Below are positions 1 to 64,000 of a DNA stretch of 64,000 nt, in pieces. The stretch comes from Sphaerisporangium krabiense (GTDB taxonomy: Bacteria > Actinomycetota > Actinomycetes > Streptosporangiales > Streptosporangiaceae). The notes under the pieces are model-generated. The model was not told the origin of the DNA, made no database searches, and saw only the letters and a list, made by a program, of their open reading frames with translations. The stretch covers positions 2,666,001-2,730,000 of the forward strand of contig NZ_JACHBR010000001.1 of the NCBI RefSeq assembly GCF_014200435.1, in the 5' to 3' direction. Both the position numbers and the translations under genes were made by a program. The first letter of the stretch is position 1. Each line of letters starts with the position of its first letter.

Positions 1-413
1 AGTCCTATCTCCGGCTGGCCGAGCGTCCCGGCCAGGCGCCCGGGCGGTTTCAGCTGGAGGCGGCGATCCAGGCGGTCCACTGCGATCGGGCCCGGAGCGG
101 CGCCACCGACTGGGACACCCTGTGCACGCTTTACACCGCTCTGGTCGCGATCGCGCCGAGCCTGGGCAGCCGGGTGGCCTACGCCGCCGTGCTGGGCCGT
201 ACCCGTTCGCCGCAGATGGGCCTGTCGGTGCTGGAGGCGTTGCCCGTCGAACGGGAACGGTTCCAGCCCTATCACGCGGCACACGGGGACCTGCTCGCCC
301 GGCTCGGCCGGCACGAGGACGCGGTCGCGGCCTACACCCGAGCGTCCATGCTCAGCACGGACCCGGCCGTCCGGACCTTCCTCGAACGACGCGCCGAGGA
401 GCTGTCCCGCTGA
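1..413 (+). CDS. ECF42-type RNA polymerase sigma factor, C-terminal part (5' end outside window)
   Basis: Open from the window edge in the frame beginning at base 3 and ending with TGA at 411-413. The visible ~136 residues are a helical TPR-like tail (for example AIQAVHCD, TDWDTLCTLY, RAEELSR) matching the C-terminal extension (DUF6596) of ECF42 sigma factors. The sigma2 and sigma4 domains lie outside the window. Family knowledge: ECF42 genes usually follow a YCII-domain (DGPF) gene, and the C-terminal extension is needed for activity. That partner cannot be checked here. It converges on the hexosaminidase gene with a 79-bp gap. Confidence 0.75.
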   Translation, partial: SYLRLAERPGQAPGRFQLEAAIQAVHCDRARSGATDWDTLCTLYTALVAIAPSLGSRVAYAAVLGRTRSPQMGLSVLEALPVERERFQPYHAAHGDLLARLGRHEDAVAAYTRASMLSTDPAVRTFLERRAEELSR

Positions 414-492
414 CCGCCGGCGACAGGAGCCGGACTCCCCGCCAGGAGGAGCCCGGCCCTCTGCCGAAAGGCGACAAGACGGGCGAGATCGG

Positions 493-2937
493 TCAGGTGC
501 CGGCGGAGACGGTGACCGTCAGGCGCCCTTCGACCGGAGCCTGACCGGGCAGGCGGACCGAGAGTGTTCCCGTGTACGTTCCCGGCTGGGTGAAGGTCCG
601 GTTGGATCTCGCGGTGAAGGCGTCGTTGATCCGCATGTCGGGGATGCTCGCCTCCCGGGTGGTCGTCGGGGTGAGGTTCTCCTGCACGCCGTCGCTCCAG
701 ACGACGGTCGCCACGAGGTCGGCGGACGCGGCTCCCGGGGCGGTGACGGTCCAGGTCGCCCCGGCCTGCTGGCCGGTCCTGACGGTCACCGGGGCGCCGA
801 GCGCCTCCGTCCGCCACGCCACGTCCGCGGTGGGGAAGAAGTTCGTTCCCTGGACGGTCAGGCGGCCGCCGGCCTTGGACAGGCGCGTTCTGAAGTCGGC
901 GTAGTCGCGCTGTGCCTGCGGGGTCCATCCGGCCTCGGCGGTGGCGATGAGGCGGGGGAAGCTGTAGTACTGCGCCTGGCCGAGGCGCCGGATGAACTCG
1001 CCCCATAGGGCGGACTCGACGCCCAGCACGTTGGACTCGGCGACGCCGGGGACGAACGCGCCGGGGTTCCAGTTGTAGTGGCGATCCAGGCCGCAGACCC
1101 CGCCGCAGGCCCACGTGCCGCCCTGGGGCTGGCGGGAGTCCTGCTTCTGGGGCACGTAGGTGTTGGGCGCGGGGGAGAGGATCACCTTGGCGCCGCGGTT
1201 GTTCACCGCGTTGGCGACGGCCGTCAGGTCCCCGGTCCAGAACTGCACGACGGCCTTGTTCTGCGGCAGCGCGGTCCCGGCGTACTCATTCCAGCCGACG
1301 ACGGTCTTGCCGAGGGACGCGATCTTCTGCGTGAAGGCGTTGACCATCTTCGTGTAGTCGGCGTGGCTCGTGACGTGCGCCTCGTCCCCGCCGATGTGCA
1401 GGTACGGCCCGGGTGTCATCGCGGCGATCTGGGTGAGGACGCGCTCGGCGAACTCGTAGGTCACGTCGCTGTTCGCGTCCAGTGACGAGTAGCCGACCGC
1501 CCCGGTGCCGTTGGCGGGCACGGTCGACTGTCCCGGCTGGAGCTGTGGCCGGGCGCCCGCGGTGTTGAGCTGCGGGACGGCGTGCAGCGCGGCGTTGGTG
1601 TGGCCGGGCATGTCGATCTCGGGGATCACCGTCATGCCGTTCTCGCCGGCGTAACGGACGATCTCGGCGTAGTCGGCCTTGGTGTAGTAGCCGGTGATGC
1701 CGGGCTCGGTGCCCCGGTCCGTCATCGCGGTGCCGCCGCTCACCTCGGTGAGCAGCCCGTAGTCGATGCCGGACGGGTTGCTCCGCGGGTCGTCCAGCGC
1801 GATGCGCCATCCCTGGTCGTCGGTCAGGTGCAGGTGGAGACGGTTGATCTTGAACTGTGCCGCCGAGTCGATGTACGCCTTGACCTCGTTCACCGGATAG
1901 AAGCTGCGGGCGACGTCGAGCATCATCCCGCGGTGCGGGAAACGCGGGTAGTCGGTGATCGTCACCGTGGGCGCCGTCCACGGGGCGGTGACGACGGTGT
2001 CGGACTCCAGCCACTGCGGGAACAACTGGCGCAGCGTCTGCACGCCGTTGAGCGCGCCGTTGGGCGTGTCCGCGCTGATGAGGACGCGACCGGCGGCGAC
2101 GGTGAGCTTGTATCCCTCGGCCCCCTGGCCTGCGGGTCCCTTGCCCGGTCCGACGTCGATGACGATGGGCGCGGGCCCTGCTTCCGTCCCGACGACGGGC
2201 AGGGCGTATCCCGTCGACGGACGGAGCAGCCTGGCGAGGTACCCCGCGGGCGCCTGGGCTCCGGCTCCGAGCGCGACGACGCGCGTGTCCCTGTTCAGCG
2301 TGTACGGTGTGCCGCCGTTCTCCTGGACCGAGACCGGTTTGGGCAGCAGGCCGAGCGTCGGGGCGGGCGGCGCGGGCGGGGAGTCCCAGATCTGGAACTC
2401 GGAGATGGAGTACCCGTAGCCCGCCCAGCGCTTGCGGCCCTGCATCCGGACATGGGAGACGGGCGTCGTGGACCGCACCTCGATGACGTCGGTCCTGGGG
2501 CAGGTGCCGCGTTGCAGCGTGGCGACGTCGGTCCAGGTGGTGCCGTTGGTCGAGGTCTGCAGGACGAAGTCGCGGGCGCAGGCGTTGGGCCAGGTGAGGG
2601 TGACGTGGTCGACGACGGACGGCTGGGCCAGCTTGACCTGCACCCAGTTGTCGTCCTGGTACTTCGACGACCAGCGGGTGTTCGTGTCACCGTCGTTGAC
2701 GTGCGCCGCGACGAAGGTGTCGCGGTCCAGCTCGACGCTGGAGGCGGTGGCCGTGCCGGCGAGGGCCAGGTTGACCGGGGCCGCCGCGGCGGCGACGGCG
2801 ACAGGCCGGGCAGGCGACGCGGACGCCTCTGCCGTGCCGGCGGGGGAGATCGACAGCGTCGCGGCCAGGACGGCCGACAGGGCGGCGGGGATCGAGCGGT
2901 GTCTCGACCGCCAGGTTGGCAGGGGGGTTTCCGACAT
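493..2937 (-). CDS. Secreted beta-N-acetylhexosaminidase (GH20) with F5/8C carbohydrate-binding module
   Basis: 814 residues. A long Sec signal peptide ends near residue 40. A discoidin/F5-8C (CBM32-like) domain follows at about 52-188, then the GH20b domain (~195-330) and the GH20 catalytic barrel (~335-650). The catalytic pair is D518-E519 in HIGGDEAH: Glu is the acid/base, Asp orients the substrate acetamido group. A beta-rich C-terminal domain closes the protein. Start supported by AAGGAG four bases upstream of ATG. It would release terminal GlcNAc/GalNAc from glycans or chitooligomers outside the cell. It is divergent from a sulfatase, so sulfated amino-sugar polymers are a plausible substrate (inference). 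Confidence 0.92.
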   Translation of the reverse strand: MSETPLPTWRSRHRSIPAALSAVLAATLSISPAGTAEASASPARPVAVAAAAAPVNLALAGTATASSVELDRDTFVAAHVNDGDTNTRWSSKYQDDNWVQVKLAQPSVVDHVTLTWPNACARDFVLQTSTNGTTWTDVATLQRGTCPRTDVIEVRSTTPVSHVRMQGRKRWAGYGYSISEFQIWDSPPAPPAPTLGLLPKPVSVQENGGTPYTLNRDTRVVALGAGAQAPAGYLARLLRPSTGYALPVVGTEAGPAPIVIDVGPGKGPAGQGAEGYKLTVAAGRVLISADTPNGALNGVQTLRQLFPQWLESDTVVTAPWTAPTVTITDYPRFPHRGMMLDVARSFYPVNEVKAYIDSAAQFKINRLHLHLTDDQGWRIALDDPRSNPSGIDYGLLTEVSGGTAMTDRGTEPGITGYYTKADYAEIVRYAGENGMTVIPEIDMPGHTNAALHAVPQLNTAGARPQLQPGQSTVPANGTGAVGYSSLDANSDVTYEFAERVLTQIAAMTPGPYLHIGGDEAHVTSHADYTKMVNAFTQKIASLGKTVVGWNEYAGTALPQNKAVVQFWTGDLTAVANAVNNRGAKVILSPAPNTYVPQKQDSRQPQGGTWACGGVCGLDRHYNWNPGAFVPGVAESNVLGVESALWGEFIRRLGQAQYYSFPRLIATAEAGWTPQAQRDYADFRTRLSKAGGRLTVQGTNFFPTADVAWRTEALGAPVTVRTGQQAGATWTVTAPGAASADLVATVVWSDGVQENLTPTTTREASIPDMRINDAFTARSNRTFTQPGTYTGTLSVRLPGQAPVEGRLTVTVSAGT

Positions 2938-3262
2938 GGGGCTCCTTTGCGATGTCCGCCCGGCACCGCCGGGCGTGTCTCGGGCAGGCCTCTCGATAAC
3001 GGTGAGTGTGGGCCCCGAGTCCCATTAGGTCAATGGACTTGACATAAATCCATGATGTGGATCAACGGGATGCGTGCTCCCGGGCCGGGTCCGCCTCCGG
3101 GCTGTCGGCCGTGACGTGGCCGCCGCACGCGAGGTGCCGACGGTCGGGCCGCGTGGAGATGGCGTTCCGGGCCCGCAGCGGGCTTTCGGACACGTTCCCC
3201 CTTGTCACCCACCCAGCGGCCCATTAACGTCAACTCTTAGGAATAAAGTGATCGGAGACCGA
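2938..3262. promoter_or_regulatory. Divergent intergenic region with 23-bp near-palindromic operator (3025-3047)
   Basis: Between the GH20 and sulfatase starts. Bases 3025-3047 form two 9-base arms (TTAGGTCAA and TTGACATAA, 8 of 9 complementary) around a 5-base centre. The inner GTCAA/TTGAC arms are perfect. A TTGACA-like hexamer lies in each arm on opposite strands, so a bound repressor would block -35 elements in both directions. No convincing -10 was found on either strand. The ROK regulator at 8933-10120 is the obvious candidate binder (inference). Confidence 0.5.
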
Positions 3263-4750
3263 GTGACCACCCCACGCAACGTCCTCTTCCTGATGACCGA
3301 CCAGCACCGGGTCGACACGCTTGGCTGCTACGGCAACCCGGTGGTGCGCACCCCGGCGCTGGACGACCTGGCCGCGCAGGGCGCCCGCTTCGACCGCTTC
3401 TACACGCCCACCGCGATCTGCACGCCCGCGCGGGCGTCCCTGTTCACCGGCCTGCACCCGTTCCGGCACGGCCTGCTCGTCAACCCCGAGCGCAACGGCG
3501 GCGCCCGCGACGAGGTCGCCGACGACCAGCCGGTCCTGCCCGCGCCGATGCGCGCGGCCGGGTACAACCTCGGGCACGTCGGGAAGTGGCACATCGGCCG
3601 TGAGCGTGGACCCGAGTTCTACTCCATGGACGGCGAGCACCTGCCCGGTGCGCTCAACCCGTTCCACCACCCCTCCTACGAGCGCTGGCTCAAGGAGAAC
3701 GGCCACCCGCCCTTCGCGGTGCGGGACCCGGTCTTCGGCAAGGCCCCCAACGACTCCGGGCGCGGCCACCTGATCGCCGGGCGGCTCCTCCAGCCGGCCG
3801 AGGCGACCGTCGAGGCGTTCCTGACCGACCGCACGCTGGAACTGCTGGAGCGCTACGCCCGCGACTTCCACGACGGCGGCAGGCCCTTCATGCTCTCCTG
3901 CCACTTCTACGGCCCGCATCTGCCGTACCTGATCCCCGACGCGTACTACGACATGTACGACCCCGAGCAGGTGCCGCTGCCGGAGTCGATGGCCGAGACC
4001 TTCGCCGGCAAGCCCGACGTGCAGCGCCGCTACGCCGAGTACTGGTCGGCCGACCACTTCGACGCCGACGCCTGGCGCAAGCTGATCGCGGTCTACTGGG
4101 GCTACGTCACGTTGATCGACGACCAGGTCGGCCGGATCGTCGCCGCGCTGCGCGAGCACGGGCTCTGGGACGACACCGCCGTGATCTTCACCGCCGACCA
4201 TGGTGAGTTCACCGGGGCCCACCGGCTCAACGACAAGGGCCCGGCGATGTACGAGGACATCTACCGCATTCCCGGCATCGTCCGCGTCCCCGGCGCCCCG
4301 CCCTGGGTCGTCGACGAGTTCGCCACGCTGGTCGACCTCAACCCGACGATCCTGGAGCTGGCCGGGCTACCGCCGCAGGACCCCTGCGACGGCGAGAGCC
4401 TGATTCCGCTGGTGAACGGCGAACCGGTGGACGGGCGAACCGAGGTGGTCGCGGAGTTCCACGGCCACCACTTCCCCTACTCTCAGCGCATGCTCCGGGA
4501 CCACCGCCACAAGCTGGTGTTCAACCCCGAGAGCGTGCACGAGCTGTACGACCTGGAGAGCGACCCGCACGAACTGCACAACGTCTACACCGCTCCCGCC
4601 TACGCCGCCGTACGGCGCGACCTCACCGTGCGGCTCTACCGCGAGCTGCTGCGCCGCGGCGATCCGGCCTACACCTGGATGAGTTACATGTCCGACATCG
4701 GCGAGAACCGCGCTCCCGACGTCGACGGCGTCGCCGACGAGGTCGCCTGA
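3263..4750 (+). CDS. Sulfatase of the formylglycine-dependent class (type I)
   Basis: 495 residues. GTG at 3263 was chosen because GGAGA ends 5 bases upstream and homologues begin at this point (PRNVLFLMTDQHR). The activation motif is C53-T-P-A-R57, where Cys is oxidised to formylglycine. Metal-binding segments near the N-terminus (MTDQH) and at FTADHGEF fit the alkaline phosphatase/sulfatase superfamily. No signal peptide is visible, so it is probably cytosolic and acts on imported sulfate esters. The next gene (51 bp on) is an SsuA/AtsR-like binding protein, and the activating enzyme lies at 7919. Substrate unknown; choline-sulfatase-like and GlcNAc-sulfatase-like activities are both possible. 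Confidence 0.9.
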   Translation: MTTPRNVLFLMTDQHRVDTLGCYGNPVVRTPALDDLAAQGARFDRFYTPTAICTPARASLFTGLHPFRHGLLVNPERNGGARDEVADDQPVLPAPMRAAGYNLGHVGKWHIGRERGPEFYSMDGEHLPGALNPFHHPSYERWLKENGHPPFAVRDPVFGKAPNDSGRGHLIAGRLLQPAEATVEAFLTDRTLELLERYARDFHDGGRPFMLSCHFYGPHLPYLIPDAYYDMYDPEQVPLPESMAETFAGKPDVQRRYAEYWSADHFDADAWRKLIAVYWGYVTLIDDQVGRIVAALREHGLWDDTAVIFTADHGEFTGAHRLNDKGPAMYEDIYRIPGIVRVPGAPPWVVDEFATLVDLNPTILELAGLPPQDPCDGESLIPLVNGEPVDGRTEVVAEFHGHHFPYSQRMLRDHRHKLVFNPESVHELYDLESDPHELHNVYTAPAYAAVRRDLTVRLYRELLRRGDPAYTWMSYMSDIGENRAPDVDGVADEVA

Positions 4751-4801
4751 GGCTTCCGGCGCTCTTTCCATCACCACCCCACCCCCCTCGAAAGGACCTC
4801 C

Positions 4802-5809
4802 ATGAGGCGTCCTCGCAGGCTGGCCGCGGCTTTCACCGCGGCGCTTGCCCTTCTCATCTCCGCCGCCTGCGGTTCCTCCGGCAACGGGACGGGCGCCGCG
4901 GAACCTAAGACGGTGAGGTTCGGCTACATCGCCGACTTCGCCGGCGCCGCCGTACTGGCCACGGCCGACAAGCAGGGCCTGTGGGCCAAGCACGGCCTGA
5001 AGCCCGACCTGAAGGTCTTCACCAACGGACCACTGCAGATCCAGGCGCTCGGCTCGGGTGACATCGACTTCGGCTACATCGGCTCCGGCGCGACCTGGCT
5101 GCCGGCCAGTGGCAAGGCGAAGATCATCGCACCGAACATGCTCGGCCAGGCCGACCGGATCGTCACCCACGCCGACTCCGGGATCACCTCCGTCGCCGCT
5201 CTGAAGGGCAAGAAGATCGGCGTGCCCGAGGGCACCTCGGGCGACATGATCCTGCAGCTCGCGCTCAAGGAGGCCGGCCTGACCGTCAAGGACGTGCAGA
5301 AGGTCAACATGGACCCGAGCACGGTGGTCACCGCCTTCTCCGCCAAGCAGATCGACGCCGCGGCCATCTGGTACCCGTTGATCGACACGATCAAGAAGAA
5401 CGCGCCCGGCCTGGTCGAACTGACCAAGAGCGAGGACTACTACCCGCGGCTCAGCTTCCCCAGCTCCTTCGTCGCCCGCAACGAGCTGGTCGCCGACGAC
5501 ACCGCGACGGTGACCAAGGTGCTCAAGGTCATCCAGGAGGCCGACGACTGGATCGCGGCCAACACCGCCGAGGCGGAGACCCTGACCGCCACGTTCCTGA
5601 AGGTCCCGGCCGAGCAGTTCAAGGGCGCCGCCGCGGTCACGAAGATCCTGCCCACCGCCGAGCTGGTCAAGTTGACCGAGGACGGGTCGGTCGCCGGCTG
5701 GTACAAGGGCCTGGCCGACATCTTCGTCGCCATGGGCAAGCTGCCCCAGTCCCCCGACCCCGCCACCTATTTCACCGCCGACCTGTACAAGTCGGCGCGC
5801 TCCGGATGA
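4802..5809 (+). CDS. Sulfonate/sulfate-ester-type ABC transporter substrate-binding lipoprotein (SsuA/TauA/AtsR-like)
   Basis: 335 residues with a lipoprotein signal: positive N-terminus, hydrophobic stretch and lipobox ISAAC with the lipidated Cys at residue 23. The mature part is a class II periplasmic-binding fold of the NMT1/SsuA type (FGYIADFAGAA, IDFGYIGSGATWL, LKGKKIGVPEGTSGD). AAAGGA precedes the ATG. It lies 51 bp after the sulfatase and is probably co-transcribed with it. The matching ATPase and permease are on the opposite strand just downstream. Pseudomonas atsRBC-atsA, where a sulfate-ester transporter is linked to a sulfatase, is a described parallel arrangement. Confidence 0.85.
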   Translation: MRRPRRLAAAFTAALALLISAACGSSGNGTGAAEPKTVRFGYIADFAGAAVLATADKQGLWAKHGLKPDLKVFTNGPLQIQALGSGDIDFGYIGSGATWLPASGKAKIIAPNMLGQADRIVTHADSGITSVAALKGKKIGVPEGTSGDMILQLALKEAGLTVKDVQKVNMDPSTVVTAFSAKQIDAAAIWYPLIDTIKKNAPGLVELTKSEDYYPRLSFPSSFVARNELVADDTATVTKVLKVIQEADDWIAANTAEAETLTATFLKVPAEQFKGAAAVTKILPTAELVKLTEDGSVAGWYKGLADIFVAMGKLPQSPDPATYFTADLYKSARSG

Positions 5810-5870
5810 CGTGCGGCGACCGTGCGCCACATCCGGCGAAGCGGTCGCCCGCCATGATGCTCTGGCACGG

Positions 5871-5918
5871 CGAAGGGCCGGATGAACAGGGGGGCCGCCC
5901 TGTTCATCCGGCCCTTCG
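5871..5918. terminator. Bidirectional intrinsic terminator, perfect 21-bp stem
   Basis: Bases 5871-5891 and 5898-5918 are exactly complementary with a 6-base loop. The hairpin lies between the convergent binding-protein gene (ends 5809) and ATPase gene (ends 5967). Its length and symmetry suit termination in both directions; no long U-tract is present, as is usual in actinomycetes. Confidence 0.85.
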
Positions 5919-5966
5919 TCTCGGCCGGGGTCCGGGCGGCCGGGGTGACCGGCCGCCCGTCCGGGG

Positions 5967-6749
5967 TCAGGCGGCCGGCGCGGCCGGCGCCTGGTGATAG
6001 ACCGAGTGCCAGACCTCGTTGCGGATGCGCCCGAACTCCGGCGACAGCCGGATCTCCTCGGTCCGCGGGTAGGGCAGGTCGACGTCGATGACCTTGTAGA
6101 TCCGCCCGGGTCGCGCCGCCATGACGACCACCCGGTTGGCCAGGTAGACCGCCTCGTCGACGTCGTGGGTGATGAACATGACGGTCCTGCGCTCCTGGCT
6201 CCAGGTGCGCAGGAGCTGGTCCTGCAGCTGCACACGGGTCAGCGCGTCCAGAGCCCCGAAGGGCTCGTCCATGAGCAGGACCTCCGGGTTCACCGCGTAG
6301 GCCCGGGCGATGGCGCAGCGCTGTTTCATGCCGCCGGACAGGGTCTTCGGCAGCGCGTCGGCGAAGTCGGCCAGGCCGACCAGGTCGATCGCCCGCTGGG
6401 CCCGCCCACGCCGCTCCTCGGGAGAGATCGCGGAGAGCTTGAGGCCGAACTCGACGTTCTTGCGTACGGTCAGCCAGGGGAAGAGGGCGTACTGCTGGAA
6501 GATCACGCCGCGGTCCGGCCCGGGTCCGGCGACCGGACGTCCGTCGATGAGGATCTGGCCGGTACCGGGGTCGATCAGCCCGGCCGCCATGCCCATCAGT
6601 GTGCTCTTGCCGCAGCCGGACGGCCCGACGACGGTCACGAACTCGCGGTCGGCGATGTCCAGGGAGACCTCGCTGAGCGCGACGAAGTCGGTGTCCTTGA
6701 GCGGGAAGCTCTTCGACACGCCCTGGAAGGAGATCTTCTTGCTGTTCAT
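5967..6749 (-). CDS. ABC transporter ATP-binding protein (SsuB/TauB/AtsC-like)
   Basis: 260 residues. Walker A is GPSGCGKS, the signature is LSGGMKQR, Walker B/D-loop is [11 protein letters not shown] and the H-loop is ITHDVDEA. This is the nitrate/sulfonate/taurine importer subfamily. ATG at 6749 overlaps the permease stop codon as ATGA, showing translational coupling. It energises uptake with the permease at 6746-7558 and the lipoprotein at 4802-5809. Confidence 0.92.
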
Positions 6750-7558
6750 CGGCGTTCCTGCCATCCGGTGAGGCGACGCTCGGCCAGGAGCAGTAGGCGG
6801 TCCATGGCCAGACCGAGCACGCCGATGCTGATCAGACCGACGAAGATCGTCGGAAGGTCGTAGTAGAGCTGGGCCTGCTGCATCCGGTAGCCCAGCCCCT
6901 CCTGGGCGGCGATCAGTTCGGCGGCGACCAGGGTGCCCCACGCCGCGCCGAGACCGATGCGCATGCCGACGATGATGAACGGAGTGGAGGCCGGGACCAC
7001 GACCTTCAGGAAGATGACCCGGTCGGAGGCGCCCAGCACGCGGGCGGCGTTGATCAGGGTCTTGTCCACGTCCATCACCCCCTGGAAGGTCGCCACCACG
7101 CTGGACAGGAAGGCCGCCAGGAAGATGACGAAGATCTTGGGGGTCTCGCCGATGCCCATCAGCAGGATCGCCAACGGGATGATCGCCAGCGGCGGGATGG
7201 TGCGGAAGAACTGGACGTAAGGCTCGATGAGGCCGCGGGCGGTGCCGTACCAGCCCATGAGGAAGCCGACCGGGACGGCGAGCGCGGTCCCCAGCGCGAA
7301 GCCGGTGAAGACCCGGCGCAGGCTGGCGAGGATGTCGGCCGGGAGGGTGCCGTCCGCGATCAGCTCGGCGCCTCGGACGGCCACGTCGACGGGACCCGTG
7401 AGTCCCTGGATGCCGGATCTGGACAGCAGGGTCCAGATTCCGAGGCCCAGCACCACGGCGATCACGTTGAGGGCGATGCCGCGGACCGGCCCGCGCGCCC
7501 GGCGGCGTCTGGGAGTGGGGGTGGGGGTGTCGGGAACGGTCACGGCGGTCATGGCCAC
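6746..7558 (-). CDS. ABC transporter permease (SsuC/TauC/AtsB-like)
   Basis: About 270 residues with roughly six membrane segments and the cytoplasmic EAA-type loop ([18 protein letters not shown]) that contacts the ATPase. The start is GTG 7558 or ATG 7552. An in-frame TGA lies just upstream, and neither start has its own Shine-Dalgarno sequence. ATG 7552 overlaps the stop of a possible 7-codon leader ORF (7549-7572) that does have one. The C-terminal stop overlaps the ATPase start. Confidence 0.9.
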
Positions 7559-7572
7559 TGGTCAATCGTCAC
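7549..7572 (-). CDS. Candidate 7-residue upstream leader ORF coupled to the permease gene
   Basis: GTG at 7572 opens a frame reading MTIDQWP and stops with TGA at 7551-7549, overlapping permease ATG 7552 by four bases. AAGAGGA lies 8 bases upstream, the only good ribosome-binding site near the permease start. The organisation fits translational coupling from a short upstream ORF. It may simply be a way to load ribosomes. It lacks the Cys/RHxDL features of known actinobacterial sulfur leader peptides, so no function is claimed. Confidence 0.4.
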
Positions 7573-7918
7573 TGGGAATATCCTCTTCAACGGGACGTGA
7601 GCCGCTCGGCACGGTCGGATACCAGGTGGGCGGCGGTGATCGGGCAACCCCCGCTTCCGGGGCGGCGTCGTCTGCGCCACAGGCCCGGCAGCCGTTCCCC
7701 GTGGGTTTCCCTTGGCCACCACCCTTCGGGACGGCGGAGCACCGGACCTCGGCGCCCCGCGGCCGATGAGCTCTTCCATTTTTTCCGAAGCACGGTCAAA
7801 ATTACCTCACCGGCGGTCGGACGTGAACCCCCACTCGCAAGGACGGAGACGACCGGCGAGGCCACCCGGCGTCCGCCGCGCGAGGGACCACACCGCACGT
7901 GATCACTGAGAGGACGGG
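7573..7918. promoter_or_regulatory. Divergent upstream region of the importer genes and the FGE gene
   Basis: 346 bases between the importer leader ORF and the FGE start. No coding frame is convincing. A relatively AT-rich tract at about 7776-7806 is the likeliest promoter area. Short GC-rich inverted repeats occur (for example CCCCG/CGGGG near 7650-7663), but I could not fold them into a known riboswitch. FGE has a clear GAGAGGA ribosome-binding site at the right end. Confidence 0.4.
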
Positions 7919-8920
7919 ATGACCAGCTGCTGCTCCCCCGGGAGGGAACCCGCGCGGACACCTGTGACGGTCCCGGCGCCCCCGTACCGGATCGGCCTCA
8001 CCGCCGAGGCGGTCGCGTCTCCGGGCCGCCACGACCCCGCGGCGCCCCCGGAGGGCATGGTGACCATCCCGGGCGGGACGTTCCTCATGGGCGGCGAGGA
8101 TCCGGACGGCTGGGCGGCCGACGGGGAAGGACCCGTCCGGGAGGTGACGCTGCGCCCGTTCCTGATCGACGCGATGTGCGTGACCAACGCGGAGTTCGCC
8201 CGGTTCGCCGAGGACACCGGGTACCGGACGGAGGCCGAACGGTTCGGCTGGTCCTACGTCTTCCATCTCTTCGCCGACCGCCGCCACGCCATCGACGGCC
8301 ACGTGCCCGGCGCCCCGTGGTGGCTGGCGGTCACCGGCGCGACCTGGCGTTCCCCCGAGGGCCCCGGCTCCGCCGTCGCCTCCCGGCAGGACCACCCCGT
8401 GGTCCACGTCTCCTGGAACGACGCCGCCGCCTACGCCGCCTGGGCGGGCAAGCGCCTGCCCACCGAGGCCGAGTGGGAGATGGCCGCCCGCGGCGGACTG
8501 GCGCGGGCCCGCTATCCCTGGGGGAACGAGCTGACGCCGGACGGTGCGCACCGGTGCAACATCTGGCAGGGCCGTTTCCCGCACGCCGACACCGCCGAGG
8601 ACGGCTACGCGGGAACCGCTCCGGTCGACGCCTTCCTCCCCAACGGCTACGGCCTGTACAACACCTCGGGCAACGTCTGGGAGTGGTGTGCCGACCGGTG
8701 GAGCACCGACTGGCACACGGCCGGATCGTCCCGGACCCGGATCGACCCGCAGGGCCCTCCGGCGGGCACGGCCCGCGTGGTGCGCGGCGGCTCGCACCTG
8801 TGCCACGACTCCTACTGCAACCGCTACCGTGTGGCCGCCCGCACGGGGAACACCCCCGACTCCTCCACCGGCCACACCGGCTTCCGCTGCGCCGCCACCC
8901 CGCGACGCGTCTTCGCGTGA
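7919..8920 (+). CDS. Formylglycine-generating enzyme (sulfatase-modifying factor)
   Basis: 333 residues, SUMF1/FGE-sulfatase fold. The copper-binding catalytic cysteines are C295 and C300 in the segment GGSHLCHDSYCNRYRVA. This spacing and context matches the actinobacterial FGE of Streptomyces coelicolor. Other family landmarks are IPGGTFLMGG, PVVHVSWNDA, KRLPTEAEWE and GNVWEWCADRW. It oxidises the Cys of CxPxR in nascent sulfatases, here C53 of the sulfatase at 3263. Start supported by GAGAGGA. It converges on the ROK gene with a 12-bp gap. Confidence 0.95.
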   Translation: MTSCCSPGREPARTPVTVPAPPYRIGLTAEAVASPGRHDPAAPPEGMVTIPGGTFLMGGEDPDGWAADGEGPVREVTLRPFLIDAMCVTNAEFARFAEDTGYRTEAERFGWSYVFHLFADRRHAIDGHVPGAPWWLAVTGATWRSPEGPGSAVASRQDHPVVHVSWNDAAAYAAWAGKRLPTEAEWEMAARGGLARARYPWGNELTPDGAHRCNIWQGRFPHADTAEDGYAGTAPVDAFLPNGYGLYNTSGNVWEWCADRWSTDWHTAGSSRTRIDPQGPPAGTARVVRGGSHLCHDSYCNRYRVAARTGNTPDSSTGHTGFRCAATPRRVFA

Positions 8921-8932
8921 GCCGGACGGCGG

Positions 8933-10120
8933 TCAGAAGGCGGCGGGCTGCAGATGCAGGGGGACAGGCGGCTCCTCGTGCAGAAGCAGAGCGATCGCGC
9001 CCATGGCCGAGGCGTTCGCCCCGAGGTCGGCCGGCACCACTTTGATCCGCCGTGGCGACCTCGGCAGCGCCTGCCTGGATATCTCCGCGTCGATCGGACC
9101 GAGGACCAGGCTGCCCAGCGCGGCGAGCTCCCCGCCGATGACGACCTGTGCGGGATCGAGCTGCGTGACGGTACCCGCGAGCACCCGGCCGAGGTCCGTC
9201 GCGGCGGCCGCGACGACCTCGCACACCTCCGCGACCCTGTCCTGGGCCGCGGCGACCAGCGCGTCGACGCCGGCCAGCGCGACGCCCCTGGCCGCGCACG
9301 CCTCCAGCAGCGCCTGCCCGCCGACCCGGCCCTCCAGGCAGCCACGGCCGCCGCAGTGGCACAGCGGCCCGCGGGGATCGAGGGAGACGTGCCCGAGTTC
9401 CCCGGCCGCCCCGTGCGCCCCGCGCAGCAGCCTGCCTCCGCACAGGAAGCCGCCGCCCACCCCCACCGACCAGCGCACGTAGACCATGTCACGGACCAGT
9501 CTGGCCGCACCCCAGGTGGCCTCGGCCAGCGCCGCCAGCCTCGCGTTGTTGTCCACCATGACGCCCACGCCGAACTCCTCGGCGATCCGCCGCGTCATCG
9601 GCGCGTATCGGGCGGACACCGTCTCGGCGGGCAGGTCCGGCTCGCCGACGACGCCCACCAGGCCGACTCCCACCGACTTCAGCGCGCCCAGCCGTATCTC
9701 CCGTTCCTCGGCGACCCGCCGGACCAGGCGCACCGCGGCCTCGGTCAGCTCCTCGACTCCGGCCCCCGCGGGGACGTCCTCCGTCTCGGTCGCGACGACC
9801 TGGTGCGCCATGTTCGCGATGGCCATCCGGACACGCCGCCTGCCCATGTCGAGTCCCAGCAGGAGGCCGGCGGCGGGGTTGAGCGCGACCAGCGACGCCG
9901 GACGTCCGCGCCCCCGCGGCCCGGTGGGCACCGCCTCGGTCTCGACCACGGCGCCACGCTCGATCAGGTCCGAGATGATGGCGAACAGGGTCGTACGAGA
10001 CAGTCCCGTGTGCTGGGTGAGCTGTGCCCGGCTCAGCGCCCCCGCTGAACGCAGCGCGGCGAGGACGGCGTCCTCGTGCATCTGGCGGAGCCGCTGAAGT
10101 GCGTCGACAGGGCTGGACAT
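8933..10120 (-). CDS. ROK-family transcriptional repressor
   Basis: 395 residues. A winged helix-turn-helix (~15-75: SRAQLTQHTGLSRTTLFAII) is followed by the ROK sugar-kinase-like domain with LLLGLDMGRRRVRMAI, the ELGHVSLD motif and the zinc-binding cluster CHCGGRGCLE. ROK regulators of this build usually respond to free or phosphorylated sugars, often GlcNAc or xylose derivatives. Its position beside hexosaminidase, sulfatase and FGE genes suggests it controls them in response to an amino-sugar breakdown product (inference). An inverted repeat lies 31-47 bp upstream of its own start. Confidence 0.92.
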   Translation of the reverse strand: MSSPVDALQRLRQMHEDAVLAALRSAGALSRAQLTQHTGLSRTTLFAIISDLIERGAVVETEAVPTGPRGRGRPASLVALNPAAGLLLGLDMGRRRVRMAIANMAHQVVATETEDVPAGAGVEELTEAAVRLVRRVAEEREIRLGALKSVGVGLVGVVGEPDLPAETVSARYAPMTRRIAEEFGVGVMVDNNARLAALAEATWGAARLVRDMVYVRWSVGVGGGFLCGGRLLRGAHGAAGELGHVSLDPRGPLCHCGGRGCLEGRVGGQALLEACAARGVALAGVDALVAAAQDRVAEVCEVVAAAATDLGRVLAGTVTQLDPAQVVIGGELAALGSLVLGPIDAEISRQALPRSPRRIKVVPADLGANASAMGAIALLLHEEPPVPLHLQPAAF

Positions 10121-10150
10121 GGCACCATGATGATCGATCAGGGAAATCTG

Positions 10151-10167
10151 TCAACTTTCCGAGTTAA
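10151..10167. promoter_or_regulatory. Inverted repeat upstream of the ROK gene, possible autoregulatory operator
   Basis: TCAACT (10151-10156) and AGTTAA (10162-10167) pair at 5 of 6 positions around a 5-base spacer. On the minus strand a TTGACA hexamer, a possible -35, overlaps it. Like the 3025-3047 palindrome it has a 5-base centre and contains GTCAA/TTGAC, so both could be sites for the same regulator. Confidence 0.35.
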
Positions 10168-10206
10168 ATACTAACACCGCGAGAAGGCAGGGCCGGGAGC
10201 CGCGAC

Positions 10207-10869
10207 CTAGGCGCGAGGGCCGGTGCTCAAGACGGCGAACAGGCCCCGCGCGCGGGTGCCGTCCGGCATGTGCCAGGCGCCGGCGACGTGGCCGAGCGCG
10301 TGCGGAGGGAGAGGCGCGTTGTCAGGCGCGGGACGCAGGACCCGGTGCAGGCGGAGGACCGTACCTCGCGGCGCGGGCAGCTCGGTGCCCTCGGGGTCAT
10401 CGGTGGCGGTGACGGTGAAGTCCGTGGGGGCGAGGCCGTCACCGATGTAGGAGTGGACGACCTCCGGGTCGGGGGTGTCGCTGGTGCTCTGGTCCTGGGC
10501 CTGGACCCGGCCTTCGATCAGGGCCGTCAACTGGGCGACCAGCACCGGGTCGTGGCAGCCGTCGTAGGCCCAGCGCCGCCCCAGCACTCCGTGCTCCATG
10601 GTGCCGACGAGGGCGTGCTCGGCCCCGTCGAGCGGGGCGCCGCGATAGGTGAGCGGCACCAGGTAGCCGGCCGGGTGAGTGCCGGACGTGTCGGTGACCA
10701 CCATGAACTCGATCCCGACCTCGCCCTCCGGGTCGTCCAGCCGGAAGCCGCCGACCTTGGCCAACTCCGGTCCGCCCCCGCCGCCGGAGTACCACGGCCG
10801 GGAGGGAAGCCAAGAGCTGAGCAGTTCCAGCTTGGTCGGCTTGAGGGTGGTGTGGTGAATAACGGCCAT
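10207..10869 (-). CDS. Maltokinase N-terminal cap-like domain protein
   Basis: 220 residues. ATG 10869 was chosen over earlier starts because family members begin MAVIHHTTLxPTKLELL and GGAAGG lies 11 bases upstream. The sequence matches the stand-alone maltokinase N-cap family of actinomycetes (PWYSGGGGGPEL, GGFRLDDPEGEVGIEF, YDGCHDPVLVAQL). These proteins carry the cap domain of maltokinase without the kinase lobe; the biochemical role is not established to my knowledge. It precedes the ROK gene on the same strand (86-bp gap) and is divergent from the wall-hydrolase genes. Confidence 0.75.
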   Translation of the reverse strand: MAVIHHTTLKPTKLELLSSWLPSRPWYSGGGGGPELAKVGGFRLDDPEGEVGIEFMVVTDTSGTHPAGYLVPLTYRGAPLDGAEHALVGTMEHGVLGRRWAYDGCHDPVLVAQLTALIEGRVQAQDQSTSDTPDPEVVHSYIGDGLAPTDFTVTATDDPEGTELPAPRGTVLRLHRVLRPAPDNAPLPPHALGHVAGAWHMPDGTRARGLFAVLSTGPRA

Positions 10870-11062
10870 GCCGAGGGCTGCCTTCCGTTGCGGGCTGTAT
10901 GTCGCGCTTGCCGTCCGATTGTCTGTCAGGCGGCGCGTACGCCTGTACGGCGAGTCCGCCGGACAGGCTGACAACACGATCTTCTAGCGGACAACGTGAG
11001 CGATCCGAAACCGTGGACTTCGCCGCAGGAACCACCCCCAGCGTCCGCGATCAGGAGAAACG

Positions 11063-11908
11063 ATGAAGCTGCCTTCGTACACTGCCGCCCTCGTGGCGGC
11101 CGGCCTGTTCACTTCCTTGGCCGGAGTGTCCGGAGTGTCGGTGGCACAGGCGGCCGACGACAGGGCGCTTCCGAGCGTGGACATGGAAGCGACCGTCAAG
11201 GCCGCCCAGATCGATCCGCGGCGGCCGGACGACAAGCTGACGCCGGGCGCCAAGGCCGGTGTGCTGCTCGTCGAGCGGGCGCTGCGCGATCGGCGTCTGC
11301 TCGACGCGAAGTGGGTGGACGGGTACTTCGGCACCACGACGGTCGCCGCCTTCGCGAAGTTCCAGAGGTCGCTCGGCCTCACGGGCCTCGCCGCCAACGG
11401 CCTGCCGGGCAAGGCGTCGCTCACCAAGCTCGGGGCCGGCCGCTTCAGGGTCACCCACGTCATCGGCCCGGGCGGCCGGGTGTCCGCCGGGGGCTTCGTC
11501 CTCGGCACCCGGACGCGGAGCATGCTGGCCGAGGCGAAGCGGCTGCTCGGCCGCGACCTCGTGCTGTTGCAGGGGTCGTACAACCCCGGCGGCGACCCCA
11601 CGTCCGCGGGTACCCACGACGGCGGGGGCGTCGTCGACATCTCGGTCAAGGGGATGAGTTCCGCCACCCGCACCACGGCCGTCCGCGCGTTGCGACGTGT
11701 CGGCTTCGCGGCGTGGCTGCGTAACCCCGATCAAGCCGACTGGCCGTGGCACGTCCACGCCGTCGCCATCAACGACACCGACCTCTCCAGCCAGGCGCAG
11801 CACCAGGTCGGCGACTACTACCTCGGCCTGAACGGGCTGTCCGGCCGTGGCCGGGACGACGGCCCGAAGGTGCCCATCCGCACCTGGGAGGAGTACCGGC
11901 GCCGCTGA
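11063..11908 (+). CDS. Secreted peptidoglycan-binding / M15-like D,D-peptidase
   Basis: 281 residues. Signal peptide to about residue 32 (VSVAQA|AD). A PG_binding_1-like helical module (~65-125: YFGTTTVAAFAKFQRSLGL) is followed by a domain with the M15/VanY-type zinc triad: H185 and D192 in THDGGGVVD and H232 in WPWHVHAV. It should cut D-Ala-containing peptides in the wall. GGAG lies upstream of ATG. It is the first of three consecutive secreted wall enzymes on this strand. The M15 assignment rests on motifs only. Confidence 0.75.
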   Translation: MKLPSYTAALVAAGLFTSLAGVSGVSVAQAADDRALPSVDMEATVKAAQIDPRRPDDKLTPGAKAGVLLVERALRDRRLLDAKWVDGYFGTTTVAAFAKFQRSLGLTGLAANGLPGKASLTKLGAGRFRVTHVIGPGGRVSAGGFVLGTRTRSMLAEAKRLLGRDLVLLQGSYNPGGDPTSAGTHDGGGVVDISVKGMSSATRTTAVRALRRVGFAAWLRNPDQADWPWHVHAVAINDTDLSSQAQHQVGDYYLGLNGLSGRGRDDGPKVPIRTWEEYRRR

Positions 11909-11948
11909 CCTTCCGAAATCCAGGCCGCACAGACACAAGGAGAACACC

Positions 11949-12845
11949 ATGAACACGCTCACCAAGATCCTCACCACGGCGTCCGCCGCGATGGTGGTCG
12001 GCGGGACGGTGCTCGCCGCCGCCTCGCCCGCCTCGGCGGCGAGCCGCAACGGCGTCTGCGAGACCGGCGAGTTCTGCTACTACTTCAACAGCGACACCAA
12101 GGGATCGGTTTCCGACTTCGCCGGATCGGTCGGCGACTACGGAACCAAGCAGCCCTCCTGCTTCGACTTCAAGGGACCCGGCAACGGCAAGGGCAAGTGC
12201 GTCAAGAACTCCGCCGCCTCGGTCTGGAACCGCAGCGGCAAGACCGTCCGGGTGTACTTCAACAGCAACTACGGCGGCAGCATCTACCAGGACTTCAAGC
12301 CGGGCGCCAAGGGCAACCTCAAGGCGAGCCTCAAGAACCAGAACGCCTCACACCAGTTCGGCCCGTCGTCGTCGGCGCGCGTCAACATGTCGTACGCGCT
12401 GTACAAGACCAGTGGCGGCCACATCAGTTGCGGCTTCGACGGCTACACCAACACCCCCGGCCGGCATGAGGGCATCGACATCGCCCGCGGCATAGGCGCG
12501 GACGTCCACGCCCTGGTGGGCGGCCAGCTCATCTATCTCGCGCGCGGGCGCAACGGCGGCTCGGGGCTCTCCACGATCGCCATCTACAACGCCTCGCTGA
12601 ACAAGACGATCATCTACCTGCACTCCGCTCCGCTGTCCTCCCTGCGGGTGGGCCAGCAGATCTCCCGCGGTCAGACCATCGCCGACGAGGCCTGGCACGG
12701 GGTGTCGTCCAGCCGGGCCGCGCACACCCACGTCGAGATGCGGCCCGGGCGGCAGAAGCTCGCCGCCAAGAGCGTCGGCGACCCGACGCTGAGCAACCCG
12801 AACCCGAACGCGTTCTGGGTCTCCCAGGGCTACAACGTCCGCTAG
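11949..12845 (+). CDS. Secreted M23 (LytM-type) endopeptidase with N-terminal I36 module
   Basis: 298 residues. Signal peptide to about residue 32 (SPASA|A). A peptidase-inhibitor family I36 (SMI, crystallin-like) module spans about 33-135 with four cysteines. The M23 domain (~140-298) has zinc ligands H173 and D177 (RHEGID) and H261 in the HTH motif, so it is predicted active. M23 enzymes cut peptide cross-bridges in peptidoglycan. The I36 module could be a built-in inhibitor or a wall/substrate-binding domain. Bases 11977-12354 are nearly identical to 12922-13299 in the next gene. Confidence 0.88.
   Translation: MNTLTKILTTASAAMVVGGTVLAAASPASAASRNGVCETGEFCYYFNSDTKGSVSDFAGSVGDYGTKQPSCFDFKGPGNGKGKCVKNSAASVWNRSGKTVRVYFNSNYGGSIYQDFKPGAKGNLKASLKNQNASHQFGPSSSARVNMSYALYKTSGGHISCGFDGYTNTPGRHEGIDIARGIGADVHALVGGQLIYLARGRNGGSGLSTIAIYNASLNKTIIYLHSAPLSSLRVGQQISRGQTIADEAWHGVSSSRAAHTHVEMRPGRQKLAAKSVGDPTLSNPNPNAFWVSQGYNVR
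11977..12354 (+). repeat. 378-bp I36-module repeat, copy 1
   Basis: This block and 12922-13299 (offset 945) differ at only three positions, all synonymous third-codon changes (two Gly codons and one Ser codon). It runs from inside the signal-peptide coding region to the end of the I36 module. Flanking sequence is unrelated on both sides. Confidence 0.95.
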
Positions 12846-12881
12846 CGCGCCTCGGCCTCTGACGAAGAAGAGAAGGCGACT

Positions 12882-13832
12882 GTGTCTGTACGAATCACAC
12901 GGCTGATCTCGCGGTTAGCCGCGGCGTCCGCCGCGATGGTGGTCGGCGGGACGGTGCTCGCCGCCGCCTCGCCCGCCTCGGCGGCGAGCCGCAACGGCGT
13001 CTGCGAGACCGGCGAGTTCTGCTACTACTTCAACAGCGACACCAAGGGATCGGTTTCCGACTTCGCCGGATCGGTCGGGGACTACGGGACCAAGCAGCCC
13101 TCCTGCTTCGACTTCAAGGGACCCGGCAACGGCAAGGGCAAGTGCGTCAAGAACTCCGCCGCCTCGGTCTGGAACCGCAGCGGCAAGACCGTCCGGGTGT
13201 ACTTCAACAGCAACTACGGCGGCAGCATCTACCAGGACTTCAAGCCGGGCGCCAAGGGCAACCTCAAGGCGAGCCTCAAGAACCAGAACGCCTCGCACCG
13301 GCTCCTGAGCTCCACGCCGCCGACCGGATGCAAGACCGACGGCACGCACAGCAGGCTGCCCACGACGATCCTCGTCTACCGGAAATCCCTCAACCGCGTG
13401 GACCGGGTGGATTTCAAGACCTACATCAAGAACGTCCTGCCCAACGAGTGGCGGTCGCACTGGCCGCAGCAGTCCCTCAGGGCGGGGGCGATCGCGGTCA
13501 AGAACTTCGGCTGGTACTGGGCGCTGCGTTCGGCGAGCAAGACGCCGAGCGGCCAGTGCTACGACGTCACTGACCACACGTCCAGCCAGGTGTACAAGCC
13601 CGGCTCCGCGACGGCGGCGACGAACGCCGCGGTGGACGCGACGTGGGGCGTCCGGATGACGCGCGGTGGGAGCATCTTCAAGGCCCAGTACTGCTCCACG
13701 ACGACGGCGTGCGGCAACTGGGTCACCGGCGACTGGATGTCGCAGACCGGCTCTCGCGACAAGGCCAACGCGGGCTGGAGCTATTCGAGGATCCTCAAGT
13801 ACTACTACAAGGGGATCGCGCTCACTTCCTGA
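12882..13832 (+). CDS. Secreted SpoIID/LytB-domain protein with N-terminal I36 module
   Basis: 316 residues. GTG 12882 was chosen for AGAAGG six bases upstream. Signal peptide, then an I36 module identical in protein sequence to that of the preceding gene. The C-terminal half (~145-316) is SpoIID/LytB-like: FKTYIKNVLPNEW followed by SLRAGAIAVKNFGWY, the family's conserved block with the catalytic-type Glu in PNEW. SpoIID proteins are lytic transglycosylases acting on denuded glycan strands. With the M15 and M23 enzymes upstream, the cassette could trim peptides and then cut glycan. Confidence 0.85.
   Translation: MSVRITRLISRLAAASAAMVVGGTVLAAASPASAASRNGVCETGEFCYYFNSDTKGSVSDFAGSVGDYGTKQPSCFDFKGPGNGKGKCVKNSAASVWNRSGKTVRVYFNSNYGGSIYQDFKPGAKGNLKASLKNQNASHRLLSSTPPTGCKTDGTHSRLPTTILVYRKSLNRVDRVDFKTYIKNVLPNEWRSHWPQQSLRAGAIAVKNFGWYWALRSASKTPSGQCYDVTDHTSSQVYKPGSATAATNAAVDATWGVRMTRGGSIFKAQYCSTTTACGNWVTGDWMSQTGSRDKANAGWSYSRILKYYYKGIALTS
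12922..13299 (+). repeat. 378-bp I36-module repeat, copy 2
   Basis: Second copy of the block described at 11977-12354. Sharp boundaries at both ends suggest recent duplication or gene conversion. Confidence 0.95.
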
Positions 13833-13858
13833 AACCCCCGGCGACCCTCCGGTTCATC

Positions 13859-13890
13859 GTTCCCCGCCGTGTGAACGCACGGCGGGGAAC
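13859..13890. terminator. Intrinsic terminator, perfect 13-bp stem
   Basis: Bases 13859-13871 and 13878-13890 are exactly complementary with a 6-base loop. It sits between the convergent SpoIID-domain gene (ends 13832) and the HTH/NBR1 gene (ends 13896) and probably serves both. Confidence 0.8.
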
Positions 13891-13895
13891 GGGCG

Positions 13896-14822
13896 TCACT
13901 CGACGATGATCTGGAAGTTGAGCGGCCGGCCTCCGGGGAACGCGACCTGTCCCGAACCGTCCAGCATCTTGAACCGCACGTAGCACAAGCCCGGGTTCCT
14001 GGGCGTGGTGATGTCGGTCTGGACGTCGACGATCTCTCCGGGGCGCGTGTCCTTGATGTGGACGTCGGAGATGGTCTGGCATTGGTCAGGTCGCTGCGGA
14101 AGGTCGAGGCGATGCAACGAATATCCCTTCCACCACACGGTCCCGGCGTTCTTGAGCCGCCACACCTTGGTCTGGGTCTGGCCGGGCCCGACACGCGTGC
14201 AGTCGGGGAGCGTGATGTCCCCGATGAACGTCGCCGAGTCACCCTGGTGCGCGGGCGGCGCCCACGGCGGGGTGGTCGGGCGCACCGGACAGTCGGCCGC
14301 CGACAGCGTGGTCTTCGATGGGCTGCCGGACGGGTCCAGAGCGCGCCCGTCGGTCCCGGAGCCGCGATTGACGGCGACCACGATGAGGACCGCTGCCACA
14401 CCGGCCCCCGCGGTCGCGAGCGCGGCCACCGCCAGGCGGGTCGGCCGGAACCGCCCCCGGCCCGCCGGCGCAGGGGGGACCGGCTGGACGTCGCCCGCCA
14501 TCTCGCCGGGCGGTGACGGCGTCAAGGTCTCCGCGCGGAGCGGAGGATCTCCCGCGCCGGCGGACCTGACCGCCAGATTCGCCCTCTCCCAGCGTTCGCG
14601 GTACGCGGCCGGGTCCGCGCCGCACGCCTTGACGAACTCGACGGTGGTCTCCCAGCTGGGGAGCCGGTTGCCCTTCGTGGCTTCGTGCAACGTCGTGTGC
14701 GAGATCGCCCCCGACCGGCCGGACATCTCCCGAAATGGTGGATTGCCGACTGATGCGCGAAGCTCTCGCAGCGCCGCCGCGAAGTCCTCGATGGCCCCCG
14801 CCCGTGCAGGCATGTCGTCCAC
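13896..14822 (-). CDS. XRE-type HTH membrane protein with extracytoplasmic NBR1-Ig-like domain
   Basis: 308 residues. An XRE-like N-terminal domain (~10-85: GAISHTTLHEATKGNRLPSW) is followed by a Pro-rich linker and one membrane span (~128-150). A C-terminal beta-sandwich (~185-308) matches the NBR1-type Ig domain (GQTQTKVWRLKNAGTVWW, PGEIVDVQTDI). The HTH would face the cytoplasm and the Ig domain the outside, a layout seen repeatedly in actinomycetes with no settled function. It may sense envelope state beside the wall-hydrolase cassette (inference). Confidence 0.75.
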   Translation of the reverse strand: MDDMPARAGAIEDFAAALRELRASVGNPPFREMSGRSGAISHTTLHEATKGNRLPSWETTVEFVKACGADPAAYRERWERANLAVRSAGAGDPPLRAETLTPSPPGEMAGDVQPVPPAPAGRGRFRPTRLAVAALATAGAGVAAVLIVVAVNRGSGTDGRALDPSGSPSKTTLSAADCPVRPTTPPWAPPAHQGDSATFIGDITLPDCTRVGPGQTQTKVWRLKNAGTVWWKGYSLHRLDLPQRPDQCQTISDVHIKDTRPGEIVDVQTDITTPRNPGLCYVRFKMLDGSGQVAFPGGRPLNFQIIVE

Positions 14823-14885
14823 CGGCCGAAGCTAACAGCGCCCACGCTCTTCACTCAAGCCGGAACCCCGGCGGCGATGGGGTCA

Positions 14886-15035
14886 TCAGGTGGCGTAAGA
14901 GCCGTCCCAGGGTTCGCAGAAGCCGACGGCGTTCGAGTAGAGCTCGGCGACCTGCTCACCGTCGGGCAGCTCGCCGGCCTCACCGCGCTCTCCGCCGCAA
15001 CCATCCTGTCCGGGGCTCGACGGAGGCGGCTTCAC
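14886..15035 (-). CDS. Small hypothetical protein C of a three-gene overlapping chain
   Basis: 49 residues from GTG 15035, whose GTGA overlaps the stop of the preceding small gene. The N-terminus is Pro/Gly-rich. The C-terminal half has a normal composition and ends in an acidic/aromatic tail (VAELYSNAVGFCEPWDGSYAT) with two Cys overall. No family recognised. The overlap and codon use are the evidence that it is translated. Confidence 0.45.
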   Translation of the reverse strand: MKPPPSSPGQDGCGGERGEAGELPDGEQVAELYSNAVGFCEPWDGSYAT

Positions 15036-15355
15036 CAGTCGGTGAGATCGACGATGCGCGCGCAGTGCGGGTCGTCATCGTGCGGCGCGCTGAGCACGGC
15101 ACGCAACAGGGAGATGATTTCGTAACCGCCGCGCAGGCCGTCGTCCTCGCGCAAGGGGATCTCATAGGCCGTCAACCGATCCGCCCGATGGCCGCCAGGA
15201 GCGCCGATCACCACCCTGACCGCCTCAGCCGGAAATGCCACCGGCAGAACGCCGCGGACATGCTCGGCGGCGACGAGTGGGGCCTGGAAGTAATGGAGCA
15301 GCAGGCGGACGATGTCCGCCTGCTGCTCCATGATGTCTTGGCGTGTGTATGTCAC
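15032..15355 (-). CDS. Small hypothetical protein B of the overlapping chain, contains a perfect hairpin
   Basis: 107 residues from GTG 15355, which overlaps the upstream stop as GTGA. An in-frame TTG at 15367 and ATG at 15331 are alternatives. Soluble, no signal peptide, acidic C-terminus (DDDPHCARIVDLTDW). Codons 9-21 form an 18-bp perfect inverted repeat in the DNA. No recognisable domain. Codon third-position bias is that of a real actinomycete gene. Confidence 0.55.
   Translation of the reverse strand: MTYTRQDIMEQQADIVRLLLHYFQAPLVAAEHVRGVLPVAFPAEAVRVVIGAPGGHRADRLTAYEIPLREDDGLRGGYEIISLLRAVLSAPHDDDPHCARIVDLTDW
15293..15331. repeat. Perfect 18-bp inverted repeat with 3-base loop inside small gene B
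   Basis: Bases 15293-15310 and 15314-15331 are exact reverse complements, giving a very stable hairpin only about 25 bases into the coding region. Because of the symmetry, both strands read MEQQAD-x-VRLLLH. Confidence 0.95.
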
Positions 15356-15474
15356 CCGTTGATCCAATCAGGGCACTTGTTCATGCCCTGGCAGTAGGCC
15401 GTTATGACGCCGATCTTCTCCCCGCGCCCCGCTCTTCTTGTCGACCTTCCCATTGAGACCGCGCCTGCGCGCAT
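15352..15474 (-). CDS. Small hypothetical protein A of the overlapping chain
   Basis: 40 residues from ATG 15474; ATG 15453 would give 33. The N-terminus is Arg-rich and basic (MGRSTRRAGRGEK). The C-terminus is ITAYCQGMNKCPDWING with a Cys-x5-Cys pair. Its TGA overlaps the GTG of gene B. Neither start has a strong ribosome-binding site, so the exact start is uncertain. Family unknown. Confidence 0.4.
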   Translation of the reverse strand: MRAGAVSMGRSTRRAGRGEKIGVITAYCQGMNKCPDWING

Positions 15475-15653
15475 CACAATTCTCTGACTCGTGACCTCGC
15501 TAGTAGCCGATCCAGCCGATTGTCGGCGCCGAGAGGATCGAGCGATGTGACGACCGAGTGCGGTTACCCTTTTTTCGCCATGCGGCCACTGCCGCGCGCG
15601 TGGTCGGTGTTGCGGGCTTAGGGGTTATGGGGGGTACGGGGTACGGGGCTGGG
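15475..15653. other. Intergenic stretch between micro-gene chain and IclR gene
   Basis: On the minus strand a 27-codon open stretch (about 15475-15560, containing ADNRLDRLLARSRVREL) ends with a TGA that overlaps ATG 15474. It has no usable start codon except a terminal TTG, so it may be a decayed gene end. Short GGGTACG repeats lie at about 15630-15645. No terminator hairpin was seen. Confidence 0.3.
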
Positions 15654-16418
15654 TCAGAACGTGTGGGTGAGTTCGTGGACTATTAAGGCGCCGAGTTCGA
15701 TGAGGCGGGGCTGGGGCATGCGGGAGGTCGGGCCGGAGAGGGCGATGGAGCCGATGCATCGGCCGTGGTCGTTCAGGGGGGCGGCGACGCAGGAGGCGCC
15801 GATGAGGGTCTCGTCGAGGTCGAGGGCGAAGCCGGCGTTGCGGGCTTCCTCCACGCGTTGGCGCAGCTCCAGTGGTCCCTTCGGAGCGCTCTCTGTGCCG
15901 CCTGAGTAGTTCAGAGTGCCGAGGACCTCGTCGAGGGCCGTGTCGTCGAGCGTCGACAGGTAGGCCCTGCCCACCGCGGAGCAGTGGATGGGGCGCACGG
16001 TGCCGAGGCGTTCGCGAAGGGTGAGCACCTCCGACGAGGGCTGGTACTGGACGTAGACCATGTTTCCGCTGGCGGGGGCGGCGAAGAGGGAGGCTTCGCC
16101 GGACGCGGCGGTCAACCGCTTGAGCAGGGGGCCGACCCTCTCGATCAGCTGCTCGTGGGCGGGGTGGTTGACGATCAGCCCGTAGAACCGCTCCGGGCGG
16201 ATGGTGAACTCCTTGGTGGCGTCGTCGCGGGTGACGTAACCGGCGTCCACGAGGTCGCCGAGAATCCGCAGAGCGCTGCTGCGGTTCACGTTGACCAGCC
16301 GGCCCACCTCGGCCGCCGTCGCCGGCTTGGTGGCCAGTTGTTCGAGAACCATGAGGCCGCGCCTGATGTGCGACATGTTCCCGAGGTCGCCGTTGTCCCG
16401 CGATCGCTTCTCTGGCAT
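15654..16418 (-). CDS. IclR-family transcriptional regulator
   Basis: 254 residues. An N-terminal winged helix (~15-75: ATAAEVGRLVNVNRSSALRIL) is followed by the IclR effector-binding domain (~80-250) with typical landmarks VYVQYQ, PIHCSAVGRAYL, GFALDLDETLIGASCVAAPL and GSIALSGP. IclR proteins usually control a neighbouring catabolic operon through a small organic-acid or aromatic ligand. Here the divergent partner is the ten-gene operon starting at 16696. Operator-like palindromes lie at 16464-16474 and 16661-16677. Confidence 0.93.
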   Translation of the reverse strand: MPEKRSRDNGDLGNMSHIRRGLMVLEQLATKPATAAEVGRLVNVNRSSALRILGDLVDAGYVTRDDATKEFTIRPERFYGLIVNHPAHEQLIERVGPLLKRLTAASGEASLFAAPASGNMVYVQYQPSSEVLTLRERLGTVRPIHCSAVGRAYLSTLDDTALDEVLGTLNYSGGTESAPKGPLELRQRVEEARNAGFALDLDETLIGASCVAAPLNDHGRCIGSIALSGPTSRMPQPRLIELGALIVHELTHTF

Positions 16419-16463
16419 AGAGATGATTCTCTCCTCACCAAGATCCTGGACTGACCGTGTTCA

Positions 16464-16474
16464 CGGAATTTCCG
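16464..16474. promoter_or_regulatory. IclR-like operator palindrome near the regulator start
   Basis: CGGAA-T-TTCCG is a perfect palindrome 46-56 bp upstream of the IclR start. It resembles the core of the E. coli IclR site (TGGAAATNATTTCCA), suggesting autoregulation. Sequence similarity only. Confidence 0.4.
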
Positions 16475-16620
16475 CAACGTGCCGTGGGACGCGCCCCGGC
16501 CTGATCGGTGTTGCGCTGCCGACAACATAGCACGCACCTATCGGGCCGGAAAGCGCTCCGGCCCTGCTGGATCGCGCTCCCGTAACCAGGACAAGTGTCG
16601 CTTTGTCGCCCAAGACCCCC

Positions 16621-16649
16621 TTGACAGTCATCCGGAGGCTACCTAAGTT
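16621..16649 (+). promoter_or_regulatory. Sigma-A-type promoter of the catabolic operon
   Basis: TTGACA at 16621-16626 and TAAGTT at 16644-16649 are separated by exactly 17 bases, the best housekeeping-type promoter in the window. Transcription would start near 16656, about 40 bases before GTG 16696. Confidence 0.7.
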
Positions 16650-16660
16650 CAGCCATACGC

Positions 16661-16677
16661 GTTGCATTGATTGCAAC
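16661..16677. promoter_or_regulatory. Perfect inverted repeat just downstream of the operon promoter
   Basis: GTTGCA and TGCAAC flank a 5-base centre, placed at the predicted transcription start. This is a position from which a bound IclR protein would block initiation. A weaker TGTTG/CAACA repeat at 16509-16527 may be related. Confidence 0.5.
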
Positions 16678-16695
16678 TTCCCCGAGGAGCTGAGT

Positions 16696-17853
16696 GTGTC
16701 CGAGGTGTCGGAGGGCGTCCGGGTCGTCGACCAGGTCGCGACGGGCGGTGAAGTTCAGTTGGACGGCCTGTCGAAGAGGTACGGAACAGTCGAGGCCGTG
16801 CGCGGTGTCTCGCTGAACATCCGTCGCGGTGAGTTCTTGGCGATCCTGGGTCCCTCCGGTGCGGGGAAGACGACCCTGCTCAACATGCTCACCGGCTTCG
16901 AGAAGCCCACGACCGGCGCCATCCGCATCAACGGCAGGGACGTCGCGCGGCTGGCCCCGCACAAGCGCGGGATCGGCGTCGTGTTCCAGCACTACGCGTT
17001 GTTCAAGCACATGACCGTCGCCCAGAACGTCGGGTTCCCGCTGCGCATGCGGCGGATGTCGACGCGGGAACAACGCGGCCACATCCAGCACGCCCTTGAG
17101 CTGGTCAAGCTGGAGGGGTACGAGACCCGGTTCCCCGACCAGCTGTCCGGTGGCCAGCAGCAGCGCGTCGCGCTCGCCCGCGCCATCGTGTTCCGGCCGG
17201 CGCTGCTCCTCATGGACGAACCACTCGGCGCGCTGGACAAGCGCCTGCGCGAGCACATGCGCGTCGAGATCAAACGCCTCCAGCGAGATCTCGGCGCGAC
17301 CGTCATCTACGTGACCCACGACCAGGGGGAGGCCCTGACGATGGCCGACCGCGTCGCGGTGATGAACGGCGGCACGGTCGAGCAGCTCGGGACGCCCACC
17401 GACCTGTACGAGACGCCGGTGAGCGCCTTCGTGGCCGACTTCGTCGGAGAGACCAACTTCTTCCGTGGCCGCACCGTCGCCGGCGCGGACGGCAAGGTCG
17501 GCGTCGAGCTCGACGGCGACCGGCCGGGCCACCGCTGGGAGGTGGAGAACGCGTCGTCGCTCCAGCCCGGCCGCGAGGTCGAGGTCGGGGTGCGCCCGGA
17601 GCAGATCTCGCTGCAGCCCGTGGAGAGCGCCGACGGCCCGGCCGTGCCGGGCACGGTGAGCGAAGTGCTGTACGAGGGCGCGACGGCCCTGCATGTCGTC
17701 GAGACGGCGATCGGCAACCTCAACGCGCGCCTCTCGCTGAAGAACCTCCGGGAGACCCGATGGGCTGTGGGCGACAAGGTCGCCGTCCACTGGGACGCCC
17801 GGGCGGCACGGGGCTACCACCCCGCGGGTCAGGCTTCGTCCCCGTCGTCGTGA
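16696..17853 (+). CDS. ABC importer ATP-binding protein (PotA/spermidine-putrescine type)
   Basis: 385 residues. GTG 16696 was chosen for GAGGAG six bases upstream. Walker A is GPSGAGKT, signature LSGGQQQR, Walker B LLLMDEPLGALD, H-loop VTHDQGEA, and a C-terminal TOBE domain (~300-380) is present. It belongs to the polyamine/iron/opine importer ATPase group. It is the first gene of the operon and works with the binding protein and fused permease that follow. Substrate class cannot be set from the ATPase alone. Confidence 0.92.
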   Translation: MSEVSEGVRVVDQVATGGEVQLDGLSKRYGTVEAVRGVSLNIRRGEFLAILGPSGAGKTTLLNMLTGFEKPTTGAIRINGRDVARLAPHKRGIGVVFQHYALFKHMTVAQNVGFPLRMRRMSTREQRGHIQHALELVKLEGYETRFPDQLSGGQQQRVALARAIVFRPALLLMDEPLGALDKRLREHMRVEIKRLQRDLGATVIYVTHDQGEALTMADRVAVMNGGTVEQLGTPTDLYETPVSAFVADFVGETNFFRGRTVAGADGKVGVELDGDRPGHRWEVENASSLQPGREVEVGVRPEQISLQPVESADGPAVPGTVSEVLYEGATALHVVETAIGNLNARLSLKNLRETRWAVGDKVAVHWDARAARGYHPAGQASSPSS

Positions 17854-17935
17854 CGTCGCGGCGGCACCTCACACCACGCTGCCGGCCAGGACTCCAATCC
17901 GCGTCAGAGATCTGCATGACAGAAAGGTTCGGCTG

Positions 17936-19045
17936 ATGAAGTTTTCTCGGAAGACCGTACTAGGGGCGGTGATCGCGGCCGGCACCCTGCTCACGACCTC
18001 CGCCTGTGGCGGAGGAGACGACTCGGCGAAGAGCGCGTCGGCCGGCAGCGTCGTCGTCCCCGATCCCGGCGGTGATCTAGGCAAGGCGATGAAGACGGCC
18101 TTCTTCGACCCGTTCGAGAAGCAGACCGGGATCGACGTCGTGCTCAGCCCGGGCGAGTTCGACGCGGCCGTCGTGCTCGCCGGTGTCAAGGCCGGCGCTC
18201 CCGCCTTCGACCTGGTGAATCCCAACGGCGCCGTGCTCAAGCGTTTCCGTGACGCCTCGGCGATCGAGCCGATCGACTACACGCAGTGGAAGGACGGCGT
18301 CCGCGACAAGATCTCCCCGGTGAAGGCCGCCGACGACGCGGTACCGGCCTACTACATCTCCGTCCAGCCGAGCTGGAGCACGGCCAAGCTCGGCGACAAG
18401 AAGCTCAACTCCTGGGCGGACTTCTGGAACGTCGGCGACTTCCCCGGGAAGAGGACCCTCGCGCCGGGCTCATGGGGAGCCGGCGGTGCGACGTTCGAGA
18501 TCGCGGCGATGGCCGATGGCGTGGCGCCGAAGGACCTCTACCCGATCGACTTCGACCGGGCCTTCAAGAGTCTGGACCGGCTCAAGCCGGATCTGGTGAA
18601 GTTCTGGGAGACCGGCGCCGAGCCCATCCAACTGCTCACCGGTGGCCAGGCGACGGCCGCCAGCGCGTGGAACGGCCGCGTCGCCGGCGCCAAGGACAAG
18701 GGCGCGCCGGTGGACGGCACGTGGAACCAGTCGATCCTCCAGTACGACAACTGGGCGATCCTCAAGGGCGCCAAGAACGCGAAGAACGCACAGAAGCTCC
18801 TGGCCTTCATGATGGAAGCCGGGCCTCAGGCGGAGTTCGCCAAGGCGATCCCTTACTCGCCGGCGAACTCGGCGGCGTTCGACCAGCTCCCCGCCGACCG
18901 TGCGGCTCTGCTTCCGACGTCGCCGAAGAACGTCGAATCCGCGGTGACCCAGGACTACGAGTGGTGGACCGCCACTGCTCCGGGGTCGGACAAGACCAAT
19001 GAGGAAGTCGCCATCGAGCGCTGGCAAGCGTGGGCTTCGAAGTAG
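17936..19045 (+). CDS. ABC importer substrate-binding lipoprotein (PotD-like, family 1)
   Basis: 369 residues with a lipoprotein signal (lipobox TSAC, Cys at residue 24). The mature protein is a type II binding fold of the PotD/AfuA/opine group (GDLGKAMKTAFFDPFEKQTG, FDLVNPNGAVLKRF, GGQATAASAWNGR, NWAILKGAKN). It captures the operon's substrate outside the cell. Relatives bind polyamines, Fe3+, thiamine or phosphonates, so the ligand is open. Confidence 0.88.
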   Translation: MKFSRKTVLGAVIAAGTLLTTSACGGGDDSAKSASAGSVVVPDPGGDLGKAMKTAFFDPFEKQTGIDVVLSPGEFDAAVVLAGVKAGAPAFDLVNPNGAVLKRFRDASAIEPIDYTQWKDGVRDKISPVKAADDAVPAYYISVQPSWSTAKLGDKKLNSWADFWNVGDFPGKRTLAPGSWGAGGATFEIAAMADGVAPKDLYPIDFDRAFKSLDRLKPDLVKFWETGAEPIQLLTGGQATAASAWNGRVAGAKDKGAPVDGTWNQSILQYDNWAILKGAKNAKNAQKLLAFMMEAGPQAEFAKAIPYSPANSAAFDQLPADRAALLPTSPKNVESAVTQDYEWWTATAPGSDKTNEEVAIERWQAWASK

Positions 19046-19090
19046 CCCGCGGCCTGCCCGCGACCAAGACGACCTCGATCTAGGAGATCC

Positions 19091-20893
19091 ATGTCGGTCG
19101 ACAGCTCCCTGGAGCAGTTCACCGGTGGTCCGGCCATCCGCTCAGCGCGCCGGCCGGACCGGCGGTGGCTCACCCTCGTGCCGCTGCTCGCGGTCCTGAC
19201 CCTGCTGTTCGTCGTCCCGCTGTTCTCCCTGCTGGTCGACAGCTTCCGCGGCGGGCAGGGGTTCACGCTGGAGAACTACGGCGAGCAGGTGACCTCGCCG
19301 GTCTTCTGGCGCGCGATACGCCGCACTCTGGTCATCGCCGCGCTGTCGACCGCCATCTGTGTCGCGCTCGGGTACTGCATGGCCTACGCGCTCACCCGTA
19401 TGCCGAAGCGTCTGCGCGGCGTGCTGATGGTCGTGGTGCTCGTGCCGTACTTCACGAGCATCCTGATCCGCTCCTATGCGTGGATCGCGATCCTCGCGCC
19501 GAGCGGGCTCGTCGCGCGGGCGTTGGAGCTGGTCGGCGTCGGCACTCCTCCCGACCTGGTGTTCAACCAGACCGGCATGCTGATCGGCACCGTGCAGATC
19601 CTGCTGCCGCTGGCGCTGCTGCCGATCTACAGCGTGATGAGCGGCATCGACCGCGCCGCGGTACGGGCCGCGCAGAGCCTCGGGGCCTCGCCCGCCGTCG
19701 CGCACTGGCACGTGTACCGGCCCGCCACGTCGTCGGCGGTCCTGGCGGCCGCCGCCCTGGTCTTCATCAGCACGCTCGGCTTCTACGTGACGCCCGCGCT
19801 GCTCGGCGGCCCCGGCGACACGCTGATCGCGCAGTCCATCCTCGTGCAGTTCTCCAACCTCGTCGATCCGGCCGGGGCCGCGGCGCAGGCCGCGCTGCTC
19901 CTGCTGATCGTCCTGGCGTTGTTCGCCGTCCTGTTCCGCTACCTCGCGCCCTCGCTGTCGGTGGGGGCGGCGGACACCGTACGGCCTGGTCGGCGTCGCG
20001 GCGGCGCGGACCCCGCCGGACGGGGCGAGGCGCTGCGCGACGCGCGGGCGCGGACGCTGGACACCGGCCTCGACATCCTCGGGCGGCTGCGCCTGCCCGC
20101 CCTGGTGGGCGGCTGGGTCGTGGGCGCGGCGCTGCTCGTCACGCCGCTGATCGTCGTGGCCATCTGGTCCTTCAGCGACGCGACGTACCTGACGTTCCCG
20201 CCGGGGGAGTACTCCACCCGGTGGTTCGCCGACTACTTCGCCGACGAGACGTGGATCGGCTCCACGTTCCTCAGCCTGGGCATCGCCTCGGCCTCGGCCG
20301 CGATCGGCGTCGTCATCGGCGGCTTCGGGGCCTTCGGCCTGGTGCGGGGCCCGCGGCGCCTTCGGGGGCCGGTCGCGATCCTGGTCGCGATGCCGATGAT
20401 CGTCCCTCCGATGATCTACAGCCTCGGATTCTTCCTGCTGGTGGCGCCGCACGGCCTCGTCGGCACGAGTGTGGGCCTGATCCTGCCCTACCTGGTCCTG
20501 GGACTGCCCTTCTCGGTGTCCATCACGGCGGCGGCGCTGCGCAACCTGGACGTGCGGCTGGAGAACGCCGCGCGCAGCCTGGGGGCGGGGCCGTTCTCCG
20601 TGCTCCGGCACGTGCTGCTCCCCGCGCTTCGCCCGGCGCTGGTCAGCGGCTTCGTGTTCGCCTTCCTCGCCGCGTTCGACGACGTCGTCGTCGCCACCTT
20701 CATGTCCGGGCCGACGGCGGTGACGCTGCCGCTGCGCATGTTCCAGGACATCAAACTCGAAGTGAGCCCGAGGACGGCCGTGGTCGCCGTCGTCCTGCTG
20801 GCAGCAGGCGCGGCCGCGGTACTCCTTCGGTTCGTAACGGCTTGGCTCGTGCGCGCCGTACGGGTGGCGCTGAGCCGACAGGGGGCCTCATGA
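19091..20893 (+). CDS. Fused double ABC permease (PotB-PotC-type in one chain)
   Basis: 600 residues, twice the usual length, with about 12 membrane segments. The N-half (~30-295) carries the EAA loop AAQSLGASPAVAHWHVYRP. A polar linker (~296-330) follows. The C-half (~330-590) carries AARSLGAGPFSVLRHVLLPA. Both halves are BPD_transp_1 domains, so one polypeptide replaces the usual PotB/PotC heterodimer. AGGAG lies before ATG. The stop overlaps the next start as ATGA. Confidence 0.93.
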   Translation: MSVDSSLEQFTGGPAIRSARRPDRRWLTLVPLLAVLTLLFVVPLFSLLVDSFRGGQGFTLENYGEQVTSPVFWRAIRRTLVIAALSTAICVALGYCMAYALTRMPKRLRGVLMVVVLVPYFTSILIRSYAWIAILAPSGLVARALELVGVGTPPDLVFNQTGMLIGTVQILLPLALLPIYSVMSGIDRAAVRAAQSLGASPAVAHWHVYRPATSSAVLAAAALVFISTLGFYVTPALLGGPGDTLIAQSILVQFSNLVDPAGAAAQAALLLLIVLALFAVLFRYLAPSLSVGAADTVRPGRRRGGADPAGRGEALRDARARTLDTGLDILGRLRLPALVGGWVVGAALLVTPLIVVAIWSFSDATYLTFPPGEYSTRWFADYFADETWIGSTFLSLGIASASAAIGVVIGGFGAFGLVRGPRRLRGPVAILVAMPMIVPPMIYSLGFFLLVAPHGLVGTSVGLILPYLVLGLPFSVSITAAALRNLDVRLENAARSLGAGPFSVLRHVLLPALRPALVSGFVFAFLAAFDDVVVATFMSGPTAVTLPLRMFQDIKLEVSPRTAVVAVVLLAAGAAAVLLRFVTAWLVRAVRVALSRQGAS

Positions 20894-21963
20894 ACAGCAC
20901 AGAGAACAGCACACAGAACAGCACAGAGAACAGCACGGTGAACGACGACGCGGTCATCGCGGAGATGACCGACCCCTATGTGGAGACGCAGGAGTTCCCC
21001 GGCATCATCTACCCGACCTCGGTCACGGCCACGCTGGCGGCCTTCCGGCGGGCGTTCCCGGCCGCGGCGCGGCTCGTGCCGGAGGAGGACGACGGGGCGG
21101 CGGCGCTCAGCGTGCACAGCCGCGACTACGTCGACTTCGTCAAGGAGGGCACCCGGCGGCCGGAGGGCGCCACCAAGTTCCCCCTGAACGTCATCGCGCT
21201 CCCCGAACTGCGGGTCTCCGAGCCGCGCACCTTCGAGGGCCGGCACGCGGGGTACTTCTTCGACGAGGTCACGCAGGCCAGGCCCGCGGTGTGCGAGGGC
21301 GCGCTGCGGAGCGCGGCGGCCTCGCGGCAAGGGGCCCGCAGGCTCGCCGGCACGGTGGCGCGTGACGCCGGGCGGCCGGCGCTGGTGCTCGTGCCGTCCC
21401 GTCCCCCGGGACACCACGCCCTGCCCGGCGTGGGCGGCGGTCTCTGCCTGTTCGCCAACGCCGCCATCGCGGCGCGCGAGCTTTCTCGCGGCGGCCGGGT
21501 CGCCGTGCTCGACATCGACCAGGACCACGGCAACGGCACCCAGGCGGTGTTCTACGACGACCCCTCCGTCCTGACGGTCTCGATTCACGCCGAGGGCTGG
21601 CCGCACGTCGCCGGGTTCGCCGAGGAGACCGGAGGCCCCGGCGCGCCCGGGAGCAACCTCAACCTCCCGCTGCCCACCGGCTCGGGGTTCGACGCCTACG
21701 AGCCGGCGCTGGAGACCGCGCTGGAGGCGATCGTCCGCTTCGACCCTGCCTACCTCGTCCTCGCCCTCGGCTATGACGCCCAGCGGGAGCAGGGGTTCGG
21801 CGCGCTGCGCCTGGAGTCGGAGCACTTCGGTGTCCTCGGGCGCCGTATCGCCGGGCTGCGCCTGCCGACGCTCGTGACCACCGAGGGGTGCTACGGGTAC
21901 TACGAGTCGACCGCCGAGGCGGCGGGGTTCTTCTTCGATGCGTGGGCGGAGCAGTGGCGGTGA
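20890..21963 (+). CDS. HDAC/acetylpolyamine-amidohydrolase-family protein with altered metal ligand
   Basis: 357 residues. ATG 20890 overlaps the permease stop and has AGGGGG upstream. The first ~17 residues are an NST repeat (see 20893-20940). The arginase/HDAC fold is clear: RPPGHHAL with H175-H176, then DIDQDHGNGTQ (208-218), then LALGYD and EGCYGYYES. The second zinc ligand, normally His in DxDxHHGNG, is Asp212 here, while the first (D210) and third (GYD) are kept. Neighbouring PotABCD-like genes suggest amide hydrolysis of an acylated amine or amino sugar after import. Activity with Asp212 is uncertain. Confidence 0.85.
   Translation: MNSTENSTQNSTENSTVNDDAVIAEMTDPYVETQEFPGIIYPTSVTATLAAFRRAFPAAARLVPEEDDGAAALSVHSRDYVDFVKEGTRRPEGATKFPLNVIALPELRVSEPRTFEGRHAGYFFDEVTQARPAVCEGALRSAAASRQGARRLAGTVARDAGRPALVLVPSRPPGHHALPGVGGGLCLFANAAIAARELSRGGRVAVLDIDQDHGNGTQAVFYDDPSVLTVSIHAEGWPHVAGFAEETGGPGAPGSNLNLPLPTGSGFDAYEPALETALEAIVRFDPAYLVLALGYDAQREQGFGALRLESEHFGVLGRRIAGLRLPTLVTTEGCYGYYESTAEAAGFFFDAWAEQWR
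20893..20940 (+). repeat. Four tandem 12-bp units coding NST-x
   Basis: Four consecutive 12-base units (AACAGCAC followed by a variable AGAG, ACAG, AGAG or GGTG) directly after the start codon encode NSTE-NSTQ-NSTE-NSTV. The unit is a multiple of three, so copy-number change would lengthen or shorten the N-terminus without a frameshift. Confidence 0.95.
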
Positions 21964-23033
21964 CCGCCACCATGCGCGCCGCGCTGCTGACCGGGATCGG
22001 CCGGCCGCTGGAGATCCGGGAGGTGCCCGTCCCGCGGATCGGACCCGACGAGGTGCTGCTCCGGACGCTGTCCAGCGGCGTGTGCCGGACGGACCTGCAC
22101 ATCCAGGACGGCCTGGCGTACGTGCCCGGACTGCCGCACATCATGGGCCACGAACCCGCGGGCGTCGTGGTGGAACGGGGTTCGGCGGTGTCCGAGGTGG
22201 ACGTCGGCGACGTGGTCGTACCGCATCTGTTCGTCGCGGACGCCGATTGCCGCTTCACCCGGGCCGGCGCGGCCGCGCAGGCGCTGCACCTGCGGGGGAT
22301 CATCGGCGTGACGCTGCCCGGCGGCTTCGCGGAGTACTTCAGCGCACCCGCCCGGAACCTGCTGAAGGTTCCGGAGGGGCTCGATCCGAGGATCGCCGGG
22401 CTGTCGAGCTGCGCGGTCGTCACCGCCGTGCACGCCTACCGGCGCGGCACGGTGACCCCGGCGGGGACCGCCGTCGTGATCGGCGCGGGCGGCATCGGGC
22501 AGATGGTCGTCCAGCTTCTGGCGGGCGCCGGCGTGCCGGCCGCGGTCGTCGACGTGTCGGCGGACAACCTGGCGCTCGCGGCCCGCAACGGGGCCGGCCT
22601 CACTGCCCTGGCGTCCGCGGCGGACCGCGTGCCGGCTGTTCGCGCCTGGGCCGAGTCCCGGGCCGGCGGCGACGGCGCCGACGGCGTGGACCTGGTGATC
22701 GACCTGGTGGGCACCTCGGCGACGCTGGCCGACGCCGCGGGATACGTGCGCCGCCGGGGGCGGATCGTCGTCGTGGGCGAGGAACCCGACTTCCCCGGCA
22801 TCAGTTCGACGACCATCGCCCAGCGTGAGCTGGAGATCGTCGGCTCGCGCAACGGCGACCGCGGTGACCAGCAGGACGCGCTGCGGCTGCTCGCCGAGGG
22901 GGTCGTCACGCCGCCGCTGGACGAGGAGTACCCGCTGGAGCGTGCCAACGAGGCGCTCGCCCGTCTGCGGAGCGGTGAGGCGCGCGGCCGGGTCCTCATC
23001 ACGCACGAGGCGCTGCGCCGGGGCGGCCGGTGA
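21960..23033 (+). CDS. Zinc-type (MDR) alcohol dehydrogenase
   Basis: 357 residues from GTG 21960, overlapping the previous stop as GTGA. Catalytic zinc ligands are in SGVCRTDLH and IMGHEPAG. The NAD-binding GAGGIGQM and GRIVVVGEE fit the medium-chain family. The structural-zinc cysteine lobe is not present: only one Cys remains in that region. It oxidises an alcohol or polyol intermediate of the operon's pathway; the substrate is unknown. Confidence 0.9.
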   Translation: MTATMRAALLTGIGRPLEIREVPVPRIGPDEVLLRTLSSGVCRTDLHIQDGLAYVPGLPHIMGHEPAGVVVERGSAVSEVDVGDVVVPHLFVADADCRFTRAGAAAQALHLRGIIGVTLPGGFAEYFSAPARNLLKVPEGLDPRIAGLSSCAVVTAVHAYRRGTVTPAGTAVVIGAGGIGQMVVQLLAGAGVPAAVVDVSADNLALAARNGAGLTALASAADRVPAVRAWAESRAGGDGADGVDLVIDLVGTSATLADAAGYVRRRGRIVVVGEEPDFPGISSTTIAQRELEIVGSRNGDRGDQQDALRLLAEGVVTPPLDEEYPLERANEALARLRSGEARGRVLITHEALRRGGR

Positions 23034-23109
23034 GCGTCCGGCGGCGCCGTGCGAGACCCGCGGGACCGACAAGCCTTCGTAGCCAGAACAACGATCGAAG
23101 AGGAGCAGA

Positions 23110-23988
23110 ATGAAGATCGCGACCGATACGTGGATGCTGCGTCCGCAGCCCATCGACAAGGTGTTCTCGACCGTACGGGAGGCGGGCTTCGAGTACCTGG
23201 AGCTGTCGCCGAGGCCCGACGTGATGCCGAGCTACGGGGGCAGGCGGGCGTCCAAGGGCAAGATCGCCGAGATCGCGGCGGCGTCGAAGGCCCACGGCGT
23301 CGAGATCGCGTCCATCTTCATCGAGCAGGCGTGGGGAAGCTCGGAGGAGGACATCCGGCGGGCGGCGGTCGGCTACTGGAAGCAGACCGTCCAGCTGGCC
23401 GTCGACCTCGGCTGCGACCGGATCAACTCCGAGTTCACCGGGCACCCGAGCGCCCCGCAGGCCGGCGAGGCCGCGATGCGCCGCTCCCTGGAGGAGGTGC
23501 TGCCGCTGGCGGAGTCCGAGGGCGTCACGCTGGCGCTGGAACCGCATCCGGGCGACTGGGTGGAGTCGGGCGTCGAGGCCGTCGACTTCATCCGGGGCCT
23601 GCAGAGCGACCACGTCACCTACCTGCACTGTGTGCCGCACACCTACTACCTCACCGGGGTGGAGGACGAGCGCGGCCACCTGGAGGGCGTCAACCGCGAC
23701 ATCATCACCTACGCGGGCGACACCATGGAGCACATCCACCTGGCCGACACGCTGCTGCCCGGACGTACCTTCCTCAACCCCTCCAGCCCCGGGGTGCGCA
23801 ACCACCAGCACCTGGACATCGGCCAGGGCGACATCGACTGGGACGAGGTCTTCGCCGTGCTGCGCGAGGTCCGGTTCGACGGGATCGTGTCGGTGGCCGT
23901 CTTCCGGCACGAGTCGCGGGTGCTGGACTCGCTCACCCACAACCGGCGCGTCATCCGCGAACGCCTCGAAGGGGGCGGTGACCAGTGA
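23110..23988 (+). CDS. Sugar phosphate isomerase/epimerase-like TIM-barrel protein
   Basis: 292 residues. The xylose-isomerase-like barrel is shown by FEYLELSPRPD, DRINSEFTGHPS, LALEPHPGDW, HCVPHTYYLTG, HIHLADTL and HLDIGQGDIDW, which carry the metal-binding Glu/Asp/His set of the IolE/IolI/3-ketoisomerase group. GAGGAG precedes ATG 23110. The next gene overlaps its stop. It probably isomerises or dehydrates a keto-sugar or cyclitol intermediate made by the adjacent oxidoreductase. Confidence 0.88.
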   Translation: MKIATDTWMLRPQPIDKVFSTVREAGFEYLELSPRPDVMPSYGGRRASKGKIAEIAAASKAHGVEIASIFIEQAWGSSEEDIRRAAVGYWKQTVQLAVDLGCDRINSEFTGHPSAPQAGEAAMRRSLEEVLPLAESEGVTLALEPHPGDWVESGVEAVDFIRGLQSDHVTYLHCVPHTYYLTGVEDERGHLEGVNRDIITYAGDTMEHIHLADTLLPGRTFLNPSSPGVRNHQHLDIGQGDIDWDEVFAVLREVRFDGIVSVAVFRHESRVLDSLTHNRRVIRERLEGGGDQ

Positions 23989-25007
23989 CCGGATCGGTAC
24001 GCTTCGGCGTCGTCGGTCTCGGAGAGATCTACCAGCTCGCCCACCACCTCGCCTACCAGCGGGCGGACGGCCTGGAGGCCACGGTCGTCTGCGACCTGGA
24101 CCAGGACGTCGCCGCGCGGACGGCGGAGTCGCTCGGCGCGGAGGCGTGCACCGACTACCGCCGGCTGCTGGAGGACGAGCGGATCCAGGCCGTCGACCTG
24201 GTGCTCCCCCACAACGTGCACTACAAGGTCGCCCGCGAGTTCCTGGAGGCGGGCAAGCACGTCCTGATCGAGAAGCCCATGACCGTCGACGCCGCGCACG
24301 CCCGCGAACTCGTGGACCTCGCGGCCGCCAAGGGTCTCAAGTTCACCGTCAACGAGAACACGCGGTTCATCCCCGCCTATCAGGCGGCGCTCGACGTCAT
24401 CCTCCGCGGCGAGATCGGGGACGTGACGCTGGTCCGCACCCTGATCAGCGGAAACGAGTTCGAGCGGCTCGGCAACCCCAAGCTGTGGAAGGGACGCCAG
24501 GACGGCTCGGGCGGCGGCACCATCATCGACGCCGGCGCGCACTCCTTCTACCTGCTGAAGTGGATGTTCGGCGAGATCGCCTCGTTGCGCGCCCTGTCCG
24601 ACCGCCTCGTCGACGTCAGCCAGGTCGAGGACTGGTCGATCGTGTGCGGCCGGACGCGCTCGGGTGCGCTCTTCTCCGTGGAGTCCAGCTTCACCTCCGG
24701 GGGGCCGTGGAACGAGCGCCTGGAAGTGCACGGCACCGAAGGGCTCATCGTCGTCGACCAGCACCAGAACCCTCCGGCCATGCTGTTCCGGGGCAAGCGC
24801 GACCATGAGGGATCGCCGCTGCCCGGCACGGCCTACGAGCCGCGCACCTGGAAGTACAACTCGATCGCGGCCGGGATCGAGAGCTTCGCCCGTTCGATCG
24901 CGAACGACGAGCCGACCGCCGTCGCGCCCGAGGACGGCGCGTACGCGGTGCGCGTCATCGAGCTCGCCTACGAGTCGGTGGCGACGGGCTCGCCCGTCAC
25001 GCTCTGA
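23985..25007 (+). CDS. Gfo/Idh/MocA-family oxidoreductase
   Basis: 340 residues from GTG 23985 with GTGA overlap. Rossmann start is FGVVGLGEIY, the conserved lysine is in LIEKPMTVDA, and the catalytic DxxxH is in IIDAGAHSFYLLKWMFG. Family members oxidise sugars, inositols or amino sugars with NAD(P). Pairing with a sugar isomerase-like protein is typical of cyclitol/aldose pathways. Confidence 0.92.
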   Translation: MTGSVRFGVVGLGEIYQLAHHLAYQRADGLEATVVCDLDQDVAARTAESLGAEACTDYRRLLEDERIQAVDLVLPHNVHYKVAREFLEAGKHVLIEKPMTVDAAHARELVDLAAAKGLKFTVNENTRFIPAYQAALDVILRGEIGDVTLVRTLISGNEFERLGNPKLWKGRQDGSGGGTIIDAGAHSFYLLKWMFGEIASLRALSDRLVDVSQVEDWSIVCGRTRSGALFSVESSFTSGGPWNERLEVHGTEGLIVVDQHQNPPAMLFRGKRDHEGSPLPGTAYEPRTWKYNSIAAGIESFARSIANDEPTAVAPEDGAYAVRVIELAYESVATGSPVTL

Positions 25008-25065
25008 GCCCACCATCACCCCTGAGCAACACCTCACCCTGCACATGAAGCGACTAGGAGACCTC

Positions 25066-25944
25066 ATGGATCCGCTCATCATCACCGTCACGGCCGACAG
25101 CACGATGTCCTATCCCGGCTACAAGGGCATGCCGCCCATTGAGGACACCGACAAGGTCGGCCAGGAGTACATCGACGCGGTGAACGCGGGTGCCACCCTG
25201 TGCCACCACCACGGTGTGCACTACTTGGAGGACGCCATCCAGGCCGACGGCAAGAAGTTGTCCAAGATCGACTTTGACGGCTGGAAGGATCTGACCGACA
25301 AGATCCGGACCGTGGGCACCGATCCGATCATGCAGTTCGGGATCGCCAGCGCTCGGCTTCCCGAGAAGGTCGAGTTGATGTCGCTCAAGCCGGACATGAT
25401 GTCGTACGCCTTCAACGTGCACGACGAGTACTTCCAGCCCGACCCGGCCTACCCCGCCAACGAGATGTACTCCCTGCACCCGCGCGACGAGCTCGTCGAG
25501 TTCGTCACCGCGGCGGAGGCCAACGGTGTGAAGCCGGAGATCGAGTGCTTCTACACCGGAGCGTTCTGGAACCTCGAGTTCGTCCGGCGGCAGGGCCTGC
25601 TGAAGGAGAAGGCGTGGGCCACCCTGTTCTTCGGCTGGCAGGGCGGCGCGTGGACGCCTCCGACCCCGGACGCGCTCATGTACATGGTCAAGCACCTCCC
25701 CCCGAACACGAACTGGAACATGAGCGTGATGGACCCGGTCGAGCAGTGGAAGCTGATTCCGCTGGCCATCGCGCTGGGCGGCCACGTCCGCGTCGGCTGG
25801 GAGGACAACCCCTACCTGCCCGGCGGTGAGCCCTCGCGCAGCAACGCCGAGCTGGTGGAGGTCGTGGTGAAGATGGCCGAGCAGATCGGCCGTCCGATCG
25901 CCACCGTCGAGGAGGCGCGGCGCATCGCCGGGGTGAGCCGATGA
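25066..25944 (+). CDS. BKACE (DUF849) beta-keto acid cleavage enzyme
   Basis: 292 residues. ATG 25066 has AGGAG seven bases upstream. BKACE landmarks: ITVTADSTMSYPG near the N-terminus, the metal-binding His cluster at 47-49 (TLCHHHG), FFGWQGGAW, and VRVGWEDNPYLPGG with E246. BKACE enzymes exchange the acyl part of a beta-keto acid with acetyl-CoA, giving acetoacetate and a new acyl-CoA. The founding member acts in lysine fermentation. The subgroup here cannot be assigned by eye. It implies a beta-keto acid intermediate in this pathway. Confidence 0.9.
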   Translation: MDPLIITVTADSTMSYPGYKGMPPIEDTDKVGQEYIDAVNAGATLCHHHGVHYLEDAIQADGKKLSKIDFDGWKDLTDKIRTVGTDPIMQFGIASARLPEKVELMSLKPDMMSYAFNVHDEYFQPDPAYPANEMYSLHPRDELVEFVTAAEANGVKPEIECFYTGAFWNLEFVRRQGLLKEKAWATLFFGWQGGAWTPPTPDALMYMVKHLPPNTNWNMSVMDPVEQWKLIPLAIALGGHVRVGWEDNPYLPGGEPSRSNAELVEVVVKMAEQIGRPIATVEEARRIAGVSR

Positions 25945-26831
25945 TGGCGTCCTCGACCTCGGGCGTCTCGGCCCCGCCCTCGGTGCGGGGTCTGGCGCGT
26001 GCCCGTCTCGACGGCCGCGTGGTGCTCGTCCGGATCGCGCAGGGACAGGCGACGGTGCTCGCGACCGAGTCCGGGCATCCCGCCGCCGACGTCCTGCGGG
26101 AGGCGCTGGGGACCGGCGCGTGGCGCGCGGACGGCGACGCCGGTGGCGCGACGGTTCCGGTCGGTGACCTGGAACTTCTCGCTCCGGTCGCGAACCCCTC
26201 GAAGATCCTGTGCGTCGGCCTCAACTACCTGGACCACGCGGACGAGTCAGGAGTGCAGGCCCCCGCCAAGCCGCTCCTGTTCGCGAAGTTCCCCAACGCG
26301 CTGCGCGCGGACGGGGCCGTGGTCGAGGTGCCGAAGGACATCTCCGGGGAGCTGGACTACGAGGGCGAGCTGGCCGTCGTGATCGGGCGCCGGGCGAGCC
26401 ATGTCGGCCGGGACGAGGCCCTGGACCATGTCCTCGGTTACGTCGCGGCCAACGACCTGTCGGCGCGGGACGCCCAGTTCTCCGACGGTCAGTGGCTCCG
26501 CGGCAAGTCCGCCGACGGTTTCTGCCCGGTCGGGCCGGTCGTGGTGCCCGCCGAGGACGTCGCGGACCCGCAGGCGCTGCGCATCGTCACCCGGCTCAAC
26601 GACCAGGTCGTCCAGGACGGCTCCACGGCTGAGATGATCTTCTCGGTGGCGGAGATCATCTCCTACGCGTCGCACTACATGACGCTCGAACCGGGGGACC
26701 TCATCCTGACGGGCACTCCGCCGGGCGTGGGCTTCGCGCGCAAGCCCCCGCTCCTGGTCCAGAACGGCGACGTGGTGACGGTGACCGTGGAGGGCATCGG
26801 CAGCGTCGCCAACCGGGTGCTCGTCGTCTGA
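25941..26831 (+). CDS. Fumarylacetoacetate hydrolase (FAH)-family protein
   Basis: 296 residues, ATGA overlap with BKACE. The core has metal ligands in ISGELDYEGELAVVIG (E-x-E) and NDLSARDAQ, plus GKSADGFCPVGP and LEPGDLILTGTPPGVG. FAH members include acylpyruvate hydrolases and 2,4-diketo-3-deoxy-sugar-acid hydrolases that split C-C bonds to give pyruvate. If the substrate were a 2,4-diketo-3-deoxyhexonate, cleavage would give pyruvate and glycerate, matching the glycerate kinase gene 47 bp downstream (inference). Confidence 0.92.
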   Translation: MMASSTSGVSAPPSVRGLARARLDGRVVLVRIAQGQATVLATESGHPAADVLREALGTGAWRADGDAGGATVPVGDLELLAPVANPSKILCVGLNYLDHADESGVQAPAKPLLFAKFPNALRADGAVVEVPKDISGELDYEGELAVVIGRRASHVGRDEALDHVLGYVAANDLSARDAQFSDGQWLRGKSADGFCPVGPVVVPAEDVADPQALRIVTRLNDQVVQDGSTAEMIFSVAEIISYASHYMTLEPGDLILTGTPPGVGFARKPPLLVQNGDVVTVTVEGIGSVANRVLVV

Positions 26832-26878
26832 GACGACGGGGAAGGACTCTGGGCGACGATCGACGGGAGAGGCATCGG

Positions 26879-28048
26879 ATGAGCCGAGACAGGACAGGGA
26901 CGACGGCAGGGCCGGTCGTCGTCGCCCCCGACAAGTTCCGCGGGTCGCTGACCTCTCCCGAAGTGGCCGCGCACGTGGCCGCCGGGCTGCGCTCGGCCGT
27001 TTCCGAGCGACTGCCCGTTGTCCGGATCCCGGTCGCCGACGGAGGGGACGGCACCGTCGAGGCGGTGGTCGCCGACGGGTTCACCCGGGTCGAGACGCAG
27101 GTGACCGGCCCGGCCGGCGCGCGCGTCCTCGCGGCCTACGCCGTGCGCGACGAGCCGGACGGCCGGGTCGCGGTGATCGAGCTGGCCGAGGCGTCCGGCC
27201 TGCGGCGGCTGCCGGAGGGCACTGCGCCGGTGCCACTGACGGCCACGAGCCGCGGCACGGGCGAGCTCGTCGCCCACGCCGCGCGGCACGGCGCGACGCG
27301 GATCGTGCTCGGCCTCGGCGGCAGCGCCTGCACCGACGGCGGCGCCGGCATGGCGCAGGCCCTCGGCGTCCGGCTGCTGGACGCGGCCGGGCACGACCTG
27401 CCGCCCGGCGGGGCCGCGCTGCGCGACCTTGACGCGATCGACGTCTCCGGCCGGCTGCGCGGCTTCGAGGTCGTCGTGGCGAGCGACGTGGACAACCCGC
27501 TGCTCGGACCGTACGGCGCCGCGGCCGTGTACGGCCCGCAGAAGGGCGCGACCCCGGAGGACGTGGCCGTGCTGGAGGCCGGCCTGGCCCGGCTGGCGGC
27601 CGTCGCCGCGCGCGGCGGCGCCGGGAGCGGGACGGATGTGGCCGGGAGGCCGGGCGCGGGAGCCGCGGGCGGGGTGGGGTTCGGCGCGCTGACCTTCCTG
27701 GACGCGGAGATCCGGCCGGGCATCGGCTATCTGCTGGACCTGGTGGACTTCGACCGGCACGTGGCGGGCGCCCGGCTGGTGATCACCGGCGAGGGCTCGA
27801 TCGACGAGCAGACGCTGCGCGGCAAGGCCCCCGTGGGCGTCGCGGCGGCCGCGGCCAGGCACGGTGTGCCGGTCGTGGCGGTCTGCGGGCGGCGCTCGGT
27901 GGGCGACGAGGAGCTGCGGGCGGCCGGCATCCAGGCCGCGTACGCGCTGACCGACATCGAGCCCGACGTGCGGCGGTGCATGGCCGAGGCCGGACCGCTG
28001 CTCGAACGGCTCGCCGGGCGGATCGCCGCCAGGTTCATCACCCCGTGA
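26879..28048 (+). CDS. Glycerate kinase (GarK/GlxK type)
   Basis: 389 residues. Family motifs are VVVAPDKFRGSL, VADGGDGTVEA, GLGGSACTDGGAGMAQALG, FEVVVASDVDNPLLG and VITGEGSIDEQTLRGKAP. It phosphorylates glycerate to 2-phosphoglycerate, feeding central metabolism, and is the last step of the operon. GGGAGAGG precedes ATG. The stop codon lies inside the first copy of a 46-bp-period direct repeat. Confidence 0.93.
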   Translation: MSRDRTGTTAGPVVVAPDKFRGSLTSPEVAAHVAAGLRSAVSERLPVVRIPVADGGDGTVEAVVADGFTRVETQVTGPAGARVLAAYAVRDEPDGRVAVIELAEASGLRRLPEGTAPVPLTATSRGTGELVAHAARHGATRIVLGLGGSACTDGGAGMAQALGVRLLDAAGHDLPPGGAALRDLDAIDVSGRLRGFEVVVASDVDNPLLGPYGAAAVYGPQKGATPEDVAVLEAGLARLAAVAARGGAGSGTDVAGRPGAGAAGGVGFGALTFLDAEIRPGIGYLLDLVDFDRHVAGARLVITGEGSIDEQTLRGKAPVGVAAAAARHGVPVVAVCGRRSVGDEELRAAGIQAAYALTDIEPDVRRCMAEAGPLLERLAGRIAARFITP

Positions 28049-28131
28049 AACCGGGCGTGACTGGGGCGAACCACCCCGCTGCCGAAACCCGTGAAGCCGG
28101 GCGTGACTGGGGCGAACCACCCCGCTGCCGA
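28042..28131 (+). repeat. Two-copy tandem direct repeat at the end of the catabolic operon
   Basis: 28042-28085 and 28088-28131 are 44-base copies (46-base period) with one mismatch (28050/28096). Each contains GGGG-N7-CCCC, which can form a small hairpin, so the pair may act as a duplicated weak terminator. The first copy includes the glycerate kinase stop. Confidence 0.85.
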
Positions 28132-28136
28132 GGAAG

Positions 28137-28165
28137 TTGACCGTTGGCAGTTGGCTTTGTGAAAT
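28137..28165 (+). promoter_or_regulatory. Possible promoter of the streptogrisin-like gene
   Basis: TTGACC (28137-28142) and TGAAAT (28160-28165) are spaced 17 bases apart, ending 13 bases before ATG 28179, in an AT-richer stretch. There is no Shine-Dalgarno sequence, so a very short leader is likely. Confidence 0.4.
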
Positions 28166-28178
28166 CTACCGTTAATTC

Positions 28179-28826
28179 ATGATGCGACGGATATCTCTTC
28201 TGTTGATCACCAGCTTCCTCCTCCTGAACCCCGGAGTCGCGTCCGCCGGAACGGCCGGGCTCCCGGGCACCCCCATCCGCGTCGGAGACTCCTTCGGGGT
28301 CAACGGTCGCTGCCCGGTCGGAGCCACCGTCCAGGGCGGTTTCGTCACCTCCGGAGCCTGCGGCGCCCAGGGCGAGATCCTGCGCGGGCCGAACGGGACG
28401 ATCGTGGGGACCATCCGCGGCTCGACCTACCCCGACCCTTCGAGCGCCTGGGTCGCCGTGACCCCCGCCTGGGAACCGCTCGGCGTCGTCCGAGGCTTCG
28501 GCGGCGACATCCCGGTGCACGGCAGCACCCCGGCCCCGGTCGGCTCCTCGGTCTGCGGCTCCACCGGCACGACCGGGTGGCAGTGCGGCACCGTGATGAA
28601 CAGGAACGCCACGGTGACCTATCCGCAGGGAACCGTGTCCGGCCTGATCATGACGAGCGTCTGCGCCGAGCCGGGCAGCAGGCCGGGATCCTTCCTCATC
28701 TCCGCCGATCACCTGCAGGGAATCCTCCTCGGCGGCACCGGCAACTGCACCACGGGCGGCCGCTCCTACTACGTCCCCATCAACAAGATCCTGCAGACCT
28801 ACGGCCTGACCCTGCTCACCTCCTGA
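28179..28826 (+). CDS. Secreted streptogrisin-fold (S1) pseudoprotease, catalytic triad lost
   Basis: 215 residues with a signal peptide (to about residue 23, VASA|G). The mature part aligns by eye with streptogrisin-type chymotrypsin folds: VGDSFGVNGRCPVGATV, VGSSVCGSTGTTGWQCGTV, NATVTYPQGTVSGLIMTSVC, GGTGNCTTGGRSYYVPI. The triad is gone: TAGHC has become TSGAC, the Asp region reads PDPSSAWV, and CAEPGDSGG has become CAEPGSRPGS. The disulfide cysteines are retained, so the fold is probably kept. No pro-domain is present. It may be a binding protein or decoy rather than an enzyme. Confidence 0.75.
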   Translation: MMRRISLLLITSFLLLNPGVASAGTAGLPGTPIRVGDSFGVNGRCPVGATVQGGFVTSGACGAQGEILRGPNGTIVGTIRGSTYPDPSSAWVAVTPAWEPLGVVRGFGGDIPVHGSTPAPVGSSVCGSTGTTGWQCGTVMNRNATVTYPQGTVSGLIMTSVCAEPGSRPGSFLISADHLQGILLGGTGNCTTGGRSYYVPINKILQTYGLTLLTS

Positions 28827-28892
28827 CCCGGTCGCCGCGACGGGATCGCGCGGTCGCGCCTGCCGGCCGGGACTCGTCCGTAAGCTGAGGGT

Positions 28893-31800
28893 GTGTCCCC
28901 CGTACTGGTCCTGCTCGACGGCGTCCGCTGGCAGGGTGAGCGCGTGATCGGCGATCGCGCGCGGAGCCTGCTGGCCGTGCTCGCCATGCACGGGCGCGCC
29001 GGGGTCGGCGACGAGCGCCTGATCGAGGAGCTGTGGCCCGACGAGGCGCCGGCCAACCCGACCAAGGCGCTGCAGGTGGTCGTCTCGCGGACCAGGGCGG
29101 CGACCGGCGCCGAGGTCGTGCTGCGCATCCCGCGGGGCTACCGGCTCGGGCTGCCCGCCGATCAGGTGGACGCGCTGCTGCTCGGCGCGCTGGTGGAGCA
29201 GGCGCGGGCCGCGCTGGGCGAGGACGACACGGCGCTCGCGCGCCGCCGCGCCGAAGAGGCCATGGCCCTGCTCGCCGGCGGCCTGGACGGCACGACGGGC
29301 CCGCGCGACGAGATGACCACGGGCCCGCTCGCCGAGCTGAGGGGCGTCGCGGCGGGGTGGGCGGCCGAGGCGCGACGGGTGGCGGCGCTCGCACGGGGCC
29401 GCAGCGGCGCGCACGAGGGCGCGCTGCCGCTGCTGGAGGAGGCCGCGGCGGATCGGCCGCACGACGAGGAGCTGCTGGCCTGCCTGCTGCGCAGCGAGGC
29501 CGCCGTACGGGGCGCCGCCGCCGCTCTGGAGCGCTACGAGCGGTACCGCACGGGCGTGATCGCGCGGCTCGGCGCCGAACCGGGGCCCGAGCTCGCCCGC
29601 GTGTACGCCGAACTCCTCGCCGCCGACCGGCCGGTGCGCAAGGGCATCCTGTTCGACGGCTCCTCGCTGCTCGGCCGCGACGGCGACATCCGCGCGGTGC
29701 ACGCCCTGGTGCGGACCAACCGGGTGGTCTCCATCATCGGCCCCGGCGGGCTCGGCAAGACGCGGCTCGCCCACGTCATCGGCAGGAACGCCGCGCAGCC
29801 CGTCGCGCACTTCGTCGAGCTCGTCGGCGTCTCCTCGCCGGAGGGCGTGGTGGGCGAGGTGGGCTCGGCGCTCGGCGTTCGCGACTCGGTCAGCACGCGC
29901 CGTGCCCTGACCGCCGCGCAGCGCTCCGACGTCCGCGCCCGGATCGCCCAGCACCTCGACCAGGCCCCCGCGCTGCTGATCCTGGACAACTGCGAGCACG
30001 TGATCGAGGCCGTCGCCGACCTGGTGGCGTTCCTCACCGTGACCACCCGCGACCTGCGGGTGCTCGTCACCTCGCGCGCCCCCTTGTCGATCCCCGCCGA
30101 ACGCGTCTACCTGCTCGGCGAGCTGCCCACGGGCGACGCGGTCGAGCTGTTCCGCCAGCGCGCCACGGCCGCCCGCCCCGGGGTGCGGATCGACGGGGCG
30201 GTGGTGGAGCAGATCGTCGCCCGCCTCGACGGGCTGCCGCTGGCGATCGAGCTGGCCGCGGCCAAGGTGCGGGTGATGTCGGTCGAGGAGATCGCGCGGC
30301 GCCTGGCGGACCGGTTCGCCCTGCTGCGCGGCGGGAACCGCACGGCCCCCGACCGGCACCAGACGCTGCTCGCGGTCATCGACTGGTCGTGGAACCTGCT
30401 GGACGAGCCGGAACGGCGGGCGTTGCGGTGGTTGTCGCTGTTCGGCGACGGTTTCACGCTGGCCGCGGCCGAGCACGTCCTCGGCCCGCGCGCCCTGCCC
30501 GCCGTGGACGCGCTGACCGAGCAGTCGATGCTGAGCGTCCGCGAGACGGCGTACGGCCTCCGCTACCGGATGCTGGAGACCGTCAGGGAGTTCGGGCGGA
30601 TCCGGCTGAAGGAGGCCGGCGAGGAGGCGCCCGCCCGGGCGGCGCAGCGGGACTGGGCGACGGCCTACGCCCTGGAACACGCCTTCGGGCTGTTCAGCCT
30701 GGCGCAGTTCGCGGCGGTCGACGCGTTGCGCGCCGAGGAGGGCAACCTCGCCGACCTGCTGCGGCAGGCTCTCGCGGAGTCCGACCAGGTCACGACGGTC
30801 CAGTTGGTGGCCGGCGTCGGCGCGCTGTGGTCGATCCGCGGCGACCACCCCCGCATCCTCGTTCACCTGGACGCGATCAGTCAGGTGATCGTCGGCTGGA
30901 CGCCGCCGCCGCACCTCGTCGAGGTGACCAGGGCCGCCCTGCTGATCACGCTGATGAACATCGTGGTCATCATCGACCGCCGAAACGAGCCCCTGCGCGA
31001 CCTCCTCCGCTCGCTGCCCACGAGCGACGAGACCGATCCCCGGGTGGCGGCGATGGCCACGGTGCTGCTCGCCTGCGACGCGGCCGACGGGGCCGAGGTG
31101 CGCCGCCGGCTGGAGGAGCTGAGCCGGAGCACCGACCCCGAGGTGGCCTTGGCGGCGACGCAGACGAGGGTCCACGTCCTGGAGAACGCGGGCGACGTGA
31201 CGGGGGCGATCGAGGCCGCCGAGCGGACCCTCACGATGCTCCACGAGAAGGAGGGGCCGTGGTTCGCCGCGGTCATGCACGCCGTGCTGGCCCACCTGGT
31301 CATGCAGCGCGGCGACCGGCGGCGGGCCGTGGGGCACGCGCGTACCGCCATCCCGGTGCTGAGCCGGATCGGCGCCACCGACGACGAGACCCAGCTCCGC
31401 GCGCTGCTGCTGGTCGCCGCGCTCGCCGACGGCGACCTCCGCGCCGCCGAGCGCGAGTTCGCCGAGATCATCCGGATCAACGACAGCGAGGCGGTGCTCG
31501 GCGGCGGGGCGATCGCCTCGCTGGCCGCGGCCGAGATCGCCCTGGCCCGCGGCGAGACGGCCGCCGCGCTCGCCGAGTACCGCGTGGCCGTGCAGCGGGC
31601 GCGCGACCTGCGCCTGCCGGGGCTCGCGCACGCGGAGTTCACGCCGTGGTCGATCGTCGCGGTGTCGGTCACCCTCACGGCGTACGCCTACCACGCCACG
31701 CCGGAGGACGTCCCGTACGGCGAGGAGTTGTTCTTCGCCGTACGGCGCTACGACCTGCTGGCCATGCAGAGCCCCGTCCTCGACTACCCGCTGTGCGGTT

Positions 31801-32201
31801 CGATGCTCTTCGGGCTCGGCGTGTGGGGACTGCTGCGGGGAGCCATGGCCCCCCGCGACGCGATCGAGCTGCTCGTGCTGGCCGAGCGGTTCGCGTACCA
31901 GAACAGCATGCCGAGCATGGCCTTCGCGCGGATCGAACCGCACGCGGAGCGGGCCGCGCCCGGGGCGATCGCCGCCGTGCGGACCGCGTACGGCGATCGG
32001 CGCGGCGACGAACTGCTCGGCGAGGCCCGGACCCTCCTCGACCGGATCTCCGGGCGGAGCTCACATGTGCCGCTTGTAGCTGCGCACCGACAGCGGCGCG
32101 AAGATCACGATGACGATCAGGCAGGCCAGGAGCGTCCAGGCCACCTCTCCGCTGACGAGGGCGCTGTTGGCGAGGTCGCGGGTCGCCGTGACCAGGTGTG
32201 A
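28893..32201 (+). CDS. AfsR/SARP-like regulator with BTAD, NB-ARC and TPR domains
   Basis: 1102 residues from GTG 28893. N-terminal winged helix (~10-85), BTAD (~90-245), NB-ARC ATPase with Walker A GPGGLGKT (283-290) and ILDNCEH, then winged-helix and TPR repeats to ~1050. STAND-class activators of this type switch on secondary metabolism when ATP and a partner are bound. The last ~47 residues (after LLDRISG) are polar and read antisense through the neighbouring exporter permease. The natural stop may therefore have been lost. Convergent overlap is 141 bp. Confidence 0.88.
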   Translation: MSPVLVLLDGVRWQGERVIGDRARSLLAVLAMHGRAGVGDERLIEELWPDEAPANPTKALQVVVSRTRAATGAEVVLRIPRGYRLGLPADQVDALLLGALVEQARAALGEDDTALARRRAEEAMALLAGGLDGTTGPRDEMTTGPLAELRGVAAGWAAEARRVAALARGRSGAHEGALPLLEEAAADRPHDEELLACLLRSEAAVRGAAAALERYERYRTGVIARLGAEPGPELARVYAELLAADRPVRKGILFDGSSLLGRDGDIRAVHALVRTNRVVSIIGPGGLGKTRLAHVIGRNAAQPVAHFVELVGVSSPEGVVGEVGSALGVRDSVSTRRALTAAQRSDVRARIAQHLDQAPALLILDNCEHVIEAVADLVAFLTVTTRDLRVLVTSRAPLSIPAERVYLLGELPTGDAVELFRQRATAARPGVRIDGAVVEQIVARLDGLPLAIELAAAKVRVMSVEEIARRLADRFALLRGGNRTAPDRHQTLLAVIDWSWNLLDEPERRALRWLSLFGDGFTLAAAEHVLGPRALPAVDALTEQSMLSVRETAYGLRYRMLETVREFGRIRLKEAGEEAPARAAQRDWATAYALEHAFGLFSLAQFAAVDALRAEEGNLADLLRQALAESDQVTTVQLVAGVGALWSIRGDHPRILVHLDAISQVIVGWTPPPHLVEVTRAALLITLMNIVVIIDRRNEPLRDLLRSLPTSDETDPRVAAMATVLLACDAADGAEVRRRLEELSRSTDPEVALAATQTRVHVLENAGDVTGAIEAAERTLTMLHEKEGPWFAAVMHAVLAHLVMQRGDRRRAVGHARTAIPVLSRIGATDDETQLRALLLVAALADGDLRAAEREFAEIIRINDSEAVLGGGAIASLAAAEIALARGETAAALAEYRVAVQRARDLRLPGLAHAEFTPWSIVAVSVTLTAYAYHATPEDVPYGEELFFAVRRYDLLAMQSPVLDYPLCGSMLFGLGVWGLLRGAMAPRDAIELLVLAERFAYQNSMPSMAFARIEPHAERAAPGAIAAVRTAYGDRRGDELLGEARTLLDRISGRSSHVPLVAAHRQRREDHDDDQAGQERPGHLSADEGAVGEVAGRRDQV

Positions 32202-32897
32202 GACCGGGTTGACCCGGACGAACGCGGCCAGCCAGTCGGGCAGCGTCTCCACGCGGACGAACGCGTTCGACACGAACGTCAGCGGGAACAAGATCATCAT
32301 GGAGATGCCCTGCACCGCCTGGGCGCTGCGGGCGATCGTGCCGACCCAGGTGAACACCCACGCCAGCGACCAGCCCGTGAAGATCGCCAGCAGGATCGCG
32401 GCGAGCACGCCGCCCGCTCCGCCGTCCGGGCGGTAGCCCATCACCAGGCCCATGCCGAAGGTGAGGACGGCGGCGATCGTGTAGCGCACCAGGTCGGCCA
32501 CCATCGGGCCGGCGAGCGGCGCGATCCTGGCGATCGGCAACGACTTGAACCGGTCGAAGACGCCCTTCTCCATGTCCTCGCGGAGCTGCGTGCCCGTGGC
32601 CATGCACGTCGTCAGCACGGTCTGGGCGAGGATGCCGGGGATCATCAGGGGAAGGTAGCTCTGCACGTCGCCGGCGATGGCGCCGCCGAAGACGAAGGCG
32701 AACATCGCGGTGAACAGGATCGGCTGCAGCGCCACGTCGAAGAACTGCTCCGGGTTGCGGCGCATCTTCTTGAGCGCCCGCCACGCCATCATCAGCGTCT
32801 GGCCGAGCGTCTCCCCCATGGAGACGCGCCGCCGGGCGGACGCCACGCGGTCGGCGGCCAGGACCGCCTCGCGGGTGGGTGCGATCATGGTGGTCAT
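32061..32897 (-). CDS. ABC-2 type exporter permease (DrrB-like)
   Basis: 278 residues. ATG 32897 has GGAGGAG nearby and overlaps the ATPase stop as ATGA. About six membrane segments and the ABC-2 signature region (FRFKSLPIARIAPLAG-like, VQGISMMILFPLTFVSNAFV, NPVSHLVTATRDL). With the DrrA-like ATPase it would export a hydrophobic compound or antibiotic. Its 3' end overlaps the antisense regulator tail. Confidence 0.93.
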   Translation of the reverse strand: MTTMIAPTREAVLAADRVASARRRVSMGETLGQTLMMAWRALKKMRRNPEQFFDVALQPILFTAMFAFVFGGAIAGDVQSYLPLMIPGILAQTVLTTCMATGTQLREDMEKGVFDRFKSLPIARIAPLAGPMVADLVRYTIAAVLTFGMGLVMGYRPDGGAGGVLAAILLAIFTGWSLAWVFTWVGTIARSAQAVQGISMMILFPLTFVSNAFVRVETLPDWLAAFVRVNPVSHLVTATRDLANSALVSGEVAWTLLACLIVIVIFAPLSVRSYKRHM

Positions 32898-33919
32898 CGG
32901 TTCTCCTCCGTGCGGTTCTGGTGGTCTCCGTCCGTCTCGTGGCCGGTGAGGGCGAGGAACACCTCGTCCAGGCTGGGCTTGGCCACGCTCACCGAGGAGA
33001 TCGACACCCCGGCGGTGCGCAGCGCGATCAGCACCTCCCCGGCCAGGTCGGCCTGGTCCAGGGCGACGTTGAGGCGGCCCTGCTCCGGGCTGAGGATCGG
33101 GTCGGAGCCGAGGACGCGCCGCACGACCTCCACCGCGGAGGGCAGCTCGCCCGGCTCGGCCAGCACCAGCTGGAGGGCCGAGTTGCCGACCGCGGTCTTC
33201 AGCTCGTCGGGGGTGCCCTCGGCGACCTTGCGGCCGCGGTCGATGACGGCGACGCGGTCGGCGAGCTGGTCGGCCTCGTCCAGGTACTGCGTGGTCAGCA
33301 GCACCGTGCAGCCGTCGGCGACCAGACCGCGGATGGTGTCCCACATTTGGCCGCGGGTGCGCGGGTCCAGACCGGTGGTGGGCTCGTCGAGGAAGATCAG
33401 CGGCGGCCTGGTGATCAGGCTGGCCGCCAGGTCGAGGCGCCGGCGCATGCCGCCGGAGAACTGCGAGATCGGCTTGTCGGCGGCGTCCTCCAGGCCGAAC
33501 TGACCCAGCAGTTCGGTGGCGATGCGCCGGGCGCGCGGCGCGGCGACGCCCTGCAGGCGGCTGAAGAGCCAGAGGTTCTCGCGCCCGGTCAGGTTCTCGT
33601 CGACCGAGGCGTACTGCCCGGTGACGCCGACGAGCTGCCGGATCACGTGCGGATTGCCGGCCACGTCCACCCCGAAGATCTGGGCACGGCCCGCGTCGAT
33701 CTTCAACAGGGTGGCCAGCATCCGGAGCATGGTGGTCTTGCCGGCGCCGTTCGGCCCGAGCACGCCGAAGATCTCCCCCGGCCGGACCTCCAGATCGATC
33801 CCGTCGACGGCCCGGTGCTCGCCGAACGTCTTCACGAGCCCTTCCGCACGCACGGCGAGACCGGCGCCCCCATCGGAGGCCGAGCCGCCCCCGGTACGTC
33901 CGAGTTCTGTGATACTCAT
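32894..33919 (-). CDS. ABC exporter ATP-binding protein (DrrA-like)
   Basis: 341 residues. Walker A is GPNGAGKT, signature FSGGMRRRLDLA, Walker B LIFLDEPTTGLD, H-loop TTQYLDEADQLA, and the DrrA-type C-terminal region is present (KPSLDEVFLALTGHE). It pairs with the permease immediately downstream. A self-resistance or export role is typical for this family; the cognate compound is not evident in the window. Confidence 0.93.
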   Translation of the reverse strand: MSITELGRTGGGSASDGGAGLAVRAEGLVKTFGEHRAVDGIDLEVRPGEIFGVLGPNGAGKTTMLRMLATLLKIDAGRAQIFGVDVAGNPHVIRQLVGVTGQYASVDENLTGRENLWLFSRLQGVAAPRARRIATELLGQFGLEDAADKPISQFSGGMRRRLDLAASLITRPPLIFLDEPTTGLDPRTRGQMWDTIRGLVADGCTVLLTTQYLDEADQLADRVAVIDRGRKVAEGTPDELKTAVGNSALQLVLAEPGELPSAVEVVRRVLGSDPILSPEQGRLNVALDQADLAGEVLIALRTAGVSISSVSVAKPSLDEVFLALTGHETDGDHQNRTEENR

Positions 33920-34011
33920 GCCCCCACTCTCGGGGCCCTCGGTTTCACGCCACCCTCGCCCGGGTTTCACCCGGTTGCGGCAGCGGCATCCGCCTGGGCG
34001 GCGGGCCGGGG

Positions 34012-34344
34012 TCAGCCGCGCGGGGCGTACATGATGATCAGAACGCCGGCGAGGCAGATCGCGGCGCCGATGACGTCCCAGCGGTCGGGGTGGAACCTGT
34101 CGACCACCATGCCCCAGATCAGGGAACCGGCGACGAACACGCCCCCGTAGGCGGCGAGGATGCGGCCGAAATGGGCGTCCGGCTGGAAGGTCGCCACCAG
34201 GCCGTACAGGCCCAGGGCGACGAATCCGGCGCCGGCCCACAGCAGGCCGCGTTGCTCTCTGACGCCCTGCCACACCAGCCAGGCCCCGCCGATCTCGGCG
34301 AGGGCGGCGAGGACGAACAGCAGGAGAGAACGCACGACGGTCAC
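34012..34344 (-). CDS. YnfA-family (UPF0060) small membrane protein
   Basis: 110 residues from GTG 34344, chosen because it gives the family length and places [19 protein letters not shown] at the N-terminus. Four membrane helices are visible. Conserved blocks: [51 protein letters not shown]. YnfA proteins are small SMR-like efflux proteins. Confidence 0.92.
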
Positions 34345-34437
34345 GGCTGTGACCTTAAGGGACGCGCTCTCCCCGCCGGTGAGCCCCCTTCCCGTGGCCG
34401 CCGCAGCCGGCCACGTCCGCCCTCCCGGCACACCTGC

Positions 34438-35472
34438 TCATCGCGCGATCCGCGCGGCCGCCCTGGCCGCCAGTCCGTCGAGCACGTCGGCGTGAACCGC
34501 GGGCACCTCGACGTCCAGCGCCAGGTCCTCCGCGCCGGGGGTGAAGGTGAAGGCGAAGAACGAGCAGCATTCGCTCTCCTTGGCCGTCAGGTCCCGTGCG
34601 GTGCTCTCCACCTGTGCGCCCGCTGCCAGGGTGAGCCGCAGGCGGGTCGGCCGCACCCGTTCCAGACCCAGCAGGGACGAGGCGAACAGGTCGTCGAACT
34701 CCGCGACCCGCGACGGCCGGTCCTCCGTCGGAAGCGTGCACGCGGCCGGCGCCCACTCAGAGGGCTCCTGCCGAACCTGGCCGGGCGTGCAGCAGGAGCA
34801 CCCCGGTGCGCAGCCGCAGGCGTCGTCCGCCTCCGGCGAGGGCGGCGGCGGAGCGCAGCAGGCGTCGCCACGCCAGGCTTCCCGGCCCTCCTTGACCGCC
34901 ACGGCGGCGATGACCAGGGCGGCGACGGGATCCGCCCACGACCAGCCGAGCAGCGTGTTGAGCAGGAGCCCGGCCAGGAGCACGCCCGACAGGTAGGTGC
35001 ACAGCAGGGTCTGCTTGGAGTCGGCGACCGCGCTCGCCGAGCCGAGTTCCCGGCCGGCGCGACGCTGGGCTGCCGACAGGAACGGCATGACCATGAGGCT
35101 GAGGGCGGCGAGCACGATCCCCGGCGTGGAGTGCTCGGGCGCGCCGACGCCGGTGAGGGTTAGCGCCGAATCGACCGTGACGTAGGCGGCGAGCGCGAAG
35201 AACGACACGGCGATGATCCGCAGCGTGACCCGTTCTCGCGCTCGCGGGTCACGGCTGGAGAACTGCCAGGCGACGGCGGCGGCGGAGGCGACCTCGATCA
35301 CGGAGTCGAGGCCGAACGCGACGAGCGCTCCCGAGGAGGCGACCGTGCCCGCGGTGATGGCGACGGCCGCCTCGACCACGTTGTACGTGATCGTCGCCGC
35401 GACGAGGAGCCTGATCCGGCGATGCAGCGCCGCCCGGCGTACGGGGCTCGGGCCGAGCCCGACGGTGGTCAC
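34438..35472 (-). CDS. Cation-transporter fusion: CDF-like membrane domain, Cys-rich linker, C-terminal domain
   Basis: 344 residues from GTG 35472, which overlaps the upstream regulator stop as GTGA. About six membrane segments (~20-200) resemble cation-diffusion facilitators (AFGLDSVIEVASA, WADPVAALVIAAVAVKEG). A linker of about 30 residues carries seven Cys in ACC, ACGC and GCSCC motifs. A soluble C-terminal domain (~245-344) contains AKESECCSFFAFTF. The upstream gene is a CmtR-type metal sensor, so efflux of Cd, Pb or a similar soft metal is likely (inference). Confidence 0.75.
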   Translation of the reverse strand: MTTVGLGPSPVRRAALHRRIRLLVAATITYNVVEAAVAITAGTVASSGALVAFGLDSVIEVASAAAVAWQFSSRDPRARERVTLRIIAVSFFALAAYVTVDSALTLTGVGAPEHSTPGIVLAALSLMVMPFLSAAQRRAGRELGSASAVADSKQTLLCTYLSGVLLAGLLLNTLLGWSWADPVAALVIAAVAVKEGREAWRGDACCAPPPPSPEADDACGCAPGCSCCTPGQVRQEPSEWAPAACTLPTEDRPSRVAEFDDLFASSLLGLERVRPTRLRLTLAAGAQVESTARDLTAKESECCSFFAFTFTPGAEDLALDVEVPAVHADVLDGLAARAAARIAR

Positions 35473-35801
35473 GGGCAGCCCTGTTCGTCGTTCAGACACC
35501 GCTCGCCGGTGTCCACCGCCAGCACCACCCCGAGCAGGTCGTCTATCGCGTGCGCCAGCCGCGGGTCGGCGATCTCGTACCGGGTCTGGCGGCCTTCCTC
35601 GGCCCCGACCACGAGGCCGCAGCCGCGCAGGCAGGTCAGGTGGTTGGAGACGTTGGACCTGGTGAGGCCGAGGCGTTCGGCCAGTCGCGCGGGGTACTCC
35701 GGCCCCTCAAGCAGGGCGATCAGGATGCGGCATCGGGTCGGGTCGGCCAGCGCCTTGCCGAGGCGGGCCATGGCGTCCATGCGTGTGGCGGCGGTCAGCA
35801 C
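35469..35801 (-). CDS. ArsR/SmtB-family metal-sensing repressor, CmtR type
   Basis: 110 residues from GTG 35801. Winged helix with GLTRSNVSNHLTCLRGCGLVV. The C-x3-C pair in CLRGCG matches the alpha-4 metal site of mycobacterial CmtR (Cys57/Cys61), and further Cys lie in the tail (GERCLNDEQGC), as for CmtR Cys102. CmtR releases DNA on binding Cd(II) or Pb(II). A perfect 18-bp palindrome lies 10-27 bp upstream of the start. Confidence 0.88.
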   Translation of the reverse strand: MLTAATRMDAMARLGKALADPTRCRILIALLEGPEYPARLAERLGLTRSNVSNHLTCLRGCGLVVGAEEGRQTRYEIADPRLAHAIDDLLGVVLAVDTGERCLNDEQGCP

Positions 35802-35810
35802 GCCCCAACG

Positions 35811-35828
35811 GTACAGCGACCGCTGTAC
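35811..35828. promoter_or_regulatory. Perfect 18-bp palindrome, metal-sensor operator
   Basis: GTACAGCG and CGCTGTAC flank a 2-base centre immediately upstream of the CmtR-like gene. This is the expected form and position of an ArsR-family autoregulatory operator. Confidence 0.8.
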
Positions 35829-35948
35829 TACAGTCCAGACTGAATTCACTCCCCGCTGACCAATGACGCCGACGCGCGAAGCCGTGCGAACGGGACCGCC
35901 GAATGAGGGGTACGCGGCCCGGCCGGGCCGGCCCCGCGCCGCCGGAGG

Positions 35949-35983
35949 ACGTGCCAGGTGACACCTTGGGCCACCTGGCACGT
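35949..35983 (-). terminator. Intrinsic terminator, 12-bp perfect stem
   Basis: 35949-35960 pairs exactly with 35972-35983 around an 11-base loop, 12 bp beyond the stop of the sigma-factor partner gene (ends 35995). Confidence 0.75.
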
Positions 35984-35994
35984 GCCTTCGGGGT

Positions 35995-36774
35995 CTAGGA
36001 CTTGGGCGGCCTCGGCTCGCGCGGCGGGGCGGCCGGGACGTCCGTGGTGCAGGTCAGCGGGGCGTCGGCGGGGACGAGGACCATCGAGACCGCGACCCGG
36101 CTGGGGGAGTCGGGCTGGTAGTCGTCGGTCCTCATGCCGATGACCAGCTTGGTCGCCGGGGGCATCGCGGACGGCCTGATGACCATCCAGGTGGCCGCCG
36201 GGGGTTCCTCGCCCTGGTCGGCAGGGGTCTTGCCGGGCCCCTTCTCCTGTCCGGCGGTGGTCTTGCCGGGCGGCTCCTCCTGCCCGCTGGCGCCGGGCTT
36301 CTTCTCCCGCCGGTCGACGATCTTGCCGTGGTGGGGATCCTGCCGGACCACCTTCTCGATGTCGGCCAGGTCCTGCGCCGGGTTCGACGGCTCGCACCAC
36401 TTGTTGATGGTGATCTGCGCGGGGACGCCGGCCTGGGCGAGCGTCCGCCGCATGATCTCCGGATCCAGCGACTGCCGCTTGGTCAGCTTCACGGTGACCG
36501 TGCCGTCGGGGTTGGTGTCGACGGAGAAGGCGGCCAGGTGCACGTGGACCTCGTCGCCGGCGGCCACCGGCGGCGCGTTCACCCGGGGGCCGGTCAGGAC
36601 CGGCAGCCCCAGCGCCGTCACCAAAGTGGTGCCCACCACGGTGCCCGCCACCACGCCGCCGACCCTGCGGCGGCGGCGCGACCGGCCCGCCGCCACGAGC
36701 TCCCGCACGGGCGTGCGCATGCGCACCCCGGCCATCGCGTCGCGCACCGTGCCCAGTACGTCATCGTCGTTCAT
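35995..36774 (-). CDS. Membrane-anchored partner of the ECF sigma factor (hypothetical)
   Basis: 259 residues from ATG 36774, overlapping the sigma factor stop as ATGA. A short cytoplasmic N-terminus with an Arg-rich run (AAGRSRRRRRVGG) is followed by one membrane span (~38-60) and a mainly extracytoplasmic domain. That domain has a long charged Pro/Gly/Lys/Glu-rich insert (~150-185). Layout and coupling resemble an anti-sigma factor, but no zinc-type anti-sigma motif is visible, so the role is inferred from position. Confidence 0.7.
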   Translation of the reverse strand: MNDDDVLGTVRDAMAGVRMRTPVRELVAAGRSRRRRRVGGVVAGTVVGTTLVTALGLPVLTGPRVNAPPVAAGDEVHVHLAAFSVDTNPDGTVTVKLTKRQSLDPEIMRRTLAQAGVPAQITINKWCEPSNPAQDLADIEKVVRQDPHHGKIVDRREKKPGASGQEEPPGKTTAGQEKGPGKTPADQGEEPPAATWMVIRPSAMPPATKLVIGMRTDDYQPDSPSRVAVSMVLVPADAPLTCTTDVPAAPPREPRPPKS

Positions 36775-37286
36775 CGTTCGCCCTCCTGGCTGTTGACTGT
36801 CGCGAGATCTCCGCGCAGCGTCGCGACGGCGCGCGACAGGTGCGTGGTGACGGTTCCGGGAGCGATCCCCAGGGTCCTGGCCGCGGTCTCGGTGTCCAGA
36901 TCGAGGAAGACGCGCAACGCGACCACCTCCCGCTGCCGCCGCGGCAACCGCCGCAACGCCGCCAGCAGGGCGGGGTCCACGTCGTCGTCGCCGGTCGCCG
37001 TGCGGTCCACGGCTTCGTGACCCGCCAGGGCGACCTCGTGGCGGCGCCGTCGCCACCAGGTGACCCGGGTGTTCAGCGCCACCCGGACGATCCAGGCGTG
37101 CGGCGCCGGATGCCGGCCGACCTTCCGCCACGACGTCCACGCCCGCGTGAACGCCTCGGCGACGAGGTCCTCGGCCAGCTGCCGGTCACCGGTGGCGGCC
37201 AGCACCGCCCGGAGGCAGGCATCCCGGTTTCCCTGGTAAAAGTCCTCGAACTCCAGATGCTCCACGTCCCCTATACGCACGGGCAT
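36771..37286 (-). CDS. ECF RNA polymerase sigma factor (SigE-like, short)
   Basis: 171 residues. Sigma region 2 at ~12-75 (RQLAEDLVAEAFTRAWTSW) and region 4 at ~110-160 (LPRRQREVVALRVFLDLDTE, IAPGTVTTHLSRA). The promoter or signal it serves is not visible. It is translationally coupled to the membrane protein that follows. Confidence 0.93.
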   Translation of the reverse strand: MPVRIGDVEHLEFEDFYQGNRDACLRAVLAATGDRQLAEDLVAEAFTRAWTSWRKVGRHPAPHAWIVRVALNTRVTWWRRRRHEVALAGHEAVDRTATGDDDVDPALLAALRRLPRRQREVVALRVFLDLDTETAARTLGIAPGTVTTHLSRAVATLRGDLATVNSQEGER

Positions 37287-37723
37287 GGCGACACGCTTAC
37301 GTCTTCTCCACCGGCGTCCGGGCTCCGGTCGCCGAACCGGTCCGCACGGGTGCCGGCGGCTGCTCGCCCGCGGCGACGCCGCCGAGGGCGTCCTGGGGCG
37401 GCGATCGCTGACGTGTTCCTTGCCGTCGGTCTCACCGGAGGTGGGGCGCGTACACCCGGGAATCTATCTCGCTGGCCTGTGAATTACCTTTCGGCGGGAT
37501 CGATCTTCGATTCGCATTCCAGTGTGCTTTCTTCTTTTGCGGGAAATTTTGACGGGAGATGGCTGATATGCCGGGCCGGTTTGACGGCCCGAATGTGCCG
37601 TGGGGCCGGGGATATCGGCGCGCGGCGCCGAGGTCACGGGCCGTGTTTATGGATCGCGGGCCTGGGGATGGTTGTCGCGTAATCGCCCATTTCAGGGCGA
37701 AACCCCGAATCCGGGAGGCTCTC
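37287..37723. other. Upstream region of the peptide/prolyl oligopeptidase genes
   Basis: Roughly 440 bases without a convincing gene. 37480-37560 is markedly AT-richer than its surroundings and is the likely promoter zone for rightward transcription. A frame open from ATG 37559/37568 runs into the 31-codon peptide gene and would give an 83-86-residue form. Its upstream part looks non-coding in composition. Confidence 0.4.
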
Positions 37724-37819
37724 ATGAACGGATTCCTGCCGTATCGCGACTCCACTCCGGCTGCCCGCGTCGGCGGCGTCCGCGGCTGGCAGGCGGACAT
37801 TCTCCGCGGCGAGTCGTAA
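37724..37819 (+). CDS. 31-residue peptide gene upstream of prolyl oligopeptidase
   Basis: ATG 37724 has GGGAGG six bases upstream. The product begins MNGFLPYRDST, continues with PAARVGG and VRGWQAD and ends ILRGES: a Pro-containing, Arg-rich, non-membrane peptide with no Cys. A 14-bp hairpin and then the peptidase gene follow. A secreted signal, RiPP precursor or leader peptide are all possible. No precursor family was recognised, and no tailoring enzyme other than the peptidase is adjacent. Confidence 0.5.
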   Translation: MNGFLPYRDSTPAARVGGVRGWQADILRGES

Positions 37820-37829
37820 CCCAGTAAGC

Positions 37830-37865
37830 CGAGGTACTGCGGCGCGTAAAGGCCGCAGTACCTCG
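37830..37865 (+). terminator. Perfect 14-bp hairpin between peptide gene and peptidase gene
   Basis: 37830-37843 and 37852-37865 are exact complements with an 8-base loop, 10 bp after the peptide stop and 38 bp before the peptidase start. It may terminate or attenuate, leaving more peptide than peptidase message. Confidence 0.75.
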
Positions 37866-37902
37866 ACCTGTAGCAGGCGGGGCGATACATCCGGAGGGAT
37901 TT

Positions 37903-40041
37903 GTGGCGCGATTGTCGTACCCTGCCGCCCGGCGCGGCGATACGGTGGACGATCTGTTCGGATTCTCGGTTTCCGATCCCTACCGGTGGATGGAGGACGC
38001 CGAGGACGCGCGCGTGCGCGACTGGGCCGCGGCGCAGGATCGCCTCTTCCACGTGTGTCGCGCCGGATGGCCGGAGCGCCGGCTGTGGGCGTCCCTGCTG
38101 GACGAGGTCTCCTCCTTCGGCGTCACGGAACCCCCGACGGTCCGTGGTTCCGTCATGTTCCTCGCCGAGCGAGCGCGTGGCGACGAACAACGCCGCCTGC
38201 TGGTCGTCGGCGCCGAGGGCGACACGCGGGTGCTGGTGGACCCCGTCGAGATCGACCCCTCCGGCAACACCGGGCTGTACGCCTGGTGGCCGTCGCGCGA
38301 GGGCGAACGGGTCGCCGTCCAGCTGGAGGTCGCCGAGCGGCCCGGCAGCGACATCATGGTGCTCGACGTGCGCACCGGCGCGACGGTGGACGGGCCGTTG
38401 CCGCGCGCCCGCAACACCTCGCTCGCCTGGCTGCCCGGCGGCGAGGCGTTCTACTACGTCAGCCGTGTCCCCGACGAGGAACTGGCCCCCGGCGACACGC
38501 GCCTGCAGCGGCGGGTGCGGTTGCACCACATCGGTTCACCCTGGCAGGACGACATCGTGGTGTTCGGCGGCGAGGACGCCCCGGACCACTACTACGGGCT
38601 CACCGTCAGCGCCGACGGCCGTCATCTGGCGATCACCGCCATGGCCGGGCCCACCTCGTACAACGACGTGTACATGGCCGATCTGGACGATCCGCGATCC
38701 CCGCGCTTCGTCCGGATCGTGGACGGGCGCGCCACCCGCGCCCGCGTCCTGCCGCGCTTCCTGGCCGGCGACGATCTGCTGCTGGTCACCGATCACCAGG
38801 CCCCGTGCGGCCGCGTCTGCGTGGCCCGCCGGGACGGCGCCGGCCCGGCCGCGTGGCGGACGCTGGTCGCCGAGGATCCCGATGCCCCCTTGGACGAGTG
38901 CGCCGTGCTGGACGACCCGGCACTTCCCCGGCCCCTGCTGCTGGTCGCGCGCACCCGCCACGGCGCCTCCACCCTCACCCTGCACGACCTGGCCACCGGC
39001 CGCGACCTCACCACCCTGCCCCTTCCCGGCGCGGGCGTGGTGTCATCCCTGCGCGCCGGCGCGCCACACGGCCGCCACGCCTGGTTCGGCTACTGCGACG
39101 CGACCACACCTCCCACGATCTACCGCTACGACGCCCTCACCGGCGAGATGGAACAACGCGCCGGCGCCTCGATAGCCGGGCACCGCCCGCGCATCCGCAG
39201 CCGCGGCGTCCGCTATCGCGCCGGAGACGGCACCGAGATCACGATGTTCCTGTTCACCCCGGCCGGAGAAGACCAGGGCTCCCGTCCGACGCTGCTCTAC
39301 GGCTACGGCAGCTTCGGCATGCCGATGCGCCCCTGGTTCTTCCCCATGGCGGCCGCGTGGGTCGGCGCCGGCGGCGCCTACGCGGTCGCCTGTGTCCGCG
39401 GCGGCGGCGAAGAAGGGCAGCGGTGGCACGACGCCGGCCGCGGGCCGCGCAAGCATCGCGCGGTCAGCGACTTCAACGACGCCGCGGCCTGGCTCATCGA
39501 CACGGGCCGGACCACGCGCGACCAGTTGGCGATCTTCGGCCAGTCCGCCGGCGGCCTCCTGGTCACCGCCGCCGCCGTACAGCGACCGGAGCTGTACGCG
39601 GCGGTCATCGCCGAAGGCCCGCTGTGCGACATGGTGCGCTACGAGAGCTTCGGCCTGGGCCGCACGTGGACCGACGAGTTCGGCACCGCCGCCGACCCCC
39701 GGCAGCTCCCGTGGCTGCTCCGCTACTCCCCCTACCACGCCGTCACCCCCGGAGTCCCCTATCCCGCGTTCCTGTTCACCGGAGCGGTCACCGACCTGCA
39801 GACCGGCGAGGCCCACGTCACCAAGATGTGCGCGGCCCTGCAACACGCCACCACCGGCGACCGCCCGATCCTCATGCGCCGCGACCCCGACACCGCCCAC
39901 GCCGCCTTCCCCGCCGGCAAGGAACACGCCCTGTCCACCGACATCCTCACCTTCGCCGCGGAACACACCGGCCTGTCCCTGACGAAGGCCGCACCCATGC
40001 CCCCGCACCTGACCACCGCGGACGCGGGCGACGTCAATTAG
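37903..40041 (+). CDS. Prolyl oligopeptidase-family (S9A) serine peptidase
   Basis: 712 residues from GTG 37903 with GGAGGG upstream, the typical S9A length. N-terminal DPYRWMEDAEDARV is the POP signature start. A beta-propeller (~70-420) is followed by the hydrolase domain. Catalytic triad by position: S548 in GQSAGG, D631 in GAVTDLQTGE, H666 in TAHAAF; the His context is less canonical than GHG. No signal peptide, so it is cytosolic. It cuts small peptides after Pro; the upstream 31-mer is a possible substrate. Confidence 0.9.
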   Translation: MARLSYPAARRGDTVDDLFGFSVSDPYRWMEDAEDARVRDWAAAQDRLFHVCRAGWPERRLWASLLDEVSSFGVTEPPTVRGSVMFLAERARGDEQRRLLVVGAEGDTRVLVDPVEIDPSGNTGLYAWWPSREGERVAVQLEVAERPGSDIMVLDVRTGATVDGPLPRARNTSLAWLPGGEAFYYVSRVPDEELAPGDTRLQRRVRLHHIGSPWQDDIVVFGGEDAPDHYYGLTVSADGRHLAITAMAGPTSYNDVYMADLDDPRSPRFVRIVDGRATRARVLPRFLAGDDLLLVTDHQAPCGRVCVARRDGAGPAAWRTLVAEDPDAPLDECAVLDDPALPRPLLLVARTRHGASTLTLHDLATGRDLTTLPLPGAGVVSSLRAGAPHGRHAWFGYCDATTPPTIYRYDALTGEMEQRAGASIAGHRPRIRSRGVRYRAGDGTEITMFLFTPAGEDQGSRPTLLYGYGSFGMPMRPWFFPMAAAWVGAGGAYAVACVRGGGEEGQRWHDAGRGPRKHRAVSDFNDAAAWLIDTGRTTRDQLAIFGQSAGGLLVTAAAVQRPELYAAVIAEGPLCDMVRYESFGLGRTWTDEFGTAADPRQLPWLLRYSPYHAVTPGVPYPAFLFTGAVTDLQTGEAHVTKMCAALQHATTGDRPILMRRDPDTAHAAFPAGKEHALSTDILTFAAEHTGLSLTKAAPMPPHLTTADAGDVN

Positions 40042-40065
40042 CCGCCCGGTGGGCATGCCTTCGCG

Positions 40066-40590
40066 TTACGGCAGGACCAGCTCCTGCACCTTGACCGCCA
40101 CGAGGCGGCCGGACGGTGCGGCGTTGTATTCGACCCGGACCGGCAGGGCGCCCTGCTTCAGGCGTGTCAGCAGGTGGCTCGGGAGGCACTTCTTGGTGCC
40201 CAGGGCCTGCTTGTCGGAGGTGTCGTAGGGGTAGCCGGCCGGGGGCTTGCCGCACTTCTTGTTGACCTGGCGGAAGTCGAGCCTGCCGGTGTAGCGGATC
40301 TTCAGCTTGGCGCCGGTCTTGCCGCCGAGCTCCCAGGCGAGCTGGCCGCTCTCGCCGAGTTCCGTCCGGCGGGCCTTGCGCGGGGTCATGGACAGGGCCG
40401 AGTCGCCGGAGCGTACGGCCCAGCCGTAGACGACCTTGGCCTTGGCCGCCGACGCCGCGGCGGGCCGCGCGATGGCGGCTTGCGCGGCGGCGGGCCGCGC
40501 GGTGGTGGCTTGCGCGGCGGTGGGGGACGCGGTGGCGGTGAACGCAAGGGCGAGGCCGGCGGCGGCGCCGGTCAACGTCGATCTCATCAC
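40066..40590 (-). CDS. Small secreted protein, Ala-rich N-terminus
   Basis: About 174 residues; GTG 40590 or ATG 40587, with GGAGAG upstream. Signal peptide, then an Ala-rich repetitive linker (RPAAAQAAIARPAAA), then a ~120-residue basic domain (KLKIRYTGRLDF, KKCGKPPAGYPYD, KKCLPSHLL) with two Cys likely forming a disulfide. Family not recognised. It converges on the peptidase gene with a 24-bp gap. Confidence 0.65.
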   Translation of the reverse strand: MMRSTLTGAAAGLALAFTATASPTAAQATTARPAAAQAAIARPAAASAAKAKVVYGWAVRSGDSALSMTPRKARRTELGESGQLAWELGGKTGAKLKIRYTGRLDFRQVNKKCGKPPAGYPYDTSDKQALGTKKCLPSHLLTRLKQGALPVRVEYNAAPSGRLVAVKVQELVLP

Positions 40591-40707
40591 TGTCTCTCCT
40601 CGTCGAAAGCCGATGGTCTACGGGGCGACTATGGCCGACCCGGATTGCAGGACGAGCGCAACGGTGTCGCAACGGCCGTCATCCGGCGGATGGGCGTCGT
40701 GGTGGCG

Positions 40708-41547
40708 CTACGGGCGGACCGCCGCGGGGACGGCGACCTCGGCGGAGAGCACCTGGCCGGTGCCCGGCGGGACCATCTCCGGGAGGCGCCATCGGGCCGC
40801 CAGGATGAACAGCGTCCTGCCGTCGGGGCCGCCCAGCGCGCAGGCGAAGCAGCCGCGGTCGACCTCGATCGTCTGGAGGACCTCGCCGCCCTCGCGGACA
40901 CGGACGCAGCGCTGGGTGCCGACGTCGGCGTACCAGACGGCCCCCTCGGCGTCGAGGCAGACGCCGTCCGGGTGGTCGTCGCCGGTGTCGGCCCAGACGC
41001 GGCGGCCGGACAGGGAGCCGTCGGGCTCGATGGCGAAGGCGGTGAGCCTGTTGCCGTAGGAGTCGGCGACGATCAACGTCGCGCCGTCCGGTGTGACGGC
41101 CATGCCGTTGGGGAAGGCGATGTCGCCGGCCACCTGGCGCGCCGAGCCGTCGGGGGCGACGTGCACGACGGTGCCGGGGGCGAACGCCTCGCCGGTGCCC
41201 ATGGCGAAGCCGATGCGGTTGACGTAGACGTGGCCGCCCGGGGCGACGGCGATGTCGTTCCAGTGGCGGCCGAGCCCGCTCAGGTCGGCGCGGGTGACCA
41301 GGGAGCCGTCCGGTTCCTGACGCAGCAGCAGGCCCCGCGCGGAGTCGACGATCAGCAGCCGCCCGTCGGCGTCCCGGGCCGTGCAGAGGGGGAGGGAGCC
41401 GACGCGGGCCACCACCTCGTGCGTGCCGTCGAGGGCGAGCGCGATCACCTCGCCCGCCGTCCAGTCGGAGAAGTACAGGCGCCCGTCGTGCCAGTGCGGC
41501 GACTCGACCAGGCCGAGACCGGTGAGCCGGGTACGTGGTGGGGACAT
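40708..41547 (-). CDS. SMP-30/gluconolactonase/LRE-family protein
   Basis: 279 residues from ATG 41547 with AAGGAG seven bases upstream. A six-bladed beta-propeller with metal-binding Glu in LVESPHWH, Asn in LGRHWNDIAVAP, and Asp/Asn in FPNGMAVTPDG and DDHPDGVCLD. It probably hydrolyses a sugar-acid lactone. It is not obviously operonic: 131 bp separate it from the asparagine-synthase-like gene. Confidence 0.9.
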   Translation of the reverse strand: MSPPRTRLTGLGLVESPHWHDGRLYFSDWTAGEVIALALDGTHEVVARVGSLPLCTARDADGRLLIVDSARGLLLRQEPDGSLVTRADLSGLGRHWNDIAVAPGGHVYVNRIGFAMGTGEAFAPGTVVHVAPDGSARQVAGDIAFPNGMAVTPDGATLIVADSYGNRLTAFAIEPDGSLSGRRVWADTGDDHPDGVCLDAEGAVWYADVGTQRCVRVREGGEVLQTIEVDRGCFACALGGPDGRTLFILAARWRLPEMVPPGTGQVLSAEVAVPAAVRP

Positions 41548-41678
41548 CGCGGGCTCCTTCGTCGACGGGCTGATCGGCGGGCCGACGCGGGTTCCGGCCG
41601 TGCAGCACGGTACGCGACCGGTGCGACAGTTCCGGGCCGGCGCCGCGACCGGGCGGGGCGGCCCCGTGGGGAGGCGGA

Positions 41679-43550
41679 TCACGCGACGCCTCCGGGTGGG
41701 GGCACGGGGATGCGCAGGGGCGGGAGGTCGGGAGGGGCCGGGGTCGAGAAGGCGTTCGTCAGCATCTCCGAGATCGTGTACAGGTGCCAGAGGACGTCCG
41801 TGCGCGCCTCGGGAAGCCAGGCCACGGCCGCCCGGTCGACGATCTCGGCGAGTCCGCCGGCCCGCAGCTCGCCGCGCGTGTCGACCAGCCCCGCGTACAG
41901 CAGGCGGGTCAGTTCGGGCGAGGGGTTCATCCGCCAGTTCCAGGGCTTCCCGGCGGGCGGGCCGCCCGGCGCGGGCTTCTCGGCGCGGCGCCGCAGCCGG
42001 TCCAGCAGCGTGCGGTGGCGACCTTCGGCCGCGAACCGCCACGGCCTGCCTTCTATGGGGATGTCCCGCAATCGCGGCGCGAAGGCGACGATCACCCCGT
42101 GGACCAGCGCCTCCGACCGCCGCCACACCGGGTCCACGCGGAGCGCCGTCCGTACCACCAGGTTGTCGAGGAACGGCGGAAGAGGGTTCTGGGCGCGCAG
42201 CAGCGACGCGCGGGACGCGGCGTGCCAGCGGCCCACACGGTAGGCCAGGTACAGGTGGTCCAGCGCCCGCGCGCCGTCCTCCCGGCAACGCTCCCGCCAC
42301 GGGGCCGCCAGGGCGAGGGCGTGCTCCCTGGCCCGCTCGGTGAGCAGGTCGTCGTTCCTGCCGAAGAGGCCGTCCACCCGGCGCCTGAGGGCCTTGACGT
42401 CCAGCCCCGCCTGGTTCTGCAGGAAGCCGCCGCGCAGGATCTCACCGCCGTGGCCGGACATCCGCGGCGTGGGGTCGAACCGCCCGCCGGCGGGGATGTT
42501 CTCGTACGCCGAGATCATGCCCTCGCACGCGAACAGCACGTTGTGGCTGCGGACCCGAGGGTGCGGGACGACCAGGTCCGTCCCGCTCTCCGCGCGTTTG
42601 GGCCGGGCGACCTTGTGCGGGACGCCGAGCGCCTCCGCGACGCGCGCGGCCAGCAGCACGTCGGGGCTGTCGTCCTGCCCCGAGGTCGCCGTCACGAAAG
42701 GTATCTCCGCCTTGTGGAGCAGCGCGGCGAGCAGACGGCTGTCGCGGCCCCCGGTGAGCGACAGACGTACCGGCTCGTGGCCGTCCCGCAGCGGGCGTAC
42801 GGCGGCGAGCAGCGCGCCGGCGAGTTCGTCGACGTGGGCGCGCGCCGCGCGCCTGGACGACGGGGGAGCCTGCGCCTCCGGGAGAGGGAGCACCGTGATC
42901 GTACGGCGGCCGTCCGCGACGACGATCTCGGAGGCGGGCGGGAGGACGCCGACCTCGCGGAACGGCGTCTCGTCCGAGAGGAAGTACCCGGCGCGCGCCA
43001 TCGATTCCAGCGCGAGCAGGTCCCAGACGATCTCCGGCCTGCTCGACCCCGTCTCGGCGGCCCTGGCCGTGAGGTGGACGAGCAGCGCGCGGCTGCCGAG
43101 GACGTGGACGTCGGAGGTCTCGGCGTAGAACACGGGGCACGCGCGGGTGAGCCCGGTCGCGGCGCTCACCTCCCCCTCGCCGGCCCGGAAGATCGAGAAG
43201 ACGCCCCCGGTGCCGGCCGTGGTCTCGGCCGGGCGGTCGGTGGCGAGCAGCCGGTCCACGTCGGCGGGATCGGCCAGGTGGCCGGTGAGGCCCGCCACCC
43301 GTCCCGCACCCGAGGACAGCACCGGCGGCCCGTGCCCGTCCGGCTCGTTGGACCACGACAGCAGCGCCGTGTCGCCGGCCGCCGACCGCCACGCGCGCGC
43401 GGTCACGTCCGCGGCGGGCACCGGCAGGACCCGCCCGGCGGCCTCCTGGGCCGCGGCGAGCGCCACGGGCGGCAGCGGGACGCCCGGGCGCTTGGCCGCG
43501 ATCGCTAAATGGACGCGCAACCGGAACTCACCGCCGCTCTGTTTCCGCAC
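41679..43550 (-). CDS. Asparagine-synthase-like (AsnB C-terminal domain) amidotransferase
   Basis: About 623 residues; start GTG 43550 is tentative, with no ribosome-binding site. The C-terminal half has the PP-loop SLTGGRDSRLLAAL (SGGxDS type) and RMSGHGGEILRGG, so it adenylates a carboxylate. The N-terminal half resembles an Ntn glutaminase fold but lacks the N-terminal nucleophile Cys. It may therefore use free ammonia or another amine. Many relatives act in secondary metabolites or glycan modification. No lasso-peptide partners are present. Confidence 0.75.
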   Translation of the reverse strand: MRKQSGGEFRLRVHLAIAAKRPGVPLPPVALAAAQEAAGRVLPVPAADVTARAWRSAAGDTALLSWSNEPDGHGPPVLSSGAGRVAGLTGHLADPADVDRLLATDRPAETTAGTGGVFSIFRAGEGEVSAATGLTRACPVFYAETSDVHVLGSRALLVHLTARAAETGSSRPEIVWDLLALESMARAGYFLSDETPFREVGVLPPASEIVVADGRRTITVLPLPEAQAPPSSRRAARAHVDELAGALLAAVRPLRDGHEPVRLSLTGGRDSRLLAALLHKAEIPFVTATSGQDDSPDVLLAARVAEALGVPHKVARPKRAESGTDLVVPHPRVRSHNVLFACEGMISAYENIPAGGRFDPTPRMSGHGGEILRGGFLQNQAGLDVKALRRRVDGLFGRNDDLLTERAREHALALAAPWRERCREDGARALDHLYLAYRVGRWHAASRASLLRAQNPLPPFLDNLVVRTALRVDPVWRRSEALVHGVIVAFAPRLRDIPIEGRPWRFAAEGRHRTLLDRLRRRAEKPAPGGPPAGKPWNWRMNPSPELTRLLYAGLVDTRGELRAGGLAEIVDRAAVAWLPEARTDVLWHLYTISEMLTNAFSTPAPPDLPPLRIPVPPPGGVA

Positions 43551-43795
43551 GTCGGACGCCGGTCGCCCCGGCCGGAGACGACGTGGCGCGCGGCGGCGGG
43601 ACGGGAGGGCCGGTCACGTTCGGTGATGCGGGCATACAACGGTTTCCCTTCGATGGGTTACACCCGTTGGTTTGCCGATCACCGGATTTTGTTCGCGGTC
43701 ATCCCGATCCGGCATCCGGGCTGCGGCGTTCGGACGGCGCGGCCGCGTGGCGCATCGCCGGGCCGTGGGGCCGGTGGTGGGGCTACGGTGCTGGC

Positions 43796-44941
43796 GTGCG
43801 GACTCGGGGCCAGGGGAAGGCACGGCCGTTGACGGACGTCGCCGCGGCGGTCGCCGTCGTGGGCATGTTCTGGGTGTGGCCCGCGGACGGCGGCGCGTGG
43901 CCGCGCGTCGTGGCGGCGGCGACGCTGGCCGCGGCGACGGCCGGGGCGATGACGCTGCGGTGGCGGGCGCCGGTCGCCGCGACGGTGACCGCCGCGGTCG
44001 CGACCGTGCTCGGCGTCGTCCTCGGCGCCTGCGAGGACCCGATGCTGGCCACCGCCTGGTGCCTGTACCCGCTCGCGGTCGAGCGCGCGGCGCGTGCCCG
44101 CGTCCTGGTCGCGGCGCCGGTCGGCGTGCTCGCCGCCCTGGCGCTGGTCACCGGCGTGCCCGAGGGGGACGCGCGTGAGTCCGGACGGCGGCTTCTCATC
44201 GCGGTGGCCGCGCTCGGCGGGGCGTGGCTGCTGGGCGTGACGGTCGGCAGGCAGGTCGCGGTCGCGCGGGAGGCCGAACGGGCGGGCGTGCGGCTGCAGG
44301 TGGCGCGCGACGTCCATGACGTGGTCGGGCACGCGCTCGGCGTCATCGTCGCGCGGTCGGGGGTCGTCCTCGCCCTCCCGGACGCCGACGAGCGGGAGGT
44401 GCGCGAGACGCTCGCGGAGGTCGAGACCCACGCGCGCCGGGCACTGGAGGAGATCCAGGGGCTGGTGCGCACGCTGCGCGGCGGCCCGGCGCCGGGGCTC
44501 GGCGGGCTTCCCGCGGTCATCGCCGCCACCCGGGCCGCCGGAGTGGACGTCGACGCGCGTGTTGACGGGCGCATCGACGGGGACGCGCGTATCGGCGACG
44601 GGGTGGGCGCGGTGGCGTTCAGAATCGTGCAGGAGGCGTTGAGCAACGTGGTACGGCACGCGCCCGGCGCGGCCTGCGCGGTGGACGTCCACGAGGAGGG
44701 AGGCACGGTGGTGGTGCGGATTCGCGACACGGGTCCGCGTGACCCCCGTTACCGCGACACAGGTTCGCGTGACACCGGTCCCCGCGGGCGCGGTGCGGGG
44801 GCGGGGACGGCCGGTGCGGGGGTCGGTCTGCGGGGCATGCGGGAGCGCGCCCGCCTGGTCGGCGGGACGGTGGCCTGGGGCGCGCGGCCGGACGGCGGGT
44901 TCGAGGTGGAGGCCCGCCTGCCCGTCGGAGGCGCCTCGTGA
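43796..44941 (+). CDS. Two-component sensor histidine kinase (HisKA_3/NarL type)
   Basis: 381 residues from GTG 43796, the start that puts the first membrane helix near the N-terminus. About five membrane segments (~12-150). The phosphoacceptor is H174 in RDVHDVVGHALG. HATPase_c N-box is IVQEALSNVVRHA. The ATP-lid region contains an unusual run of RDTG repeats (about residues 310-335) before GVGLRGMRERA. The response regulator start overlaps its stop as GTGA. Confidence 0.9.
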   Translation: MRTRGQGKARPLTDVAAAVAVVGMFWVWPADGGAWPRVVAAATLAAATAGAMTLRWRAPVAATVTAAVATVLGVVLGACEDPMLATAWCLYPLAVERAARARVLVAAPVGVLAALALVTGVPEGDARESGRRLLIAVAALGGAWLLGVTVGRQVAVAREAERAGVRLQVARDVHDVVGHALGVIVARSGVVLALPDADEREVRETLAEVETHARRALEEIQGLVRTLRGGPAPGLGGLPAVIAATRAAGVDVDARVDGRIDGDARIGDGVGAVAFRIVQEALSNVVRHAPGAACAVDVHEEGGTVVVRIRDTGPRDPRYRDTGSRDTGPRGRGAGAGTAGAGVGLRGMRERARLVGGTVAWGARPDGGFEVEARLPVGGAS

Positions 44942-45609
44942 CGGGACCGGCGTCCGGGACCGTCTCGGTGTTCCTCGCCGACGACGACGCGGGCCTGCGC
45001 GGCGCGTACCGGAAGCTGTTCGAGCGCACCCCGGGCTTCCGGTTCGCCGGGGAGGCCGCCGACGGCGCGGAGGCCGCCCGGCTGGTCGGCGCGCTGAGAC
45101 CCGACGTGGCCCTGCTGGACGTGCAGATGCCGGGCACCGGCGGCCTGGAGGCCGCGCGGCGCGTGCTGGCCGCCACGAGCACCCGGGTCGTCATGCTGAC
45201 CACCTTCGACCTGGACGAGTACGTGCACGAGGCGCTGACGCTCGGCGCGTCCGGCTTCCTGCTGAAGAACGCCGCCCCGGCGGAGGTGCTGCACGCCGTC
45301 CGCACGGTGCACGCGGGCCACGCCATGCTCGCCCCGGAGGTGACCGCGCGGCTGCTGGACCGCTTCGCCCCCCGGCGGCCTCAGGCGCGGCACGCCTTCG
45401 CCGGGCACGTCCTGTCCGAACGGGAGTTGCAGGTCGCCCGGCTGGTCGCCCGCGGCCACTCCAACCGGCGGATCGCCGACGAGCTGTCCCTGAGCCCGGA
45501 GACGGTCCGCACGTACCTGCGCCGCATGTTCGCCAAGCTCGGCGTCAACGACCGCACCCATCTGGCCGTGCTCGCGTACGAGGCGGGGCTGCTGCACGAC
45601 CCGCGGTAG
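44938..45609 (+). CDS. LuxR/NarL-family response regulator
   Basis: 223 residues. The receiver domain has acidic pocket ADDDAG and phosphorylation site D61 in LLDVQMPG. The C-terminal LuxR HTH (~155-215) is LSERELQVARLVARGHSNRRIADEL-like. Partner of the overlapping kinase. The exporter genes that start 82 bp downstream are the likely target. Confidence 0.93.
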   Translation: MTGPASGTVSVFLADDDAGLRGAYRKLFERTPGFRFAGEAADGAEAARLVGALRPDVALLDVQMPGTGGLEAARRVLAATSTRVVMLTTFDLDEYVHEALTLGASGFLLKNAAPAEVLHAVRTVHAGHAMLAPEVTARLLDRFAPRRPQARHAFAGHVLSERELQVARLVARGHSNRRIADELSLSPETVRTYLRRMFAKLGVNDRTHLAVLAYEAGLLHDPR

Positions 45610-45690
45610 GTGTCCACTTTCGGGGGACGCGGCCGTAAGCCGTCCCGCTTCATGCTGGGCGTCCGCGCACAGGAAGCACGAGGCGGCTTG

Positions 45691-46407
45691 ATGATCGAGA
45701 TTTCGCGGCTGAGCAAGCGGTACGGCGGGAAGGTCGCCGTGGACGACGTCACCTTCACCGTCCGGCCGGGCCGGGTCACCGGGTTCCTCGGGCCGAACGG
45801 GGCGGGCAAATCGACCACGCTGCGGGTGCTGCTCGGCCTGGACCATCCGTCCGGCGGCGCCGCGCTGATCGACGGGCGGCGGTACCGGGAGCTGCGCCAT
45901 CCGCTGCGCACGGTCGGGGCGCTGCTCGACGGGGCGGGGCCGGTGCCCGAGCGCCGCGCCGTGGACCATCTGACCTGGATCGCGCAGAGCAACCGGATCC
46001 CGCGCCGCCGGGTCCGCGAGGTGCTCGACCTGGTGGGGCTCGGCGACGCGGCCGGGCGGCGGGTCAAGAAGTACTCGCTCGGCATGGGGCGGCGCCTCGG
46101 CATCGCGGCGGCGCTGCTCGGCGACCCGGAGATCCTGGTGCTGGACGAGCCGGTCAACGGGCTGGACCCGGACGGCATCCGCTGGGTGCGCGCCTACCTG
46201 AGGGAGTACGCCGCGTCCGGCCGCACCGTGCTGCTCTCCAGCCACCTCATGGCGGAGGTGGCCGGGACCGCGGACGACGCGGTGGTCATCGCCCGCGGCC
46301 GGATCGTCGCGCGCGGCCCGCTGGACGACATCACCGCGGGGCACGGCTCGCTGGAGGCGGCGTTCTTCGCGCTCACCGGCGGCGACGCGGGCCGGGGAGG
46401 GTGGTGA
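45691..46407 (+). CDS. ABC-2 exporter ATP-binding protein
   Basis: 238 residues. ATG 45691 has GAGG upstream; an earlier in-frame ATG (45652) is less likely. Walker A is GPNGAGKS, the signature region is YSLGMGRRLGIA, Walker B is ILVLDEPVNGLD and the H-loop is SSHLMAEV. Bacitracin/lantibiotic-type exporter class. Coupled to two permeases and preceded by a two-component system, a common peptide-antibiotic detoxification layout. Confidence 0.93.
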   Translation: MIEISRLSKRYGGKVAVDDVTFTVRPGRVTGFLGPNGAGKSTTLRVLLGLDHPSGGAALIDGRRYRELRHPLRTVGALLDGAGPVPERRAVDHLTWIAQSNRIPRRRVREVLDLVGLGDAAGRRVKKYSLGMGRRLGIAAALLGDPEILVLDEPVNGLDPDGIRWVRAYLREYAASGRTVLLSSHLMAEVAGTADDAVVIARGRIVARGPLDDITAGHGSLEAAFFALTGGDAGRGGW

Positions 46408-47204
46408 GCGCCATGACGGCCGCGGTGCGGGCGGAGCTGACGAAGATCGTCTCCTTGCCCGCGGTGTGGATCGCCACCGGCGTCATCGTCGGCCTGCACC
46501 TGCTCCTGTCGGCCGTGAACGTGGACCTCACCGCGGACGCCGTCCACAAGATCACACCGGCCGGGACGATCGAGATCTTCGCCGGCGACCCGCGGCCCGC
46601 CCACCGGGCGCTCGTCGGCTTCCTGGTCGCGTCGTCCTTCCAGATGGCCGTGTTCCTCCCCGTCGTCGGCGCGATCATCGCCGGGCAGGAGTTCCGCGCC
46701 GACCAGCTCGGACGTTCGCTGCTCGCGGTCCCCCGGCGGGGACGGCTGGTGGCCGCGAAGGCGCTCGCCGCCGCCGTCCATCTGCTGGCCACGTCCGTCG
46801 TCATCGCCGCGATCAGCGCGGTGTTCATGTACATCGCCGTCAAGGACTGGGACCCGGGGTTGCCGGTGAGCGCCGGCGCGTGGCTCGGCCAGGCGAAGTT
46901 CGCCGCCTTCGCGGTCCTGACCGGCCTGCTCGGCCTCGCCGTCACGATGATCGCCCGCGGCGCGCTCGCCGGTGTCGGCGTCACCGTGGCGCTCACCGCG
47001 GCCACCATGACCCAGGCACTGACCGCGGTGTCCCCTGCCCTGGACGCGCTGCTCCCCGTCAGCGCGGGCCGCAACCTGCTGCTCGACCCGGCCGGCGACG
47101 ACCTCACGGCCGGCCCGTGGCACGCCGTGGCGGTGCTCGTCGCCTGGCCGCTGGCCGCCACGCTGACGGCCGCGATCCTCCTCGCCCGCCGGGACGCCCG
47201 GTGA
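46404..47204 (+). CDS. ABC-2 exporter permease subunit 1
   Basis: 266 residues. GTG 46404 overlaps the ATPase stop; GTG 46401 and ATG 46413 are alternatives. About six membrane helices with the N-terminal ELTKIVSLPAVWIA start typical of lantibiotic-type ABC-2 permeases. A related but diverged permease follows with GTGA overlap. Confidence 0.88.
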   Translation: MSAMTAAVRAELTKIVSLPAVWIATGVIVGLHLLLSAVNVDLTADAVHKITPAGTIEIFAGDPRPAHRALVGFLVASSFQMAVFLPVVGAIIAGQEFRADQLGRSLLAVPRRGRLVAAKALAAAVHLLATSVVIAAISAVFMYIAVKDWDPGLPVSAGAWLGQAKFAAFAVLTGLLGLAVTMIARGALAGVGVTVALTAATMTQALTAVSPALDALLPVSAGRNLLLDPAGDDLTAGPWHAVAVLVAWPLAATLTAAILLARRDAR

Positions 47205-47953
47205 CCGGCGGTCCGCCGGCGATCCGGCTCGCCGACCTGCTGCGCGCGGAGCTCACCAAGATCCGTACGTTGCCCGCGGCCTGGATCGCCCTGGCCGTCG
47301 CCCTCCTCGGCGGCACGCTGCTGGGGCTGCTGAGCGCCACCGACGCCGTCCGCGTCGCCGGCCGGCAAGGGACGGTGGCGATCGCCCAGCTCGGCACCGT
47401 GATGCTCGCCCCGGCCTACGTGGTCCTCGCCGTCCCCGTGTTCGCGGCGGGCGGCGAGTACCGCGGCGGCCAGCTACGCGTCACCCTCGCCGCCACACCG
47501 GACCGTGGCCGCCTCTTCGCGGCCAAGCTCCTGGCGACCTGCGCCGCGACGGCCCTCGCGGCGACCGTGGTCGTCCTGTCGGGCCGCCTCGTCCGGCTCG
47601 CGGCCGGCGGCGGGCTTCCGGGGGCGGACGGTGGTCCAGGCCGCGCCGTCGCCGAGGTGACGGCGTATGTGCTGCTCGGCCTGGTGGGCCACGGGCTCGC
47701 CGTCGCGGCGAAGGGCGTCGTCGTCCCGCTGGCCGTGCTCGCCGCGCTGCCCGTCCTGGTGTCCCCGCCGCTGGGCGGATCGCTGCCCGCCGTCGTACGG
47801 CTGCTCCCTCACGAGGTGACCCTGAGCTTCCTCGCCACGTCCGCCACCCCCGCGCTCACCGTCCCCCGCCCGGCCGCCCTGCCGCTCCTGGTCTCCTGGG
47901 CCGCCCTCTCCCTCACCGTCGCCCGGCTCCTGACCGCCCGTCGCGACGCCTGA
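47201..47953 (+). CDS. ABC-2 exporter permease subunit 2
   Basis: 250 residues from GTG 47201. It starts RAELTKIRTLPAAWIA, closely matching the start of subunit 1, so the two are paralogous. About six helices. It probably forms a heterodimeric channel with subunit 1. Confidence 0.88.
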   Translation: MTGGPPAIRLADLLRAELTKIRTLPAAWIALAVALLGGTLLGLLSATDAVRVAGRQGTVAIAQLGTVMLAPAYVVLAVPVFAAGGEYRGGQLRVTLAATPDRGRLFAAKLLATCAATALAATVVVLSGRLVRLAAGGGLPGADGGPGRAVAEVTAYVLLGLVGHGLAVAAKGVVVPLAVLAALPVLVSPPLGGSLPAVVRLLPHEVTLSFLATSATPALTVPRPAALPLLVSWAALSLTVARLLTARRDA

Positions 47954-47980
47954 CCGGGACGGGGAGACAGGGGAGCTCTC

Positions 47981-48018
47981 CCTGAATCGTATATGATCTT
48001 GTATGTTAAGTTGCCTGG
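47981..48018 (+). promoter_or_regulatory. AT-rich promoter of the phosphotriesterase pair
   Basis: In a GC-rich setting this stretch holds ATCGTATATGAT and TATGTT (48002-48007), a good -10 only 11 bases before GTG 48019. It suggests a leaderless or nearly leaderless message. The GTATAT/GTATG pattern resembles GntR/FadR-type operators, but no such regulator is adjacent. Confidence 0.45.
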
Positions 48019-49170
48019 GTGTCCAGTATCGACTCCAGTGCAGAAGCCGTGCGGACGGATGCGCCGCAGGGAGTGGTCGTCACCGTCACCGGTGAGGTCG
48101 CGCCGGGTTCGCTCGGCGTCGTGCTTCCCCATGAGCATCTTCTGAGTGATTTCGGCACACCCGGCGATTCGGCCGAGGCGTGGGAGGCCGTGGGGCGGGT
48201 CCGGCCCACCGCCGCGAGCCGGCTTCGGCTGTACGAGGCGCCGCTGACCATGGACCTGCTCGGCGAGATCGGCCTGGGCGCGCCCAACAGGGACGACTGG
48301 CTGCTCGGGGACGAGGAGCTCGCCGCGCGCGAGCTCGCCGCGTTCAAGACGGCCGGCGGCGGCACGCTGGTGGACGTCACCAGCGCCGGGCTCCGGCGCA
48401 ACCCTGCAGGGCTGCGCCGCGTCTCCACGGCGAGCGGCGTGGCCGTCGTCATGGGCACGGGGTGGTACCACCCGGCATGGGTACGGGGACGCCTGGAGGC
48501 CGGCGGCCCTGACGCGGACTCCGGGCCGCTCACGTCGGGCGCGCCGGACGCCGAGCGCCTCACCGAAGAGATCGTCCGGGACCTCACCGTGGGCGTCGAC
48601 GGCGTACGGGCCGGGATCATCGGGGAGATCGCGGCCCTCGATCCGGACGAGCCCGCCGGGCGCGCGGTGCTGGTCGCGGCGGCGCGGGCGTCGGCCGCCA
48701 CCGGCGCGGCGATCTCGATCGACCGCTGCGAGAACGCCGCCACGCAGCAGCGCGTGCTCGACGTGCTGGCCGGCGAGGGCGCCGACCTGACCCGCGTCGC
48801 GGTCGGGCACTGCGACGCCCTGTCCCCCAGCCCTGACGCGCTGGAACCGCTCCTCGCGCGCGGGGTGTACGTGCAGTTCGACCAGCTCGGACGGCTTCCC
48901 ACGGTGCTGAGCGCGTCCGATGACCAGGACGTCGCCGCCGCCGTGGTGGAGCTGGCCCGCCGCGGCCACGCCGGCCGCCTCCTGCTGTCGCAGGACGTGT
49001 CCGCCAAGTCGCACCTCTACGCGTACGGCGGTGGCGGCTACGGCTTCCTCCTGCGGCAGTTCGTCCCGTACCTGAAGATGCTCGGAGCCGACGACGCGCT
49101 CATCGAGGCCGTCACCATCGGCAATCCGAGGCGACTCCTCACCATCCCGACCCCGAAGGCAGACTCGTGA
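48019..49170 (+). CDS. Phosphotriesterase-family metal-dependent hydrolase 1
   Basis: 383 residues. First metal site H38-E-H40 (LPHEHLLSD), GIIGEIAALD (a Glu where PTE has the carbamylated Lys), VGHCD and LLLSQDVSAKS supply the remaining ligands. The PTE family includes lactonases, esterases and organophosphatases; native substrates are usually lactones. No ribosome-binding site is visible, consistent with the leaderless-type promoter. The next gene overlaps with GTGA. Confidence 0.85.
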   Translation: MSSIDSSAEAVRTDAPQGVVVTVTGEVAPGSLGVVLPHEHLLSDFGTPGDSAEAWEAVGRVRPTAASRLRLYEAPLTMDLLGEIGLGAPNRDDWLLGDEELAARELAAFKTAGGGTLVDVTSAGLRRNPAGLRRVSTASGVAVVMGTGWYHPAWVRGRLEAGGPDADSGPLTSGAPDAERLTEEIVRDLTVGVDGVRAGIIGEIAALDPDEPAGRAVLVAAARASAATGAAISIDRCENAATQQRVLDVLAGEGADLTRVAVGHCDALSPSPDALEPLLARGVYVQFDQLGRLPTVLSASDDQDVAAAVVELARRGHAGRLLLSQDVSAKSHLYAYGGGGYGFLLRQFVPYLKMLGADDALIEAVTIGNPRRLLTIPTPKADS

Positions 49171-50237
49171 GCCGCTACTCCTTCGAGATCCCGGACCTCT
49201 CCGGCAAGGCTCTCACCGTCACGGGCCCCGTGGACCCGTCGACGCTGGGGGAGACGCTCATGCACGAGCACGTATTCGTCGACCTGCGACGGCCGCCGCG
49301 CTTCCGCCGCCCCGGCGAGGACTCCACCGAGGCCGCGGAACCGCTGGCGCTCGCCTCACTCGCGCGCACCCGTCACGGCACGCCGAACGCCGACAACGAC
49401 ATGATGGGCGACTTCGACGAGCTGCTCCCGGAGGTGCTGGCCTTCGCGCACGCCGGCGGCGGCACGATCGTCGAGGTCTCCTCCATCGGGATCGGCAGGG
49501 ACCCCGAGGGCCTTCTGCGGCTCTCCCGGGCGAGCGGCCTCAACATCGTCATGGGCGGAGGCTGGTACACCCCCGTCTTCCACCCGGTGGACATGGACGC
49601 GCGCGGTGTGGACGAGCTCGCCGACATCATCGTGCGGGACATCGTCGTCGGCGCCGACGGGACCGGCGTACGATCCGGCATCATCGGCGAGGTCGCCGCG
49701 GAGACGGCGCCGCTGACCGACAACGAGCTCAAGAGCGTGCGCGCGAGCGCGCGGGCCAGCCGGATCACCGGCGCTCCCATCACGTTCCACGTGGGGGGCA
49801 GGGGCGAGGACAAGTTCCAGGTGCTCGACATCGTGGAAGAGGAGGGCGTCGCGCCGTCCAGCGTCGTCTTCGGGCACGCCGGGGAGATCCTGACGAACCC
49901 GTCGCTCGCCGAGCGCCTCCTCGCGCGCGGCGTCTTCGTGGAGTTCGACTTCCTGGCCTCGCCGGGCAGCCCGTGGGGGCACCTGTTCCTCACCAGCGAC
50001 CACAAGACCGCCCGGGGCATCGCGGACCTGGTCGAACAGGGCTACGCCCGCCAGATCGTGCTCGGCCACGACGTGTGCATGAAGATCCAGCTCAAGAAGT
50101 ACGGCGGCAAGGGGTACGACTACATCTCCCGATACTTCCTGCCGGAGCTGCGCCGCCTCGGCGTCTCCGAGGAGGCCGTCCACACGATCATGGTGGAGAA
50201 CCCCTCCCGGGCCCTGACCTTCGCCAAGCCCGCCTGA
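49167..50237 (+). CDS. Phosphotriesterase-family metal-dependent hydrolase 2
   Basis: 356 residues, paralogous to the preceding protein. Ligand motifs: H33-E-H35 (LMHEHVFVD), GIIGEVAAE, TFHVGGRG, FGHAGE and LGHDVCMKIQLK. The shared last block (YGGxGYxxxxRxFxPxLxxLG) shows tandem duplication. The pair probably forms a heteromer or acts on successive or related substrates. Confidence 0.85.
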   Translation: MSRYSFEIPDLSGKALTVTGPVDPSTLGETLMHEHVFVDLRRPPRFRRPGEDSTEAAEPLALASLARTRHGTPNADNDMMGDFDELLPEVLAFAHAGGGTIVEVSSIGIGRDPEGLLRLSRASGLNIVMGGGWYTPVFHPVDMDARGVDELADIIVRDIVVGADGTGVRSGIIGEVAAETAPLTDNELKSVRASARASRITGAPITFHVGGRGEDKFQVLDIVEEEGVAPSSVVFGHAGEILTNPSLAERLLARGVFVEFDFLASPGSPWGHLFLTSDHKTARGIADLVEQGYARQIVLGHDVCMKIQLKKYGGKGYDYISRYFLPELRRLGVSEEAVHTIMVENPSRALTFAKPA

Positions 50238-50369
50238 CCCGGGCGGTTCCTTCCCGGCCTCGGCGACGTCATGACAGTAGTGGAGCGCGTCGCCGAGGTG
50301 CGGAGGCGTCGCTGACACCCCGGGCGGAATCCGCGTGCCGGGAGCGGCGCCGTCGCTATCTTGAGGCCC

Positions 50370-50726
50370 ATGAGCGTGAGGACGCGGGCGTACTGCGAGC
50401 GCGGGGACAGCGTGGAGGACCCGACCTCGGAGGACCTGGGGCGGCTGGTGAGCGGGCTGACGCGGGGCAACCGCTTCGTCATCGTCGAACGGCTCGACGC
50501 CGCGAACTCCGAGTACTACATGCAGGCCTACCTGCGCGACGACGGCGCGTACTGGCTGGAGTACCGCAACGGCGGCGCCGACGCCCACTTCCAGACCACG
50601 TGCCTCACCCCGCAGGTCCTCAAGCGGGTCTTCACGATGTGGCGCTACAGCATGCCGGGCTGGCTGGACTGGTTCGTCTGGCAACCCTGGCCCCACGATC
50701 CGGACGCCCGTGACACCGAGGTCTGA
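50370..50726 (+). CDS. Conserved hypothetical protein
   Basis: 118 residues from ATG 50370. Compact and soluble, rich in aromatic residues near the end (MPGWLDWFVWQPWPHD), with NRFVIVERLD, EYYMQAYLRDDG and YWLEYRNGG suggesting an alpha/beta immunity-like or Imm1-type fold. This resemblance is weak and no toxin gene is adjacent. A TATCTT box just upstream suggests a short leader. Confidence 0.6.
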   Translation: MSVRTRAYCERGDSVEDPTSEDLGRLVSGLTRGNRFVIVERLDAANSEYYMQAYLRDDGAYWLEYRNGGADAHFQTTCLTPQVLKRVFTMWRYSMPGWLDWFVWQPWPHDPDARDTEV

Positions 50727-50839
50727 CCGCGTCGCACGGAACCGTGGTCAAATGGGGGAGCGATTCGGGTAACTCCGTGTTCACCGGGCCGTCATCGCGG
50801 AGAGGAAGTAGCGTCGTGCGCGGTCACGAGGATGGGCGC

Positions 50840-52429
50840 ATGCACCCCAGGAACCTTCTTCGGCCGGCCGTGGCCACGACGACGGCACTCTCCCTCGCCC
50901 TCGCGGCCGCCCCCGCGCGGGCGGACGCCCGGGACGGCGACCACGACCGGCGGGGCGGCCGCGACTCGGCGATCAGCCTGAGTCTCCTCGGACGGTTCGC
51001 CACCGGCGCGGTCGGCACCGGGGCTTCGGAGATCACCGCCTACGACGCCGCGACCCGGCGGGTCTTCGTGGTGAACGCCCAGGACGGCACCATCGACGTC
51101 CTCGACATCCGCGACCCGCGCGCCCCGCGCAAGGTCACCTCGCTCGCCGCCTCCGGCGCCAACAGCGTCGCGGTGCGGGACGGCCTGGTCGCCGTGGCGC
51201 GCCAGGCGGAGAGCAAGACGGCCCCGGGCACGGTCACGCTGTTCCAGGCGCGCACGGGCCAGAAGCTCAAGGACTTCACCGTCGGCGCGCTGCCCGACAT
51301 GCTGGCGTTCACCCCGGACGGCCGCCGGATCGTCGTCGCCAACGAGGGCGAGCCCGCGTCCTACTGCCAGGGCGCGGCCGACGACCCGGAGGGGTCGGTC
51401 AGCGTCATCGACCTGCGGCGGGGCGTCGTGCGCACCGCCGGCTTCGGCGCCTTCGACGGCCAGGCGGACCGGCTGCGCGCCGCGGGGGTGCGTATTTCGG
51501 GCCCGGGCGCGAGCGTGGCGCGGGACCTGGAGCCCGAGTACGTCACGATCGAGGGCGGCACCGCGTGGGTGACGCTGCAGGAGAACAACGCGGTGGCGAT
51601 CGTCGACCTCGACCGCGCGAAGGTCGAGCGCATCGTGCCGCTCGGCCTGAAGGACTGGGGCGCGGCGGGCATCGACGCCTCCGACAAGGACGGCAAGATC
51701 GACATCCGGCCCCGCCCGGGACTGAAGGGCCTGTACATGCCCGACGCGATCGCGCACTTCCGCGCGCGGGGCCGCACCTACCTGGTCACGGCCAACGAGG
51801 GCGACGGGCGCGACTGGCCCTGCCACGCGGACGAGGCCAGGGTCAAGAGCCTGACCCTGTCCGCGGCCGCGTTCCCCGACGCGGCCCGGCTCAAGAAGGA
51901 CGAGGAGCTCGGCCGTCTCAACGTGCTCACCGACTCGCCCAAGGACGCCTCCGGCGCCTACACCGAGCTGCACGCCCTGGGCGGCCGGTCGATCTCCGTG
52001 CGCTCCGAGAGCGGCGCCCTGGTGTGGGACTCGGGGGACGAGCTCGAACGCCTGATCGCCCGTGAGCTGCCCGCCGAGTTCAACGCCGACAACGAGAAGA
52101 ACGGCTCCTTCGACAGCAGGAGCGACAACAAGGGACCCGAGCCCGAGGGCGTCGCGGTCGGCGAGGTCGGCGGGCGGACCTACGCGTTCGCCGGGCTGGA
52201 GCGGGTGGGCGGCGTCGTCGCCTACGACCTGTCCGACCCGCGCCGCCCCGTCCTGGCCGGTTACCTCAACACCCGCGACTTCGCCGGCTCGGTCGAGGCC
52301 GGCACCGCGGGCGACGTCGGCCCCGAGGGCGTCCTGTTCGTCCCCGCCGCCGACAGCCCGACCCACCGTCCGCTGCTCGTCGTCGGCCACGAGGTGAGCG
52401 GCACCACCGCCGTCTACGAGATCCGCTGA
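50840..52429 (+). CDS. Secreted choice-of-anchor I family beta-propeller protein
   Basis: 529 residues from ATG 50840 (GAGG upstream). Signal peptide to about residue 26 (APARA|D). The rest is a propeller with family blocks FATGAVGTGASEITAYD, VFVVNAQDGTIDVLDI, PDMLAFTPDGRRIVVANEGEP, TWVTLQENNA-like, YLVTANEGDGRDW and EGVLFVPAADSP. Relatives often sit beside or are fused to phosphatase/nucleotidase domains; none is fused here. Function unknown, probably calcium-stabilised and extracellular. Confidence 0.85.
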   Translation: MHPRNLLRPAVATTTALSLALAAAPARADARDGDHDRRGGRDSAISLSLLGRFATGAVGTGASEITAYDAATRRVFVVNAQDGTIDVLDIRDPRAPRKVTSLAASGANSVAVRDGLVAVARQAESKTAPGTVTLFQARTGQKLKDFTVGALPDMLAFTPDGRRIVVANEGEPASYCQGAADDPEGSVSVIDLRRGVVRTAGFGAFDGQADRLRAAGVRISGPGASVARDLEPEYVTIEGGTAWVTLQENNAVAIVDLDRAKVERIVPLGLKDWGAAGIDASDKDGKIDIRPRPGLKGLYMPDAIAHFRARGRTYLVTANEGDGRDWPCHADEARVKSLTLSAAAFPDAARLKKDEELGRLNVLTDSPKDASGAYTELHALGGRSISVRSESGALVWDSGDELERLIARELPAEFNADNEKNGSFDSRSDNKGPEPEGVAVGEVGGRTYAFAGLERVGGVVAYDLSDPRRPVLAGYLNTRDFAGSVEAGTAGDVGPEGVLFVPAADSPTHRPLLVVGHEVSGTTAVYEIR

Positions 52430-52442
52430 CCGCCCGCGCCGC

Positions 52443-54917
52443 TCACGGGCCGCCGCCGTCCGCCGGAGGCGGCCCGTGACCGGCGCAGATCTTGTCGATC
52501 AGGTCACGGGCCGCGTCGGCCCGCGGATCGCCGAGCTCGTCGAAGACGGCCATCGCCTCGGACAGCACGCGGTACGCCTCCTCGGCCTGACCGGCGTGGA
52601 AGAGGCTCTCGCCGAGGTGATAGAGGGTCCGCACCTCGTCGCCCCGGCTGCCTCCTTCGTGGCTGCTGGTCAGGGCCTGGCGGTAGTAGTCGATGGCGCG
52701 GTCGTGCCGTCCGAGGCTCCGGTGGACGTCGCCGAGGCCGATCAGCGCGGCTCCGTTGCCCACCAGGTCCGGCCGGGTGTCGCGGTAGGTGGTCAGCGCC
52801 TCGTTGAGGTAGGCGATGGCTTCCTCCGTCCTGCCCGCGCTCTTGCACAGGTTCCCGAGGCTCACCAGGACGTTGCCGCGACCCCACCGCTCACCGAGCT
52901 CCTCCGCGGTGGCCAGAACCTTACGGAACAGGCGTTCCGCCTCCTCGAAGCGCTGCTGCAGCGCGTAGGTCTCCGCCAGTTTGTGCAGGGCGCTGCCCTC
53001 ACCCCAGCGGTAGCCGGTGCTCCGCCACAACCCGGCCGCCTCCTGGAAGCAGGCGACGCTCTCGTCGAACCGATGGGCCTGCCAGTGGACGAGGCCGAGG
53101 CTGAAAAGGATCACCCCTTCGGCGTTCGGCTCGCCGGCCCGCCGTACGGCGGGGAGCGCCGGCTCCAGCAGGGCCATCCAGTCGGCCACCACGTACGCGC
53201 CCAGGTAGCAGGCGAACATCAGCGTGGTGGGGATCTGCCAGGCCTCGTTCCCGCCGCTCTCGGCGGCCCGCCGGGTCGCGGCGACGAGGTTGGCGCGTTC
53301 GGCGTCGCACCACCGCAGCGCGTCGGCGTGGCCGGCGAAGCGTTCCGGACGGCACCCGGCCGGCGGCGGGGCCGGCACGGGCTGGTAGGCGGAGGGGGAG
53401 GGGGCCAGCATGCGGCTGACCGCGGCCGCGGAGTGCGCGTACCAGGCGATGAGCCTGTCCTCGGCCCGCCGGTGCTCCTCGGCCGCCTCGGCCGCGCGCT
53501 CGCGCTCCTCGGCCAGGACCTCGCGGGCGTAACAGCGCAGCAGGTCGTGGAAGCGGTACCGGCCCTTGCCGGTCTCCTCCAGCAGATGGGCCTGGGTCAG
53601 CCTGTCGAGGCGCCGCCGGGTCTGGGCCGGGCCGAGCCCGGCCAGCGCCTCGGCCGCCCGCGTGCTGATGTCGGGGCCCGGGTGGAGGGCGAGCAGCCGG
53701 AACAGATGGGCGGCCTCCTCGGGGAGGTCCTGGTAGGACAGGGCGAACGCGGTGCGCACCGACACGTCCTCGGTCTCCAGCACGCCGAGGCGTTCGTGTT
53801 CCACGCCAAGCTCGGCGGCCAGGTCGGCGAGCCCGTCGTGGGGGTGGATGGCGATGCGCTCGGCGGCGATGCGCAGCGCGAGCGGCAGGCAGGCGCACAT
53901 CCGGGTGATCTCGGCGACGGCCTCCGGCTCGGCCGCCGTCCGGTCGGCGCCCACGACCTGCCGCAGCAGCTCGTGCGCCTCGGCCGCCGGCAGCAGGTCC
54001 ACGGGAAGGGGGTGCGCGCCCTCCTGGACGATCAGCCCGGTCAGCCGGGTGCGGCTGGTGACGATCGCCATGGACCCGGGGGACGCCGGGAGCAGCGGCC
54101 GCACCTGCTGGACGGAGGCCGCGTTGTCCAGCACGACGAGGGTGCGGCGTTTGTCCAGGACCGAGCGGTACAGGCGCGCCCGGTCGTCCAGCAGGGGCGG
54201 GATGCCGTCCTTGGCCACGTTCAGCGCGCGGAGGAACCCTTCGAGGACGTCCTCGGGCGCGAGCGCGTCCCGGTCGCCGCCGCGCAGGTTGACGTACAGG
54301 CTGCCGTCGGGGAACGCGTCGCGGACCAGGTGCGCCCAGTGCAGCGCGAGCGCGGTCTTGCCGACGCCCGGGCTGCCGGAGACCGCGGCGATCACCACCG
54401 ACGGCGGGCGGGCGTCCTCGGCGCTCAGCAGGGCCGTGAGCTCGGCCATCTCGCGGCTCCTGCCGACGAACCCGCCGATGGCCGGGGGGAGCTGGCGGGG
54501 CACGGGAGCGGGGGACGCGGCGGCGGGCGGGCGTCCGGCCTGGCGGGCCCGCCGCGTGCTCAGCTCGGCGTAGCGCCGGCCGAGCCCCTTCTCGTCGCCC
54601 AGGTGCGTGGGCAGGTTCCGGCCGTGCGCCCGCGCGTGGGTGAGGCAGGTGTCCACGAAGGCGTCGAACTGCTCGCGGGTGGGCCAGGTGGGCTTCTCCT
54701 GGTGGATCAGCGCGCTGACCGTGGTCTTGGACAGGCCGGGGACCACGCGGCCGTTCCCGCCGCGGCGGTCGCGGCTGCGCCGTTCCATCTCGCGGACGCT
54801 GATGCCGGCCTGGTCGCGCAGCGCGCGGAGCAACCGCGCCATTTCAATACCGGGATCGGTTCTGCTGCCCCTGACCATCGCGATCTCCAGGTCTCGGTAC
54901 GTGCCGCGTCCGGACAT
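52443..54917 (-). CDS. STAND regulator: HTH, NB-ARC ATPase and TPR repeats
   Basis: 824 residues. The N-terminus is XRE-like (~25-100: GISVREMERRSRD, KTTVSALIHQ). NB-ARC has Walker A SGSPGVGKTALA (K187) and VVLDNAAS. A winged-helix segment precedes at least five C-terminal TPRs (~600-800: FEEAERLFRKVLA, TEEAIAYLNEALT, HDRAIDYYRQALT). Typical actinomycete signal-transducing ATPase; target unknown. It is convergent with the choice-of-anchor protein (13-bp gap). Confidence 0.9.
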   Translation of the reverse strand: MSGRGTYRDLEIAMVRGSRTDPGIEMARLLRALRDQAGISVREMERRSRDRRGGNGRVVPGLSKTTVSALIHQEKPTWPTREQFDAFVDTCLTHARAHGRNLPTHLGDEKGLGRRYAELSTRRARQAGRPPAAASPAPVPRQLPPAIGGFVGRSREMAELTALLSAEDARPPSVVIAAVSGSPGVGKTALALHWAHLVRDAFPDGSLYVNLRGGDRDALAPEDVLEGFLRALNVAKDGIPPLLDDRARLYRSVLDKRRTLVVLDNAASVQQVRPLLPASPGSMAIVTSRTRLTGLIVQEGAHPLPVDLLPAAEAHELLRQVVGADRTAAEPEAVAEITRMCACLPLALRIAAERIAIHPHDGLADLAAELGVEHERLGVLETEDVSVRTAFALSYQDLPEEAAHLFRLLALHPGPDISTRAAEALAGLGPAQTRRRLDRLTQAHLLEETGKGRYRFHDLLRCYAREVLAEERERAAEAAEEHRRAEDRLIAWYAHSAAAVSRMLAPSPSAYQPVPAPPPAGCRPERFAGHADALRWCDAERANLVAATRRAAESGGNEAWQIPTTLMFACYLGAYVVADWMALLEPALPAVRRAGEPNAEGVILFSLGLVHWQAHRFDESVACFQEAAGLWRSTGYRWGEGSALHKLAETYALQQRFEEAERLFRKVLATAEELGERWGRGNVLVSLGNLCKSAGRTEEAIAYLNEALTTYRDTRPDLVGNGAALIGLGDVHRSLGRHDRAIDYYRQALTSSHEGGSRGDEVRTLYHLGESLFHAGQAEEAYRVLSEAMAVFDELGDPRADAARDLIDKICAGHGPPPADGGGP

Positions 54918-55170
54918 TCCCCCTTTTCTCAGCGTAGATGAGATTTAAATTCTCGCGAGTCCTATCGGAAATATGGCAGGCGCTGGAAAAGATCGATATT
55001 TCGCCGGTCGTTCGCCCCGGTGTCCCGGCGAAGTGGCGGCGGGACGCGCGTCCGGGGCCTTTCACCTGCGCGTGCGCGAAAAGTGTCCGGAAGTGTCCGT
55101 GAACGTATCCGGACGCGGGTGCGCTGGGGCTCCCTTGTAGTCCCGGACCTCCAGGAAAGGACGCGAGCCC
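54918..55170. promoter_or_regulatory. AT-richer divergent region between STAND regulator and small secreted protein
   Basis: Contains GAGA-TTTAAAT-TCTC at 54940-54954 (outer arms perfect), a candidate operator just upstream of the STAND gene. Several AT-rich patches extend to 55005. No gene seen. Confidence 0.4.
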
Positions 55171-55575
55171 GTGAACCTCCCCGCGAAGACGTTCGCCGCC
55201 GTGATCATGAGCGCGGCACTGCTCGGCACCGCCACCCCGCCCGCCCACGCCGCCGTCCCATCGGTACGCCATGTGTGCGCGAGCCTGTCCTGCGCCTTCT
55301 ACTTCAACCAGAAGATCACCCGGTCGATGGACGCCAAGCTCGACCGGCTCGGGTGGGTCGCCGACACGGCCGCGGGGCTCATCTGCGCGCCGCTGCGCAG
55401 CCGCCTGCTGGGAGCCGCCTGCTCCGCCGCGGTCGCCTACAAGTTCGACAGCGCCAGGCGGAACCTCGACGCGGCGGCCGGGAGCGGCGGATGCTTCGTC
55501 GTCACGGCCAAGGTGGGGCTGCGCAAGGTGATCACCTTCGGCAGCGTCTCGTCCGGCCACCCGAGCTGCGGCTGA
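55171..55575 (+). CDS. Small secreted cysteine-rich protein
   Basis: 134 residues from GTG 55171 (AGGAAAGGA upstream). Signal peptide to about residue 28 (PPAHA|A). The mature protein of about 106 residues has six Cys (VCASLSC, LICAPL, GAACSA, GGCFV, PSCG), enough for three disulfides. It includes a hydrophobic Ala-rich helix (RLLGAACSAAVAY). No family recognised. A secreted effector, bacteriocin-like protein or structural wall protein are all possible. Confidence 0.65.
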   Translation: MNLPAKTFAAVIMSAALLGTATPPAHAAVPSVRHVCASLSCAFYFNQKITRSMDAKLDRLGWVADTAAGLICAPLRSRLLGAACSAAVAYKFDSARRNLDAAAGSGGCFVVTAKVGLRKVITFGSVSSGHPSCG

Positions 55576-55745
55576 GCGCGTGAGCCCGGTTCCGGACGAT
55601 CTGGGCTCACGACCGGCCCGTGCGGCGTACGTTTCGGCGGCGGTCGAAACGAGCCGGGCCTAGCCTGGCCCCGTACCACCGGTGACGCGCCCGTCCGTGC
55701 AGGGGCCGGCCGGGCGACGTGATCACACAGGGGGACGACGGGCGC

Positions 55746-56519
55746 ATGACCTTCCATGAACTCCACCACGGCGACCGGCCGCTGATCCTGCCCAACGCCT
55801 GGGACGTGCCGTCCGCGCTCGCCTTCCTGGACGCCGGCTTCCCGGCCGTCGGCACGACCAGCTTCGGCGTCGCCGCCGGTCTCGGCCGCCCGGACGGCGA
55901 GCGGGCGACCGCGGGGGCCAACCTCGCGCTCGCCCGCGCCCTCGGCCGCCTGCCCTGCCCCGTCAGCGTGGACATCGAGGACGGCTACGCCGACGACCCC
56001 GGCCAGGTCGCCGCGTACGCCGCCGAGGTGGCGCGGGCCGGCGCGGCGGGCGTCAACATCGAGGACGGCGGCACGACAGGGCTGGTCGCGCCGGCGGCGC
56101 ACGCCGCGAAGGTGGCCGCGATCAAACAGGAGTGCCCGAACCTGTTCGTGAACGCCCGCGTCGACACGTACTGGCTCGGCGAGGACGCCACGGTCGCCGC
56201 CACGCTCGACCGCGCGGCGGCCTACGTCGCGGCCGGCGCGGACGGGATCTTCGTCCCCGGCGCGGTGGAGCCGTCCGTCATCGCGTCGTTGGCGGCGGGG
56301 ATCCCCGTGCCGCTCAACGTGCTGGTGGTTCCCGGGCTCTCGGCCGACGAGACGGCCCGGCTCGGCGTCCGCCGCGTGAGCACGGGCTCGCTGCCCTACC
56401 GCGCCGCCCTGGACGCGGCCGTCGGCGTGGCCACCGCCGTCAGGGACGGCCGGCCCGTGCCCGCCGCGACCCCGTACGCCGACGCGCAGGCCCGTCTCGT
56501 CCGCTACGCCCGCACGTAG
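55746..56519 (+). CDS. Isocitrate lyase/PEP mutase-family protein
   Basis: 257 residues from ATG 55746; GTG 55719 is an alternative. Barrel landmarks: ILPNAWDVPSALAFLDAGF, VGTTSFGVAAGLG, VSVDIEDGYADD (metal-binding Asp/Glu), GVNIEDGG, FVNARVDTYW and GADGIFVPG. Family members catalyse C-C or C-P bond cleavage or rearrangement (2-methylisocitrate lyase, PEP mutase, oxaloacetate hydrolase). The isocitrate-lyase KKCGH motif is absent, so a PEP-mutase-like subgroup is more likely. Confidence 0.88.
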   Translation: MTFHELHHGDRPLILPNAWDVPSALAFLDAGFPAVGTTSFGVAAGLGRPDGERATAGANLALARALGRLPCPVSVDIEDGYADDPGQVAAYAAEVARAGAAGVNIEDGGTTGLVAPAAHAAKVAAIKQECPNLFVNARVDTYWLGEDATVAATLDRAAAYVAAGADGIFVPGAVEPSVIASLAAGIPVPLNVLVVPGLSADETARLGVRRVSTGSLPYRAALDAAVGVATAVRDGRPVPAATPYADAQARLVRYART

Positions 56520-56542
56520 CGGCGCGGCTCAGTAGGCGCGGC

Positions 56543-59177
<2,635 letters not shown>

Positions 59178-59211
59178 CCGCGCCCCTCGGCCACCGCCCG
59201 GCACGGGAAGC

Positions 59212-59250
59212 CAGGCCGGCTCGCGCGAAGACGTCGCGCGAGCCGGCCTG
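59212..59250. terminator. Bidirectional intrinsic terminator, perfect 17-bp stem
   Basis: 59212-59228 and 59234-59250 are exact complements with a 5-base loop. Located between the convergent methyltransferase (ends 59177) and exporter permease (ends 59320). Confidence 0.85.
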
Positions 59251-59319
59251 CGGTCTGCCGGCGCCCGTCGCCGAAGCGCACTCTACGAGGGGCCACCGAC
59301 GGTTTCGCGAGGTGAGGGT

Positions 59320-60927
59320 TCAGCCGACGGGGACGTCCCTGCGGCGGAAGGCGGTGAGGCCCGCCGCCGTCAGGAGCGCGGCGATGGCCGTCAGCCACAC
59401 CAGCGGCGCCGCGCTGACCTCGCCGCCGGGCAGCTTGGGCAGGTGCGTGAACGGGGAGATCTCCAGGACGCGCTCGTCGAGGCCGAGCGCGCTGCCGACC
59501 AGCCCGGCCAGCAGGCAGATCACCAGCCCGCCCCAGCTCGCGGCCGAGAAGCGGGGGAGCAGGCCGAACAGCAGGACCGCGATCGCGGCCAGGATCCACA
59601 CCGCGGGGAGCTGGACGAGGGTCCCCGCCAGTGCCCGGGGCACCTCGCGGCCGACCGCGCCGGTGTTCAGGCCGTGGGTCAGGCCGACGGCGAGGCCGGC
59701 GACGGCCAGCAGGGCGGCGGGGCCGAGCAGCGAGAACACCAGGTGGCCGCCCATCCAGCGGACCCTGCCCACGGCGGTGCCGAGCACCGGCTCGGCGCGG
59801 CCCCCGGACTCCTCGGCGCGGGCGCGCAGCGTGGCCTGGATGGCGTATCCGGCCGCGACCAGCCCGAAGAGCTGCGTCATCGCGGCGAGATAGCTGTCGA
59901 TGAGGCCGGACGCGCCGCCGAGCTTGGCGAAGATCTCGGTCATCTGCGCGTTGTCGCGCACCAGGTCGCCGACGCTCCCGGCCAGGTAGCCGAGCACCAC
60001 GCCGAGCACGGCGAACCCGGCGGCCCATCCGGACAGCAGGCCCCGGTGCAGCCGCCAGGCCAGGGCCAGCGGCGAGGCCAGGCCCGGCGCCGCGGAGGCG
60101 GGGCCGAGCCGGGGCGGCAGGAGACCCGCGCCGACGTCGCGGCGCGCCGAGAGCGCGACGGCCGCCGCCGCGAGCAGCCCGGTGAAGGCGACCGCCGGCA
60201 GGGCGGACCACCACTGCTCGCCGCCGTAGGGGCGCAGGTGCTCGGCCCAGCCGAACGGCGACAGCCAGGCCACCCACGACAGGGCGCCGTCGCCGATGCC
60301 GCTCATGTCGCCGACCACCCGCAGTACGTACGCGACGCCGAGGACGATGATCGCGGCGCCGCGCGCGCCGCCCGCGCCGCTGGTGAGCTGCGCGGCCACG
60401 CCGCCGACCGCGGCGAACACCCACCCGGTCAGGGTGAGCTGCAGTCCGAAGGCCCACGAGCCCGAGGCGGGCATGTCCTGGCCCAGCATGCCCACCGCCA
60501 GCAGCAGGCCCATGACCAGCGACGCGACGAGCGTGGTGAGCAGCGCCGCGGCCAGGCCCGCGTGCCGTCCCGCCACGGTCGAGGCGAGCAGCTCGCGCCG
60601 GCCGCTCTCCTCCTCGGTGCGGGTGTGGCGGATGACGGTGAGGATCGCGAACAGGCCGACCACGATCGGGAGGAACCCGGCGCGCCAGGCGACGAGCTGG
60701 CCGAGGTCGTCGCCGAACAGGCGGCCGTAGAGCGCGACGAAGGCGGCGTTGTGGGCGCTGGCGGTGAAGTACTGGTGCCGCCCGGCGGCCGTGGGGAACA
60801 GCTCGTTGATCGAGGCGACGTAGGAGAGGGGGACGAGGCCGAGTAACAGCACCCACAGCGGCATCAGCACGCGGTCGCGCCGGAGGATCAGCCGGGCGAG
60901 CCCGCCCGTGCCCGTCAGGGTGTTCAT
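59320..60927 (-). CDS. ABC exporter permease of the TetB/polyketide-antibiotic type
   Basis: 535 residues with about 12 membrane segments: a double-length ABC-2 permease like TetB of the tetronasin exporter. It starts [19 protein letters not shown] and ends [12 protein letters not shown] 60927 overlaps the ATPase stop as ATGA. It exports a hydrophobic compound with the ATPase upstream and is regulated by the TetR gene of the same operon. Confidence 0.9.
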
Positions 60928-61832
60928 CGCGACACCTCGGCGGCCTGGCCGCGGTCGTAGTGGCGGAGGAACAGCTCCTCCAGCGTGGGCGGCCTGCTGA
61001 CGAGGCTGCGCACGCCCACGGCGGTGAGGTGGCGCAGCGCGGGGTCGAGGGCCTCGGTGTCGACGTCGAAGCGCACCCGGCCGTTCTCTGCGCGCAGGTC
61101 GTGGACGCCGGGCAGGCTCGCCAGCCCGTCCACGGGCCCGGCCAGCTCGGCCTGGATCGTGGTGCGGCTCAGGTGACGTAGGTCGTCCAGGGTGCCGGTC
61201 TCGACGGCGCGGCCGTCCCTGATGATGGTGAGCCGGTCGCACAGCGCCTCGACCTCGGAGAGGATGTGGCTGGACAGCAGCACGGTGCGGTCACCGCGCC
61301 GCTGCTCCTCGCGGACCGCGTCCCGGAACACCTCCTCCATGAGGGGGTCCAGGCCGGAGGTCGGCTCGTCCAGGAGCAGCAGTTCCACGTCGGACGCCAG
61401 GGCCGCGATCAGGGCCACCTTCTGCCGGTTGCCCTTGCTGTAGGCGCGGCCCTTCTTGCGGGGGTCGAGGTCGAAGCGCTCGAGAAGATCGGCCTTGCGC
61501 CGCTTGTCGAGCCCGCCGCGCATCCGGCCGAGCAGGTCGATCACCTCGCCGCCCGACAGGCCCGGCCACAGCGTGACGTCGCCGGGCACGTAGGCCAGCC
61601 GGCGGTGCAGCGCGGTCGCGTCGGCCCAGGGGTCGCCGCCGAGCAGCCGGGCCGTGCCGGCGTCCGCGCGCATCATGCCGAGGAGGATCCTGATGGTCGT
61701 GCTCTTTCCCGCGCCGTTCGGGCCCAGGAAGCCGTGCACCTCGCCGGTGCGTACGGCGAGGTCGAGGCCGTCCAGCGCCCGTGTGGGGCCGAACGTCTTG
61801 ACCAGCCCTGCCACCGCGATGGCGTCAGTCAT
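60924..61832 (-). CDS. ABC exporter ATP-binding protein (TetA/DrrA-like)
   Basis: 302 residues. Walker A is GPNGAGKS, the signature region [13 protein letters not shown], Walker [13 protein letters not shown] and the H-loop [11 protein letters not shown]. The C-terminal regulatory part ends [16 protein letters not shown]. Coupled to TetR upstream and to the permease downstream. Confidence 0.93.
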
Positions 61833-62527
61833 GGTTGTCGCTCCTTGAACGCGCGGAGCGTGGCGTCGCGCTCCGCTGGGGTTTGGTCCCGGACCTTGTC
61901 CAGAGCGACGCGCGCCGCGGCGGCGTCCTCCGGGCTCATGAGAGGGTGCGAATAGATGTCGAGCAGCGCCATGGCGAGGCGGTGGTCTCCCTCCGGCGTC
62001 AGCGTGTCGACGCCGAGCCCCCGCGAGACGTGCTCGTGCAGCACCGGGACGGCCAGCGCCATCGCGGTGAGCACGGTCGCGCGGGAACGGCGGTCCGCCG
62101 TGAAGGTGACGTCACCGGTCTCCTCGAAGGTGGCGAGCCACCCTTCGGTCATCTCGACCATCTGGTCGAACAGCGCCGCGGCGGATCCGTCGGCCAGCTC
62201 TCGCGCCAGGTACCGCTGGTAGGGGATCAGGGCGGCGCGCGCGGCGGCGATGTGGTCGATGTCGCCGAACGTGCCGTTCCTGAGCCCTTCGCGGGCCTGG
62301 TCGTTCAGTTGCCGGACCGTCTGGGCCATGTAGTCGTCGCACGCCTCGCGCAGCGCCTGTTTGGAGCCGAAATGGTGGCGTACCAGACCTGAGGAGACTC
62401 CTGCGGTCTTGGCGATCCCGCGGATGGTCGCCCTCTCGAATCCGTGCTCTCCGAAGTGCAGCAGCGCCGCGTCTCGGATGCGGGCACGGGCGGTGAGGTC
62501 CTCGGGGTTCGGCTGGGTCGTCGCCAC
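61829..62527 (-). CDS. TetR-family transcriptional regulator
   Basis: 232 residues. N-terminal HTH (~14-60): [34 protein letters not shown]. The C-terminal ligand domain is helical. First gene of a three-gene operon linked by ATGA overlaps. Two palindromic operator candidates lie 22-66 bp upstream. Confidence 0.93.
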
Positions 62528-62548
62528 GATCTCTCTTCCTGTCCAGGC

Positions 62549-62564
62549 GTGTAGCCGACTACAC
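62549..62564. promoter_or_regulatory. TetR operator candidate 1, perfect palindrome
   Basis: GTGTAG and CTACAC around a 4-base centre, 22 bp upstream of the TetR start. Confidence 0.7.
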
Positions 62565-62579
62565 CTGCGTGCAGCAAGC

Positions 62580-62593
62580 TATACGCGCGTGTA
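62580..62593. promoter_or_regulatory. TetR operator candidate 2
   Basis: TATACGCGCGTGTA, palindromic at 12 of 14 positions, 15 bp beyond site 1. It shares GTGTA with site 1, and the GTGTAGTCGG that continues from it is an echo of site 1. Confidence 0.55.
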
Positions 62594-62744
62594 GTCGGTG
62601 TCCAGGTTTCCCTACGCGTTCTTGACGCCAAGGCTCTCACCTCGGCGCGGAGCGTCCCGATGGCCGCGGGGAAAGCTGACGGATCCTGACGGGTACGGGC
62701 GGTAGCGTCGCCGTGCACTCTCGAACGGGAAGCAGGTGAGATCG

Positions 62745-63275
62745 ATGCGCTACGTGGCGCTGCTGCGCGGCATCAACGTCAGCCCCCGCACCCAGATCGC
62801 CATGGCGGATCTCCGGGCGCTGCTGGAGGGCCTCGGGTACGGCGATGTCCGCACGCACCTGCGGAGCGGGAACGCCCTGTTCACGGCCGGCGCGGACGAT
62901 CCCGCCGGCATCGCCGGCCGTATCCGGCGCCGATGCGCCGAGAAACTGGGCGTCGGGCCCGCGGTCATCCTGCGGACGGTGCCGGAGCTGCGCGCCGTCG
63001 TCGAGGAGAATCCCCTGGAGATCCGGGACCCGGCGAGGTTCATGGTGGCGTTCCAGGCCGAGGTCCCCGATCGGGGCGTCGTGGACGGCATCGACCCGGC
63101 GCTCTACGCGCCGGAGGAGGTCGCGATCGGCAGGCGGGAGCTGTACATGTACTTCCCCGACGGCCTCAGGCGGACCAAGCTGCCGGCCCTGCTGGAGGAG
63201 CGGTCCGGCGTCCTCGCCACCATGCGCAACTGGAACACGGTCACGCGGCTGCTCGAACTCGGCGAAGGCCCATGA
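62745..63275 (+). CDS. DUF1697 family protein
   Basis: 176 residues from ATG 62745 (AGGTGA upstream; GTG 62736 is an alternative). Family start MRYVALLRGINVSPRTQIAM, then HLRSGNALF, and a C-terminus with TMRNWNTVTRLLELG. Cytosolic, function unknown. The stop overlaps the start of a truncated gene as ATGA. Confidence 0.93.
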   Translation: MRYVALLRGINVSPRTQIAMADLRALLEGLGYGDVRTHLRSGNALFTAGADDPAGIAGRIRRRCAEKLGVGPAVILRTVPELRAVVEENPLEIRDPARFMVAFQAEVPDRGVVDGIDPALYAPEEVAIGRRELYMYFPDGLRRTKLPALLEERSGVLATMRNWNTVTRLLELGEGP

Positions 63276-63451
63276 CCGTTCTTGTGAGCGGGGCGACGGC
63301 CACCGTCGGACGCCATGTGGCGGACGAGCTGATCAGAGCCGGACGACAGGTGCGCGTCCGAGCACGCCGATCGCTTCCGGGCCGACCGGGCGGTGACAGG
63401 TCGCGGGTGAGGGCGGCTTTTGTGCGGGGGCATTTCGGTGACCCGGCCTGA
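63272..63451 (+). pseudogene. Truncated NmrA/SDR-like NAD(P)-binding protein
   Basis: 59 residues: TVLVSGATATVGRHVADELI is the Rossmann GxxGxxG start of an NmrA/atypical SDR. The product ends after VRGHFGDPA, where full-length relatives continue for about 200 residues. The segment between the Rossmann start and this VRGDxxDPA-like motif also looks degraded (Arg-rich). The stop codon lies inside a terminator stem, so the rest of the gene appears to be deleted. Confidence 0.65.
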
Positions 63452-63485
63452 TCCGGCCTTTTCTGTGAAGAAGGGCCGGATCAGG
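63447..63485 (+). terminator. Intrinsic terminator, perfect 12-bp stem
   Basis: 63447-63458 pairs exactly with 63474-63485 around a 15-base loop that itself has TTTTCT/AGAA pairing potential. It overlaps the stop of the truncated gene and separates it from the convergent secreted protein. Confidence 0.75.
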
Positions 63486-63499
63486 GGAACGCGGGATGT

Positions 63500-63880
63500 T
63501 CAGCCCCCAGTGGTGTTCTTGCGGATATGCGGTACGTTCTGTCGTATCTTGATGTTACAGACGCGGTGCCTTCTCTTGCAGTTGGCTATTCCTATCGCCG
63601 AGTTCCCGTGCTGCAGCTCGATCGACAGGCTCTGAGTGCCGATGTTGTAGTTCGGACTGCTCGTTTCCAGGATGGCGGAGATGTATCTGCCGTTCCCCAC
63701 CCTGCTTATACGGTTGTAGGAGCCTCTCCCGTGATCATCTGAAACGGTGATCGTGGGAGAGGCCGCCTCGGCCGGCGACGCCGCGACGGCCCCGGCGAGA
63801 CCGAGGACGATCACGGTGGCCATGAGCCGTGTCACGGCTCCCGTCAGGTATACGAGCGGATGGTCCGCGCGGTGACTCAT
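63500..63880 (-). CDS. Small secreted protein
   Basis: 126 residues from ATG 63880. Signal peptide with a hydrophobic core (LMATVIVLGLAGAVAA), cleaved near SPAEA|A. The mature part of about 80 residues is basic at the end (NCKRRHRVCNIKIRQNVPHIRKN) with one Cys pair. Base composition is lower in GC than the neighbours (for example 63520-63720), which may signal transfer. No family recognised. Confidence 0.6.
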   Translation of the reverse strand: MSHRADHPLVYLTGAVTRLMATVIVLGLAGAVAASPAEAASPTITVSDDHGRGSYNRISRVGNGRYISAILETSSPNYNIGTQSLSIELQHGNSAIGIANCKRRHRVCNIKIRQNVPHIRKNTTGG

Positions 63881-64000
63881 GCGTCGCGCACCTGCCTTCA
63901 AGTAGATCGGTCGGCGGGTCCTTACGTTCGCCTCGCCTCGGCGACACCGCCTGCATACCCGTCCACCAGCTCCGAGTCTCCTTTCGCGTGATCGGCGGCC

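Follow-up and report, generated by a model that had tools for sequence, protein, structure and literature searches.

The question raised by this locus is how two neighbouring genes for unrelated cell wall-lytic enzymes have come to carry almost the same DNA in front of their catalytic domains, and what the module encoded there does for them. In the window (the whole 64,000-nt stretch of Sphaerisporangium krabiense DNA that was analysed), the features concerned are the following:

11949..12845, + strand: gene A, 298 aa, with a signal peptide (by eye), an I36 module and an M23 peptidase domain
12882..13832, + strand: gene B, 316 aa, with a signal peptide (by eye), an I36 module and a SpoIID/LytB-type domain
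11977..12354, + strand: copy A of the homologous block, 378 bp, homogenised, comprising the end of the signal peptide and the whole module
12922..13299, + strand: copy B of the homologous block, 378 bp, homogenised, offset by 945 from copy A
12039..12353, + strand: copy A of the I36/beta-gamma-crystallin-like module, 105 aa
12984..13298, + strand: copy B of the I36/beta-gamma-crystallin-like module, 105 aa
12915..12917, + strand: TTA codon of gene B, within its signal peptide and directly outside the homogenised block

Genes A and B are separated by 36 nt, and Pfam places both domains of each protein above their gathering scores (gene A: I36 47.3 bits, cut-off 21.1, and M23 35.5 bits, cut-off 28.7; gene B: I36 47.7 bits, and SpoIID 48.4 bits, cut-off 23), confirming the preliminary description of a single module joined to both M23 and SpoIID; TIGR02669 matched gene B with 79.4 bits, slightly under its cut-off of 83.3. 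The zinc-ligand residues of M23 (HxxxD and HxH; H, D, H, H, H) are kept in 58/58 of the orthologous loci introduced below, as is the Glu of VLPNEW in SpoIID (58/58); the Glu of SpoIID/LytB lytic transglycosylases is catalytic. The same description had reported two 378-bp blocks with three synonymous differences between unrelated flanks, and this proved accurate. The mismatches lie at 12134/13079 (GGC/GGG), 12143/13088 (GGA/GGG) and 12350/13295 (TCA/TCG), all third codon positions and all synonymous, while genes A and B are unlike at 16/27 positions of the upstream flank (11950-11976) and 39/65 of the downstream flank (12355-12419). The mature 105-aa module consequently has the same protein sequence in both genes. 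A third close copy is absent from the genome, the next match to the module reaching only E 0.08 at 27 % identity; a family profile located three more I36 stretches elsewhere (E ≤ 0.01), two of which exceed the cut-off.

A scan of reference genomes with the module returned 79 loci, by title mainly from Streptosporangiaceae and Thermomonosporaceae, or 81 loci with matches when the window and its genus-mate L009 are counted. The pair analysis kept the 58/81 loci that have, free of N, a full-length module in an M23 ORF as well as in a SpoIID ORF; copies of the window, copies of L014/L015 and weak matches (together L001-L008 and L010-L013) had been set aside in advance, and for L093-L120, none of which is in the tree, pair identities only were computed. 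Each of the 58 loci has adjoining module-M23 and module-SpoIID genes, and together they represent 11 named genera in three families. Within Sphaerisporangium, the module was found in 4/11 genomes, always as two copies 940-946 bp apart, and order-wide in 38/200 Streptosporangiales genomes. The I36-M23/I36-SpoIID pair is therefore an old one, conserved in Streptosporangiales.

Within this old pair, the module almost certainly undergoes concerted evolution. Across the 58 loci, the median identity of modules A and B within a locus is 0.951, as against between-locus medians of 0.837 (A-A) and 0.824 (B-B); a module is nearer to its own partner than to any orthologue of either copy in 40/58 loci, and in four (L017, L022, L025 and L087) the two copies are identical. 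On a harder measure, which asks whether a locus's own two modules are separated by a lower pS than either catalytic domain shows against the nearest locus, only 30/58 loci qualify. A maximum-likelihood DNA tree recovered 45/58 pairs as exclusive sisters and required 53 changes of the A/B label, and an AU test, with four sets of identical rows left unconstrained, rejected a single clade of all A modules (p-AU 4.9e-6, about 5e-6). Because of these exclusive sisters and the rejection of the A clade, we conclude that gene conversion has taken place many times, with its reach restricted to the module; on the premise that the pair is ancestral, every exclusive pair implies one or more conversions after its divergence from the nearest sampled relative. 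The continuing gene conversion that had been suggested for the window is thus borne out, as repeated events, by comparison of 58 orthologous pairs. Orthologues with independently diverging copies, named beforehand as the observation that would speak against it, are encountered in part, in that 13/58 pairs are not exclusive sisters, and homogenisation is accordingly episodic.

The pattern of differences along the copies is that of tracts. The modules form a direct repeat with copies approximately 0.9 kb apart and, in most M23/SpoIID cassettes, resemble each other more closely than modules do between species. The stretch of likeness ends sharply on its 3′ side, at the module's last residues (≤7 nt past the last codon in 51/58 loci), and more variably on its 5′ side, where the edge falls within the signal peptide at a median of 33.5 nt (range 0-103) before module residue 3. 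Seven pairs with under 3 differences were omitted from a run test, in which A-B differences were clustered at p<0.05 in 13/51 pairs and at p<0.01 in 5, compared with 6/58 and 1/58, respectively, for the nearest orthologues used as a control; the window pair itself, having three differences only, gave no tract signal (p 0.12). The two hallmarks of concerted evolution, paralogues closer than orthologues and a tract structure, are both present. We infer that the underlying process is recombinational gene conversion between direct repeats, which seems to have occurred separately in dozens of related species.

Homogenisation acts within cassettes and not between cassettes of one genome. Six multi-locus genomes contain nine M23/SpoIID cassettes, in every one of which the two copies resemble each other (identity 0.869-0.961) more than they do the copies at the genome's other loci (0.748-0.869); in the single CHAP/SpoIID cassette of this set the identity of the two copies is 0.772, and that to the other locus reaches 0.791. 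CHAP/SpoIID pairs also indicate that the process is not universal, as the partner was closer than both best orthologues in 0/8 loci, although several of the species are close; at one of these loci, L085, the partner beats one of the two best orthologues. In a genome of another family (G366), a 332-nt block with 5 differences is common to one gene of M23 type and one of CHAP type.

A benefit from this process is a separate matter. Slightly short of even odds, in our estimate, is the alternative that homogenisation is a neutral by-product, in which direct repeats 0.9 kb apart convert and produce identity without benefit while each module experiences ordinary purifying selection only, an account that is compatible with a targeting role. 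It draws support from pN/pS, which is 0.255 within pairs (bootstrap 0.209-0.301) versus 0.274 (0.235-0.319) between independent orthologue pairs chosen by a catalytic-domain pS under 0.2. Protein-level constraint beyond ordinary purifying selection, proposed from the window pair, therefore found no support, and given these similar ratios ordinary purifying selection can yield a pair whose three differences are all synonymous. Binning on the module's own pS had hinted at extra constraint, but such bins select noise, and the difference vanished once the bins were taken from the catalytic domains. Against the neutral account, a change between species is more frequently common to the two copies when it alters an amino acid than when it is synonymous (248 in both copies and 236 in a single copy, versus 203 and 285; Fisher p 0.003), although this excess is not decisive because synonymous saturation biases the comparison in the same direction. 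In the 8 closest species pairs, module synonymous divergence (pS 0.195) was higher than that of the catalytic domains (below 0.10).

As to what the module is, its sequence falls in Pfam PF03995 (Inhibitor_I36), the scores of the two copies being more than twice the gathering cut-off. The module models as a beta-gamma-crystallin fold, in a model of moderate quality (pLDDT 72.5): the best Foldseek match was 1hdf (probability 1.00, E 5.5e-3, TMq 0.65), with none at E ≤ 0.001, and a VIA comparison with the same structure gave Z 9.8 and an rmsd of 2.4 over 88 aligned residues. The structure of the inhibitor SMI (1bhu; see below) did not figure among the 50 matches listed from these comparisons, an absence to which we attach no weight. 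Two sequence searches for solved relatives yielded nothing significant (best E 0.033 and 0.29). Calcium-binding beta-gamma-crystallins carry the motif N/D-N/D-x-x-S/T-S. An alignment of 75 rows, comprising the window's module and 74 of the 147 related modules listed, has Ala at the fifth position of both motifs (60 and 103) in 75/75 modules, and at the first position Lys in 75/75 (56) or Lys in 67 and Tyr in 8 (99); canonical Ca2+ binding was rejected, as the motif is broken in all 75.

The Streptomyces metalloproteinase inhibitor SMI (PDB 1bhu), which we take to be the namesake of Pfam I36, shares with the module this family and the spacing of the first Cys pair. The module, however, is joined to enzymes and has no counterpart of SMI's second Cys pair, which presumably lies in the reactive-site loop. 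In a MAFFT alignment with SMI, limited by identities of 22-28 %, the side of SMI's Cys64 meets a nine-residue gap that is present in each of the 10 other rows, and SMI's Cys69 stands opposite no Cys; cysteines past position 54 are not conserved among the 75 modules (single cases at 71 and 83), and hhalign of the module profile against SMI covered 17 columns at 0.8 % probability. The earlier label 'SMI-like' thus stands for the Pfam family but not for the profile comparison or the second Cys pair. Eleven further loci (L141-L151, 10/11 in one other genus) encode secreted I36 proteins that are 40-45 % identical to the module and stop soon after it; three of them were aligned and are without a module-type second Cys pair.

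The enzymes joined to the module bear on its role. By tblastn, among loci picked by likeness to the window module, 147 module ORFs in 81 loci comprised 68 with SpoIID, 62 with M23 and 12 with CHAP domains (142 together), the remainder being two NlpC/P60 ORFs, one unclear ORF with NlpC/P60 below the cut-off, one ORF truncated at a contig end and one interrupted by an N run. CHAP was confirmed by Pfam in all five ORFs scanned, and in the enzyme ORFs inspected the module sits between the signal peptide (by eye) and the enzyme. A search for the module on further enzymes, advocated in the preliminary description, thereby added CHAP and NlpC/P60 to its partners. Wall-binding modules are recognised by their attachment to a range of unrelated wall hydrolases, at times as tandem copies, and this arrangement is what we observed. 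A wall enzyme is not an obligatory companion of the fold itself, since at least 17 more distant relatives (identity 32-52 %) stop shortly past the module with no enzyme there. Two tandem-module NlpC/P60 proteins, from Glycomyces and Promicromonospora, carry four modules before the enzyme (L089, 4551-6497) and three (L091, 4887-6494), respectively.

Judging from these domain combinations, a shared wall-targeting role for both modules would be about an even chance, and targeting is probably to be favoured over inhibition, a preference already voiced for the window pair and now strengthened. The opposing possibility, that the module is an SMI-like inhibitor or a prodomain silencing its own enzyme until cleaved or released, seems unlikely to us. 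The Pfam assignment to Inhibitor_I36 speaks for it, as does the best solved structure match of the SpoIID part, the pre-pro-form of a spore cortex-lytic enzyme (9h68, E 7.8e-8). However, the same module precedes M23, CHAP, NlpC/P60 and SpoIID domains, which are not known to have an active site in common, and, as set out above, neither SMI's Cys64 nor its Cys69 has a cysteine counterpart in the module, which conserves none past position 54.

Genes A and B are the inner members of a four-gene cassette, the outer members of which in the window are:

11063..11908, + strand: gene 1, secreted, with an N-terminal PG_binding_1-like domain and a C-terminal part
13896..14822, − strand: gene 4, convergent, with a putative N-terminal HTH, a hydrophobic segment and a C-terminal NBR1-type (FW) Ig domain

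Genes 1, A and B and the HTH/NBR1-Ig gene were recovered from 57, 53, 59 and 50, respectively, of the 66 loci of at least 9 kb (window excluded); of six other window neighbours tested in the same loci, five were found in 0 and an ABC transporter in 7. Pfam PG_binding_1 matched gene 1 at E ≤ 0.1 in 33/34 members scanned (20.7 bits for the window protein, cut-off 23). When the window protein was aligned with 33/65 related ones, H-D-G-G-G-V-x-D and W-P-W-H-x-H of the C-terminal part were invariant in the 34 rows, motifs that we read as probably those of an M15/hedgehog-type metallopeptidase; in the fold search nothing reached E ≤ 0.001, and a Hedgehog chain ranked 30th (probability 0.21) is no more than a hint, concerning the C-terminal part.

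Gene 4 scored 47.2 bits for N_BRCA1_IG (cut-off 28) and 21.4 bits for HTH_31 (E 3.2e-4, under the cut-off of 27), and its hydropathy peaks at approximately residues 131-151, between the HTH and the Ig. Because a hydrophobic segment sits between these domains, gene 4 is likely, from its predicted features, to be a membrane-spanning sensor/regulator, and we regard it as a candidate for that function. It lies convergently 51-206 nt past SpoIID in 53/69 loci (window included); matches on the cassette strand occur in 13/69 (10 upstream, 3 downstream), six of which span the HTH part only and may be other HTH genes, and 3/69 have no gene 4 match, one for lack of sequence. The Ig domain of this gene, syntenic with a wall-lysis cassette, is best known from autophagy receptors. 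PMC9582228 pictures an HTH-FW protein, HTH-XRE of Rhodococcus fascians, which combines an HTH with an NBR1-type FW domain, as gene 4, with its putative HTH, would do; gene 4 differs in being tied by synteny to a wall-lysis cassette and in the hydrophobic segment between its domains.

The presence of this neighbour invites a further alternative, in our view very unlikely, that a protein partner docks on the module, an example being the Ig domain encoded by the neighbouring HTH gene; both enzymes would then be held or read out by one sensor. The convergent position of the HTH-Ig gene beside most cassettes, with 13 further loci having a same-strand match nearby (six of them to the HTH part only), is consistent with docking, and NBR1 FW domains bind proteins in eukaryotes, according to PMC9582228; against it, L041, L075 and L160 contain the module without an HTH-Ig match.

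Our preferred explanation as a whole, to which we would give a probability of roughly 0.6, combines an old cassette, conversion of the module, shared targeting of two cutters and control by the HTH-Ig protein. The old wall-lysis cassette consists, in order, of a PG_binding/M15-like protein, the module with a peptide cutter (M23, in some genomes CHAP), the module with a glycan cutter (SpoIID type) and the HTH-Ig protein. As a wall-targeting domain, the module would direct a peptide cutter and a glycan cutter, complementary in action, to one shared feature of the wall; conversion keeping both domains alike may be harmless or useful; and the HTH-Ig protein may span the membrane, sense an outside signal and control the cassette.

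The nearest parallel is the primate receptor pair Siglec-11/Siglec-16, likewise two genes with different output and a homogenised region; according to PMC5701461, their ligand-binding region was homogenised by repeated conversion in every primate examined. Here, by contrast, the proteins are bacterial secreted enzymes with unrelated catalytic domains and a putative targeting module. Relaxed constraint is also reported on the converted Siglec exons (PMC5701461), whereas the module's pN/pS within pairs is no higher than between orthologues. By analogy, the cassette may be a counterpart of paired receptors, in which conversion would keep the peptide and glycan cutters on one species-specific wall feature, the module drifting between species, under the control of an HTH protein that would span the membrane and sense the wall or the module with its NBR1-type Ig domain on the outside; we offer this as a speculative and rather improbable extension. 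Bacterial rRNA operons, whose concerted evolution is the subject of PMC6002687, resemble the module in that paralogues of one genome are more alike than orthologues, but there whole genes are repeated and here one common domain in otherwise unrelated protein genes. Modular wall hydrolases, for example those with Cpl-7 repeats (PMC5705596), similarly combine a small domain, sometimes repeated, with cutting domains; the present module differs in its predicted beta-gamma-crystallin-like fold, and its wall binding is putative.

Gene conversion is a known mechanism, and its setting in paired wall hydrolases is a new variant; among open-licence PMC articles (for broader topics, the top-ranked matches only), we found no publication on an I36 module in wall hydrolases. 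The locus offers a natural experiment in which a 105-residue domain of two unrelated enzymes has been re-equalised in many lineages with sharp edges, and it makes testable the idea that gene conversion is a means of matching the aim of cooperating bacterial wall hydrolases. It also points to a branch of I36 that, by its domain partners, is probably wall-targeting and not a protease inhibitor, and reveals a conserved cassette with an unusual HTH/NBR1-Ig protein.

The idea that the near-identity reflects a module duplication recent and restricted to one lineage, or an assembly artefact, can hardly be credited, since, although some draft assemblies are interrupted within or next to the module (L016, L024 and L062; G013, G042 and G109), the orthologous pair common to 11 named genera in three families rules out the former and five single-contig genomes with alike modules (L102, L106, L108, L110 and L120; pair identity 0.941-0.994) rule out the latter. 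The recent duplication envisaged in the preliminary description is accordingly abandoned.

Two minor observations concern the edges of the pair. At L122 (G174, approximately 4531-4772), gene B is broken and only the module start and the SpoIID end are left. TTA codons crowd the 30 codons preceding the module (9/4543 codons, versus 1/42132 in module and enzyme), and the one in gene B of the window belongs to this region. TTA codons are associated with bldA-type control, and their clustering before the module suggests either such control or a relaxed leader.
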